DNA from: Phytoseiulus persimilis
Lineage: Eukaryota > Arthropoda > Arachnida > Mesostigmata > Phytoseiidae
Reading direction: 5' to 3'
DNA length: 64,000 bases
NCBI GenBank assembly: GCA_037576195.1
Contig: CM075102.1
Location: 24,548,745-24,612,744, forward strand
Part shown: one piece after another, positions 1 to 64,000 of the stretch
Layout of the letters: each line of letters begins with the position of its first letter
Position numbering within the stretch: position 1 is the stretch's first letter
The notes under the pieces: model-generated
What the model was told of the DNA's origin: nothing
Seen by the model: the letters and a program-made list of their open reading frames with translations, nothing else
Databases searched by the model: none
Made by a program: the position numbers and the translations under genes

Positions 1-1601
1 TGATCGGAATCGACTGGAGCGCGATTCATAACAATGCGCTCTCTCACAAGTATCGATTCCAACCGTTCCAATTCATCTTTCCTAGCCCTGGGAGTCAGGT
101 GTCGCTCCACATCTTGTGGAAGCTGTTAGAGACTCAGCTGCTGGACAAGGGGAATCTATTGGTCTATCATACTGAGAGCAAGCAGTCAGTTGCCAGGTTC
201 CCCGACAAAAGGGAAGCTGGAAACCGCAGTCCGCGGTCCAGGGGACCCGCCAGGACTTGCGGGTCATACCCGCGGCCAGGGGAGAACCCGCGGTTCCGCT
301 TGGCGGTCTTAGTGCGACCCCTATCAGGCGCCACGCGTCTGCGAGTGAACTCATTCTGGAGGTGGCCAGAAAAGACTCCGAAGCCAGCTCAAACTAGTTA
401 GGAAAAAACGGATTTAAGCAACATTCCCTCCACAGGAGCATGAAAGGTAGAATTTGCGGGAGGCAGTTACAGGTGGCTTATTTCGATGATTCTACCCGAT
501 ATAGAGGTCGTGAGACTCTTCAAGCGTCGGTTTCTGACCGATGCTCCCAAGTCCAGTCTATCTCTGCTCTCTGCACCTCGAATATGCGACTTTTAAGCGT
601 CAAGAACTATCTGGACGGCTATCGTTTCTGTTGCCTGGGAATGACACGAGTTCTGTATGTGGAAGCTGCTCAAGACACAGGAGTTCTGGATACACTGGGA
701 AGACGGAACAAATACGAGAAAAGCTGACTTGTGACAGTTGCTCGACATACTCCACTGGCATATGCGTCGCCAGGTCTACTTGGCTGTTTGGATCCGAGGA
801 TCATAGCGGGCCAGGCATCATCATGCGTTGGATCAGTGCGTCATGCAGTGGATCTCCAAGCAGTGAATCGCGGCTGCTTCGAGTCTAATGGATAGAACAG
901 ACTGCTCGGCAAACTCTTGGTCAACGCAGATTTCTAGCGAACTGCACGATACCAAAGTCAGCGAGACTCGACTTCGTTCGAATCTCAGTAGCTTGACGCC
1001 GTCAATATTGCGACGCCATGGGTCGGATCCACACGCAGCAGAGATCATCGGCACTAGCACAACGAGCCGTGCCGATAGCGTTCACCTGGAATCGCGATTC
1101 CCGATCATGCATTTTCCTTTTCATTGGGAACTGCGCCACTGGTATGAACGAATTCCGTTGCTCCCACCGTCGATCAGGCCGTTCTTCCTTCCCTCCGGAA
1201 CCTCTTCATTCCTAGGAACCACAACGGCTGTGGCTCTCGAGACACTGCAGTCGTGAACGTTTCCTTTCAGACTATATGTTTCCCCGAACCAAGGCGAGAT
1301 CCTCCATTTGGGACAACAAACTCAGATTCTTCACATTGTTTTCTTCATCCAGCAAAACCGAGAAGATTGCGACGCTCGCCTAGCACATCACTGGCGAAAT
1401 CTCATTTTCTCTGCGAGCGAAAGAGACTAATAGCACATGCTATCCCACGCGTATGGAACTGCTCTGAGACTAAAGTATCACGATCCGCGCACAAGACTCG
1501 AATGATATTGTTGTTGTTCGAACCGGTTCCAGAGAATCACGGTTTCGTTCCGTTATCGTCGGGCCCATCAACTTATCATCTGAAGTCCGGAGTTCCGAAA
1601 G
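1..1601. other. No recognised gene; upstream region of CISD3
   Basis: Short ORFs occur on both strands but none has a recognisable domain, and the stretch shows no tandem structure. The right end must hold the promoter and 5' UTR of the CISD3-type gene. No TATA box or initiator could be assigned with confidence. Confidence 0.4.
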
Positions 1602-2177
1602 ATGTTGAGGTGCTTCCGGCCCCAAATCCAGCGGTTCGGAGTTCGGTTCTGCTCGGATGATTCACGAGAGGTACCGCTCGAACTCAAACCGCGTAAGGAG
1701 GCAGAATATCACACAGCGTACCATCAAAAGAGCAAGGGTCGTATTTACGACAACAAACCGATGCAAGTCACTCTACGCAAAGGAAGGCAGTATTTTTGGT
1801 GAGTTTGAACGACGGACGTGTAGCGATTCTGGGAAACCGGTTACATGCTCGACCAGATGATACAATGTCGAGATGCGGATTAGCGACCTGTATCGACTCC
1901 TCAATAACTCTCCTTCAGGAGTGTCTGCCATATGATAGCCGATTCCCATTCTTCCAGGTGTACATGCGGCTGGAGCCACAATCAACCTTTTTGTGACGGG
2001 ACGCACAAGAATCCACATTACAGAATATCATTGAAACCTCTGCGCATCGTACCTGAGGAGACGAAAGATTACTGGTTATGCAATTGCAAGCAGAGTTCCA
2101 TGCGACCTTTCTGTGATGGTACACACAAAACAGAGGAAGTCGCCACGGCTCCCAAAGTATATAAGAATAATTTCTAG
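1602..2177 (+). CDS. CISD3: CISD3-type mitochondrial CDGSH iron-sulfur protein
   Basis: Two exons, 1602-1798 and 1958-2177, joined at TTTTTG|gtgagt and ttccag|GTG, give 138 residues; the junction rebuilds a Trp codon just before the first metal-binding cysteine. Two CDGSH motifs are complete: CTCGWSHNQPFCDGTH and CNCKQSSMRPFCDGTH, each with the three Cys and one His that hold a 2Fe-2S cluster. Two CDGSH domains in one short soluble chain mark CISD3 (MiNT, inner mitochondrial NEET protein), unlike the single-domain, membrane-anchored CISD1/2. The N-terminus (MLRCFRPQIQRFGVRF) is basic and lacks acidic residues, as expected of a mitochondrial presequence, which supports this start. Family role: cluster transfer and iron homeostasis in the matrix. 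The product is predicted to be functional, since no ligand is missing. Confidence 0.93.
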
Positions 2178-2369
2178 TCGGAATATGTGTCCTTAGTTAC
2201 TCGAACCTCGTTTTCCTAGCGGAAGCATATAAATCTCTTGTGTACTAGAATCAAACGATAACGATGGTGTTTTCATTCACTACGACGGAAGGATCGAGTG
2301 GCGAGCCACCATGAGGCCAGGGCGTATCGATGATTCGACCAGAGTTTGTCAACCTGTGTGTCGCCACAC

Positions 2370-2440
2370 ACCAGGGTGCCAAGGATGTCGCGGGTTGTCG
2401 AGGGTGCCAAGGGTGTCGCGGGGTGCCGGAAGGTAGCAAG
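2370..2440. repeat. Short GGTGCC/GGTGTCG-rich tandem repeat
   Basis: The stretch repeats words such as gggtgccaaggatgtcgcgg and gggtgccaagggtgtcgcgg with a period near 24 bp, decaying at both sides. It sits immediately left of the 45-bp units of the same block and is probably part of that element. Confidence 0.55.
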
Positions 2441-2479
2441 GGGTGTAAAATGAGGCCAAACGAAGCCTTCCTCCGTTCT

Positions 2480-2870
2480 GACCATAATTCGGTGATGATT
2501 CCGCCATACTTTTCGCGATTCCATGCGGGTGATTCCGAGGTCGATCCGACTATACTTTCTTGGTGTCATGGAGGTGAGTTCGAGGCCGATCTGACTTGAC
2601 TTTTCGAAGCCCAAATAGATGATTCCGAGGTCGATCTGACCATAATTTTCAAAGCCCGAGAAGGTGGTTTCAGGGTCTATCTGACCATATTTCTGGGGGC
2701 CAGGTCGACCTCGGAATCCCCTCCATTGACCCCGAAAACTATGGTCGGATCGAGCCCGGAATCCCCTCAAAAGTCTTCAGAAATATGGTCATAGTGACCT
2801 CGGGATCACCTCAATAGATCCCCAGAAATATGGTCAGATCGAGACGGAATCATCTTCGAAGTACGGTCAG
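2480..2870. repeat. Divergent 45-bp minisatellite units in head-to-head orientation
   Basis: Read on the minus strand, about 2480-2690 gives successive 45-base units opening TATGGTCAGATCGACCTCGG and ending in a GAAAA-type tail. From about 2694 to 2870 the same kind of unit (GGCCAGGTCGACCTCGGAAT, then 44 and 45 bases) runs on the plus strand. The orientation switch lies near 2690. The units match the consensus of the 31972-34530 array (GGCCAGATTGGTCTCGGAAT) in spacing and in their conserved half, but are much more diverged from each other, so this looks like an older or decayed array. Confidence 0.72.
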
Positions 2871-3450
2871 AACCAGTTAAGCCATCCTCCTCGGCGAGCT
2901 TACGGCTGCGGCACCCCTCGACACCCTGGGAAGCCAATGCCGGAGAGGTTTGACGTGCTCTGGAGTAATCGATGGGCAGGATGGCCAGTTTGACAACCTC
3001 GTTTGTGACATGGTGGATCGTAGATGATTCTCGATGAGGTCCAATTTTGGAAATCTCCTCTTGCATGCGGCAAATTTATGCCGAGGGTTGGGGAGAGCTG
3101 GAGGATCATCAGAATATTCGGGACAAAGACTTCGGAGCTGGATCGATGGATGACCATGAGCAGCTCCGAGGAGCCTTCTCTCAAAAGGATCGTTCCCTGA
3201 TCTGAGGCAGGAATAAAATGAACTTGACCTGCGTCACGATCAGGAAGGAGTGCACAAAACGAATGACGATCCGTGAAGAGGGAGGAAAAACAGACGCAAC
3301 AATCGGACCTCTCCTCCACTCTTTGGATTTATAAAAAGAGGCCTCCAGGAAGAACTCGAGTTTCCAAATGTATCAAGCACGAAGAGGCATTCTGATTCCC
3401 CTAGCGATGTGATGCCCGGGACGCCCCCCTCCCTGCTATGCTTCCGCCCC

Positions 3451-6400
3451 GGAGTTTACTACTGGAGTTGATCCTCACCATTTGGTCGAGTTTGAGGAAG
3501 GGGAACTTGGTCTCCGGCTACCCGGAGGGCTTGAGCGATCCCCGCGCACCGGAGCTTGAGCCGAGGGCGTCACAGGCCACCCAAGATGGTGGTACGCCTC
3601 CATCGACCCCTAAACCACTAGGGTAGATCTCCCGCCGTCGATTCCGACAGCTTGACGACTGCTGTCTCGGCCGCTCTCTCGAATCTGGGTGTCCTGCGTA
3701 AAAGATCGACACACCGATCCTTATCAATTTGTCGAACTTTCCCGATATTCTGGGTCGATGGGAATCAGCATCGGATCCCAGCTCCGCTGATTCGCATCGC
3801 CGGATCTGCCCCAAGTACAATCGATGATGCTGCACGGTTCCGTGCAACGGAGGTTACAACCATCGATCGTGCACTAGTGGTCAATAGAATACAGCCACCC
3901 TCGTGGATTTTTCTCAGCCATCCATACCTCTAATGAGAAATGTCCTGAATTTCGATATTGGAAACATCTCGTACAGAGAAGAGGAAGACAAAATCTCAAT
4001 CGAGACAAAATCTGGACATAGCGGAGGAAATCGATCCCGGAGTTCGCCGATATTCTGATTTTAAAAGGTCGTTTTCGAAGCCCGGTAACTCGCAATGACG
4101 GTGGCTGTGCGAACCCAAGAGTTCTCGATTGTTCTTCGATTCTTTGAAGTCTGACTACTAGGCCGAGAACAACGGAAGTTTCTGTCTGGGTCTTCGGTAG
4201 AAAAAAAAGACAACCCGAATTTATGCCTCGAACATGCGAACTCGGCCCTGATGTATATCATGGGAAGAAAAGTCATTGATTTGCGCTTCGAAGCATCGCT
4301 TTGGCACTTCCGCTGAACTAATCCAACGCAGCGACGTGTTCCCCATGATCTACGTCATTTACAAGCTCGGATGTTGAAGACAGACCCGACTTACGCCCTT
4401 GGCGCGCTCCATGTGTGTGGGGGGCTCTCTTTCTGTGACCGTTGATCGAACGAGGTAGACAACTCCGTGGCCCTCGACCCAAAGGTCCGATTCCAAGAAA
4501 TGGGAGAGCAATCGTAAGCCCTGTTCTTGAGCTATTATATGATGTACTCATGGTTGCGCGCGACCACCGTCGTGCCAACTTACCGAACTCCGAAAACGAC
4601 CTATCAAAATCAGGAAATTGGTGATTCGGGAAATCTCCAGAAGAGCTATGTGGTTGGAAAAAAGCTCAGATCTCTGAGGCCCTCCTCCTCCGAGGCGTTG
4701 GCGCGGATTGAGATTTCACCGCGACAACTATTCCACATGGAAGATCCACTTTTGAAAACATGGAAGAGTTCGGTGCTCTCATGATGCTCTATCTAGGAGT
4801 CGTAGAATCCAGCACCGGCTGGAAATTGGTATCTTCTGACTGCATGGTAGAAAGGGTTCCATTGTGCCCGAAAAGCTCCTCACTAGTACTGTGGCACACT
4901 GCTTGATTGGGGATTTTCCGCTCACAGGTAATGACGTATGCGACTCCCCGGATTCGGAATTGAGCCAATCACTATCCTCCTCGGTGGATCCAACCCGTTC
5001 TGCTATCGGTAACTCGGCTCCAAAGGACGTTCTCCCTCCCGGAGAACACGGATTTGGAGGTTTCTCAATATCACTGCAGGTCCGGCTGTCTGGTTTCCTC
5101 GATCGAGCTCCGCTGAAGCTCCTGGTTGGCGAGTACATTCGACAGTTGAGGCGGTGCAAATCGCGGATGTAATCGAACCTAATCGAGCTGCGATGGGTTC
5201 TTGAAGCGACTCAAGCTCTTGAGGCAATTCTGCGAACGCGCTTCCGATGCTTTATCGTACGCTCACTCACATTCACTCCCGGACTCCTCAGATTATTTTA
5301 AGCCGACGCGGAAGGAGTTTAACAACCACCTGTCACACGCGGTCCTGCGGAAGTGGGCCCATTCTGAGGCGGGGATGTCACCCTACTACGGAATTTAGCC
5401 CTTTCCATTCGGCAGAAGCGCGCCAAGGCCAGAAACCGAACGGAACCGTTCGCGACGCGACGCGTGGAAAAAAACACCCCACCTCAATCAGAATCGATGA
5501 TCGGCCACTGCGGCGTTCTCGCATTTGATAAAGTCCCCAAAAAGCTGGAAGCTGGGAGCAAAAGAGGAAGCAACTGATGTGTCAAGTTGCGAAGTTCTCC
5601 ACCGAATGGTTCTCCACCGAATGGCTGCTGAGCCAGTCTCGCCGGTCAGGGAGATTCTGATGTCAGCGTCGAGCAATCCAACCATCGGTCGCAGTTTTTG
5701 GGAACGCTAGTCGGTTGCTCGTGAGCGTCACTTTCCATGAACCAACATCGCGCTTGCGCACGGCTCCAAACTTGAACTCTCGTACCATCGCTCACTCGGC
5801 AGTCGGCTGAGGATTCAGATGGAGTTCTGAAATTATTTCAATCGACCGTTTCCATGGCAGTTTCTCGGTCCGACACGCCACAGGCTGCTCATTGTAATGG
5901 TTATTTCTGCCAACGTCTATTCACCCGGCTGTTCTACTCATCTGCGGGCGGAGTCCTATCAGACTCGTTCGCCATTGTGTTGGAGCTCTGTTCTCACGCT
6001 CGCACCCCCGTTACGGAACTCTTTCGGTGGAACGCTCCACTGGCATACGCATCAGAAACTTCACCTGTCGCATCAGGGTGGGTAAGGCGGCATCTGGAGC
6101 ATGTCCCTGGGATGTTTGGAACCATTGCGACTTGTCGTAATGGATATCGACCAACGCGCGAGACTTGCGAGACAAAGCTGAGACTTCCGATAAGAGATGC
6201 GAATTTTGCAAGTGGTGCTATACGGCGTACATGCGGCACTTCAAAGTGCCATTCTCCGCGGGGAGCTCCCCCGTTCTGGATTACGGGCAGGTTGCTCAAC
6301 GAATTCTGGCTCAATAGAGCAGGGCCGCGCCAGCGGGCGGGCTTCAACGAAAGGAGGCAAGTGCTGGTTCTGCAACTCTGCTGCATGAGTTCCTAGAGGG

Positions 6401-8842
6401 CAGTATCGGCAGAGAATGCTCACTTTTCTAGGGCAGTGGCCGTCTTCACGGCCATTCCAAGTTGAGAGTCTCAACTTGAGACGACCTCCACTTTCCGGGC
6501 CCGAATTGTCTTGGAGCCGGAATGTCTGTTTCGGGAAATCTCATGTATTGGTCGTCGCGGCTTTCATTGCAGCACCCTCATCATTCGTTGTGGAAGCTCA
6601 CCGCAATCAAATTCCGGACTACCTTCTGAATTTATTCCAATCAACGTTCAGGATATCCAACGAGTGCAATCCATGTTTATAGTTTAACCCCAGTTTGTTG
6701 TCTGATGACTTGTTCGGAGGACCCCGTTACTTTGAACTGCTACAGGGTGGCTCTCTTGAGTCGGGTTTCCGGGCCCGATTCCGTTCTTGCCGTAACTTCG
6801 TCAATTCTTTGGAATTCCCGAAAAAATCAAAAAGTGCTCGATGGAGGATTCCAAGACGTGGACTGGACATGACAGCCACGCCCGCGGAGCACTTCAGAAA
6901 ATAAATGAGTCACCTTCCAACCCATCTCCCGACCACGATTTCAGTCATCTCCAATCCATCAAATTGAACGAAAAATCACCGCCTCGAAATCTTCTATCGA
7001 GCTTTCTATTATTCCTGTCGAAAATCCAAGAATTGACAAGGTTACGGTCAGAAAATGATCGGTCTCGAAAATTCCCGACTTGGAAATGCGACCCTGCAGA
7101 TATTGATAGGAGAACTGTGGCATGTGGCATGGTCGTCCGTTCGAAGAAGCTCATATCTGATAGCCTCATTCCTGAGAGTGAATCGCTTTCAGGCAGTCGT
7201 AAGCGTCTTAGACGCTTCGTACGAGTTTCCACTGGCTCCTATACAAACTTCTGCGTGGATTCGACACAGAACGTTGAGGAAGATAGGCCGAGATCACAAG
7301 TTGGTTGATTGATTCCAAGTTCCTAATATATGAGTCTTGCTCTGACGATCATTAGGAAATAGGATTGTTGTATTCGTTTGTCCACTCGCATGTCCATCGG
7401 GGCACCGGGAAGATGGAGAACCTCCCCATCAGTGGTTCTCAACATCCTCGCGTCACCAATTTCCACCCCACCCCCTTTATCGTTGAGAATTCATGCGTAT
7501 TGGCTCGCCGGTACTGAGTGACGTTCAGGGCGGGACAAGCCGGAAGATCGCCGCCCCTGACCACGCCGACCGGAGGAACACTAAGGAAACGACTTGCAGA
7601 ATGCTAACATGCGGCTCCCAAAAGTCCCTCTTGGAGCCCTTACCGTCGCCTCTGTACCTCTGCCTTATCCAACCCCCATGAATCATGATGCCTTTGTCAT
7701 GATTCGATATTGAGGCATTCTGTGAGCATATCTCTGAGACCACACGCCCATGATGATTCCCGGAAAGATAGACGACGTTTGCCTGTAGATGCGGATCAAC
7801 AAAGTCGCAGATCCTAGCTAGCACCCTCCGTCTGTATGGAGACATTTTTTGGGGTCCGGAGGGGTTCGGCAAAATCAGAGTATTCACTCCGGCAATCGCA
7901 GGACCGGGCTTCAACATTATCAGAGCCTGTCGCGGGACTTCGTATCAGCGTTTCGCGTTGTGTAATCTTCGATTCCCAGCCTCGTGATAGACAATGAAGT
8001 AGAGCGGTCTGTCTGAACAACGTCAATGGAGAGAATTTTCCCTCGACAGATTGCGCTTGTTGGTCCGGAAGTCCGGATAGCGAGCCGTGATAGAGGACGA
8101 CAGCACGAGCTAGTCACGGGTTCGCACCTTAAAGCGCTCAGTATCAGAGTCTGCTCGACCGTGTGACTTCGGGCGGTCTCTGATGTATTAACAGGGTGCG
8201 ATCAACATTCCTTTGCGCGTCAATCAAGGTGTTTTGTCCTGGCGGATACGGTACTTGTCCATTGTCTTCATTGTCTGTGAGGGAAATTTCAGTAGGGCGA
8301 TCGAACCTTCAGACTTTTGAAGCTGGCGCGCCTTCTCCGCAGCTCCACCTAGAGGCACCCGCCAATAACGGCCATGTTTATTTTTTGAATTCAAAGTAAA
8401 TCGTTGTCCCTGCTTCTGGTAGCATACAGGCACACTCACACACGTCCACCCGAAAGGCGGGATTTCAAGTTGGGCGACAACAAGTTGGAATAATCGAGTC
8501 ATTACGGATCAATTGTGACGCAGTGCTCGTCAATGTACCCTCAAACTTTGGAGGTTCGCGGCCCCACAGTCGTGATGGCCCTTCGTGGTGAAACGAGTCG
8601 ATGATTCGCGAGAGCGGAGTGACTCAACAACGCCTTCGTCGCGAAAAAAAATCTGTTGCCGAAGAAACCTAGCAAAACTTCAGAGCTGTTGGAAATCTCT
8701 CTGTGGACTACTAAAGTGAAACGTCGTGGGACAGTACGGAACAGCATCGAGTGTATCAAACGATTGCTGACGAATCGGTTGATCGCACCCTCAATCCATC
8801 AATCAATCAGCTATACAAATTAAGAATAATTCAGCCCATATC
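3451..8842. other. Long intergenic stretch without a recognised gene
   Basis: More than 5 kb with only scattered ORFs up to 180 codons on both strands, none with a domain, cysteine pattern or homology I recognise, and no convincing exon chain. The best of these (5854-6396 plus and 7525-7917 minus) look like chance open frames. Near 5590-5630 there is a perfect 16-bp duplication (caccgaatggttctcc and neighbour). The right end must hold the ECT2 promoter. Confidence 0.4.
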
Positions 8843-11800
8843 ATGGATGAAACTGCAGGCTTGGAAATGACGGCTACCTCCAACGGCTCTGGTTCGAACG
8901 GTGAGTTGACGTGGTTGTGCAGTATCATGTGCTTGGACGATTCTCCAGGGGTACTCCAGGAATGGGAAGTTTACCCTCAGACATCAAGGTCAAGGGCTCT
9001 TGTCACCAGCTTCGCTTTGCCTCGTTTGTGCTCGTCCTGGCGTATGGATTTTCCAGTCGCAGGTTGGATAATATGAGAAACTGGGTGGAATTGGATCTTG
9101 CTTTTCAACTGAGCACAACTGATTCCCAACTGTCGAGTTTCATCGGCATCGGTGGGCTTCCCATAGCTTCCAGCGCTTCAGGCATGGGTTGGGCAGAAGC
9201 TCGACCAGAGGAACTGAGATGCCGGAGAAGTCGCTGGAAGTCTTGCTGAAAGACTGAAGAATGAAATAATCCGCGGAACAAATTTCATTCAGAAACAGGA
9301 TTCCTGAAATTCTGCTATTAGGGTTGTTCGAATCAGATCCTCATGTGAACTCAGATAAGCCATCCTGGATGTCTTGAGTATAGTCAGGCCGTGGGGAGTT
9401 ATCTTTACTCACGACCCAGCGCGGTCATATCGAAAATATGAGGAAGCCACGCCTATAATGAACCCATGACACGTGCAGACGCCGCTCATGTCGGCTTAGA
9501 AAGCCGGAGAAATTCCCCGAGTTCTGTCGGAACACTGTCATTCAGTTAAATCAGGCGGAGGGTACGGAAGCGATAATGGGTATTCTTTCAAGGACTGCTG
9601 TGAACTCTCACAAGCTCAATGGAGAAGTTAGCCGCAGCCGTCGCCTCCGTTCGTGAAATCGGCGCTCACGATCTGGCGCTCAGGTAACTGATGCATCGGC
9701 AGAGCAAGGCTCGAAATATTTGACACCGATTCATCGCGCCAATGATCGCTCACTCCTCGTTTGATGATGTTCCGCTGCCGTGGAATCAGAAAATTCAATT
9801 ATTCTCACGGAATAGTAGGCTCAGAGCGAAGTGTCTCTCATGGGTCGGGAAGCGAAGTTTCTCGGTGTCAATCCATTTCTGTTTGAGGTCCTTGACGCTC
9901 GAGATTTCAGATCTCTATTCTGTCTCTCGGCTGGCGTTGGGAGTGTTCGTAGGAGCCGCAACAGCATACCATCCAGTGTTGCTATGCGTTTTTTCATGCT
10001 CTGCAGGCTCTGAGCGTTGTAAAGAGACTGCTTACAGAGCTACGGATAATATCAATCCACACGATCCGTTTACGAGCTTGTGGTTCTCTCAACCAACGCT
10101 CCGTGACGCTCGTTAACTACGCTCGGTGGTTTAACTATGACGAACGAGACTCGGCAGACTCATCGTTTTCCCCGTTGTTATTGTCGACATCGATAACGAC
10201 GTTCTTAAGTCATATCCTATTGCACATGTCATCGAGATTCTCCAAAAGCGCAGAGCTCATCCGTCTCACATCGGTCTATTATGATCAGAGCCTGGAAGTT
10301 CAAAAATCCACGGCGTTTCTCCACATACTTTATCTGTTGTTATTGGTGCCCCCTGATTCTCGTGTGGCCGAACCAACTCATGGCCCCCTGATTCTCGTGT
10401 GGCCTCATTCTCTTCGTGCAAGCCTCAGCGACGGTCTCGAGAAGTGAGGCCCACCAACCTGCGATAGCCGAACGCTGACTGATGACGATGCACTTGAGCA
10501 CATAATATTGTACTGGAATTCGATGGAGAAAACGAAATTCTATACCAGTTGCGAACTGGTTTTGAAATGGCGGTGAATATTTCAGAGAAACTCAATCGGC
10601 AACTGGTAGACATAAAGAAAGCTTGCGTCATCCTTCCTGAGGGCGAAACCGAAGATACCGAACTCACCAGGGATTTGACGGTAGGGTTACTGTGGTTTCG
10701 AACTGTCTAGGTTCCCTTCACGGTCTCAGGCTGCGATTGCCTCGCTGTGACGGTCCGAATGTATAGAAACCAGTTGGATACAAAAACAAGCTCTTAAAAG
10801 GAAGTGCGATTTTTTGCAGCTTATGGGGCTTTGTGTACAATATTGTACCACGTCCCAAGTTGACCTGCAGCGGAACAATATCAACACCATCATAGTGCAA
10901 GACTTCGCTTCATTCCTCGAAACACGGGACCCGATCTTGCTTTATTACGGGCCGACATGCATCAAGAGGGAAGCGGCTCTGACTCCAGCTGGTCAGAAAC
11001 CTCAACTACCTTTCTCGGGGCACTCCATGCTCACTACGCTCCTGATGAACATCAAGTTCTGTCTGCAGGTGAAGAAAAATCAGGCAACGCTGAGAGCTCG
11101 AATCTACGCTTTGGGTGGGCGTTTGTCGAAGAAATTCCATGAGGCTGATCTCTTGATCACTTCGTACGCATCGGGGGATCAGTACAAACTCGCGCAGAAT
11201 TTCGGGATCCCGGTCGTGATCCCCGCGTTCATCGATGCCTTGTGGGAAAGGCGTGATAGCCTCGACTTCAGAGTTACGCAGGACTTCATAGATGGATTCC
11301 GGTTACCGGTCTTCTCAAGATTGAAGATGCATTTCTTCGGTTTCGAGAGCGGCAAGAAAGAAGAGCTCAGTGGACGAGCTACGGCTAACGGTGCCGCAGT
11401 TGTGGGCAATGTGTCGCGCGACGGGACCTACATCATAGTGGTCGACCGGAATTCTATCTCGTCGGAAGAACTCCAGAAGCTGGATCGAGACCTCGCGCCC
11501 GCGTCTACGATTGTGTATGAACCGTGGTTCCATGACTCGATTGCTGAAGGCTACGCGTTGTGTGAAAAACAGGAGAAATACAACGCTCGTCAGACAGCTA
11601 TTCAAGCGAGCGGTCGTACCGTTTGTAGTCCCACAGCACGGCGTAAGCGAGGCGCGGAAGCGAGTCCTGGCATGACTCCCAAGTCTAAGAAGTCCATGGA
11701 GTCCCTGCTCCTCTCGCCTAGAGTTGAGGAGCTTTCGCGTTTGGAGTCCTGCTCCGGAGTTCTTTCACCTGCGGCAGGTGCAGCGTCACCGATTCGAGCG

Positions 11801-14428
11801 GAGCAAATCACTGACAGACGGCATCTCATCCTATTGGAACTGAGGGACACCGAGAGTAATTATTTGGCGGTACTCCGATTCATCATGAAAATGGTCAACT
11901 CAAAACTCTGTGTTTCGATGAAGAACTCAACACCTCCTGAGCGAGGAGAGAGCGTTCCCAAGGAAGCACCGCACCCGGTAGAGAAGGAGATCATCACCCG
12001 CTTCGAGAGACAGGAAATCTTCAAAGAAATCCCCAACATCATTCGTCTCCATGAAGTCCTACTAAGGCGTATTGAAGACGCTCTTAGTGCCATGGATTTC
12101 AAGAACATCGCGGCAATTTTCCACGGAGAGGATGCTTGTGGCATAATCCCGGAGCTTGACAGTACGGGAAAAACTATCAAGAAACGTTCATCTCGTAAAG
12201 CTCAGGAACGGACGGTCAAGGAAAACAATATAGTTGCCGCCTACGAGACCTTCTTGAACGGCTTAGAAACGATAGTAGAGCGCGTAAAGACTCTGACGAC
12301 CGAGAACCCCGACTTCGCTGACTTTGTGAAAACCGTCGAACGCCAGCCGGAGTGCAAAAGGGAGAAATTTCTCGACCTCCTTATCCGACCCGTGCAAAGA
12401 TGGCCTTCGATTGTGAATATTCTGAAGAGTTACAGCGACGAAAGTGAGAAGCTCGCCAAAAAACTTGAGGATCGCTGCAGTGGTACGAAAGATGACGCGC
12501 AGCTCCGTAAAGAGGCAGCCCAAGTTCGTCTCGGAGCCCAAGACGCTCTCCGAGTCAGTCGATTCATCCAGGCCTCATTAATGCAGATGAACGAATCCAA
12601 GCATCAAACTGCGCAGATATGCGAGGCCCTCAAGACACAAAGTGTGATCGAAGACATTCCGGTAAGTTTGTTATTCCAAACGCGGCGATGGAAATCATGC
12701 GAGCTCGTACCGGAAGCTCAACTTTATGTTCAGCCAAGCCGTCAGCTATTCGGCAACGTGCGAGCTGCGACTTTCCACTGGAACCGAGCAATCCTGGGGT
12801 TTTTCAATACTGAAGTAATTCACTCATGATCGTTCTTCACTCGCAGGCGATGTATTGGTCGAAACAGTATACTCTTTCTCATCAATGTGATGCAACTCTC
12901 ACCGGGGTTTCGGAGTCCTACCCCCAGGCTTCGGGTCAAAAATCACTCAAGAACGTTGAGGTTGTGTGTTTTTTGTTTTCTCATGGTCTTGAGGTGAGTT
13001 TGATTCGTATTTTGAGATCCTTATCCAACAGTCGGAGCGGAGCGTCGGCTCATCGGTACGGACAATGGAACGGTACGGCAATTGGAGGGATTCTCTCCGT
13101 CGTTTCAGATTGCCCGCAAGAAGATTGGGAAGAACCATGCGAAGCCGTATAAACATGTCGCGTTTATTCACTTCGATAAGATGAATGCAATCATCGACAG
13201 CCTGGATCCCTCGCTCAAACGATTTCTCGAAATCGTGTTCCGCGAACAGCGAAAGTGAGTCATTATCCAGATAACCCCCAGATGTACGGGAGCCGCAATG
13301 CAGGAGTCTATTTCAATCCACACATAGACCTAACTCCTGAACCGGTAGGAATTATGCCATCTCCGAATCCGAGGTCGACACGGTGTCTCTTGGAGGTGGC
13401 TCCGATCTGGTTGCGTCTGAGTACACCGAGGAGCGAGTTCTGCTGGACCTGAAAGACGTAACGAGCAAGGAGGGTCTCCTGAAACACATGAAAGAGGAGT
13501 ACAAGGTGACCGAGCTAATTAATTTTGAAGATCGATTTTCATACGTCATGGTTCGACTGAAGTCGAATGAAGAACATGCGAGGGTCCGCAAGTTGAAAAT
13601 TGGATTCTCTCCCCAGGCTTTCGGACGGATCGAACGAATTTCAGTGTCAGAGCGTAAAGAGGGCGTTCGAACGGACTCTTTGTTGCTGAATCTGCCCTCG
13701 GGGTCTCACGGAACAACCCCGGTGACGCAATTAGCACGGTAAGGAAATGTCCTGGTTCTTCTAACTGACGATAGCTTGGGTCTAGATCCACCCTAATAGG
13801 CACATCCTTCCCCAGGTCGCTGTCTAACGTTCCTGATATATCAACGCCAAAGAAGCTGACGCGCTCATTCAGCAATCTGATCAAGAAGAGTTTCCAAATT
13901 GGTAACAAGGTAAGGTTCCGCTCACGTTCTGTGATCACTAACAATGCGTGTAACAATGCTAGGTATCGGGATGTTTTAGGTGCGGTGTCCATGTACGCTC
14001 ACTCATCTTTCAATGCGAGGAGAACTCATGATGAACATGGTCGGTTATTACAGCCGCGCGATGACCAGCCGACATCATCCTCGCCTTCAAACTCGAACGT
14101 CGGTCCGCTGAGCCGCAGTCGGCATACTGTAAGTATCTCAACGACTTCCTTGAGACCTCGCTTCTTCGGAGGTTTAAGTCCTTCATCTAATCATCATCGC
14201 TCTTCGATGTCCCTGGTGTTGCGAGAAAACTCGCCCGAGAATCAACCTCCATCGCAGCCAGATGAAAAAACTGAAGTCGAAGCGAAGCCGAACGCCAAGC
14301 GCAAAAAGGTCGACGGCGGTTTCGCGCTACCCGTCGGTCGAGCCCCAATCTCGCCGAAGTGGGTCAGGCGGTCGCTGAGTATCTCGAGGAAGAACACGAG
14401 CTCGAAGTCCGAAAAGTTAGATGTTTGA
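8843..14428 (+). CDS. ECT2: ECT2/Pebble-like Rho guanine nucleotide exchange factor
   Basis: Exons: 8843-8900, 10586-10680, 10871-12661, 12847-12993, about 13043-13254, 13349-13738, 13816-13901 or 13909, 13980-14428; phases agree across most joins. Order: BRCT repeats (from the NINTIIVQDF segment; SGHSML to ALWERR; LPVFSRLKMHFFGF to YEPWF), a basic linker, the DH domain (RRHLILLELRDTESNYLAV to the signature LLIRPVQRWPS), a split PH domain (VVCFLFSHGLE), then a Ser-rich tail with LTRSFSNLIKKSFQIG, matching the KKVTRAFSF region of vertebrate ECT2. The family activates RhoA at the cell equator with the centralspindlin complex to drive cytokinesis; the BRCT part autoinhibits the DH domain. The tail holds an NLS-like KRKK. 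About 1,070 residues. Weak points: the acceptor of exon 5 and the exon 7-8 junction. The Trp in LLIRPVQRWPS replaces the Leu of vertebrate ECT2. Confidence 0.9.
8901..10585 (+). other. First intron of ECT2, about 1.7 kb
   Basis: Bounded by GAACG|gtgagt and atttcag|AGAAAC, which keep phase 1 between the short N-terminal exon and the next. No nested gene is recognisable. It carries the direct repeat of 22 bp listed at 10348-10404 and is the longest ECT2 intron, a usual place for regulatory DNA, though no site could be named. Confidence 0.6.
10348..10404. repeat. 22-bp direct repeat 35 bp apart in an ECT2 intron
   Basis: gccccctgattctcgtgtgg plus cc occurs identically at 10348-10369 and 10383-10404, separated by 13 bp. 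This is a recent local duplication with no evident function. Confidence 0.85.
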
Positions 14429-15594
14429 TACGATTCGAACTCGACGTTTCTTGTTCGGCAAATGAACTCGTGGTCGCGAGCCCGCCGACGACCCTGATTT
14501 CCTCACGTCGAGATCTAATGTTGTTTGCACTTCCGAGAATGAGCATTCCAAAGTCACGTTGAGAGTTCAGCAGTGTGTGTGGTCAGCTTCCCTACTCCTT
14601 TCTACACATTCGAATGTCTCACTCACTGAAACACAGCATCACAAAGGCTCACGTCTCGCTTTGCCACTTTCATCGCCACAAAAGCTACTTCACCCGCCGA
14701 AACGTTGCCATTTGAACCATAATTTCATACCGTCATCACCATTATCTGAAATATTCATCGATGATTGGTTATACCAATCGGGCGCCCTTAGCATTAATTG
14801 TAAACTTTCGGCCGAGCCAACGACAGCTCAGATCCACAGCCTACCTGTGTCTGAATCCACGTTCTGAACTGTGTTCGTAGGGAGCTGTCTATACTATGGA
14901 GAAGCTGAGAATCCTTGACTCGCGAACATCGAAGAAAGAAACAAACTCTTGTCTGTTTGTGTGAATGTTTGTACCGACCTTCATTATACCAGAGTCTGCT
15001 AAATAACATCTCGTGTATTTATTCAGTTCGAACATTTTGTGTTTTCTATTTGCATGCGAACTTTCGAAAGGAGCCTATCCTCGAGACGGGATCGCCTAAT
15101 TGCATGATTGGTCGATTGACTGGATGAATGAATGGCTTATTCATGGGTTCTCGGTGCCTGAGCTGGGTTCCATGGAATCTGGTCGGGACTCAGACTCAGA
15201 GAGGCGCTTCTCACCCGAAATGGGCTCAGAGACTCGGCTCCTATACCGCGATGCTATACACTCGTCAATTGTTGTAGCGATGCGACGAAAAGAGGAAGGG
15301 GCGGGGCCTGAAAGAGAATATTACAATCTTCAAAAGAACCTCGTTACGAGGTGTTCAATGCGCTGATTGGGTTGTTATGAAACGGGACTCGCCGGCTCGT
15401 CTTGAGGAGGCGATCGACATCCTGTAACGATTGCTCCTTATTTCTGATCTCGATACGAGTGTTGACGTGGTCGACGTACCGAATCGGCGATTGAGTACTC
15501 GACCCATCTCGTCGTGACAAATCTGTGATATATCCTTACTAAGGAGCATGCATAAGACCGACAAGGTTCTGAGAAAAATTCGTTTCATCCGCAG
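14429..15594 (+). other. ECT2 3' UTR or intron before an alternative exon
   Basis: Non-coding by inspection. It is either the ECT2 3' UTR (if the frame stops at 14428) or part of an intron running from the donor at 14129 (ATACT|gtaagt) to the acceptor before 15595. No AATAAA was found close to the 14428 stop. Confidence 0.4.
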
Positions 15595-16101
15595 GCGTTG
15601 CCTCGGTGTATGTCGTCAAGCTGTGCTGACTCGTCGTCCGGCGTTTCCGCCAACTCGAAGTACCGTTTCTTTTCATCGTTGTCTCCTCTGAGTCGACGGA
15701 TGGACTTGCTCGTGTTGACTACCCTCTCGTCTGTGATGCCTTCCTCGACAAGCACAGCTTCCTCGGCCAGCTACAGCTTTGAACCCGAAAGTAACCGACG
15801 ACATCAGAACAACAAGAACATCAACAATCACCACAACGAGAGTCACATCAAAAGCACATCAAAGGTCTCACTCGAACCAACAGCATCGTCCCCCGTGAAG
15901 CTTAAGGCGATTTCAAGCACGATGCGAGAATCCCCGGCGGACACCGTTCTGACTCCAGAACTTCCCCTACCGGTTAACAATAGCAGCGGTGTCAACAACA
16001 GAACGAAAAACGCATTAAACAACAACAACAACAATACTAGTAAAAATCACAGTAGGACCAAAGATAAGAAAAAATCGAAGCGCAAGTCGTCGAACTTTTA
16101 G
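15595..16101 (+). CDS. Possible alternative last exon of ECT2, Ser/Asn-rich with basic tail
   Basis: An open frame of 168 codons follows a good acceptor (atccgcag|GCGTTG) in phase 0, the same phase left by the ECT2 donor at 14129. The peptide is Ser-rich, then Asn-rich (NNKNINNHHN, NNNNNNTSKN), and ends in a basic cluster (KDKKKSKRKSSNF) followed by a stop. Such low-complexity tails with a terminal basic patch would suit a membrane- or nucleus-targeting C-terminus, and the ECT2 family has a polybasic cluster after the PH domain. No homology confirms it. It could also be a chance ORF in CAA/AAC-rich DNA. Confidence 0.35.
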   Translation, partial: ALPRCMSSSCADSSSGVSANSKYRFFSSLSPLSRRMDLLVLTTLSSVMPSSTSTASSASYSFEPESNRRHQNNKNINNHHNESHIKSTSKVSLEPTASSPVKLKAISSTMRESPADTVLTPELPLPVNNSSGVNNRTKNALNNNNNNTSKNHSRTKDKKKSKRKSSNF

Positions 16102-17364
16102 ACTACTCTGGCGGTAGGAAAGGCTGGTTCAGACCTCTCAGAGATTGGCATGAGACTGGTCATCGCCAACAGAGAGCAATTCCGAAACCGCTCCCGATAT
16201 CTGAGCATCGGACTTTATTCGCTTCAGCTGCACCCATTGTCCGAGAACACGACGACGCACGAGTTCCCGTCAACTCGACTACGTGCCAGCACGGTGCCCG
16301 AGACGGAGTTCCACGGCGCCAGATGCAGGAAGATGAGAGGTTCCAACCACTGAATCCGAAACTTGGCCCAATTCCGACGCAGAGTTCCACACAGCCTTCA
16401 CTGGAATATTGTCAATACTCATTCGATGAAGGAACGAACGAACGATTGAGCCGAACGAAGTCAAACGGGGTGTATGACCAGCACCTCTGACGCCCTGATT
16501 TCATGATTGTCGTCCCGGTGCTTCCGTCTGGGAATCCCCTGAGCCACACGCACATGTGATGATGACCTGTACCAAAGAACACGACATCTGCTCCCATCGA
16601 TTGTGCTGACTGTGTAGCAATGCAATGATTCAGATGAGTGTGGGGGCGTTATGAATACAGCATCTCGACCATACCATAACTAGACAATGTTTTACGCTTA
16701 ATTGATTGTCCGATGGCTCCCCCATCAGATCTTGAATAATTGTTGATTACCAGATTCTTTGAATATCGGTGTGACGGGGAGTTGATGAGAGATCGCTTAC
16801 CGATTCCATGCACAAAAACAGTGATCCATCGAGTCAATGATAATACGTTGATTGTTTTCATTACAATAATCGTGATAATCACTGAATATCTCGCTCAGAT
16901 CTATTAATATATTTTTTACACAAGTGTATGTAGATACATAGGGAAATATTCACGTTCGTCACGTCAATATTTTTCATATAGATATACTTGTGTGTTCATA
17001 TGAGATGCATGCATTCTCTCATCGAGGCTGTTTTTTTTGACGCCTGCGCCCAGCTTCCGGATCTTGTTTGATTATAATCGTACACTATGCGAGCATGTCG
17101 ACGATGGTAATGTTCTGATTAGGACTGTTCACTGCGGAGGACGCTACTATTCTGGTAGACGGTCGAGAACAGTGTGGGACCGCTTGATTGAGATGTGCTG
17201 TGTAAATATTGATCATCTAGACTGTACATAAATCGATGAGTTTCGTTTTGAGAATCCTGGTCGGAGTCTTACCTTCCCTAGCACCGGCCTCTCATCTTCG
17301 ATCCTGCTGAGTTCAGAGAGATAGCGAGCTTGCATTTAATTCCTTTATTGTAGCACAAGACTAT
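16102..17364. other. Intergenic region between convergent ECT2 and eIF3f
   Basis: AT-rich (notably 16640-17010) and free of convincing coding sequence. Its right end carries the AATAAA of the eIF3f transcript on the minus strand. With ECT2 arriving from the left on plus and eIF3f from the right on minus, it is a shared 3' region. Confidence 0.5.
17344..17349 (-). promoter_or_regulatory. Polyadenylation signal AATAAA of eIF3f
   Basis: tttatt on plus reads AATAAA on minus, 15 bp beyond the eIF3f stop codon at 17365. This implies an exceptionally short 3' UTR. Confidence 0.65.
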
Positions 17365-18842
17365 CTAGAGGAGGCAGAATTTCTCATTGACTGACAACTG
17401 CGCCTTGGTAATCATTGTTAAGAAAGTGACCATCAAGAGATCCTTCATGTCGCCGTTGAGCACTTCTTGGAATCTCTCGTTATCCATTTTCGGAATTGAG
17501 TGCATCATGTCCATTAGAAGTCTCCCAACCGAGTTGTCGGCTTCTCTCCGACCGGCGAGAACGTCGTCAACGTACCTGCATCATCGATACAAATGGTTTA
17601 CCGGAGGCATATATTCTCAGATCATCCAACTAGGCTCAGGTAAGGTTCCATAAAGTAACAGATCAATCGCGAACTTACGCCATGACGATTTTGAGCATGG
17701 ACCGCATTTCTCCACAAGCTTCGATGACGGTTGCCAGTTCTGAAGGCATTGCAACACCCTGAGTCGAACGGCTGTTCTTCGTTCGCTGGCTCAGCCGCAA
17801 TGCCACCATTTCCTCTTCGTACCCTTGAATTTCAACTTTGCAGGGTGGGAACATGGTTCCGATGGTTTTGTTGGGAACACCGAAGCTGACGCCTAAGTAG
17901 GCTTTAATGCCCATGCGCGCGTCGCTCTCCTTCATTGTTGTATCCACTGTGAGGTGCACAGGCGGATTTTTGGTGAGGGAGCAGTAATATGAATGAATCA
18001 GAACCGAGGTATCGGTGATCTCAGCCCCTGTGGCAAACCATCCGATTACTTGCTCTGAAGGATTCACACGAAAATGGAGTGCTGTGGTTGTTTTGGCGTA
18101 CTCCATGTCGAGGGCAACCTGCCGGAAGAGAACAGTCAGGAATGATAACGTCAAGTAGTTTCGGATACATGAGAAGTTCCAATTCGAATACAAGGCTTCC
18201 ACTTTTCGGTTCCAAACGACAGTTCAGAAATATTCGCAACAGAGGACAGTACTGCGTTGTCAGCAAACCTGTGGATTCGCCCACCACAGGAATGAGAGCC
18301 AACTCGAGGCATCAGGGGACAAACTTCCATCGACATGTTCAGATGCATTTTGAGACAGTGTCTCAGCGATATATACGTTTACGTTTCCCGCAAAGACCCA
18401 GCAGGTCTCACAACGAGGATTTCCCGCTCCTCTCTGCTTCTGCTCGTCCTGATCCTCTGTTGTTACTGGTCATTGATATGAACCGTATCGGATCCCATTT
18501 AAGAGAATCCAAAACTCGGAGGATCACACCAGGAAATGCGAATATATTGAGATCTCATGCTCGGAACTCATTCGACGACGCCATCTGGTGCGTTTCAATG
18601 ACTGCATCAAAACTCAGGGGGGAGGGGGGCGGGAGACAATTGAAAGATTAACGAACCTCTTTTCCCGTTTCACTGTGATTGACATGGAAAGCGCTCGTGA
18701 CTTCAACGGCTCCCTTAGCATAATCGAAAGTTCCGAGGAGTGTTCCGATGACACGGTCCTGGCTCTGGCTCCGATGCTCGTATGAGTCGATGATGGTGAA
18801 CAAAGCGGTCGGGTGTATGCGTACAGTATTGATCTTCGGCAT
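17365..18842 (-). CDS. EIF3F: Eukaryotic translation initiation factor 3 subunit f
   Basis: Three minus-strand exons, 18842-18657, 18118-17679 and 17575-17365, with phases 0 and 2 matching, give 278 residues. The MPN domain starts at residue 7 (VRIHPTALFTIIDSYEHR), followed by RVIGTLLGTF, VIGWFATGAEITDTSVLIHSYY, IHLTVDT-type HLTVDTTMKE and MGIKAYLGVSFGVP. The C-terminal half keeps DNSVGRLLMDM and MKDLLMVTFLT. It lacks the H-x-H of a JAMM metalloprotease, as in eIF3f/eIF3h generally, so it is a structural MPN subunit of the eIF3 octamer that helps recruit mRNA to the 40S ribosome. The length matches insect orthologues and lacks the long Ala/Pro-rich N-terminus of the mammalian protein. First intron donor is gttcgt, weak but the only one that keeps VNHSETGKE-VALDMEYAK in frame. 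Confidence 0.96.
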
Positions 18843-19858
18843 GATGGAGGCTCGTTAATTGTATTCACAAGGAGCTCAGGACGGCAAGCTCTTCAATGCG
18901 CAAGGCGTTCGTTCGAATAGTCAAACACAGCCCGGCGGGTGAAAACGTGCCGACAATCGTACCTTGATTGCTTCCACTCCTCGCTGATGCGGCTAGTTGC
19001 CGCCGGCTCAGTGAGATGCTGATGAACGCATCTCGCTGGAGCGCGAAATTCAAATTCTTCTCGTTCTGTCGTCGTTGGAGGTCTCTGTCAAAACGACCAC
19101 GGATCGTTTGCAACGACCGTGAATCGTCATGTATGCCAACCACAACATGACACGAGACAACCATGCAGTCGGACGGAGTCAAGTTCTATTGTACAGAGGC
19201 CTGAAAAGCACCGGAATGTTGCTAAGCGAACATTGCAGGGGACTCCCCTGAGGGGAGCTATGGTCCGGCTTACATCGTCAGCAGTATTTTTCGAGATCCT
19301 CGCATTCCTCACACTTTCCAATGCGATCCGGAATGTGGTGATACAAGTAATCTAGGTTCCCTTCTCAGCTCTCGAGAATGATCCGGGGGTACCAGGGAAG
19401 TGGTTTCGGATGGACCAGAATTTTGGAAACGATTGATTCCCCTTCAAGTTTACATCTCGATGCGAAAATTTCGAGTCCTCCGGCACACGCAGACCCGAAA
19501 AATCCTACTTCTCGGGCAGTAAACGCGCGTAGATCCTCAAGGAATAGGGAGGAATGCCGCACGGAAGTCGCTCGCTTCTCCCATTCTTGTATCATTCAAA
19601 ACCAACTACCAACTGGGAGTACGTGGTCCACGCCCAGAAAAACACTGCGCGAAGTCGCTCTTTGTATATCAAATCAATGCTAACCTCAATTGGAATAGGT
19701 CTGAAACCATCCCATGAGTGTTTCATCCCAAGCAGCATCCCTTTGACTTGTCTTTCACACTTCTTGTGCTCGGACGAAATGCAACCATCAATTGAGCTTC
19801 CGGAGACGATCTCCGTTTCAATTTATTGTAAAATTCGAATAACAAAACACTCGCAACC
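18843..19858. other. About 1 kb between eIF3f start and TIMM29 end
   Basis: Both neighbours lie on the minus strand. ORFs of up to 105 codons occur but none is recognisable. It should hold the TIMM29 3' UTR at its right end and the eIF3f promoter at its left end. Confidence 0.5.
19822..19827 (-). promoter_or_regulatory. Polyadenylation signal AATAAA of TIMM29
   Basis: tttatt on plus reads AATAAA on minus, about 32 bp beyond the TIMM29 stop at 19859. Confidence 0.65.
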
Positions 19859-20712
19859 CTAGAACCGATGCGCCAATGTTGACGCATGAATCTCTTCTTC
19901 GTTGACGTCGTAATCTTTCATCATTTGGTCTATCATCCACCACCGCCCAAACGCTCCAAAATCAACAACCCTCTCCGTGAGCATTTCAAAATAGGTCGGT
20001 TGGAGGAATGAACATTGAGCTGAATATAATTGGCACTGCGGGTTGTGCGACTCTCGAACCAGCAACGAACAGACAATCAAGTCGTAGCGATCCAATCTGC
20101 TCTGGTTGAGAAGTTTGCTCACTTCATTCAGATGATCCTCAGATATTGGATTGCGGAGTGTCTTGGCCACCAACGCCACTTCGTTGCCCCATTTGACTCG
20201 CTGATCCAGGAAATCGTCCATGTTTGGGTTAGTGGCTATGGCTGCCGTTGTGAGTGCGACGACTGAAATATCATTTCCATTGAGGCTACACCGACGTTGG
20301 GCGACAGCAGCAACCTGGGGTCTAGTGAGGTCAGGGGTTTGTCCCGTCAGAGTGGAATTCCCTCGGAATCGCCAGGGCGACAAGCAGAACAATGGTGAGC
20401 GGCTTCTCGAGAATCGCAAGCTGAAGGATTGTTCGCATCGACGGGGGTTCGAATCAACGGTACTCTACTGTAGTTTCAAAGAGAACTTCTATGATCACTG
20501 TGAACCTCAAACGCTTTACCTGCACCGTAGGCTGCGGTCTTGTAAGGTTTAGCTTTTGCATCCACCATTCCATCCTGGATTGCAGCCTTGTAATCATCTC
20601 TGACGAGCTTGAGATAGTTTACTGGAAGGGATTTCAGGCATTCGAGATGAGCGTGTTCGAAAACGATGCGCGGAGACGACTCCGTCGGAGGATGTTGGAT
20701 GTTCTCTCGCAA
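19859..20712 (-). CDS. TIMM29: TIMM29, subunit of the mitochondrial TIM22 carrier translocase
   Basis: Two exons, 20712-20520 and 20262-19859, joined at GGTGCAG|gtaaag and atttcag|TCG in phase 1, give 198 residues. Matches to the TIMM29 family: LVRDDYKAAIQDGMVDAKAK near the N-terminus, a hydrophobic segment after it (AVVALTTAAIATNP, probable membrane span), then LIVCSLLVRES, CQLYSAQCSFLQPTYFEML and the hallmark VVDFGAFGRWWMIDQMM followed by KDYDVNEEEI. Vertebrate TIMM29 has LYQARCRYLQP and DVGFVGRWW in the same places. The family sits in the inner mitochondrial membrane and stabilises the TIM22 complex that inserts carrier proteins. It is divergently arranged with YIPF1/2, start codons 549 bp apart. 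The first Met is assumed; a nearer Met in the same frame is not available before the conserved block. Confidence 0.93.
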
Positions 20713-21261
20713 TGTTATCGCTCATTTATCTGCAGACATAAGGTCACGAACCTCCTCTCTCTAATCGTCCCCCTCTGAGTCTCTCTGGAAGAACGAATTT
20801 CGACGAAATCTGTGAAATTTTCTCGCCGATCAGAGACACAGAACGGCGCATGGCGGTCGCCATTTTGAATTGACGGTCCGCTGAATATAGCAGACAGTGA
20901 CAGCTCGACGAGTACTCCAGGAGCGATTCGATTCAGATTCTAGATCCGCCAAGACCCGGGCAACGGATGTCCCCGGCCCTCGCATCGGTCCCCGGAGATA
21001 GCAAGGACTGGAACACTTTGCTTCGGTATGACTCGACGTCACTTAGTTAGGTGCTGAGCTTTCGGCAGAGGTACGAACGCTGAGAGCTTCTGTATATCGA
21101 TTGTGAACAGTTGTGTTCTCTCCCTGGAAAACTGTCTGCATCTGTCTAAGCTCCGTGTTCCAACAGATGTTGTTCGAGATTCAAGATAAATATCGACAAT
21201 AACGATACTCCTTGACGTGTGGCGTGTACAAAAAACCGGACTCAGGCTTCAAGCTCCAGCT
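20713..21261. promoter_or_regulatory. Shared divergent promoter region TIMM29 / YIPF1-2
   Basis: 549 bp separate the two start codons, which point away from each other. The stretch contains gcatggcggtcgccattttg (20847-20866), whose GCCATTTTG half matches the YY1-type core seen in housekeeping promoters and which forms an imperfect dyad with ATGGCG. No TATA box is obvious. That one region serves both genes is inferred from geometry. Confidence 0.5.
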
Positions 21262-23668
21262 ATGAATAATAATAATCCGCCCACGGCGCAAATCATCGAC
21301 TTTGATGTAAGTAATCCTCCACCGTAGCTGTCGTCGCATTCGAGATTTTCGCCGGAGTCGAGAAGGGTTTCCCCGGTAGCGGATTTTGATACAGCGTTAC
21401 TCTTCGGCGGATATTTAGGTTCACTCCTCTCCTTTTGCAGAATTACGACCCTTTCGGCGCTAATGGTGAGTTGGCAGTAGAGAGACAAGACACTTCAAGT
21501 CAGAGGAGTCGAGGTCGCCTCATAGATAGCATGTTCTGCTTGGTTTAACAAGTGTGTTCCAAACTGTGTTCGTTTCCCCCAATCTGAGGTCGAATTTGTA
21601 ATCAGGGCCTCGTTCACCACATGTCGATTCTATCCATCGTCGCTCATGTCTTCGGCTTCCTCCTGAAAAATATGTTGTCAGCTCATTAGGTTCATGTACC
21701 GCTGCGTATCCATGTCTCTCATTATACAGTACCCGGAGTCCTCCTTCGTGAAACAATGCCCGTCAGTGTTCTAACTGTCCTTTCTCTGGAGACGCGATCC
21801 CCGGTGGCCAGTTCGGTAACCCATCAAGTTTCATCTCAGGGACCGGCCCGACTCAAAATCCTTCCCCACCAGATCCCGGTCAAACCACCTTTTCGCCCAC
21901 AAGTTCTGCAAACGTTGACGTGAGTTCAAATTCATAAAAGTCTCAGCGATGCATGGAGAGGATACGGGTCTTTTCTAAAGTTTCATCACTTGCTACAGCA
22001 AAAGATCCCTTTGCTCGAAGAGAATTCGGTTGCATACCGCTCCACAGGAAGTATCCTTTGTATTTGATATGACTGTCCTACATCTCATGAGGATTCTTGA
22101 GAAGCCTCTCGTCGAGTTCATTGACGTCTCTTCCTACGTTCCGAGCCAGATTCCGTTCCATCGTGGCACTGTAAACGAAGGATTTCCATTCGCCCGAATG
22201 AGATCGTTGGGTCAGTCCCGAATTGAGGAACCAGCAACCGAGGTGTTCTCGTTAGGGCCAGATGGAACGGAGTCTGATCGAGACCGTGATTTCCCAAAAT
22301 CTTCGACGAGGTTATGGAGCGAAATCAGTTCTGCCGTTCTTCGCCGTAGCGATCCAGTTTCCAGATCATCTCAGTCTAGGCTTATATCTCCCCAATAGAG
22401 GAAATCATTATAGCTTCTAGACCGCTTGCAGTCGGAGAGCAACCAGAATACCAGCAGGGCGAAGTCGCTGTTCTCCCTGGAATACTATAGAATATACTTC
22501 GATGTGAAAGGAGATCAAGTCTTGCAAAGAGCGATCGCCTCAATGTATCCGCTCAAAGGACACTTGGAGCAGAACATTCGTGCAAACCCGGATTTGTATG
22601 GTAAGAAATTGGCGGATTCCTCATTTCATTACGAGAACTATGTGTCGCTCAACTTTCCCAATTCAGAATCGTTCTTGGAGGAGCTGCGAAACTCCTCGAG
22701 CCCCTCGTTTCCCCAAAAATGGACGGTTGTCAGGGAGCTTACGAGTTACGACGTTCCCTCTCTAGGACCCGTTTGGATAAGCGTTTCGTTGATCCTGACT
22801 TCGGCTATGTCTCATGGTATCACGCAATTCATTGAGAATGCTACCAGCTGCGTCGCAGTGGACACCGATATGCGGAGAACCTCATTCGTGATGACAACCG
22901 TATTCTTGTACGCTTTCCTCTTGCCCACATCTATTTGGGCCTACCTCAAGTACGAGAACGCTGAAACGAGACAGCCTCTGCCGAGCTATATCTGCCTGTA
23001 CGGCTACTCCTTAGCTGTCTTCATTCCGATATCAGTAAGATTCCTCCAGAAATTTTGCCCCTTTACTTTATCCAAAGAAAAAAATTTGCGATCGATTCTG
23101 GTTCGAGGTTAAGCGCTCCATCTGAGCAGGGGGGTGGCAGCGGACGACTGTTGGAACGCCTCCATCGTGACTCTCCCCGTTTGGACTCGCACCACGACCT
23201 TACGGAAAATCTCCGGAAAATTTCTTTTCGAACTCAGAGGCGCCCAACTGAGGGTTTGCCCTGTAAACAATGAAGAAATGTCGAGGGAAACCATCCAGGG
23301 GAACGGCTCCACGCTTCGTCTATATGTGAGGTTTTCCCGGTTCATCTGAGTCCCTGTTACAGATCCTGTGGGTGCTACGAATCCCCACTGTCATGTGGCC
23401 TGTCATGCTAGGAGCAGCAGCAATCACCGCGTACTCTTTGGTGAGCTCTTTGTGGCCTTCCCTCGGAGGTCTTTCAACGATACGATCACGAGTTTTCGTT
23501 TCGGTCATCGTGGTGGTTCTTCACGTCGGCTTGGCAGTCTCGCTGGGTTCGTATGCGTTCGAACCGAATGCGATGAAAGCAGCGAGAATCGTTACAACCG
23601 AGCTTCCAGCAACGGCAGGGGTGGTTCAGAAGGTCGTGACAGACGTTGGAAAAATCCACCAATCCTAA
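21262..23668 (+). CDS. YIPF1/2: YIPF1/YIPF2-type Golgi membrane protein
   Basis: Five exons, 21262-21306, 21441-21465, 21792-21919, 22432-23034 and 23363-23668, all with good splice sites and consistent phase, give 368 residues. The N-terminal cytosolic part has FDNYDPFGANG, a Pro/Ser/Thr-rich stretch, and LEYYRIYFDVKGDQVLQR, the segment that precedes the Yip1 domain in this subfamily. Five hydrophobic spans follow: GPVWISVSLILTSAM, FVMTTVFLYAFLLPTSIWAY, ICLYGYSLAVFIPIS, ILWVLRIPTVMWPVMLGA, and FVSVIVVVLHVGLAVSLGSY. GPVWI, the YGYSL motif and IPTVMW place it with YIPF1/2. The family acts in Golgi organisation and ER-Golgi traffic with Rab GTPases. One sequence cannot be split into YIPF1 or YIPF2, which arose in vertebrates. 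Confidence 0.94.
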
Positions 23669-24590
23669 CTAAGTTTTGAAGATATGCTTCGAATAAATTG
23701 CTATTTTCCCGAGTCAGCGTGCTTCATCAGTAGTTCCTTCTGCTCGCTCTTGGAAGTTTGCGATGGGGTGTTCAAGATCAGCTCCGGGGTCAGAATGAGG
23801 ACCCGAAGATCCCTCAAATCACTTATTTTATTCTCGAGTCGTATTGCATCACTGTCTCGCCCTTATTGACTCTTGAATGCACACCTCATAGAAAACACAC
23901 AGAACACTCGCTCCTGTCGGCCATGCAATAAATTGGCTATGAACAATGCTTGATAATCATCATCAATCACCCCATGCTGCAGACGAAGTTCACCAACAGA
24001 ACCCTCCGTTACGTCGAGGTCGGCGAGTCAGGATCAAATTTGTCGAACAAGTGCTCTAGGACCGGTCTGAAGAGGAGAGAGGGGAACTCTTGGACGACAC
24101 TCAATCCCAACGAGGAACAGCGATTACTTCTCACTTATACCTGCATCCAAACGCGCCAGAGCTCCAAGACTGTTTCGTAAAGGGATCGGGTCAAGAATTT
24201 CCGCTTGGCATCAAAGTCATGCTGCGCATCAAACACATCCGAGTTGAGTTTTCATGGGCCGCATGAGAACTCGGGGATTCTCTGAATGCCGACCTCGGAG
24301 TTTTACAGCTGATTCAGTGGAGGTCTCATTCGGCCCTGTTTTCGGTGGCCAGCACGTTTCGGTAAGGTTCCATACGGAGCTTGGGTGACGGAACTGGATG
24401 TTGTGTACCTTGTCATGTACGACGCCGTTCCATTCGAATCGCTCAACACGGTTCATATCTCCTCTGTTTGACTCGGAGGCGACTCGTGCTTACAAGGCGG
24501 TATGGAACGGTTGCCAAATGATCTTATGGAGGCACGAAGGCTTCAAATAGAGCTCTGAAAACTCTTGTGCTGTCGAAATCACTAGTCTCG
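23669..24590. other. Intergenic region between convergent YIPF and zinc-finger genes
   Basis: No coding sequence was recognised. It contains the two AATAAA motifs noted for YIPF and must contain the 3' UTR of the minus-strand zinc-finger gene. Confidence 0.5.
23692..23697 (+). promoter_or_regulatory. Polyadenylation signal of YIPF1/2
   Basis: AATAAA lies 24 bp after the stop codon at 23668, giving a very short 3' UTR, as in eIF3f. A second AATAAA is present at 23927-23932 and could be used alternatively. Confidence 0.6.
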
Positions 24591-27500
24591 TTAGTCCACC
24601 GCATGCTTCAGAGTTATGTGACGACTAATATAGACTTGATGCCTGGTTTTGTAATCACATTTGGGACACTCATAAAGCTCCTCGGTCGAGCTTTGACTGT
24701 GATCAGCTTGTTTGTGCTCCCTCAGAGAAGCCTCGTCCGCGAAGGTCTGCAAAAACCAAGATGAGACACCTAAGAGCTTTGAGACTTGCACTTTGTCTTT
24801 CTCTACTGCGTAGACGCCACGATCATCGGATCGTCCATGACAGCAGCAGTGACGCAGCTCTCCGAATGCCATCTAAAAACTATACTGTTCCTCCAGTCCG
24901 CTGAATTTTACTGACCAACCAACAACCGAGCGAGCTGGAGGAAGCTTTCAGCCCAAGTGAGACTCACCCGATTACAGAGCACACAGGGGACCATTTTGTG
25001 GTTCTTCACATGGAGGTCAAGGAATTTCTGGGTGTGGGTTTTATACGGGCATTGTGAGCACTGGAGGTTTTTCGGTAGGATGACGACCGAGCCCAAACAC
25101 TGAAACAACGAATCAATAACGAATGACTCGCAGACCCGGTGTCCAGCATTACGCTGCCCGGAATCCTTCGAGCAGACGATGTGGAAAACGTTCTCTGCGA
25201 CACTTACGACGAGATCTGAAGGTGAGGATCTGACTTCGTCTTCAGCTTCGTGGTTATCGTCCGAACTTAAGTTGGGTCTTCCTGCTGAGGGTGTAGGATC
25301 CACTACAGGAAGAGAGCTTTCGACTTTTTCGCGAGAGCGGGATGAGCTTTGTTTCTTCGGTACATTTAGTGAAATCGAGGGCTTGATCGTCGAAGCTCTC
25401 AGAGATCGGCTTGTGGAAGGTCGTGGAATTTCTCCGCCAGGTGGGCTTGGGACCCGGCTTGCTTCCTTTCCAAGTGGAGGCGCTCCAGCATCGGCTGAGG
25501 AAGCTCTACGTGCAATGATTTTGGAAGCTGAACTCCGTCTTGAAGGCTTGGAAACGCGGCGCCGCGAAGCGGTGCGAGTCTCACTCGCGACACAGCTCGA
25601 GCTGCTTTCGCGATGGCGACACTGCTCCGTAACCACCATTGGCGTCCCCGAAGCTTCGGTTTCCGATTCCGGTGACTCTAAGAGCCTGTTCCCAGCCTCC
25701 TCGATGTCCGGGTCGCAAATGTCCGGGACTGAAGGCCGTCGAGTTCCAGACGATGATTTCTGAGAAGGAGTCGCTGGAGTAGGCATGTCAATCTCTGCGT
25801 TGATTTTGTCTTTCGAATCCGTATCAACATGCACCAGCTCTGTCACAGCTCTACTGACAACGGGGGTTGGTTTCAACGTCGTTCTAGACTTCGAAATGAG
25901 TAAGGGTTTCTTCTGTGCGCGGATATTCGGTCGAAGGCTGCTCCTGCACAGAGGAGTAGCTTTAATTGTCGAGGATTTGGCTATGGGCAGGGGTGTGCGC
26001 CTCGGCATCGGACAGTCGTCGCGAGTAGCTGGAGATGCTCCAAGGACCGAGTCCTGCGCCTTGAGGAGTTCGGGTTTCGTGAGATCTATGAACACTCCAG
26101 GCTCATCTTCTTTGGTGAGATCTTCGTACCTCGGAGGAGGCTCTTCTTCTTCCTCTTCTAAATTTCGCGCAACCGCTGTTTTTCGCGATTGCCTGCGCTT
26201 GAGGTCGGCCGCGCCAGGAATTGTATTCTCTGATCGAAGATCGGCGGTCGCTCCAAGGGTGTCAAGAGTCGCTTCCGAAAGAGTGTCCGTCGCCGTCGAC
26301 TCTAACCCAACCATCGTCGAGACAGAACTCAATACCGAGGATGCATCAGCGGACGTCTCGACTTCGAGAAGCTCGACCGAGTCCATGCCTTCAACCTCCA
26401 TGCGTTCATCCGGGTTGTTGAAGGACTCTATCGTTCGGGTGAACGGTGCGGAACTGAGCAGCTTGCCGCTCGTATCCGCTGTCACGAGACGCCCTTGCAG
26501 AAGAATAGAATGCTGGTAATTTGAAGGACTCCGGGGATCAGAAGCGATGTCGGGAGGTTTAGGCAACACTAGCACAGCAGCCGAGGTCGGTGCAACGAGC
26601 CTCCGACGAGTAATCTCCTCATCAGCTCCCCTTGTTACAACCGCGGGTAAGTTCTCGACACCGCACTCGGCTGATTGGCCATCTATGCTGTCATCTAGAG
26701 TGATATCCGATTCTGCCGAGGGAGCGTCTGGTGGAGGGCTTATTCCTTCGGGTATTTCTTTCATGAATGATGCGACCTGATCAGTGAGAGCTCCGACATA
26801 GGTTTGTACCGAAGACGACGATGTTGCACCTTCTGAGTTCAGCGGTGTAAACGAAGGGAAGTTTTTGGGAGAAACATCCACACCTCTCTGTATGGAATCA
26901 GTGATAACCTGGAAGAATACCCATCCTCATCATTAGCCTCGAGCTTTTTCATCCCGTTCTGATGGATTCATTCAGTTCGGACAATACGATCAAACCGGGG
27001 CGGAATCATCTTCAGAGTACGATGAGAACGAGGAAGGGCATCGTTTGGCCTCTTTCGACACACCCGGCGTCCTCACACAGTTTGGCGACCCCTCGTGTAG
27101 TGTATGACAACTGCGAGCGTTGGCTAGTTCGGTGAATCGATTTGAATTTACCTTTTCCAGTTGTGAAACAGATGGTATACTAATTTGCTTCGGAGGACGA
27201 CCTCTCGGAGTCGCTCGGACGAGCAGAGACGAAGACATCCGAGGCGCAGCGAGTGGTTGCGCTCCGGAGGGTCGAAGCGGTGCCGACGCTACAAGAAGAA
27301 ATTTTACCTTTCGAATGGACTGGAGACGGATCGAGTACGAAGCTACAGACGACGGTCAGAATCGGGGAACCTTGAATCAATATTCACCAGTTGATGTGGT
27401 ATTTGGAGGAGGACCGCTTTTCTCGAGAAGCCCAGTCAGGATGGGCTGTGCCTTTCCGTCCGCGGTTTTCGAGCCTTGCGATCTGTAAGAGCTCTCGTCA

Positions 27501-28008
27501 AAATACATCCCCTCGGCTTCTGGAAACTTCAACTCCAATGCAGTGCTCATCGCGGACTGACATCTCATCGTACTTACCCATCGGACTTGACGAGCAATAC
27601 GGATGGTATGATCATTCGGGGAGGAGCGAGGGGGTCCTTCGGGGAGGATCGGAGCGCTAAGGAGGATCGATCGATGGATTGCGAAAGACGTCGAAAATGA
27701 AAACGCGTACAAATGAGACTCATCACGACATCTTACTCACGGGGCTTCGGCTTCGCGGCCACAGGCGGAACTATTTGTTGGGTAAATCGACTGCGGGACA
27801 TCGATGGAGATATTTCCTCTATTTCCCCCGGCCTGTTCTGCACACCTGACGACGTTTTGGGAGGACAGGCGATCAGCTGAAGCGATTCGTTCGAGGTAGT
27901 TGTCTTTGCTTGATGCCCTGCGGAGAACAACGACATGCAAATAATGTCGATTGAGGATCCATCCACATACCACGGCATCTCGAGCTCGGCAACATGCTGA
28001 TCGCACAT
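24591..28008 (-). CDS. AT-hook and triple C2H2 zinc-finger protein, unnamed
   Basis: Minus-strand gene. Exons that join in phase: 28008-27741, 27656-27578, 27482-27388, 27288-27152 (or read on to about 27000), a long exon from about 26900 to 25208, 25099-24968 and 24746-24591. The join between 27152 and 26900 is unresolved. An AT-hook (TPRGRPPKQ) lies in the fourth exon. The long exon encodes some 560 residues of Ser/Pro/Thr-rich, probably disordered protein with a SUMO-interaction-like VFIDLT. The C-terminus has three adjacent C2H2 fingers: CSQCPYKTHTQKFLDLHVKNH (one residue beyond is K), CVLC-N/R-TFADEASLREHKQADH split by an intron, and CPKCDYKTRHQVYISRHITLK-H. Finger spacing is C-x2-C-x12-H-x3/4-H. 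DNA binding at AT-rich sites in the nucleus is inferred; no orthologue is recognised. Confidence 0.8.
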
Positions 28009-28517
28009 TTTATTCTGGACTCTTAGTTACAACGTGAACAGGAGTCGCCCACATTTAAGAGCGTGTCCTGAGAGAAGTTGAGTTTTTTTCCCGTAGCGCA
28101 GCTTTTCTGCAAGGAGAGACCATATTAGGGGATGTACTTGACGTGAAGTCCGTGCTTCAGAGTCATTTTCTTCCCAAATGCTGCGAATCCGGAACGCAGT
28201 AGGGTTCACACTAGCAACAGAACATACAGAATTTTAATCTTACGAAAACTCCCAGCGAAAAAGATCAATCACATCCGAAGTTCTCCAGTCTTCAACAGGG
28301 TCGGTCTCAGTTTATTTAAAAAAAAGCTGTCGGCGATCACCACGACTTCACAGTGAAGCTCACGCCCAACGAACAATTTTATCATTCGAAAGCCCCGGTT
28401 CCCGACCAACGGCCTCTTGTCTCACATGACATATCGATGCGCAGCGGAACGCAGCTTCGTGCGGCAGTTGGATTTATATATTAAAATCGTGTGGAGGAGT
28501 ATGGTGACGTTCGAAGA
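28009..28517. other. Gap between the zinc-finger gene and RNF146
   Basis: About 500 bp between two minus-strand genes. It should hold the RNF146 3' UTR on the right and the promoter of the AT-hook gene on the left. No canonical AATAAA was found next to the RNF146 stop, only AT-rich sequence near 28470-28485. Confidence 0.45.
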
Positions 28518-29493
28518 TCAGATCAAGGAGCCGTTGATGAGGTCTTCCCGGAGCCCGGCAACGCCCTTGCGCGGCGCCGAGATGATGTCGCGTTTGATTT
28601 GGCGGGTCCGTCCGGGACGGTCTTTACGGTATTGGACCATTCGTACGAAATCGATGACATAAATGAAACCGGAGATTTGCACGTCATACCTGAAGTATTC
28701 GTCTTTCTTTACAGGGGCATTGTTCAGTGGTGACTTGGTTATTCATAGAACAACATGGTTTCGCCAAGAAGCCGCCCGAATCGAGAACTCACTGCGAATC
28801 GCCTCTCTCGAGAGCATCCTCGAGTTCTTGACAGTGTCGCTCCTCGAACTGCCACCAGCCATCGCGACCCGCGTAGAACCAGTAATACTTCGAGCCGGGA
28901 CTTGGATTCTCTTCGGAGTTGCGCGGCACTACCGTTGGCAGCTGCATGTATCCCACAGGAATTTCCGCGCGACAATACGCACACCTGGATTCGAAAATCT
29001 TCTTCGCATCGCTCGTCAACATTGGATACCTCTCATATATATTTTTTTCCTGCTAACTCCGCTGTGATATCTGTTCGGCTCCTCATAGGGTTCGCTCCAC
29101 GGGCATTACCTTCCAAGTTGATTGGCGAAGCCTTTCGCACAAAGGAAGCAGAAAATGTGATTGCAGGGTAATTTGATCGGGAGCTGTGGCGGCTGGAGAC
29201 AGACGGGACATTCTAGGACTTCTGCTTCAGATGAAGGAGTTGTCGATGTGACATCACAGACTTGAGTAGGGGTAGCCGGTGGCGATGATAGAGCCTGGAA
29301 TTCATCATGGGAATTTCGAGAGGAGAATCGACAGTCGTGTTTCCAAACTCACACAGGACGAGCCTGACGGCGCTAAGCGAAAATCAGATGATTGGTAAGG
29401 TACATTCCCTGACCTCCGGTTCCCGATACTTCACCAAAAACTTCCATGTGGAGAAGTCGTTGCTTCGGAACAACTTACATAGTTGTGATCCAT
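28518..29493 (-). CDS. RNF146: RNF146/Iduna-like poly(ADP-ribose)-dependent E3 ubiquitin ligase
   Basis: Exons 29493-29479, 29294-29110, 28984-28793 and 28689-28518, all in phase, give 187 residues. The five-residue first exon (MDHNY) is the least certain part. A C3HC4 RING starts at residue 34: [20 protein letters not shown], then CFLCAKGF and, across an intron, CAYC. A WWE domain follows: [26 protein letters not shown], then [15 protein letters not shown] and [10 protein letters not shown], with the Tyr, Gln and Arg of the iso-ADP-ribose pocket in place. The family ubiquitinates PARylated proteins such as axin after tankyrase action, so it tunes Wnt signalling. The protein stops about 15 residues after the WWE domain, whereas human RNF146 (about 360 residues) has a long tail with tankyrase-binding motifs. 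Confidence 0.94.
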
Positions 29494-29738
29494 TCCTTTC
29501 GAAAGTTTCGACCGAGTTTGTCTCACTGCAGAGCAGTCAGCTCGGGGAAAGTTGCGAAGTTACTGCTCTCACGATGATCGAATCGACGACACACAACCGA
29601 CACAAACCAACGCTCATTGGAAAGCGATAAGATTTGAGTGATGCTGTCGCAGTTGTAGTGTTTGCACAATAATTTAGCAGACCACACAATTCAAAATTGG
29701 GCTTCGAAGATCTAGCCGGCAATTATTTTCGCGCGCTT

Positions 29739-31114
29739 TCATCCCACAGAATCCTCCCGCAGTTTGAATGCCCGCAGAGACATTTGCTCGGTTCTCTTCT
29801 GCGCTCTGTGTTCTCCACCAGTGTTGACAGCATGAAACCTGCCCGTCGAAGGGATGCGAGAGGGAGAGGTAGGCGGGAAGGGAAGTTCGTGCAGCTCGAT
29901 CGGATCGACTGCTTGCAGTGGAGTCGGAATCACGAGAATCGCAACTGGCTGCACGGAAAACGCGCAGCACTCTCCTTTCAGAGGCTCCTTCTGTACGTCG
30001 CATGTTCGCTCAAAACGTTATCGTGCATCGCTAACCCAGCCAATTCCTCGGTTTCGATGCCCGACTTCAAATGTAGATCCACCATCATAGGGAACCTGCA
30101 TGAATCCATATCAGTCCTGTCGTTAAGAAAAATCCTGCGTCCGAGACTTTTCGATAAGCTAGCCTGCTGCTATCCAACTTCGTTTCAAATCGGCAAAAAA
30201 TATCACCGCACGGCGCCTCAAGGGAAGCGGCACCTCTCAGCGACACAAGGCGCGCAAACCTCGTTCGTAGCACATGAAATTATACAGAGGACACTCTGAG
30301 TTACAGAGTCCAAGCTTACGTTTCCCAGTTGCCGTGAGCCAGACGGGCCTGCTCTGCTGCCAAACCGAGCGGAATCGCCCACGGTTGACACCTGATCACT
30401 AGCGCGGGCGAGCCCACTCTCCGAGGCAGCTTCGTCCTTAATGCTGATGTTCTCCATGGATGACAGAATCCGTTGCAGTCGTGGGTCCGATACTACACAT
30501 GAAAGAGATTTCGGCCGTCACTACCAACATCATCTCCTCTCGAAATAAGGAATTTCTCTCAAAATGAAATAATTCCATAATCCGAGACATCTGCCACAAA
30601 CCTTGAGAAGAATCACCAAAAGCGACGAAGTTCGGCATCTAGGTTCGGAGAAGAAGACAAGATTCCGTGAGCACGCATTTCTGGCGGTATGGGGATTGTA
30701 TGACGCTCCAGTCGCGAACTAGCGCAGTTCAAGGCCGACGTGAACCTTTTCATGGGAAGTCTGGCCATATGGAGCGTAATTTGGGCTCAACTTACATTAA
30801 CCTCTGGAGGATCGGAGCGCAGTGACAGGTCCGCTCTTAGGTCCCTCACATGAGAACTGCCAGAAAAAAAAGATCTTAGGATGAGTCGCAGCGCTTCCGA
30901 AACGTCATCAAGCTATTTTCCAGTTTCTCCGATTCGAACGCGACTGGCACGGCTTGGTACCCGAAGCTAACCTGCACATGACGTTCTCCTCCGCTGACAG
31001 TTTACTGGCATCGAGGTCGTAGGTTGTCAACCAGTGCTCGATTGAAGAACTTCTCAGTTCTGGTAGCACCACAAAGTTCACAGTTTGTGCTTTGCAGTAG
31101 ATGCAGAGAGGCAT
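29739..31114 (-). CDS. THAP-like zinc-finger protein
   Basis: Proposed exons: 31114-30972, 30856-30796, 30638-30602, 30492-30320, about 30093-30040 and about 29951-29739; the first four join in phase at good sites, the last two are tentative. Residues 1-51 carry a THAP-type signature: MPLCIYC, a Trp (EHWL) and, created by the first splice, CSSH. Spacing is C-x2-C-x39-C-x2-H, inside the family range C-x2-4-C-x35-50-C-x2-H. The usual AVPTIF box was not seen and VNFVVLPE is the only match to the F-x-x-P region, so this is a divergent member. The rest (about 180 residues) is Ser/Gly-rich without a known fold. Role, by family: sequence-specific DNA binding, sometimes derived from P-element transposases. 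It sits just upstream of RNF146 on the same strand. Confidence 0.55.
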
Positions 31115-31971
31115 CTGGAAGTCACTACGAACCACTTTTTGTGACAGCGGTTTGAAGTGCACAACACACACCTATGAAGTCTATTCACAAAACCACATTT
31201 CCACATGGAGAGTTCATTGTATGACTTTTTTCGACTTTTCTCTCATGTAGCATCAAAATATTCCTAGAGATCAAACTACTCTTGGGAATCCCAGGAACAG
31301 AGTAGTGAAAGTTTATGCGCCCCAAGAGAAGGAGAAGCTCATATTGGTTGCTTTCTGTGAACAGAAAGAGTTGCGATGCTTCGAGTCATAAGTTGTTCCT
31401 CACGGAAGTGAGTTTGGGGCATATAATATCGGTGGCGCACACAGAGGGAACGACATCGGTGATGATGGTGATCTCTGCTTATGATCGAGCAAGTCTTGAA
31501 GCGACTTTTGCTTCTCTTCAGGCTATCGATGCGAAGATCGGGGCTTCCCAAACAAACGGTGCTTAGAGCTATGCACATGATAGTGAGCTTCTTAGTTGAG
31601 GACCTGTTTTCTCCAACAGAATCGTTGGCCAGTCAGAGGTGGATATCTAGACAAAACCAAATCCGAACGACATAGGCTCAAAACAGAGCTCTTCAGTGCC
31701 GCGACTGATCGCGCGCCCGGCCGATGTTTCGCATTCGATATCGCCTCTTGACAGCATCCAGTGAACACTCGCTGAAATTGAATCTGCTCTGATGATCGGA
31801 GAACCTCAGTAGAGGTCAACGTGAGAGATTGTAGTAGAGGAGACCGAGATGTGCCGGTTCAGTCACCTAGACCCCACAGTTCAACCTTATTATATATTAC
31901 CCCCCACAGTTCAACCGGGACACTTCTGAGGGCTGGCTGAGAGGTTCAGCCGGAAAACAAAGACTCGGAGA
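31115..31971. other. No recognised gene; upstream of the THAP-like gene and of the 45-bp array
   Basis: A minus-strand frame continues upstream of 31114 to 31171, but an acceptor (gacttccag) sits just before the MPLCIYC start, so that part is probably 5' UTR or intron. The rest shows small ORFs only. At 31873-31915 the words ccccacagttcaacc recur twice, 30 bp apart, at the left edge of the array. Confidence 0.4.
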
Positions 31972-34530
31972 AGTATTGTCAGATTGGTCCTGGAATCACC
32001 TCTCCAGAGTAGGAGAGTGATGGCCAGATTGGTCTCAGAATCACCCCTCCAGAGTTGGGAAGGAATGACCAGATTGGTCCCAGAATCACCCCTCCAGAGC
32101 TGGAAAGTAATGGCCAGATCGGTCTCGGAATCACCCCTCCAGAGTTCGCAAGTAATGGCCAGATTGGTCCAGGAATCACCCCTCCAGAGTTGGAAAGTAA
32201 TGGCCAGATTGGTCTCGGAATCACCCCTCCAGAGTTGGAGGGTAATGGCCAGGTTGGTACCGGAATCATCCCTACAGAGTTAGGAACTAAAGGCCAGATT
32301 GGTCTCGGAATCACCCCTCCAGAGTTCGCAAGTAATGGCCAGATTGGTCCCAGAATCACCCCTCCAGAGCTGGAAAGTAATGGCCAGATCGGTCTCGGAA
32401 TCACCCCTCCAGAGTTCGCAAGTAATGGCCACATTGGTCCAGGAATCACCCCTCCAGAGTTGGAAAGTAATGGCCAGATTAGTCTCGGAATCACCCCTGT
32501 AAAGGTGGAAAGAAATGGCCAGATTGGTCTCGGAATCACCCCTCTAAAGGTGGAAAGAAATGGCCAGATTGGTCTCGGAATCACCCCTCCAGAGTTGGAA
32601 ACTAAAGGCCAGATTGGTCTCGTGAACACCCCTCTAGAGTTGGGAAGTAATAGCCAGATTGGTCCCAGAATCACCCCTCCAGAGCTGGAAAGTAATGGCC
32701 AGATCGGTCTCGGAATCACCCCTTCAGAGTTCGCAAGTAATGGCCACATTGGTCCAGGAATCACCCCTCCAGAGTTGGAAAGAAATGGCCAGATTAGTCT
32801 CGGAATCACCCCTCTAAAGGTGGAAAGAAATGGCCAGATTGGTCTCGGAATCACCCCTCTAAAGGTGGAAAGGAAATGGCCAGATTGGTCTCGGAATCAC
32901 CCCTCCAGAGTTGGAAAGTAATGGCCAGATTGGTACCGGAATCACCCCTCCAGAGTTGGAAACTAAAGGCCAGATTGATCTCGTAATCACCCCTCCAGAG
33001 TTGGAAACTAAAGGCCAGATTGGTCTCGTAAACACCACTCCAGAGTTGGGAAGTAATAGCCAGATTGGTCCCAGAATCACCCCTCCAGAGTTGGAAAGTA
33101 ATGCTCAGATTGGTCTCGGAATCACTCCTCCAGACTTGGAAAGTAATGCTCAGATTGGTCTCGGAATCACCCCTCCAGAGTTGGAAAGTGATGGTCAGGA
33201 TGGTCTTGAAATCACTCCTCCACAGTTGGAAAGCAATGGCCATATTGTTCCCAGAATCACCCCACCAGAGTTGGAAAGTAATGGTCAGATTGGTCGCGGA
33301 ATAAGCCCTCCAGAGTTGGTAAGTGATGGTCGGATTGGTCCCGGAATCACCCCACCAGAGTTGGAAAGTAATGGTAAAATTGATCGCGGAATCACCCCTC
33401 CAGAGTTGGAAAGTAATGGTCAGAATGGTCTCGGAATCACCCCTCCAGAGTTGGAAAGTAATGGTCAGATTGGTCCCGGAATCACCCCACCAGAGTTGGA
33501 AAGTAATGGTCAGAATGGTCTCGGAATCACCCCTCCAGAGTTGGGAAGTAATGCTCAGATTGGTCTCGGAATCACTCCTCCAGACTTGGAAAGTAATGTT
33601 CAGATTGGTCTCGGAATCACCCCTCCAGAGTTGGAAAGTAATGGTCAGAATGGTCTCGGAATCACCCCCCCAGAGTTGGAAAGTAATGGTCAGAATGGTC
33701 TCGGAATCACCCCTCCAGAGTTGGAAAGTAATGCTCAGATTGGTCTCGGAATCACTCCTCCAGACTTGGAAAGTAATGCTCAGATTGGTCCCAGAATCAC
33801 CCCTCCAGAGTTGGGAAGTAATGGCTAGATTGGTACCGGAATCACCCCTCCAGAGTTGGAAAGTAATTGCCAGATTGGTCTCGGAATCGCCCCTCTAAAG
33901 GTGGAAAGTAATTGCCAGATTGGTCTCGGAATCACCCCTCTAAAGGTGGAAAGAAATGGCCAGATTGGTCTCGGAATCACCCCTCTAAAGGTGGAAAGAA
34001 ATGGCCAGATTGGTCTCGGAATCACCCCTCCAGAGTTGGAAACTAATGGCCAGATTGGTACCGGAATCACCCCTCCAGAGTTGGAAACTAAAGGCCAGAT
34101 TGATCTCGTAATCACCCCTCCAGAGTTGGAAACTAAAGGCCAGATTGGTCTCGTAAACACCCCTCCAGAGTTGGGAAGTAATAGCCAGATTGGTCCCAGA
34201 ATCACCCCTCCAGAGCTGGAAAGTAATGGCCAGATCGGTCTCGGAATCACCCCTCCAGAGTTCGCAAGTAATGGCCAGATTGGTTCAGGAATCACCCCTC
34301 CAGAGTTGGAAAGTAATGGCCAGATTGGTCTCGGAATCACCCCTCCAGAGTTGGAGGGTAATGGCCAGGTTGGTACCGGAATCACCCCTACAGAGTTAGA
34401 AACTAAAGGCCAGATTGGTCTCGGAATCACCCCTCCAGAGTTCGCAAGTAATGGCCAGATTGGTCTGGGAATCACCCCTCCACAGTTGGGAAGTAATGGC
34501 CTTATTGGTCTCGGAATCACCCCTCCAGAT
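31972..34530. repeat. 45-bp minisatellite array, about 57 units
   Basis: Consensus unit begins GGCCAGATTGGTCTCGGAAT and ends GAGTTGGAAAGTAAT with CACCCCTCCA between, 45 bases in all. Because 45 is a multiple of 3, several frames stay open on both strands; the plus frame reads a 15-residue unit GQIGLGITPPELESN. Variant units recur in blocks: CTCTAAAGGTGGAAAGAAAT type near 32490-32580, 32805-32875 and 33890-34015; TTCGCAAGTAAT type near 32140, 32325, 32410, 32730, 34260 and 34440; and GACTTGGAAAGTAATGCTCA type only in 33120-33790. This shows higher-order structure and past block duplication. A one-base insertion near 32871 and a stop near 33825 break the plus frame, so I do not call it coding. 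Confidence 0.97.
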
Positions 34531-34779
34531 ATTTTTATGATAGATGTATAGGAGAGGCAGTGGGGAAGGATATCCGATGACGATGGGATGAGGCCTAAGA
34601 GTCTGGCTGGCGTCATAACGGGGCGGTGCACCTTATCGTCAGAATTTGGATGCGGGTGACAGTATGGAGGGGGTGAAAGTTGGGGTAAATCGCGAGGGGA
34701 GGGGGGGAGGGATGGGTTGCCTGTGTCCTTCCCGGTGAGCCGCTCTACATTATGCAGTTTGTTCCAAGTCGATCCGATC

Positions 34780-35520
34780 AATACCGGAGGAGCCTATTGA
34801 GGACAAACAAACAGACCCTGGATTTTTATATATATAGATTTACTGCGAATAGTTGCCCGAGACACACATGACACATGATCGTTTCTTGGCTTTCTCATAA
34901 GAGGAGATGGTCCAGTAGGGTAGGCAACTGATCTGGGAGCTCTGACTTCACTACCAGTGGCGTGGCGAGCCTCCATGAGGCCCGATCCACTGATTGTATT
35001 TTCGGAGGACCTCAAACGTAAAGAATGATGATCTGAAACAGAGATCTCCAACGAGATCTTACGAAAATGGAGACAACTAGCGCGAACTAATCCGAATCTG
35101 AGCAGCTAGATTATCATGTGAGCAACTGGATAACCTATTCTCGGAGGGCAACTTCCCGCACTCCAGGAGCTGCAAACTCTTCCATGGACTCATCGAAGTT
35201 GAACTTATCCATGATGGACATCTTAATAGATAGGACAGCGAGTTTGGTCAACCGAGTTGGCTCGATCTCCGATCCGAGGCACAACAAAATGCACTGAACG
35301 TTGCCTCTCGATCAGGGAGGAGGACGAGAATCAGATGATGGTTCATGAAGAGGGTGAAAATTCAGATGCAAGGATCGGACTTTGCCCCCACTGTGGGGAT
35401 TCCGGAGGAAAGATATACCTGGAAGAGCTCAAGTTATCTAATGTAACAGGCATAGAGGCGTTCTGATGCCCGGCGCAGAGACAGTGACGAGTACCGGGAT
35501 CCGGTATTTTCCAGGAGGAA
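34780..35520. repeat. Right flank of the array, second copy of the dispersed element
   Basis: No gene is recognisable. About 35215-35490 resembles 2970-3430 in the same order and orientation, including GAGTTTGG/CAGTTTGA, CGATC(C/T)GAGGCA, GATCAGGGAGGAG, CATGAAGAGGG, AGGATCGGAC/CAATCGGACC and GAAGAG(A)CTC(A/G)AG(T)T. A further match, GTGGCGAGCC(A/T)CCATGAGGCC, links 34969-34991 with 2289-2310. Each copy therefore has 45-bp units on one side and the same unique flank on the other. Confidence 0.6.
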
Positions 35521-37189
35521 TCTCAATCAACTTGAGCTCAGGTTTTGCGTAATCCGATTCAATGATGGCGAACGAGATCCTAGACAACGGAGTTGGGTAC
35601 TTCACCGTGTATATTACTTTGCCTCTCGATTATGATTGTTCAATTCGAAGCCTCGGCATTTACCCTGAAAAGGCAGGTAATTCCCTTGCTGCTTTGCGCG
35701 ATGATTGACTCCATCGTCGGAGGCATCCGCAACGGAAATGAGCTCGCAGGAACCTTTCCTCCATGATCTTGTCGTTCCACAAATGCAGGCTTAGCGATGA
35801 AGATTATCGAGGCCCTCTTAGTTCCGAGATTACTGCCGTTACGCTCCATCTCTCTACAGCTCTCAACTAACTAGCTCCTCAGATCTTCCGACCGACAACT
35901 TCAGCCGTTTCATCGACATTGCAAATATTCTTCGTGACATTGCTCGTGGATCTCAGAGTGAGTCCCTTATGTGACGAGTCCCTTATCTGATGAGTAACTT
36001 ATACGATAGGTCCCTCATCTGATGAGAGTTTCAACTCCCAGACTTTGAGTGATTTGAAACTAGGCAGCGTGAATGATTCACGGTGAATCACTCCAGACTA
36101 TTCTAAAAATGTCTAATTCCTGCGATACCTTCGGAAACCGCAAAAGCAAGTGCAGTGATGCGGCGATTCCCGGCCGAGATCTGCAGAATATAGTCTCAAC
36201 CACTATTCAAGATTTTCCTCTAGAAAGCTACGCAAGCTCCTGCGAGCCACAGTGGTTTTCCATTGTTCGTCCCCTCGTCGCAATCTTCGGAAATTCCCTC
36301 CGGAGGAAACGTCCACCCTCCTTCTCGCCCGATCCCGACCCCACTCGTCAGATTCGGTGATATTTTTGCGATTCACCAATTAAGGCAACGTCCTTCGAAG
36401 GAGAGACGCTCGAGGCAGGCGGATCGAAGGAAAACACTTTCGATTTCGGGCGAGCCGATGGAAGGACTCAGTGCAGAGAAACCACTGAGCAAAGCTAATT
36501 CCGAACGCTTCCCGAACTCTGCGGTTGCTGAGCGTCTGATTCCACCAGTCTATTTCTGGAAGCAAATAGGATCAATGGGGCGCTCATCAGAGCTGACAGT
36601 ACAGTCGTCCTTCTCGTAATGACTATTGCTTATCAGGAGATCGACGGGGGAATCGGACTTCTCAGAACTCGTTAACGGTTTTCGTCGTCCACAATGAGCA
36701 AAATATCCGAAGGAGTAATTTCCCAGTCATTTTCGACGAAAAATGGAGATCAGCAGCATGAAGTCAGCAGAAAGGTGGTATCTCATCACCAGAACAGTCG
36801 GACCCATATTCCGTCAGGAGAAGGGACTCGAGTCAAACGATGTATATAATTCCGAGAACTTTACTACTTTTCCGATTCGCCCTGAACTAAGAGTTTTGTG
36901 CTTGCGTCGTTCGTCCACTTTGAACAGAGCCCGTGCGTAATTCGGACATGAAGCAGCCGACCTTCTCGAGCTGGTCGATCTCTTCTGGGCGTCTGAGACA
37001 CGTATCCGAGGAAGTATCAACTCAGAGTCATCGTTGATGGCTCCCTAAGGGGTTTCCCTCATCCCCTTCGAGGGAGCAGTACTTTGGACGGAGGCGACTC
37101 CTTCGCCGTCCACGAACTCATTGAGGCCGCTGTGGGCCAGCTACATCTGGATGCAGAAGCCCGGTTCCGGAGTTCATAGGAGCATCTTC
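35521..37189. other. Gene-poor stretch with a short degenerate tandem repeat
   Basis: No supported gene. At 35959-36026 the motif gtcccttatctgatga recurs about four times with changes (period near 20 bp). Small ORFs on both strands resemble nothing known. Confidence 0.45.
35959..36026. repeat. Degenerate ~20-bp tandem repeat
   Basis: Units gagtcccttatgtgac, gagtcccttatctgat, gagtaacttatacgat and ggtccctcatctgatgag follow one another with single-base changes. Confidence 0.75.
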
Positions 37190-37660
37190 TTCGTACCACT
37201 CTTCTCGCTTCACGCCGTTATTCCCCCTTTACTTTTCCGCGCACCGGCTTCGCACCACTTTCCCGCGCATCTGCTCGGTACCACTATTCTCGCATCACCA
37301 TTCTGGCTCCACTTTTCCGTGAATCTCACCCCCATTCTCGGCTCTGTCTCTCCGCTTATGGGCTTTGCACCACTATTTTCACCCCGGTTTCCCACATGTC
37401 TTCTGCGCACCACTATTCCCACTACACTTTTCCGCGCGCCTGCTCCGAACCGTTATTCTCGCTCCGGCTCTCCGCGCATGATTTCCGCACCACCACTCCC
37501 GCTTACTTCTTCGCCGTATCGGCTGCGAACCGTTATTCTCGCTCCGGTTCCCCGCGAATGATTCCTGCACCACCACTCTCGCTTACTTCTTCGCCGTATC
37601 GACTCCGCACCACTTTTCTCGCTCCACTCATCCGGGCATCTGATACGCACCCCCACCACC
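37190..37660. repeat. Degenerate ~40-bp minisatellite
   Basis: Pyrimidine-rich units built on gcaccactattctcgctcc and ttccgcgcat recur through the interval. The clearest part is an 80-bp higher-order unit starting at 37447 and again at 37527 (gaaccgttattctcgctccg each), each made of two ~40-bp halves. ORFs on both strands across it (for example 37121-37561 plus) follow from this periodicity and are not taken as genes. Confidence 0.8.
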
Positions 37661-38900
37661 GGGAGAATAGACAGACTTCTCCGTTGGAACGGAAAACGAA
37701 CAAACATTTCGACCGCTCGATACACGTCGCGGGAGTTTCGGCAAAGTGTCCATTTGGCCGATCTCGACTCAAGGGGTCGTGGAGGGAATTGGCACAAACC
37801 CGTCCCATAAGAATGAGTGGCAGTGGAGCTGGGAAGTATGGATCCTCTCTGTTCGAGCCGGAATTCTGATCTAGAGTCACACCCCGTGGAAATTTCGCAG
37901 TTTTTGTTTCGCGGAGGGGCGTTCAGCTCCACGCAGTCGTTGATCGAACTCTCTATGCACGACGAGCCGTTCGCCGCAGCGTCGAAGTGCTAGGCGCAGA
38001 GATGAAGAACTGAATCCAGATCAACCGATAGATAGCCAGACCGATAGATAGAATCAGTTTGAGCAAGGCTTCGCCCTTCAAACAAGCCTTAGCAGAGTAC
38101 CCTTTCATCTGTGAATCCGTTGGACCTCCGGATCCGTTTCTGTTGGACCTAATCGGGCCCATTCGTGAAGGTACCCGAAAATCTCCAAACTCAGCCTGAA
38201 TAACAATTTTCCTCGGGAAGAGTGAATCAAAGACATCGGTTCCGCACAAGAATCAGAGGGGAGATTCATTGCTCATAATGCAGTGTTGGATGTTCCGGAC
38301 TCTTTTCAAAAACTGGGTTGTTCGGGGAAAGGATTCATCCAACGCGATCCGTGACCTCGCGGCAATCGTGACTTCGAGCGCGAAATAAGCGCATCGGCCT
38401 CATTCGTCCGCGTTCCATGCCGTCTTATGAGCTCGAATCCCTCAGTTTCCCCTCCTGCCTCAAAAAAAATCCCTCGATAGTGATATCGCCGGGAGCATGA
38501 TCTTCGAGACGATTGACATGAATGAGATGCATATTTATCAGCAAGGAAGCCAGCAGGTCACAATCAATGACTCGGGAAAGGAGAAAAACGGAGTCGAGGC
38601 GAACTGGGCGCAAGAAGGGGTTCTTCATGGTTTTGAGTGCGAACGCTGCCGCCAAACCAGGTACCCATTTCACCTAATTAGAGCTAGTCCTCCTTCAAGT
38701 GCGCCACGGTCCGCCGCGGCGGTGGTCTCAGTTGGCCACTCGTGCTCTTTGTCCCAGCTTGGAGTTCTTGAAAGATTGGTGCGCATGCCCAGCATCGGTG
38801 TCTCCGGCGACTATGAATAGAAGCGATTCAATAAAATCGTCACTTCTTCCTGCGTACGTTTGTTTATCCTTGCTGAGTAGATTCATCAGTTCTCTCGGCC
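37661..38900. other. No recognised gene
   Basis: Only small open frames. The right end runs into the broken reverse transcriptase and may hold more of that retroelement, beyond recognition. Confidence 0.4.
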
Positions 38901-38949
38901 CAGTGTTGAGGCGGACATTCGGAGCGCCTCGAAGCGGTCACGCGTTAAT

Positions 38950-39290
38950 CGTGGAGAAACACGAAGCGATTCCCGACGGAATCGACGGATTAACGGTGGA
39001 CGATCATCACGGTCTCACGATCTTCTTCCATGCCTCGAAGGCGTTTCACAGCGTTGACCACAACCGCCTGCTCTACAAGATACAAGCGTGGCATCAGACA
39101 GAATGTGTTTTCTTCAGGTCGATCCTGCTTCGACCAGCAAAAGTTTGCTGTCCGTTGTGAAGGTCCATCAAGTATTTCCGGCGCTCTCGGCGTGTGTCTC
39201 GGGGATCATGGTATATTCTCATTCTCAACATTGGTGACTCTATCGCAACAGTGAAACGGAAATTGCATGCGGATGACCTCAAGATGTGAT
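38950..39290 (+). pseudogene. Broken non-LTR retrotransposon reverse transcriptase fragment
   Basis: Frame 38699-39160 contains LTIFFHASKAFHSVDHNRLL, the equivalent of the palm motif L-x-x-x-D-x-S-K-A-F-D-x-V-x-H of LINE-type reverse transcriptases, with both catalytic-site Asp positions changed (H and H). After frame shifts, about 39216-39288 reads LNIGDSIATVKRKLHADDLK, the F/Y-A-D-D block with the two Asp kept, followed by a stop. The region between resembles the SGVPQGS loop only weakly (SISGALGVCLGDHG). At least one frameshift and a premature stop show it is dead. The clade cannot be fixed from so short a piece. Confidence 0.75.
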
Positions 39291-42200
39291 CGAGTATAGT
39301 AAACGAAGGATCCTACAACGCGTTATCGACAACAACGCCTCCCGAGTTGATCGGAACTCTTTGAAGATTCGTAGCCCATCACGTCGCCGCACATCTAACC
39401 CTGTGATCGCAGTCATTTATGTACACTTTCTCGTCAAACTCAAATTTAGGGAGCACACTGCCCGAGTCGGTCGCACTTCATCCGTTCTTACGAGTCTTCT
39501 TCCAGGAAGTCATCATCAAGCGCCCAGGGTTACACAACCAGCTCTTCTTCTCCTCGATTGTCCTCCGGTTCCTCCACTGTGCCTTTATCTCGCTTTGCGA
39601 CTACGGGACCTCCACGAGCTGAAAGCCGTGACAGCGTCTCTTGCGGCTAGTCGACGCACCTGCTGTGTTACTCCGTCTAACCGTGAAACCTTGGCTGGAT
39701 CCTGACTTCTCCGTCAGCTAATTCTAGGGCGGTGCACCGGACTATCATATTCTCTGACCGGGAAGAAGAGTATGTGAGATGACAGGAATTATTTGAAACA
39801 ATGACACCAGGGGGGATTTCACTGAGATCATGTCACGCACTATGCAAACAACCGCTGATTTATGGCGCTCCGACTCTAGTAATTTGATGCATCGAAAGCG
39901 GTTGAGAACTGGATTCATGCCGTTGCGAACAACTCCATTGTCCGGTGTTCCGCAACGGAATATTTGTGCCTCTCAGATCGGAGCCAATGGATAATGGCCC
40001 AAGATCAGATCCAGGCATGCTTTCCGTCATCAGCTGCGACGCTGTTCAATGTTTGGACTTCTCTCGAACAACGTCGAGGAGTCATGCGTGAGTCCACTGG
40101 AGCGCTCTTTGGTGGAGTGCGGAAGAGGATCGAAACGATTTCGGGTGTTAGGAGAGCGGGAGATTTTCTGCTCCAGAGGGTCTCAGTTTGGGTTCAGAGG
40201 GGCAAAGTTCCTGCTGTCGATGGGTCTCCTCCAGGTGGAGGACACCTTGCCGAGATCAGCTGGTTATCACCCCGGTGTGCGTAATGCATTCCCCGGCCAA
40301 CAAGATCGGCCCAATAAACATATATAGAAAAGAAGCTAGTTATAACCCCGTGTTACATCCTTATTATGCTCTTGATATTCATGAAATGAATGAATAAATC
40401 TAAGGCTAGTATTCCTACTGACTTCGACCTCGGGTGTGACACTTATCCTCGAACCCGACACTCCTGTTCCCCCACGTTGATGACCATGACAGCGTTTCAA
40501 ATCGAGAAATTAGCCACCACCGGGAGCTAAATACGCCTGAGAATCTCTCTGAATAGTTATTGTCAACCCGGCCTTTTCGCTTTCTTAGTGAGTCGAAACG
40601 GGGTTGTTCAGTTTTGTCTATGAAGTTCAGACAACAGAATGAATAACACTGAATGGAGTTTGTGATGCGTGCCTGTCGTTCTCGTTATTCAACCAGCAGC
40701 CAAACTTCTAATGGTAGACGCTTTCGCAGTTGTTGCCCCTCCAACCCCAAGAAAACTTTTGAGACGTGCCAGTCCCGAAAGTGTGGCGAATCGGCTGATC
40801 TGTCGCTGCCTATCAGTTGGTGTTCGTCGTCGGATCATTAAGATCGATTCGACAACTTTGGAAGAGTGCTGATCCCGAAACTCTCATCAAGAATCTCTGA
40901 CCGGTATCCTATGATTTCTTCGAAAGTCCGGATTGGACCAGCACGCAGCGCCAGCCTGACACCAGCTTGCCGCCAAAGTGATCGGTAATAATAAAGCCCA
41001 CTTCGCGATTGCACTGGGGACGGACAAGAGTAACTTATCAATTCACCAGCATTAACGTTTTCACCGTCGGGATCGTCAATGTAACAAGTTGGAGTACGCT
41101 GTTCCCATTGGCTGTATCAATCACGCCGCAATGTTCCGAGACCGTCCACTGGAAGCACATCTAGCAAGTTGAAGCGCTAGTCTCACGGTCGCGCACAACC
41201 GAAACGCGGCAGGCGCTCGGACTGAAAAGCGGGTGAGCAGTGGACCGTAGTAACAGAGATCATAACTCCTCAGAATTGGCTGGAACAGTTCTAATGGAGC
41301 TCTCCGGTGTTGGGTTTGCGCACCTGATAGGGGGAGTCAGCTTCCGAGAGACCAGGATGAGTCCTGTTCTGATGGACCGTTCGAAGCTTTTTTCGAGACG
41401 GAATCACTCCGCTCGCCTCTCCGGCTGCTGCTGATTGCACGCGATTCTGTTAGTTCTGCTGATTTATTGCATTTGGTTCATCAGAGCTCTCTCGGGGTGT
41501 TGCGCCAGAGAGTTGATTGATGTTGATCAATGGAATGCAGAACCTAGAACTTTCACAATACAGGGGCTTCGAGGGTAATTTCTACTTCCGTGATCCCGTT
41601 ACCAAGTATCATCTTGTATCTAATCGAGACTCGGACATCTTTGAAGCGTTTCCAAAGAGCTGACGGCGGCCGAAGGTTCACAATGGCTGAGCAATGTTTA
41701 CGAAACTGTCTGTCTTCCGGAACACCTACCGAAGCTCACGTTTCTCGCGTAACCCAGCCTGGCCCTCCTAAGAACTGAGCTCTCACCAAATCGATCCACT
41801 CTGGAAGCGAACTCGCTCTTCTGCGACTGTAAGCCACTCGGATCAGAATTTCAACTTTCCAGCGCTCGATTCCCCAGAATGAAAAACAGCAGGGAAATCA
41901 GGCGTGGGAACCCTGAGGTTCGAAGTCGAGCCCGGCTACGGAACCCCCTAGAAGGAGTTCTCGTGGAACCCTGTTTATTAAACTCTGAGCTTGAGAGTGA
42001 TTGGATGATTCCCTGTGGCATGCCGCGTGAGCAGGTTTCGTGAATGATAGAAGATCTTGAATTTCTCGGCCATTGAAATTCCCGGTCCCGATCGAAAAGG
42101 AAAATCGAACGAGTCCGGCTTCCAAACCATTCAAATTCGATCCGCTCTGTTGCTGAGCGGGTTTCAACCAGGAGCGATATGACGCGAAAGATATCGCCAC

Positions 42201-43158
42201 TACTTATATCTGCAGTTAATCAGTCTATCGAGATGGAAAGATGTGCCCTCATACCGCTGCTGTTAGCACTGTGGTCAGTTCCGATCCCCAAAGGAAGATA
42301 ACAACAAAGCGCGGCGCGTGATTCAAAAACTACTCTGTTCGTAACCAGCTCGAGACTTGAGCTATCGGTTGACCCTGATCGAGTTCCCGGTCCTCCAGCC
42401 CGTTCCACATGGTAGTAGCCATGTGGGCAAGATCTCAGCGATGCTCGTGGGCACTCGAAGGAGAAGAGAGCGAGTTGCTTCGAGCCGAGGTGAAGCAGCT
42501 AGCACCCATACACATCGTCGTACCTGGAGTGCGAACTCGGGATATTCGCCGACAGAAATATCGGTAGAAGCTCCCGATCGTGACTCCTGGGAGGAACGGG
42601 AATGATTCCATTGGATGAACGCCGGAGGAAGCGACAGGAAACCACGACCAGCCGTTCAAGTTCCCCTGAGGCGAATTATTCAAAAGTCCCCAATTAGCCC
42701 GCAAAACTTTTCGCGTGCAACATATTTATCTAAGAACGTTGTCAAACATTTGATCATAAAATGCTGCAGTGAGGAGGAGTTCTCATCTATTTGTAAAGAG
42801 AGGAGCGAACTCAAGTGAGCGATTTCACTCCTTTTTTGAATTTTGCCGCGCTAGGAGGCCCCAGTGCTAGCTGTGAGCGCTTGGGCAGGTCTGTCGGTCT
42901 GCCTGTCTGTGTGGTGTTGTCGGCAGGCAGCAGCAGCAGCAGCGTCTTGTGAACTGACGACGACTACTGAAGCTTTTACCGAAGCCACTTGCGTTCGCGT
43001 AGTTATTCTTAGTTGATCTGTTAAAACCGAGTGTGCTCCCGTACGGACTTTGGTGAACAGGCCTTAAATCGTGCAACGAGTAAGGTGTCGTCTCCGAGAC
43101 GTGGGAAGCTTCTCGCCGAAGAAGAGACACTTTCTTCGCCGCTACCACAACATTTGCA
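39291..43158. other. Gene-poor stretch; Ras upstream region at the right end
   Basis: No gene recognised in nearly 4 kb; parts just after 39290 may be further retroelement debris. The last 300 bp (about 42850-43158) should be Ras promoter and 5' UTR; it includes a (CAG)n-like run at 42926-42942 and a run of T before the presumed start region. Confidence 0.45.
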
Positions 43159-46100
43159 ATGACTGAGTACAAGCTAGTCGTTGTTGGAGGCAAGTGTCAA
43201 GTGCTTCGACGCTCTTGGTGCTGGTGTACAGATGGCGATATGCGAACGTCCCGAGTGAAGTCCTTCCGGCCGGGTCGCGTTCTCTTGCCCCTGGTTCACT
43301 CTTCCAAGAGCTGCTCGGGGGAGGCCAGGGGCGAGAAGCCGGCAGAACTCCGTGACGGATTTCAGTTGGCTATGGGGCATTTGCTCCAAACGAGACTCCG
43401 TGAGATCGGAGCTGGACGAATGAGGAATCCGATCAATCGTTTGAGGGTACTTCTGAGGCCAATAGGGGATGGGCGATGATTGTTGACTGGTGTCGAATCC
43501 ACCGACCAGAATACTGTCGAAGACTGACGAATGACCGACCGAACGAGCGAGCGATCGCGCCGTGCACTGTTGACAACGTAGAATGGATGCTGCTCAAGGA
43601 ACGAGTCGTCGCCGTTATTGAGCCAGCAACTATCACCACTGATGCCAGTAGTGGTGGTCGCACCAGCAGTTATAGTGAGTCATGTGACTCGTTGAAGTTT
43701 CCGAGAAAGTGAACTAGACACCCTTCACCTTTGGAAACTGCGGCTTCTTGACTTGTGCTGTCCGATAGAGTAGATAGAGGTATCATTCGGCCGTACACTT
43801 TTCCTGACATTGAATGTCCTAAGGAAATATCTGTGTATAGGAAGCGTTTGTAGCTAGCATGCTGTGCTTTCTTTCGTCCGTTCTTTCTGCTCTATAAAAG
43901 GCCCCCGGCATGTGGGAAGGCCGCGGCTGGCTAACAAACGTCAGGATGTAAACAAGACCGCGTTCCATTCCCTCTTCCAGTCGTTCCTCTGTTATTCCCA
44001 ACGCCAATTCCTTGACTGGGGGTCCTGTTCGTGAATGCCCATTGAAAACGCCCAATAGTCGCAGTGAAGAGAACGGAGAATCGGTCGAATAGTTTCTACC
44101 GCGTCCGGACACGAGGATGGTGGCGGCACTGTATTCAAGAAGCGAACAAAGTCGACCCTTGTGGAGTCGCGACTTGATCTGAGGAAGAATTAGCGCTCTT
44201 CCTGACGCCGTCGCGCCGATTCCTGGAGCCGTCGTTGCCAGTTTGGATTTTTTTTCTTCAAAATCCTCCTCCTTCTCCTTTAATTTTATCTTTCGCCGGA
44301 GTGTTTGCGTGCGTGCGTGTGCTACGGCGAATGATTCCGTCTGCCTGCGTATGCGTCTGTGTGACGGTGGATGAGAACTTTACAGTCAGCGGTCATCTCT
44401 CACGGTGCCAGTAGGCACATTTTTGACATTTGACACGGCCCGTTTTACGAGGCTCTCAACACCGCAAGGTCGCGAGTACATCCAACAGTTTCTACGGATC
44501 TCACGAGCACCGGGATGATTGAAACGACGATGACGAACTTGATGATAGTAATGGTCCTCTGGATCAGGCTCCTCTTCGAAGTGCAGTACTTCAAGTATTC
44601 CAGTCGTTCGTGATGGTTCGGTACTGTTTGGAAGAGAATTCCCCGTTGCCATCCAGCAAAATTCGATGAGCTGTGAAAAAGCTCTTCCGTGAATTTCACG
44701 TGGATCCCTTTCGTGGGTATGTTGCTCGACGAAACAATCCTTTAAGCCCGGAGGATTTATCCGAATCGGGAGCGTCTCGAAGAATCAATTCCGGAAATCC
44801 CGGATGCATTATCCTCCCAGCTGTATATTGTGTCGTTATCAATGTAACGTGAGTCTGGCGTCGGACTCCCGGCATCACATCTGTCGTCCAGTGTTGGAAT
44901 CATTCCCCGACCACAGTTTCTCAATTCTCTTGATGATCTGCATAGCTGATACATATTCTCGCTGGAGATGAGCGGAGAGATGACTGAAGTTTCTTTCAGC
45001 ACGCGTAATAACCCGGTGCCGCTGTCCGCTCGTGTTTTAAAGTCTCTAACTGAAACGTTTCCTATTTCAGCCGGTGGTGTGGGCAAGAGTGCCCTGACGA
45101 TCCAGTTGATTCAGAATCAGTGAGTCATCGCATTTTTTTCTATTTCTCCTCCTTTGTTAGTGGCGAATGCCGTGTGTCGCGAGTGTTAATAATCCGACAG
45201 TCATTTTTTTCGTAGACTCTCACTTCCGCCGTCGAGCTTTCGAAAGGATAAGAAAAGAGAGAATCCGTATCGGAATGTATTGAGAAGCCGTGTCGGAATG
45301 TATCGGATGCAAAAGCAAATCGACAAAAGCCAAGCCCGCTTGTCGAAACATCCTCTCGAATGATACGACTGAAACGGAGCTCCCCGAGCGAAATCTTTCG
45401 CCTCCCATTGCTTCTCTTGATGTTCATTTTCGGATGCGAGAAGCAGGTCGATAGACCTAGTTACCGAGACAGTGTCGAATCTCTGTCCTGTAACACCATG
45501 AGAGAAATTATTGGACTCTGGTTGGGTGCCTTTCGTAAGTTTCCGACCACGCAAGAACTTTGGCGATTGCCTTACATTTACGCAAAGGAGACTCACGAGT
45601 TCAGGTATCCATCGGGATGCACCTCAGCTGCGGGAAAGGTGAAGGACGTCTCTGACACTTGTTCTAACCAGACCTTTTCTGATTACAGTTTCGTGGACGA
45701 ATATGATCCCACGATAGGTTAGTCTCCACATTCAGAAATTCCGATCGAATTTCAGACACTCAGTAGCTCTCGGCCTTTTCACGCGTATGGAAGTTTGAGC
45801 CCACAACTAGTCGCCGGAGGCCATCCCTCTGTAGAAATTGACATTTATTTCTCCTTTGCAGAGGACTCATACAGAAAGCAAGTCGTGATCGACGGCGAAA
45901 CCTGCCTCCTGGACATTTTGGATACGGCAGGTCAGGAAGAATATTCGGCAATGCGCGACCAGTATATGCGCACCGGAGAAGGATTTCTTCTGGTATTTGC
46001 TGTCAACAACGCGAAATCCTTCGAAGACATTGCCATGTACAGGTGAGCAAATTTAGCTTTGCTTGGGCATCCGCGTCCACGCTAGTTCTGAACCCTTAAG

Positions 46101-46600
46101 GGATGCAGGACAGCGTTTCCGAACGCGCTCGGATTCTCTAGTTCACATGGTTTTTTGCAGTGACGTCGAATGTAGCGGCTGCAGACATAGTAGCCTCATG
46201 ATTCGCTCTTAGCTAACGGCACACAGCTATGTCTCCCTTGATGGGATCGGCATGAAGTGGGAATCGGAATGAGCAAGGAGCTTCCTATGGTGGTCTGACA
46301 CCCGGTCTCTTTTATCATTACAGAGAACAAATTAAACGCGTCAAGGACGCGGACGACGTGCCGATGGTGTTGGTAGGGAACAAATGCGATCTTCCGTCTC
46401 GGACCGTGGACATGAAACAAGCTGCGGAGCTGGCTCGTAGTTACGGCGTTCCGTTTGTGGAGACCTCGGCCAAGACGAGAATGGGAGTCGACGATGCCTT
46501 CTACACCCTTGTTAGAGAGATTCGGAAAGACCGCGAGGCCAAGAGTCGTGAGAAGAAGAAAAACCGCAACAAGATCAAGAAGAAGTGTACTCTCTTGTAA
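43159..46600 (+). CDS. Ras: Ras small GTPase, KRAS / Drosophila Ras85D type
   Basis: Exons 43159-43189, 45071-45119, 45689-45717, 45862-46042 and 46324-46600 give 188 residues in one frame. All G motifs are intact: P-loop GAGGVGKS (Gly12 and Gly13 unmutated), effector loop [31 protein letters not shown] with Gln61, NKCDL, and ETSAKTR. The tail has a polybasic stretch ([11 protein letters not shown]) and ends CTLL, a CAAX box; terminal Leu favours geranylgeranyl transfer. Tail length and basic patch resemble KRAS4B rather than the palmitoylated HRAS/NRAS. It acts at the inner plasma membrane between receptor tyrosine kinases and Raf/MAPK. The first intron starts GC, not GT. Short exons 2 and 3 and introns of 0.14-1.9 kb make the gene easy to miss by ORF search. 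Confidence 0.98.
43190..45070 (+). other. Ras intron 1, GC-AG type, 1.9 kb
   Basis: Donor GGAG|gcaagt at 43190 and acceptor atttcag before 45071. Only this donor yields GAGGVGKS. The interior shows ORFs on both strands but nothing recognisable. It holds a pyrimidine-rich stretch near 44240-44290. Confidence 0.9.
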
Positions 46601-46930
46601 ACAGCAACTCAAGTCACCAGATGCAGCCGTGGCAATAACAACGATGTCAACGGCGGGAATTAAAAAACTACAACAAAAAAAAAACACTCCTACCACTACT
46701 TCTACATTAAAAAAGTACAGCGAGAGCATCAGCGATTGAAATGAGAAGACCTCAACGCCGCAAAAGCGCCAGCCGCTACAGCGGGGGAACTGGAGTCAAA
46801 TGAGCAAACACAAAACATTGAAACTCGCTATCTTCGTCCATTGTGGGTTGACAGAAGATTGCAGTAGCAGAAGAAAGAGCAGAGGCAGATACAGAGTAGT
46901 GAAAGCGTGAAAAATGACGGGAAGAATAAA
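46601..46930 (+). promoter_or_regulatory. Ras 3' UTR with AATAAA at 46925-46930
   Basis: The stop at 46600 is followed by A-rich sequence (46660-46710) and, 325 bp on, by AATAAA. The limits of the UTR are inferred. Confidence 0.5.
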
Positions 46931-49900
46931 TCAGTGTTACTTTGTATTGATAGATGATTGCTCTTACGGAATACGTCGGGGGAGCTGGAGAGCTCTATTG
47001 GGAGACGAGAGAAGAGTGGAGGAGACTTCGGCAGCAAGAAAGAAGAGGACAAGAAAGACGTCTACTGGCTTCGAAATCGGCGATCCACCTGGCGACTTGA
47101 TCAATTCTCTGCTGCCCGGAGTATCTCTTTGCTGGGGCTTCGTACTTTCCATTGGAATCGCTGGAGGTTCTCGGATCGATTTCGATCAATCGCAGAGGAA
47201 GAAACATGCTACGGCGAAGCATTCCGGCATCCGCTTTCCCCCCCCCCCTCACATCGCAGCAGCGAGCGAGAAGCCACAGGACCGAGCAGGTCAAGCCTGG
47301 GACTGATTATTTGAGGGTGTATGGAGATGTTCCAGTTTGAACGATGCCGACTGAATCCTAGATGGTGGCCACTCGTTTCACTCCGACAGAGAGTTACTCT
47401 ACAAGATGAGTTTTTAAATTGTTGCCCTCATGTTGATATTGGGAGCCCCGTGAGCTGATGGCTCTTCTGTGCCGTCCTTGAAATCATCTGGACTCTCTGA
47501 GGCCAACGTTGAACGATATCTCGTCACTGTTTTCCGTTTCGGCGATTTTCGCAATGTCTCCATACTGTGCATGACACTCGAAAGTTTCAAGCGAGACAGC
47601 GAATCGGAATCATGAATGTGCTGGCGACTTGCTGCCTGTTCCCCACCCGGCTCGTCGAATCATCCATCTGCTCGGGGCTGTTGCCGCCAATTCATGGATC
47701 CTGCAGTGAATCGATCCTAACAACGGATATTTTTCTGCTTGCGATAACTCTGGATCTCCATCGAGAGCTCTATTGATGATTCCATAATTGTTGAAAGCGA
47801 ATCGGCCTGAACCGCTTCACGGAGGCGCTTGCCGTGCCCGGGACATACGCGCTCCCCCGTGGAGGGTGGAAGTTCAGATCCGAGTCACCCCGAAATCCTC
47901 ACAAAGTCATGGTTACGGATTGTCGAGTTGAATCTGAAAGAATGATACCGTGATCGGGTTGAGCTTTTTCGACCGTATCGCAGACAGGCGGGAGCTGCTT
48001 GTCCTCCTTTTGTGATGCAGAACTATGAGTGTGTGCGCCGGCTTATGTGAATATTCTTGTCTGTACTCGAACCGGTTTATTATACTTCAAGTGATGAGAG
48101 CTGAAAAAATCTTCAGAATCCGGTCGATGGAAGAGCCTAATTTTTAGAGATTGATCAATCACAACTACGCCGTACGGAGTCTCGAATCGCACCGAACGTC
48201 AAAGCATGTCCGTCAACAACCACTGACGCGGACTAGATTATACAATGTTCATCTCGCAACCACGTCAGTGCTGTACCCACGACGATATCAATGCAAAAGA
48301 GGAACTACATTAACAAAATATCGATCATATTTACTCTGAAGGAAAGAAGGAGGTGTCCTCCCTCACGCACAGTTCTCCCGTCCTCTGCACTCGTCATGCG
48401 ATCGCGATAGACCACCTCGTATTCGATTCCGGCTGTTCCGCCGATAGAGTCAAACAAGAGCCAAAATCGCGCTGGACCTACGATTGAAGAAATCTCAGCA
48501 ACAATTTCCCGCGGGGACTGTTGGTGCTGTCGAGGCACTGGGAACAGATTCCATCCAGAGCCCGAATAAGCTAACAATCTTCTCGCAGTTGTCAAGGAGA
48601 GACATTTTCGCATAAGAGCACCAGCAGCCGCAGCAACGGAGTCAATCGAAGAAAGGTCCTTCCAGGTTCTTGAATGATGGTTTGTTATACTGTCGCTGCT
48701 CACTAGATATCCTATAGCCGTGCTCGCTTCGAAACTCCACTGATCAAAGTAGTTATTTCAAACTTCTCCTAGGAAGTCACTGCTTCTCGACCCCAGCGGT
48801 CCGTGACAGAGCTCTGAACGTATCGATTGAAGCTCTTCTTCATGCTTGGTGGCAGTCCGCTAGACGGTCTCTTTTCAGTCTTATATCATGAACTCCGGTT
48901 ATTTCGATCATATGGATGGAAACTTTGCGGCTTGAGGCGCTCTAAATGTCCGTTAAGAAACCGTGAGGTCGTGAAAAGATGCGAAATGCTCATGTCCCGA
49001 GAGTATGACGAACTTCAGGTGCTTGAAGTCGCCGTTGATGTCACTCACGGTTGTTTTCTGAAGATTTCCGGATGGGATTTCTGGATAGAATACGAAACGC
49101 GTTAAGCACAAACCACGATGTGACACCGAACTGTTGAGCGCTGTTTCCCGCCGTCACACACTCTACAGAGCTTCTCTCATATCCGAGAAGCGGCGCGTTG
49201 TTGAGAACATCACTGATATTTTCCCCACCTTGTTGAGTAATTTCTTCGAAGTTATGCGCTTCGGATTCAGAGGTGCCCTCGATTCGCAGTTCTTTCACTG
49301 TATGAGAGAAGGATTCAATGATCAGTTATGAGGTTTGAGCTTCCAGCTGCGGCTTGAAGGGCCGATTCTTCTACTCGAACAGGATCAACCAGAAGACTTT
49401 ACCGTTGCATGAAAATAGTTCCAAACTCTTCAGATGAGTTGTCTCTTTCAATGTTATCACCAAACATTGCGGATACGTTCCCGTCGTAGTCCAGAAACCT
49501 GTACCGGTCCTGTGGCGGAACTCGGCATCATCAACAACATGTCATCTGTAGTTGGATACCAACGAAACTGAGCGAACTAAGCTCCTGCGGGGGAGTTGGA
49601 ACGGAAGCTTACCCGTGAGTGATATTCTCGCAAGGATACGACGTATCGTAGCTTGAAACCATGGTCACATCGTATTCAAAGCCCATTTCTCCAGAGGCTC
49701 GATCCAGGTCAAAGCAGAGACCTCAGTGGCTGTTGCCGCTTTCCCGTCAAGAGTTGCCATGACAGCCGAGCGCCCAGACACTCAGCGCGACCGCGCAGTC
49801 GACTGAACTCGTTCTGGTTTTTAGGGTATCTCGTCAAGTTCGCTCAGCCTATGGCATTGTCTCATTCCAGGAACTTCATCAGAGTAATCGCCGTTGGTCA

Positions 49901-52900
49901 ATTATACATGCCGGGCAGCTCCAAAGCGATGAGCCTGGCTCCGCCGCTCCCTATAGCTCTGCGAGCTCAGAGTTCTTGGAAAGGGAACCTGGATGACGAA
50001 TTATGTAGGAACTGTAAACGTACTGGGGCCACGTAAATAACTTTCGCTTTCTGTGCGGAGTCTCACGGTGTCAGCTTCGTCGAGATGACATTTTCGGGAC
50101 GTTTCGCGGAAACTGTAATTCCGAAGTTCCATCGTCGAGCGCCAGGAAAGTATCAAATACTACTTTCGCGCAGGAAGGCCACGAACGAAACGATCAGTTC
50201 ATCAGATTGTCAACCGAAAAAAACGAGCCGTAGGAGTACAATTATCCAAGTGAAACCTGGGCCATTCGCGGGACTCCTTGACTTATTCATTCTTGGTAAA
50301 CTGAGCACCTACGCTAACTGGACCAAGAGCCCCTCGGGAACGATCGGGTGGTTTCAGAGCTCACAAGCCCCACATCATCGAACGGACGAGGACTCGCGAA
50401 GCATCGTCTGCTGGTTCCAAGGATTCACGACCGACCCGAGCCAAGAAGACAGCAAGACCGCTCGGAGTGAATCGGGCTCACCGTGGACAATTGCTCTACA
50501 ACTCTATCAGCTGCTAGGTGGCGAACTCGGCTAGAACCTGCGGCCGACTCTGAAACAGAGAAAACAGGAAGAGGCAAGCACGCAGCGCGGAATCGACTCC
50601 AGAGTTCCAGATGGAATTTGCCTCTAATCGTCTCAGCAAAACCTAAACTTCCTTATGAACTTCCAGTCGTGGGACCGTGGAAAATCGTCCGCGGAACCCT
50701 TGCCGGGAAATGATACTCCCAGAATGTTCTCGCATGTTGAACACCGAACCAAGTGTATTTTCGCAGTGATTCGAGCCCAACAGAGGATGATCGCCGGTCA
50801 GACTCACTGTGGACGTCAGTCTCAGCTCTAAAACAGAGCGATTCACCTGTTCCTTACCTTCTTGCGGGATAGGGAATCTTCTTCTTTTACCTCCTGAATC
50901 ACAGACGAATGAAATAAGGAAGGCGAAGGGGATGTTCAACGATAAACGGTCAATGGGGGCGGAATATGTAGCGGTATTTGTTGGCAACAGACTGGTAAGG
51001 CCAGTTTAGAGATTCCGATAATTGTCGAGGCCAAGGCCCTATGAACTGAAAAAAACAGAGTAAATAAGTTGGAAGTCGGACCTGCTGTTCCCTGGCGGGA
51101 AAAATCATGCGGCTTGAATGAACAGTAACGTCTGCGCTAAAGGAGTGGAACAGAACGCTCCTTCTCTAGAGGTCTGAAATACCACGATGAAGGGTTCAAC
51201 TGGCGCCAAATGGAGTCTGATCCGGTGTTTCGAGTCCAATCATCCACCGAGCTCGGATAATCGGACAGGAACTAAGGAATGCACGGCTGAGATTGGGGTG
51301 TTCATTGCTTTGAACGTGTCTCGTTGTTTCGTTCCGCGCAGATCTGAAGTTTGAGCGCTTCAAGAGCGGAATCCAGAGGCCGAGAACGGAGACTGAACAG
51401 AGCTGCTCACTTCAATCATTCTTCACGCCGAGTTTCAACGTGAGATTTTGAACAATCCATAACAGTTGAAGCTTGCGCAAACTCGCGTTTCGTCTCGACG
51501 GAATTTCTCGCAAACGGAAGACATAGCTGATCGGGCCCACATCGGATGCCGAAATTGGGCGCACGAATTCCTCAGACCTGTTGTTCTGGTCCTGAAACGA
51601 AACATCTCGGACTTGAATGAACACGATCGTCACCGCTTCCTTTCAACTCGTGCCGCGAGAAATTCCTTCCGCAGTCTGGGCGAGTCTGGACGTGTCTCGA
51701 AAAGTTAGGAATCTCGGATTTGATTCTAAGTACTCGGAAAGTGCATACATATGCTGTCGAGGGCACTTGGGATGGCTACTGTCAGGGACCTGTCGAAAGT
51801 GGCTATCTCTCTCAGAGATCTACGGCGAGTGGTGTCGAAACCGGCGTCCCAGTTCCGCTGATGAGCCCAGACTTGAGTCAGGAATATTTTAGGATTAAGT
51901 GTTCGGCCTTGTTCGAAGTCTTCAAGCAGCCAGCTGTGAGCATCGGCTCCAACCTGAGTGCATAAATGATGCATCGGATTCTGCTCCTGCGGACGTGTAT
52001 TGATTCGTATCTGATTCATCGGTATAATTGTCGAAACCTCCTTCTACAGGGCGGCGAGACTGCTAGTGAGTACCTAATGACCGTCTTCAGGTCCGCCCGC
52101 GCTTGGTTGAACGAATCGCGTCCCAACTGTCGATGCGATGAGAAACATCGCGACGGTAAATCGGGTAGATGATTCAACACCTCCGAGGGTTTCCACGGGA
52201 AGGCAAGATTCGGAATCCTGACGATGGCCGACGAAAGTCGGCCCAATCAAGTTGCGGATCCAGATCGTGGAACGGATATCACACTCACCCACACAGAGTT
52301 GGCGCAGACGATTCAGTGCAGGGCTGTTTGGAACAGATAGTGAGGTCAGCCGACAATGCTGATTCTGCGCGCTGCATGATAGCGGATAGGAAAGCTCGAT
52401 TGGTGATCGGTTAACTTTTTGCGCGAAATCATTCCGAGCAGGAACGCGATGTAGAGCATCATGGAGACATCGATGCATGAGAGACTAACTGAGAAAGTGC
52501 TGTCCTTTGGCGAGGTTGTGCGGGAGGAACCAAAGAGTCCACGTTATCTTTGGTCTGTGTCGCACTCTTCCCAGTATCGACGGTTCCTCAGGAATTTATA
52601 GATTGCTGACCACGCTGAGAAATATTCATCTGCGGAGGGTTAATGAAATTCGGCAGGAGATGTCACGAAAAAATGTGCCTTCCGCGTCCGGAACAATACT
52701 GGATAGAGCCAGCTATGATGGAGAGCAAACATGTTGCGGAAAAATCCGGCTTTTCGCCTATCTAGCTCTCGTTATACCGGCAGTCAGCGCTGTGATTTTC
52801 AGCATCGGCTTTCCCGAAGAAATTACTTGCAATGAATTAGACGGCACTATGCGCCACCGACTCCTTGAGAAGAAGTTTCCGGAGAGATCACTGCTCGCGC

Positions 52901-53140
52901 CAAGTTTGCTTGCCCACAATGTTCGCGCTGGACTGTCTGCGTCAAACTGTCCGCGCCAAGTAGTCCAGGCCCGACAACGATCCGAGGCTCTTGGAACCGA
53001 GGCTGAGGCAACGATTGAGCAAAGGCCGGATCAGAACTCTCTCATCTGAAGCTCACCAAGTGAGCTCAGGCGCGAGCGAGTTCCCGTGCTTCCTGCTGGA
53101 GACCCTCTCACACCGAGTGTTTGATCGACAAGTAAGACAA
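46931..53140. other. Long stretch without a recognised gene
   Basis: About 6 kb of moderate ORFs (up to 180 codons) with no domain I know and no exon chain that holds. A C-run of 10 is at 47238-47247. The minus-strand frame 48703-48305 and plus frames at 49653-50534 were examined and left uncalled. If genes exist here their exons are too short or too diverged for inspection. Confidence 0.35.
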
Positions 53141-53887
53141 TCATGAGTAAAGCTCCCATATGACCGGACATGTCCTTTCCCGTCCGTTTGTCCGGTTTTC
53201 TTGAGCAACCGAGGAAATGTCCGGTTTTCAGGCTCACAGATCGAGTGGCCAACCATGACTTTGAATGATTTTCCCATCAAAAAAATCGATGGGTTTCGGG
53301 CAACAGAGCGCGAAACGATTCCGGGATTGTAAGGGGATGAGTGAACAGCGGTTTTCCAGCAGCCGGAATATCGATCCTCGCTCTTAATCTGCGGAGCGAT
53401 GGAGGTAATGCCCTCTGGCGGCCTCGTCGATATGAAACCACATGAGCCAGTGATTACACGCTGGGTAACATTTCTGAGCGCCGAATTCCACCTTCATGAA
53501 AATTTTGAGGGAATCAAATTGTTCGGAGATAAACGTAAAACCTGCGGACAGCTCTCGCTGAAACCCTAAGTCGATGACCCATTTCTTTTCCATGTACAAG
53601 AACCTTTTTTCGGACAGGAGACATAGCTTGTCACGATCGAACACAAAGAGGCCCTTATCGATCAAGTTCATGCGGACCTACTTTTCGACGAATAAAAAGC
53701 CTGTGACGGTACCTAAGCTAGTCCGATAGGAGGGGTCCTCATTCAATACTTTCAAATGCTCAATTTATCTGGAGAAAGTCTGAAATTTGCATGTCCGCCT
53801 CCTTGACCGGTTTCAGGCAAAATGTCCGCCGGCAAATGTCCGTTTTTCGCAAAAAAATGTCCGGTCATATGAGAGCTCTAAACATGA
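53141..53887. mobile_element. 747-bp element with 31-bp terminal inverted repeats
   Basis: Left end 53141-53171 and the reverse complement of right end 53857-53887 match at 27 of 31 positions, including catatgaccggacat without a mismatch. Copies of the subterminal word ATGTCCG or TGTCCGGTTTT crowd both ends (near 53170, 53190, 53216 and 53790, 53821, 53836, 53857), as in hAT-like and some other DNA transposons. No clear target site duplication was found. The interior carries one minus-strand ORF. Best read as a non-autonomous or internally deleted cut-and-paste element; superfamily unassigned. Confidence 0.75.
53384..53671 (-). CDS. Hypothetical ORF inside the inverted-repeat element
   Basis: 95 codons, opening MNLIDKGLFVFDRDKLCLLS and ending HIDEAARGHYLHRSAD. 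It lies wholly inside the element. It has no recognisable catalytic triad or zinc finger. It may be a relic of a transposase or chance. No neighbouring frame continues it. Confidence 0.25.
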   Translation of the reverse strand: MNLIDKGLFVFDRDKLCLLSEKRFLYMEKKWVIDLGFQRELSAGFTFISEQFDSLKIFMKVEFGAQKCYPACNHWLMWFHIDEAARGHYLHRSAD

Positions 53888-56390
53888 GGGGTTGAGCCGG
53901 TTGCGGTGAGGGATGGAGGAAGTCCGCACCGATGTCGTAAGCTGATCGTTTCCTCCCGGTGATCATTCCAATCATTCGGCGCGCGCATTCACTTCACAGT
54001 CATTCAACGACCCTGTTTATTGTACTTGAAGGCAAACGTGCCTACACCCATAACATCCAGCCCCAGAGGGGTAAAAAGAAAAGACATCGGGGCTACGGAG
54101 CGCTCTCAAGAAGCATTGTAATTAGCGACCCGAATGATCTCCAAATTTGAAACACATGCCCAGGCAGTTTAATGCCCCTGCCTCGAGACACCCGAGATCA
54201 CCCCATCGCTAATCGCTGACGGCGGTACGGGGCCGTAAACAAGTTCGGATGCTTGCTTCTACTGGATAGGATTGTTGAGAGAGCGGTAGCGTCTGAAGAC
54301 AATGTTAGTCGAAGGCGTTCACTCCGCAAGATCGTTGGTGGGTGGCCTAGAAGCTATGGGACACGGGTTCGTCGTCTCGTACCAGCTCGTAATGGAAAAA
54401 CTTGGCACGCTTGACTCAGGACGAGTGGAACAGACGGTGATTGATTGAACACTCGTGTTAGGCCCCCTAGTTTCGACCTGAGTGTGAGTCGGAGGAACAG
54501 TCGGAAGAATGCGCTCCTCTGGATAACGCAGATGCGATGACCGATGATCCCGGCGACACTCTGCTCTTTAGTAACGCGATAGTTCACACGGAAGCGCTCA
54601 TTCATTAAGCCGTGAACGCCAGTTTTGTCGTCGATTCGGCTACACAAGATCTATCAAAGTCCGATTCGGGTTCGCTGTTGCCTCTTAATAATTAATTTCC
54701 GCTAGCAAATTCGCGGTCGAGCTGGGAATCCTAGAGGACATAGAGAGGATTCAGGAATCCGGCGATTCGAGATTGCTCCAGGAAAGCGAACTGCAATCCT
54801 GCAGGACAATCCTACAAGTTTTCGGCTGCGGGACGAACTTTCTTCCTCTGAGAATCGAGCGCTCTCTTAATGTTTGATCCCTGCCCGGAAGGCCCCAATC
54901 TCAGAAGGAACTGCATATCACAGCCTCCGGAAGTGAAAGCTCTGATACATTTCCAATGTCAGATAGGGTTGCGAAAAGACGTTCCACTCGGAACACTCGT
55001 GGACTGGTAGTGACGTTCGAATCCGAGCGTGTCGTTCACGCATGATGCTGTTCGTTGACATCCGAATCGAGTCTGTCGTCAACAGCCGGTGGGATGACAG
55101 TGTTCGAAGAAAACGTGTTTCCCTTGACCGCTGCTTCGGATGACGCGAGCCCGCGACGGAAGCCATTGAAGCAGTGTCTCAGGGGGAACTCCAATTACCG
55201 AGCCACACCGATATTTACCGTGAACTACAGACGTGGCATGATCGTTTTCGAGGAATTGCTACATTCATCAGACGTGCGCTTGGCCCGTGGAGCTACTGTT
55301 TTGTGGTACCATCCACGGGCCCCCACTGCATTTTCTCTACGATTGAAACCAAACAATCCCGGGTCGGGAAAGAAAACTCGTTCCACGAATGAGAGCTCAT
55401 CGTTTTTTGGTAGTTAGGAGGGTCCCATATCGCATCAATCCTGGAGCTCAGCGCACATTAATGACGGGTACGACCAGGGTGCCGAGTGTCGGATGAGGGG
55501 CGAAGAAAGGAGCATGCCTATAAATTGATGGTGGACTAGTGCACAGATCAAAACTCGGTTCAGAAGGCAGAACGACTGGTTCGAGAGTGTTTGACAATTG
55601 ACGATCGTTCTCTGACATACAGCCAGGTCTCTCCCGCGCTTGAATGTAAGTAGAAAAATGTTTGTTGCAACATTCGGATCAGCTCGCCGTGTACTGCATC
55701 CAATGCCGGCGCCCACCCCGTCGTTACGTGACAAGACTCACGTACGCGAAACTGTCAAAATCCAGTGAATCCAGTTCGAAGACTTCTTTGAGGAGCCGGT
55801 TCTGTCTTTGCTGGTCGTTGAAGTTCCGCCGCTCGCGGTTCCGGCGCATGAAATTCTGAGATGTGGACCCGAGAGCAAGATTTTTTTGAGAGAGGTCTGG
55901 CGGCGACGTGGATCCTATCGCGACTTCGTCGTGTGAATCTGCTGCTCAGTTGCGTTGGAAGCAGAGGATATGAGCAGTGCCTTGAGGCATCGAGGCGACA
56001 CGTCGAAAGTTGTGGCTGGTCTCCTCCCAGGAGAGTGCATCTCTTTATCCGAGGTCTTGTAGCCTGGGACCGCAGTGAAGTGACCGAATATCTAAGTAAT
56101 GTGTGGTTGGTTGAGTATCGTAATCGAGTTGTGATCTTGGCTGAGAAATACGGTGAGCCGAATCATAGCGGGTATCCGGGCTCGCCCGAGAAGGACACGT
56201 TAGCTCAGGATGGGTAGAGAGGATCTGTTGGACTCGTGTGTCAACCAATCCTTGGGGACGCGTGAGCTCGATCAAGTCATCTCATGCAATATGCGTGTAA
56301 CCTTTGAGAAGGCAAACAAGTGCAACAAGTGGCATGCATGTGTTTCTCGATGTACTCAGGTGGTCGAACTGTTAACAGTCTGTTCGGGTT
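53888..56390. other. No recognised gene
   Basis: Short ORFs on both strands. The plus frame 55861-56217 (118 codons, WTREQDFFERGL start) and 55055-55417 are the longest; neither shows a family signature. Confidence 0.4.
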
Positions 56391-56504
56391 TTGCCAAACC
56401 TTCCCCCCGACTCACATCGAGCAGCCTTCATCAGTTCGATCGGGTGGCGTTCGGCTCTTCCAAGTGGCAGCTTCGTTTCCGCTTTGTTAATTTGTGATTG
56501 TACA

Positions 56505-57272
56505 ATGACGTTCGCTGACCTCGGTTCACTCAGCTCCTTGGGCGAAGCTGCTCACGTAAGAGCGGATCGTGACAGTCGGCACGAGCCTCCTCTTTTTCCG
56601 CCACAGAGGAGTTCGGAAATTAGTTCCTGCGAAAGTAAACACTCGCCAGACCTGAAAGCGGTCTCACAAAGGTCGCCACCGACGCGTATCTGTAAGGTAT
56701 CAAACGTCAACAGCGAGTTGACCCGATGTCCCAAGAGTGGGGTTCGGATGTTCGTGTGCTCCTCGGATGGATCTACAGGTGTCTCTCCCAAGCATGGATT
56801 GCCCAAACAAGTCGCGAATCTGTTTGAAATTGCTCCGTCAAACCTCCGAGGTGCTCAGCGATTGTCGGAGCGCGTCACGACGACTCCCCGCGAGGCTCGT
56901 ATCGAATCGTTCCTCCATCGAGCGAGCGAGCCGAGGCGACCCGACGGATCCGAAACCTTCCCGTCACCTTTTCCCGAACTTCCGATGCATGAACAACGGG
57001 AGTTGGCGGCGCAGGAACGGAGAATTAGTGAGGCTTCGGATGAGGCTTGTTCGAGAAAGTTCTGTGGAATGTCACTAGAGCATCAGTTGACCGACCAACA
57101 TTTTGGCGATGTTGTGGTTGCTGCTGCTGTGTCACCACCTGAAACATTGCATCAGTTTTCGGTGGAAGTTTCGGTGCCGGGGTCTGAGCGAAGGAGTTTC
57201 ATCAGATGTTTTCATGTCCCATTTCGTTGCTGCCCGCAACTGTCATGGGGGAGGGCCGACAGTTTCTATTGA
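56505..57272 (+). CDS. Unrecognised long open frame, possible exon
   Basis: The frame is open from 56391, and the first reasonable start is the ATG at 56505 (MTFADLGSLSSLGEAAHV), giving about 255 codons. Composition is Ser/Arg/Glu-rich with charged segments (RISEASDEACSRK), like a disordered protein. Outside the minisatellites and the recognised genes it is the longest uninterrupted frame in the right half of the window, which is unlikely by chance in DNA of this composition but not impossible. No domain is recognised and no partner exon could be placed. Confidence 0.35.
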   Translation: MTFADLGSLSSLGEAAHVRADRDSRHEPPLFPPQRSSEISSCESKHSPDLKAVSQRSPPTRICKVSNVNSELTRCPKSGVRMFVCSSDGSTGVSPKHGLPKQVANLFEIAPSNLRGAQRLSERVTTTPREARIESFLHRASEPRRPDGSETFPSPFPELPMHEQRELAAQERRISEASDEACSRKFCGMSLEHQLTDQHFGDVVVAAAVSPPETLHQFSVEVSVPGSERRSFIRCFHVPFRCCPQLSWGRADSFY

Positions 57273-58414
57273 TTCACGACATTGCTCGTGGAGGGATGCA
57301 GATCGAGCGGGGGTTTGAAGGAGAAGGCCGCCAGTTGGAATGGGTGCTGAGTCGAAATCGTCCGAGTTGGCGGTGCGACGAGCTCGCGACTCTCATCAGT
57401 CAGTTGGCGGGCCGGCCGGCCGGCCGGGATACAGGCCAGCAGGTTACTCTGTTGCTCTGCTCCGTTAGATCCGTTGAGGTGAAGATTGTTGTTGTTGCTT
57501 TTGGGCGGGTCACATAGGGACGACAATCAGTGATCATCGTGCGATGAGCTGACGTCACCATGAGTGAGAGACGCTTGCTTGCCGTAAAGCGTGAGAGAGC
57601 ACCACATCTGGGGAAGGGTCGAGCCAATAGCAGGCGTTTTCGCGAGGGGAGTCGCGGAGGTGAGCTTCGAAGCAACACGCGCGCGATTATCGCCGCAGCA
57701 CAACAGTCTCAGATCAGCAACAGTCAAGTAGCCGTCGAGATCATCTTCGTCGTCGTCGTCGTGGTAGTCGTTCGAACTTCATCTGTCGGTTGGAGTTCGC
57801 GCAGGGAGTTCGTCGGAGCACAGGCACATAGCTATCCAGCGACAGATCCTCCGTAGAGTTCCACGCACCCCTCAAAATCGCACTTTCAACACTTTCTTCT
57901 TCCCAGTGGACTCATCTGAATCAGGTTAGCTCGAAAATCGTTATAGGACGTAGGATTCCGCAGTTTACCTCTGGGGCATGCCGGAGCAGGACCGAGTGTG
58001 GGGCTCGTTTCGTCAGGACTGACAGCGGCTCCGCTACGGTATCTCATTCTTTTCGAAATGCTTTTGATTGGTTGCCGGAGTCCTACTCGACACACTGTTG
58101 CATCAGGCAGCGCGGCATGGAGAACCGGTTCGCTCCCTCCGTAGTTCTTAGGTATTCGACTCCCCCGGGCTCGGAGCTCGAACTTGAGCAGCATCGATTC
58201 GAGGACTACGGAATGGAACGCCTAAGTAGCCAAGCCACTAATTCCGGCTTCTGTCTGAGGGCCGCTTCTCCTGCCGTCGACATCCCGCTTGTGTTCCCCG
58301 GTTGCTCTGCGCGTTTAGTCGTTCGTTTGCTCTTGCCGCCAGAATCGCCAACCAGACAGCCAGCTAGCTATCGTTGTCAGTGTTTGTTGCTTGTGGGGAA
58401 TACCGACAATATTA

Positions 58415-58475
58415 CTCACGTCGTCGTCGCCGTTGTCGAGCGTGTCGTTGTCGACGTCGTCGTCAGCGTCACTTA
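58415..58475. repeat. GTC/CGT triplet-rich simple repeat
   Basis: Interrupted gtcgtcgccgttgtcg-type triplets; a similar run of cgtcgtcgtcgtcgtgg lies near 57750. Confidence 0.7.
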
Positions 58476-59825
58476 TTTCGTCTCCGCGCCATGTGTCGGC
58501 CTGCCGTCTATCTGACAGCGATGTCGCTCCGCTATCATCAGAGCCGAATCCCTGCCGGGGCGATACACCCTAGATGCTCTTCTACGGCAGCTCCAGCTCT
58601 TCCTTGAACTATTGTGGCTTTGACAAACCTGGTGACGGTTTCGAAATGGGGGGGGGGGAATATTCCCGACGATGCGGGAACAATTATCGCGGCCCGAAAC
58701 ATTCATCGAACGCCTCGGGCGGCAATGGATGACGACTCGAATAGACTAAGCTCCTAGAACTAGAATTCCGTCTTTCACCAGAATCAGCGAGAGAGGTTCT
58801 CAGCCGTAACGTAGGAGTCTCGACGAAGATACGCCGCAACGACCCGGAATTCGCTTCAGAGTGAACTCCCACCCTCAGTTCTGCTCTTCCCACGTCCTCG
58901 CTGTAAAGTTCGGGGTGTCCTCCCGTTTAGACATTCAGAAGATGCTAAGCTGATACTAAAAGCATTGCATGGCTGATGATAGGCCCTCTCTCATAGCTTC
59001 GGATGGCGCATTACGAAAACTTTGAAAATCCAACGTTCAACGAAGCGTTCCCATTCATGAGGGCTCGAATCCAATTTTAGACTCTCGGTTTAGAGAGCCG
59101 CGTGTTGAAAACCGCGGTGACTTTTTCACCATCTGATCGCATCGGATAACCAGAGAATCTGGTTGCTTCGCTTCCTCTAGGATCAACTATGATGATCCGG
59201 AGAGTAATTGTTTTCTGACCCGCTTGTTGGTCGAAGCAGAAGAAACACAAGGGAGCTAGCGAGAGAAAGAAAAATGCGGCCGTTCGAAGGCGTCTGTCTT
59301 CTGATGCGTTTTGCTGCGGCCGCTAAGGAAGCCTTCACGACGAGCGCCGTCGCCGCCGACGACCTGTCGGCTTCGGTCACCTGACTAACTTCACCATTGA
59401 TCGAACTCTTGTGAGCTTTTCAGCTCCTGAGGGCCGCCCCAAAAGAATTCTTTCGCGCTTCAAGAAGGAGAAAAGAAGAAACGGCACATCGCGGCCACAA
59501 TCGGCCGCTCCGAAACGGTCGATTCCATAGAATCCACCAACATCACCGGTATCGGGTCGTCCAAGTCGGCGAAGGCGAAAGTTTCGATGCTAACCTGAGC
59601 CGTTGTCGCCTGATTTTCCTGATGCTAATTTTGCTGCACTTGTTGCTTTGTAGTTCGTCTGTGCTTGACGCTCACGCGTCAGGAATGTCGTTGGCGCCGC
59701 AGCTACACATTCCGTAGTGGACACCATGTCTCCAGGTGTTCAGCAGCCGTCGTTGACACGGTTTTTCGGTGATCGTCTGACCAATTACTGGTGACTGGCA
59801 TTTCTGCTTTCTAGCTAGCTTGTCC

Positions 59826-59900
59826 GTCACACTAACTGACTGACTGACTGACGGACGAGCTGGCTAGCTGGCAGGTAGATGGGCTAACTGACGGACAAAC
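59826..59900. repeat. CTGA tetranucleotide and related simple repeat
   Basis: ctaactgactgactgactga is followed by looser cggacgagctggctagctgg sequence with the same words recurring to about 59895. Confidence 0.75.
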
Positions 59901-60559
59901 GTCTCAAGTATGGAAGAGCGAGCGGGATGAAGCCACTGAAGTAGTCGACAAAGCTACTGCGCGCGGAATGATTGCTTAGCGATCGCAAGTACCAACAACA
60001 AAGTGGTATCGCTAGGGGAGCGGGCAGTCGAAGGATGAGTTTGAGAGTCGTCTGTGTCGGAACCGTCTCAGGATTCGCGCGACTACGCCCGCCGCATTCG
60101 TCCATTTCTTTCCCTTCGGTTTTTCCCCTCTTCTTGGGTTCTCAGAAGATGTTTCCAATGAAGAGCAATTACGTGACGGTTGCGCTCACTTGCGACTCGA
60201 TCGAGCTATCATTATAATGACGGCATCGAAGCATTGTTCAAGTCTTGTTCGGCAACCATACATTCGTAGACTGACGGAACGATCGGGGAAAAAAAAACCG
60301 CTTCGACAGCCCACGATCTCGCAGAAAGGGTTGACCAAGAGTCATCGCAGACAGCTTGGCGCCGGTCGTATCCATTCAGATTTGCTTCGGACACGTTTGC
60401 GCTCAAATGCTCTTGCGATACCACTTTCGGGCCATCGGTTCTGAATTCGGATGCTCTGACTGAAGCAACTTCAGCGTTCCTCGAGGAATCTACCACTCGC
60501 GCTCCGGACTACGAGTTCGCATACTCCATCTCACTACAGCGATTCTTGCCGAATTCCAG

Positions 60560-61789
60560 ATGAACAAGCGGCCTACAACCTCTCAGGAGCCGGGAGCGTT
60601 GAAGCGCCTTCGGGCGACAAGTCCGTCGCACTTGTACTTAGTGCTGCTTCTAGTTCTTCTGCTGCAGCCCGAGCCTAACGAAGCTCGCACCGTTCACAAG
60701 AGGTCGATCATCGAGAACGGCTGTCGCGGGAACTACGTTCCTACGTTCGAGCAGTACTTCTTCAAACTGGAGAGGTTTTGCGAAGAGTGCTACATACTTT
60801 ACCGCGATCCCGCCATCTCAAAGCAGTGCCCGTAAGTATCAGTTTTCATTCCGAGCATCTTGAATCTGTGCTGCGCTTCTAATCTCGTTGGATTCTCTGC
60901 AGGAAGAACGCTCGCTTGTTAACGATTGTAGATACAGGGAGTCCGAGTGTTTCACCTGCAGCGATTCGCTAGCGTTTTGAGGCTGGATGCGGATGACTTT
61001 CGATGATACTGAGCTTTTTTCAATCGAGTTCCCGAATCCCTCGGCTTTATTCCAAGGCTTAGGTTTATTCTGGCCTGACAGAGTAGAATCAGAGCTGGAG
61101 TCGCCCTCGATCTTTCTCGAAATTCGTCTCCGATTGTGGTCGATATGGGGATTCGTGCTGTCGAGTTGGGGGTATGAACCAATCACAGAATGGTCATCGA
61201 GCCATCTCGACGGTCAGCAGCCTTCATGCAGTCGTGAATAATGAAAATTTCGCACTGATCGACCGGGCCGAATGTCGGAGATTTAATGATTGTCTGGGCA
61301 CTAGCTGATCACCCTTGAACGGATCGATGCATGGAAAGATCCATGCGGTTAATGGTTGTACTTATTATGCACATTACCCTATTCGAGATGATGATCATGG
61401 TAGTTAACGAAGACCGCGTGGATGTGTGTTTGGCTGTTGACGTGGGTTGAATCACGGATCCAAATTTGCTGTCATGGTTCGATTTCCTTCACCATTTCTC
61501 TTGCCCCGATAATGACATAGAGCAGTTCCGCGGAATCCGAGGCCATCGCATCCGCTCCGAGTTGTCGGCAGAAATTCTCGACAACGATCTCGCACGAGGT
61601 TGAGAACTCATGTAGTCTGGGCGCAATGAACGGAGCCCTCTCGAGGATTCCACTAATCATCAATTCCCTTCTTCTCCTTGCAGGAAAGATTGCTTCCGAA
61701 ACGACGTTTTCAGAGCTTGCATTCAGGCACTGATGCTTGAAACCCAGATGAAAGGCATCGACAAGATGATAAACGTGCTTGCCGGTTAG
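60560..61789 (+). CDS. ITP: CHH/ITP-family neuropeptide prohormone
   Basis: Two exons, 60560-60831 and 61684-61789, joined at TGCCC|gtaagt and tgcag|GAAAG in phase 2, give 125 residues. The order is a polar N-terminus, a hydrophobic signal segment (LYLVLLLVLLL), a dibasic site (HKR) and a 77-residue mature part starting SIIENGC. Its six cysteines follow the CHH/ITP pattern: after the first, CEECYILYRDP, then CPKDCFRNDVFRAC, with spacings 18, 2, 12, 3 and 8; these form three disulfides in the family. Insect ITP has 15 residues between cysteines 1 and 2, so three are inserted here. The chain ends LAG, so the last Gly could donate an amide. Family role: secreted hormone of the nervous system controlling ion and water balance, metabolism or ecdysis. 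The intron position after the fourth cysteine matches that of arthropod family members. Confidence 0.95.
60832..61683 (+). other. CHH/ITP intron, site of possible alternative exon
   Basis: 852 bp. In insect ITP and crustacean CHH genes an alternative exon after the fourth cysteine gives a long, non-amidated form. I looked for a second acceptor followed by K-x-x-C-F in this intron and saw none, so only one isoform is supported. Confidence 0.55.
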
Positions 61790-62439
61790 ATGCCTGCTTT
61801 GCGACCTCACCTGTAGCACTCGCATCGCCATCGTCTCCAGGCGCCGCTTGAACGATGCGTTTCCCGCAGCCCTCACGATTAGAGACAATCTCGTCAACCT
61901 CCTAAACGCTCTGGCGCGACTCTTCTCTGCTCATTGCGGTCTTCCGACGACGCCGACGCACGACGGTTTCATCGAAGTTTTTTCTCGAAGACACTTCGTC
62001 GCCATAGCTTCGTTTCATCGACCGCAACCTCAGCTCCCTCCTTGACTCCGTCACATTGACAGGCGAGAAAAACTAGATTTGGTCATCTGTTCCCGCTTGC
62101 GACTTCTCCTCCAGCCCTTCTTGTCCCCACTGCTGGAAAGTAGGACCGTTCCCTGAGCCACAGATTCACTACATTCCTCAAGCCCGGACAAGTGAGGGAG
62201 AGAGGTACGAGATACGCGAGGACCAAACGCGCTGGTAGGCATCGGACGTAGAGTATTCCATCACAAGCTTGCTCGCCAGCGAGGGTATCCGCGTCAGCTA
62301 CAATCACAACGAAATGCTGTAGGGCGACGCTTTCGTCACATTTCAGTTGTAGCGATTGCAAATGACGTTGCGCCGGGTAGTTTTGATTAGATTTGTTTGA
62401 GTGTATAGAGTGATACGACTTATTTATTCATAAAGTACC

Positions 62440-62640
62440 AGTTATCAATCAATTTATCAGTTGATCGATCGCGGGATCAGTTGTCGCAACCAGCCGGTCC
62501 ATCAATCGATCCGTCAGTTGACATCGAGCGATTGACCCGACTCGCAATCGATCCATTTGTCCCATCTGTGAACTCCAACATCTGTAAAGCGAATCGATCG
62601 GTGTCCGGGGTGATCGATCCGTCGGTCGATCGGTCAGGAG
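62440..62640. repeat. ATCGAT/GATCGATC-rich imperfect repeat
   Basis: The words gatcgatcgcggg, caatcgatccgtcag, caatcgatccatttg, gaatcgatcggtg, gatcgatccgtcggtcgatc recur without fixed period. It may be a decayed tandem repeat or a cluster of sites for an ATCGAT-binding factor. Confidence 0.5.
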
Positions 62641-63246
62641 AATCTGATCTGAAAATGTGTTCGATTGCCATCTCATCATTGTAGTAATTCCCATTTCCGA
62701 TGTGAAGAAGATCACCGAGCTTATTTGAATACCAGATACAATTGTGGCATAGTTCCTCCGCGGCTCATTCACTCCAATCCAACATCGCCCGCAGAGAAAC
62801 TTGACTGTGTACATCCATCACGTCGAATGCTCATTTACACTCATCATTTTCAATCATAGGTGTATCGACGATCGAGCTGTCAACAAGTCGACAAGGAAAC
62901 CATTTTGTTCAACGATTTCCCCATACTTTATTCGTAATTTCATTCACGGATCTGTTTATGTTTCCAAATACATAGTTTAGGCTAATTAAAGAGTTCATAT
63001 TTCCTTTCTTTTGGTTGTACAGTTCATCTTCGATGAAGAATCCGCCGAGAGGATCTCTGAACAGACCTCTGGCATCCATTTGTTTCACGTGCTCTGAAGA
63101 AAGTGTGGCAGTCTTCGAAGAAACCAACATCTGGTCACTCGGTGTTCACTCTACCTACATTCTAGTATAGAGCAGTTCCCTCCATTCGTAATCGCGGGTC
63201 ACCGCTGCAATCGACCGTTGGCTTTAACGTTCTTCAGTTTCTCGTA

Positions 63247-63265
63247 GAGAGAGAGAGAGAGAGAG
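63247..63265. repeat. (GA)n microsatellite
   Basis: About nine GA units; GA runs are GAGA-factor-like sites in arthropod promoters, and this lies about 370 bp upstream of the possible gene at 63638. Confidence 0.85.
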
Positions 63266-63637
63266 GAAACGACTTCGGACGAGTTTGAGTATAATCGAAA
63301 ACGAAACGACGATCAGATATAACGAAACGAAGAGCAAAAAGAAGAGAGAGAAAGCAAACACTCCACAACAGACACGTCGCGAACCGCTCTGCTCCCTCGT
63401 CGCACATTCGGCTTTCTTCCACTGAAATGACTTCCGTCAGAGAAATCGGATCTGTCAATAAAGATGTTATGTGCAAATCTCATCGGAGTCTGTTGAAATG
63501 CAGTGGTTTTAATATTTATATCGAGCACCATATTCACTTTTGGATGATTTCATCCGACTGCTTACGCCCGAACTCGAACCCTGGACAAGTTGTTGAGGAA
63601 AATAAACAAAATATCTTTATTGTAAGTAATTTGTGTT

Positions 63638-63880
63638 ATGAATGTCTTCAACCGCCTTAGTTCTCTTTCCCGCGCCTCCACGAAGAGCGATGATTTTTCT
63701 CGAAGCGGACACGACGTTCGTGACCATATGATCCGGACGCTAACCAGCGAATCGAAGAAGGGTGATCTTCACCGATGTGATGACTCCGGTTTTCAATTTC
63801 CGGCTTCTGAGCACCAGTCCAAGTTGCCTGCTGCCCTTTTAAGACAACGAGATCTGACCTCCACTGGCGTCACTCGCAAG
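63638..63880 (+). CDS. Possible first coding exon of a gene running off the window
   Basis: ATG at 63638 opens a frame that has no stop to the end of the window. It can end at the donor CGCAAG|gtgggt (63881), giving 81 codons in phase 0: MNVFNRLSSLSRASTKSDDF and on to DLTSTGVTRK. The N-terminus is Arg/Ser-rich without acidic residues for 15 positions, which could be a mitochondrial presequence, but no domain is visible. Partial and unrecognised. Confidence 0.4.
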
Positions 63881-64000
63881 GTGGGTCACACGACGCTGAT
63901 GATTGATATCAGCGAGATCTTGATATGGTGCGTGAGCGAGTGTTTGTTTCACTTTCGCTGTGCGAAGAATGTGATGCTCCTCAGGGAGGGAACTCCTACG

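Follow-up and report, generated by a model that had tools for sequence, protein, structure and literature searches.

The repeated segment that occurs twice in the analysed window (the whole 64,000-nucleotide stretch of Phytoseiulus persimilis DNA) is a non-autonomous terminal inverted repeat (TIR) transposon (MITE) of Pegasus-like type. One copy, henceforth called copy A, lies at 34955-35479 on the plus strand, and a diverged relative of the same family that is foldback-interrupted or rearranged, copy B, lies at 2298-3442, also on the plus strand. In the full reading, in which we have considerable confidence, the family leaves 8-bp target site duplications (TSDs) and would have been moved by a hAT-type helper, the 45-bp minisatellite array beside copy A would belong to a separate, second dispersed family, and the foldback of copy B would be secondary.

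The genome (181 Mb, 127 contigs) was searched with positions 34780-35520 of the window, which yielded at least 39 other loci (the best 40 of 635 first-look candidates were scored) with 77-80% identity across most or all of 34988-35471 among these best 40. The 20 best of the at least 39 A-type loci (L009-L028) were fetched with 8 kb each. In an all-vs-all comparison, homology between the A-type copies extended over about 600-640 bp and stopped on both sides (among the rows listed). Again among the rows listed, the aligned copies start with CAGTGGCGTAGCGAGCC and finish with CTCGCTACGCTACTG, an imperfect inverted repeat, and the terminal inverted repeats can be written as CAGTGGCGTAGCGAG / CTCGCTACGCTACTG. 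Ends were surveyed in 19 copies, L021, which lacks its 5′ end, being excluded. The 5′ end is present in all of them and both ends are recognisable in 11, while the 3′ TIR was not recognisable in the other eight; the distance between the family ends is 596-643 bp. The family hence consists of numerous short copies that lack a transposase gene, and a 110-aa ORF in one copy gave no match in a Pfam search. Two further observations were made on individual copies. Several of those without the 3′ TIR stop shortly past GATGCCCGGGGCGGA, a motif found near the 5′ end as well. The copy in L014 interrupts a fragment (oriented 3036-3734 and beyond 4337) that we take to be hAT-transposase-like from its motifs; a Pfam search with this fragment gave no match, and further ORFs of the same locus resemble transposases by eye.

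Target site duplications were determined on the 11 two-ended copies. Eight of them are flanked by an 8-bp duplication agreeing at seven or eight positions, and the remaining three agree at 2, 3, and 3 of 8 positions, i.e., they have no duplication. Lengths from 2 to 12 bp were compared, and those other than 8 were found in 0-1 of the 11 copies. The mean agreement over the 11 copies was 6.2 of 8 as opposed to 2.5 for shuffled pairing; per position, 7-11 of the 11 copies agreed at positions 1-8 and 1-4 of 11 beyond. Because the inverted ends are accompanied by such duplications in 8 of 11 copies, the family was classified as a MITE, which bears out the proposal of the initial annotation that the segment stems from a non-autonomous, multi-copy DNA element bounded by TIRs. 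Since the duplications are confined to eight positions, they point to cut-and-paste insertion with an 8-bp stagger, and the MITEs would have been moved by a transposase from elsewhere that cuts its target DNA in this manner.

This helper is most likely a hAT-superfamily enzyme, an assignment taken from general knowledge of such ends. Elements of the P superfamily likewise leave 8-bp duplications, so that hAT is not proven, and they can be foldback-like, e.g., Galileo. A P-superfamily transposase could thus have mobilised the very same MITE family, and it would accommodate both the duplications and possible foldback-like forms; we regard it as rather unlikely, given the customary hAT assignment of such ends. 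For the MITE family with its probable hAT-type helper, the two copies in the window are described in the following.

Copy A is an old copy of the family. Its 5′ TIR, CAGTGGCGTGGCGAG (34955-34969, plus strand), has one mismatch to CAGTGGCGTAGCGAG, and its 3′ TIR is not recognisable past about 35479. When the whole window was scanned for the 5′ TIR with up to three mismatches, four sites were found compared to 1.12 expected. Positions 34984-35479 align to the family copy in L028 with a score of 528. Identity of copy A to the majority consensus is about 79.5%, as against 88.1-96.3% for the 19 relatives, and judged by these values copy A is either older than the sampled relatives or a member of another subfamily.

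The 45-bp minisatellite array to the left of copy A (31980-34529, plus strand; about 57 units, with 56.6 copies at 87% in TRF and 57 in the unit scan) appears to be a separate dispersed repeat family that landed near copy A. With the array as query, at least 310 matches were obtained in the genome (the best 39 of 1591 candidates were scored), and its first 541 bases share 87-92% identity with other arrays on the four large contigs among the matches listed. The relation of arrays to MITEs was assessed by scanning the 20 sampled MITE loci for the 45-bp unit. At a threshold of 28 of 45 matches, the 8 kb of each locus contained no unit in 18 cases, one in L012, and 79 in L021. Because copy B units reach no more than 25-27 matches, the scan was repeated at the laxer threshold of 25 of 45, which would also catch copy B-type units. 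At this threshold, 14 of the 20 loci had none, L021 had 80, and L009, L012, L015, L016, and L019 had one to three units each, always outside the element; the background, estimated from shuffles of one locus, was 0 or 1. Even under the lax setting, 19 of the 20 sampled A-type copies therefore contain no internal unit, and the long array was rejected as a part of copy A on the basis of this sampling. The initial annotation had pictured an element with an internal minisatellite and a conserved segment, which does not apply to copy A, where the array lies outside and stops 425 bp before the 5′ end, but does apply to copy B with the units of its foldback. Array and MITE are joined in one of the 20 loci, L021, where the array runs directly into the MITE with its tail (...GTGCGGACGAACAGACAAACTGACAAACTGACAAACTTACAGACGAAGCCGATTATATATAGTAAGGAT) at the junction and the first ~125 MITE bases are absent from that side; these bases may lie beyond the far end of the array. 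Two other interpretations of the repeats were checked. Several frames of the array are open for hundreds of codons, which is possible with an indel-free period of 45, and coding potential was rejected; the units differ, by eye, at amino-acid-changing positions. A search of the window for structured RNAs returned neither a tRNA nor an Rfam match at the gathering score.

Arrays of this family share a fixed tail at their end, ...GACAAACTTACAGACGAAGCCGATTATATATAGTAAGGAT, and the short terminal repeat there is variable. A 220-bp tail query returned at least 74 rows (the best 40 of 1398 candidates were scored), and 41 of the 43 strongest stop at query position 214-220. Eight tail loci (L029-L036) were inspected, all of which carry 33-35 units within 1.5 kb on the array side. 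The end motif was found within three mismatches in seven of them, L034 being the one without it, and an extra AGTAAGGAT or AAGGAT stands at the tail end in two (L032 and L036). A MITE match was present in one of the eight, L029, which is the same place as L021. The flanks past the tail have nothing in common at E 1e-4, and the eight loci consequently represent separate insertions. A constant 3′ end combined with a variable short repeat, shared by independent insertions, is typical of non-LTR retroposons. The array family shows such an end, which suggests target-primed reverse transcription in trans as the route by which it would spread; the family is possibly retroposon-like, as judged from its 3′ end. 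Carried further, whole arrays (tens of units with a LINE-like 3′ tail) may have been copied by a trans-acting reverse transcriptase, one of them landing in the L021 MITE and an older unit set being folded into copy B, a tentative proposal to which we give somewhat less than even weight.

Further tail-like sequences were recorded. In L030, two array tails follow in succession at 1400-1600, as if one insertion lay within another. In the window, positions 34745-34850 (plus strand) may be a degenerate array-family 3′ tail; the signal is weak, with a score of 36, whereas 300 mononucleotide shuffles of 34700-34960 reached 29 at most, and the sequence GGACAAACAAACAGAC...TATATATAG there resembles array tails by eye. 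For the tail against 34500-34700, a score of 32 was obtained at a shuffle maximum of 33. The match at 31800-31990 (score 36 vs 30) was rejected as the array's own first degenerate unit.

Copy B was compared with the family copy in L028, to which its 3′ part (3095-3442) aligns and its 5′ part (2298-2332) aligns only weakly. A search with 2940-3480 gave at least 39 other loci with 68-78% identity in the main match (the best 40 of 267 candidates were scored). The interior of copy B is occupied by a foldback with nested inverted arms at 2402-2935 (arm pairs 2402-2428/2909-2935, 2475-2503/2845-2873, and 2528-2593/2701-2766), and DNA folding of 2440-2900 resulted in a z-score of -8.55 with none of 100 shuffles equally stable. 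The foldback contains six degenerate 45-bp units at 2504-2834, three on the minus strand (starts 2504, 2594, and 2639) followed by three on the plus strand (2701, 2746, and 2790), each with 25-27 of 45 matches in the unit scan; TRF reported 2581-2689 and 2706-2842 inside copy B. Positions 2527-2688 match the L035 array (70% over 164 bp, E 6e-9), the foldback also matches the arrays at the other seven tail loci and at L021, and in the comparison of the two unit sets the copy B interior scored 52 and 57 in its two orientations, for which 100 shuffles each reached at most 38 and 35. An accidental meeting alone is not a sufficient explanation for the units common to copy B and the arrays. It had been claimed that each of the two flanks stands to the right of 45-bp repeats; TRF confirmed this, and the two unit sets are related.

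The one B-like relative seen, in L020, aligns with copy B over 2966-3442 and has other DNA without a 45-bp unit upstream of the aligned part. Foldback-related sequence also occurs outside MITEs. At L012 1748-1915, three degenerate 45-bp units (two plus, one minus) lie about 2 kb from the MITE and match the foldback weakly, and L013 607-700 likewise has a weak match to it (72% over 99 columns). Considering L020 together with these two matches, the foldback may represent an independent, old repeat taken up by copy B, as far as the one B relative indicates. Degenerate relatives of the 45-bp unit would in this case have come to lie as a foldback between the MITE ends by secondary insertion or rearrangement.

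Alternatively, the elements could represent a single foldback transposon in which the 45-bp units originally belonged to the TIR element and its internal repeats expanded into the long arrays. Copy B with its inverted 45-bp units between MITE ends, the homology of these units to the free arrays, and the L021 array joined to a MITE all agree with such an origin, for which there is a precedent in Drosophila virilis, where the foldback transposon Tetris gave rise to tandem arrays (excerpt of PMC4079207). We nevertheless consider it improbable because even the lax threshold revealed no internal unit in 19 of the 20 sampled A-type copies, the B-like copy of L020 is free of units, with other DNA in place of the foldback, the arrays end in a fixed tail of their own that interrupts the MITE in L021, and inverted degenerate units lie outside the MITE in L012.

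Helitrons are not known to have target duplications or terminal inverted repeats. The Helitron-like reading of the initial annotation, i.e., a Helitron or Helitron-like non-autonomous element with an internal minisatellite, was therefore rejected as highly improbable, since the MITE family has both inverted ends and 8-bp duplications, even though central tandem repeats are present in certain relatives of Helitrons, the DINEs (according to a table of PMC9659126).

The resemblance of the two right-hand flanks in the same orientation was reproduced by direct alignment (35259-35471 vs 3187-3400, local score 99), for which 300 dinucleotide shuffles of 2280-3500 against 34955-35520 gave a mean of 22.5 and a maximum of 34. 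Chance similarity of two unrelated flanks, which the shortness of some matches might suggest, is practically negligible given a score of 99 over a shuffle maximum of 34 and at least 39 other loci per query. The predicted further genomic copies thereby exist for both A and B. The limits first given for the flanks, 2970-3430 and 35215-35490, are covered only in part by the direct alignment; against the copy in L028, A aligns over 34984-35479 and B over 3095-3442. A proposed link by GTGGCGAGCC-CCATGAGGCC (2298 and 34962) falls within the family's 5′ terminal repeat and to this extent stands, but is weak on the B side, with a score of 32.

The MITE family belongs to an already known kind, MITEs with 8-bp duplications. 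Searches of the open-access literature for tandem repeats within MITEs, foldback elements, or retroposons, for the MITE end sequence, and for Pegasus returned nothing tied to this family. The family explains the flank resemblance and supplies copies for comparison and mapping. Of greater interest than the MITE is the neighbouring array family, possibly a minisatellite that moves in the manner of a retroposon. Should the arrays be mobile as units that include a retroposon tail, they would offer a natural test of minisatellite dispersal along chromosomes versus expansion in place. Elsewhere in the window, an ORF at 10814-12829 contains BRCT and RhoGEF domains (Pfam), presumably in the combination of animal Ect2/pebble. 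Another dispersed repeat lies at 53139-53465 (80-81% identity to L010:2257-2636), positions 6741-7096 have matches of 71-82% in both orientations in the L032 flank, and C-rich tandem repeats with periods of 26, 40, and 80 were found by TRF at 37231-37625.

RTE-like non-LTR retroposons have short terminal 3′ repeats. The array family is similar to them in its fixed tail and in the extra AGTAAGGAT or AAGGAT of two of the eight loci; in contrast, its body consists of 45-bp tandem units, and the likeness concerns the 3′ end. For the MITE family, the closest counterparts are the Pegasus-like MITEs of the silkworm, BmMITE-13 to -16, which are described with an unspecified 8-bp target duplication and whose ends begin with CAGTGGCG in three of the four families and with CAGTGGCGTACCTA in BmMITE-15 (excerpt of PMC2997013). 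The CAGTGGCG end thus goes with 8-bp duplications in the silkworm, and the Phytoseiulus family shares these ends, the duplication length, and the shortness of the elements; it is longer, however, with 596-643 bp compared to 263-431 bp (same excerpt of PMC2997013). Copy B resembles Tetris and the TIR-220 satellite of Drosophila virilis, as presented in the excerpt of PMC4079207, in having inverted arms and units related to free long arrays, whereas in Phytoseiulus 19 of the 20 A-type copies are without an internal unit and the arrays bear a tail of their own.
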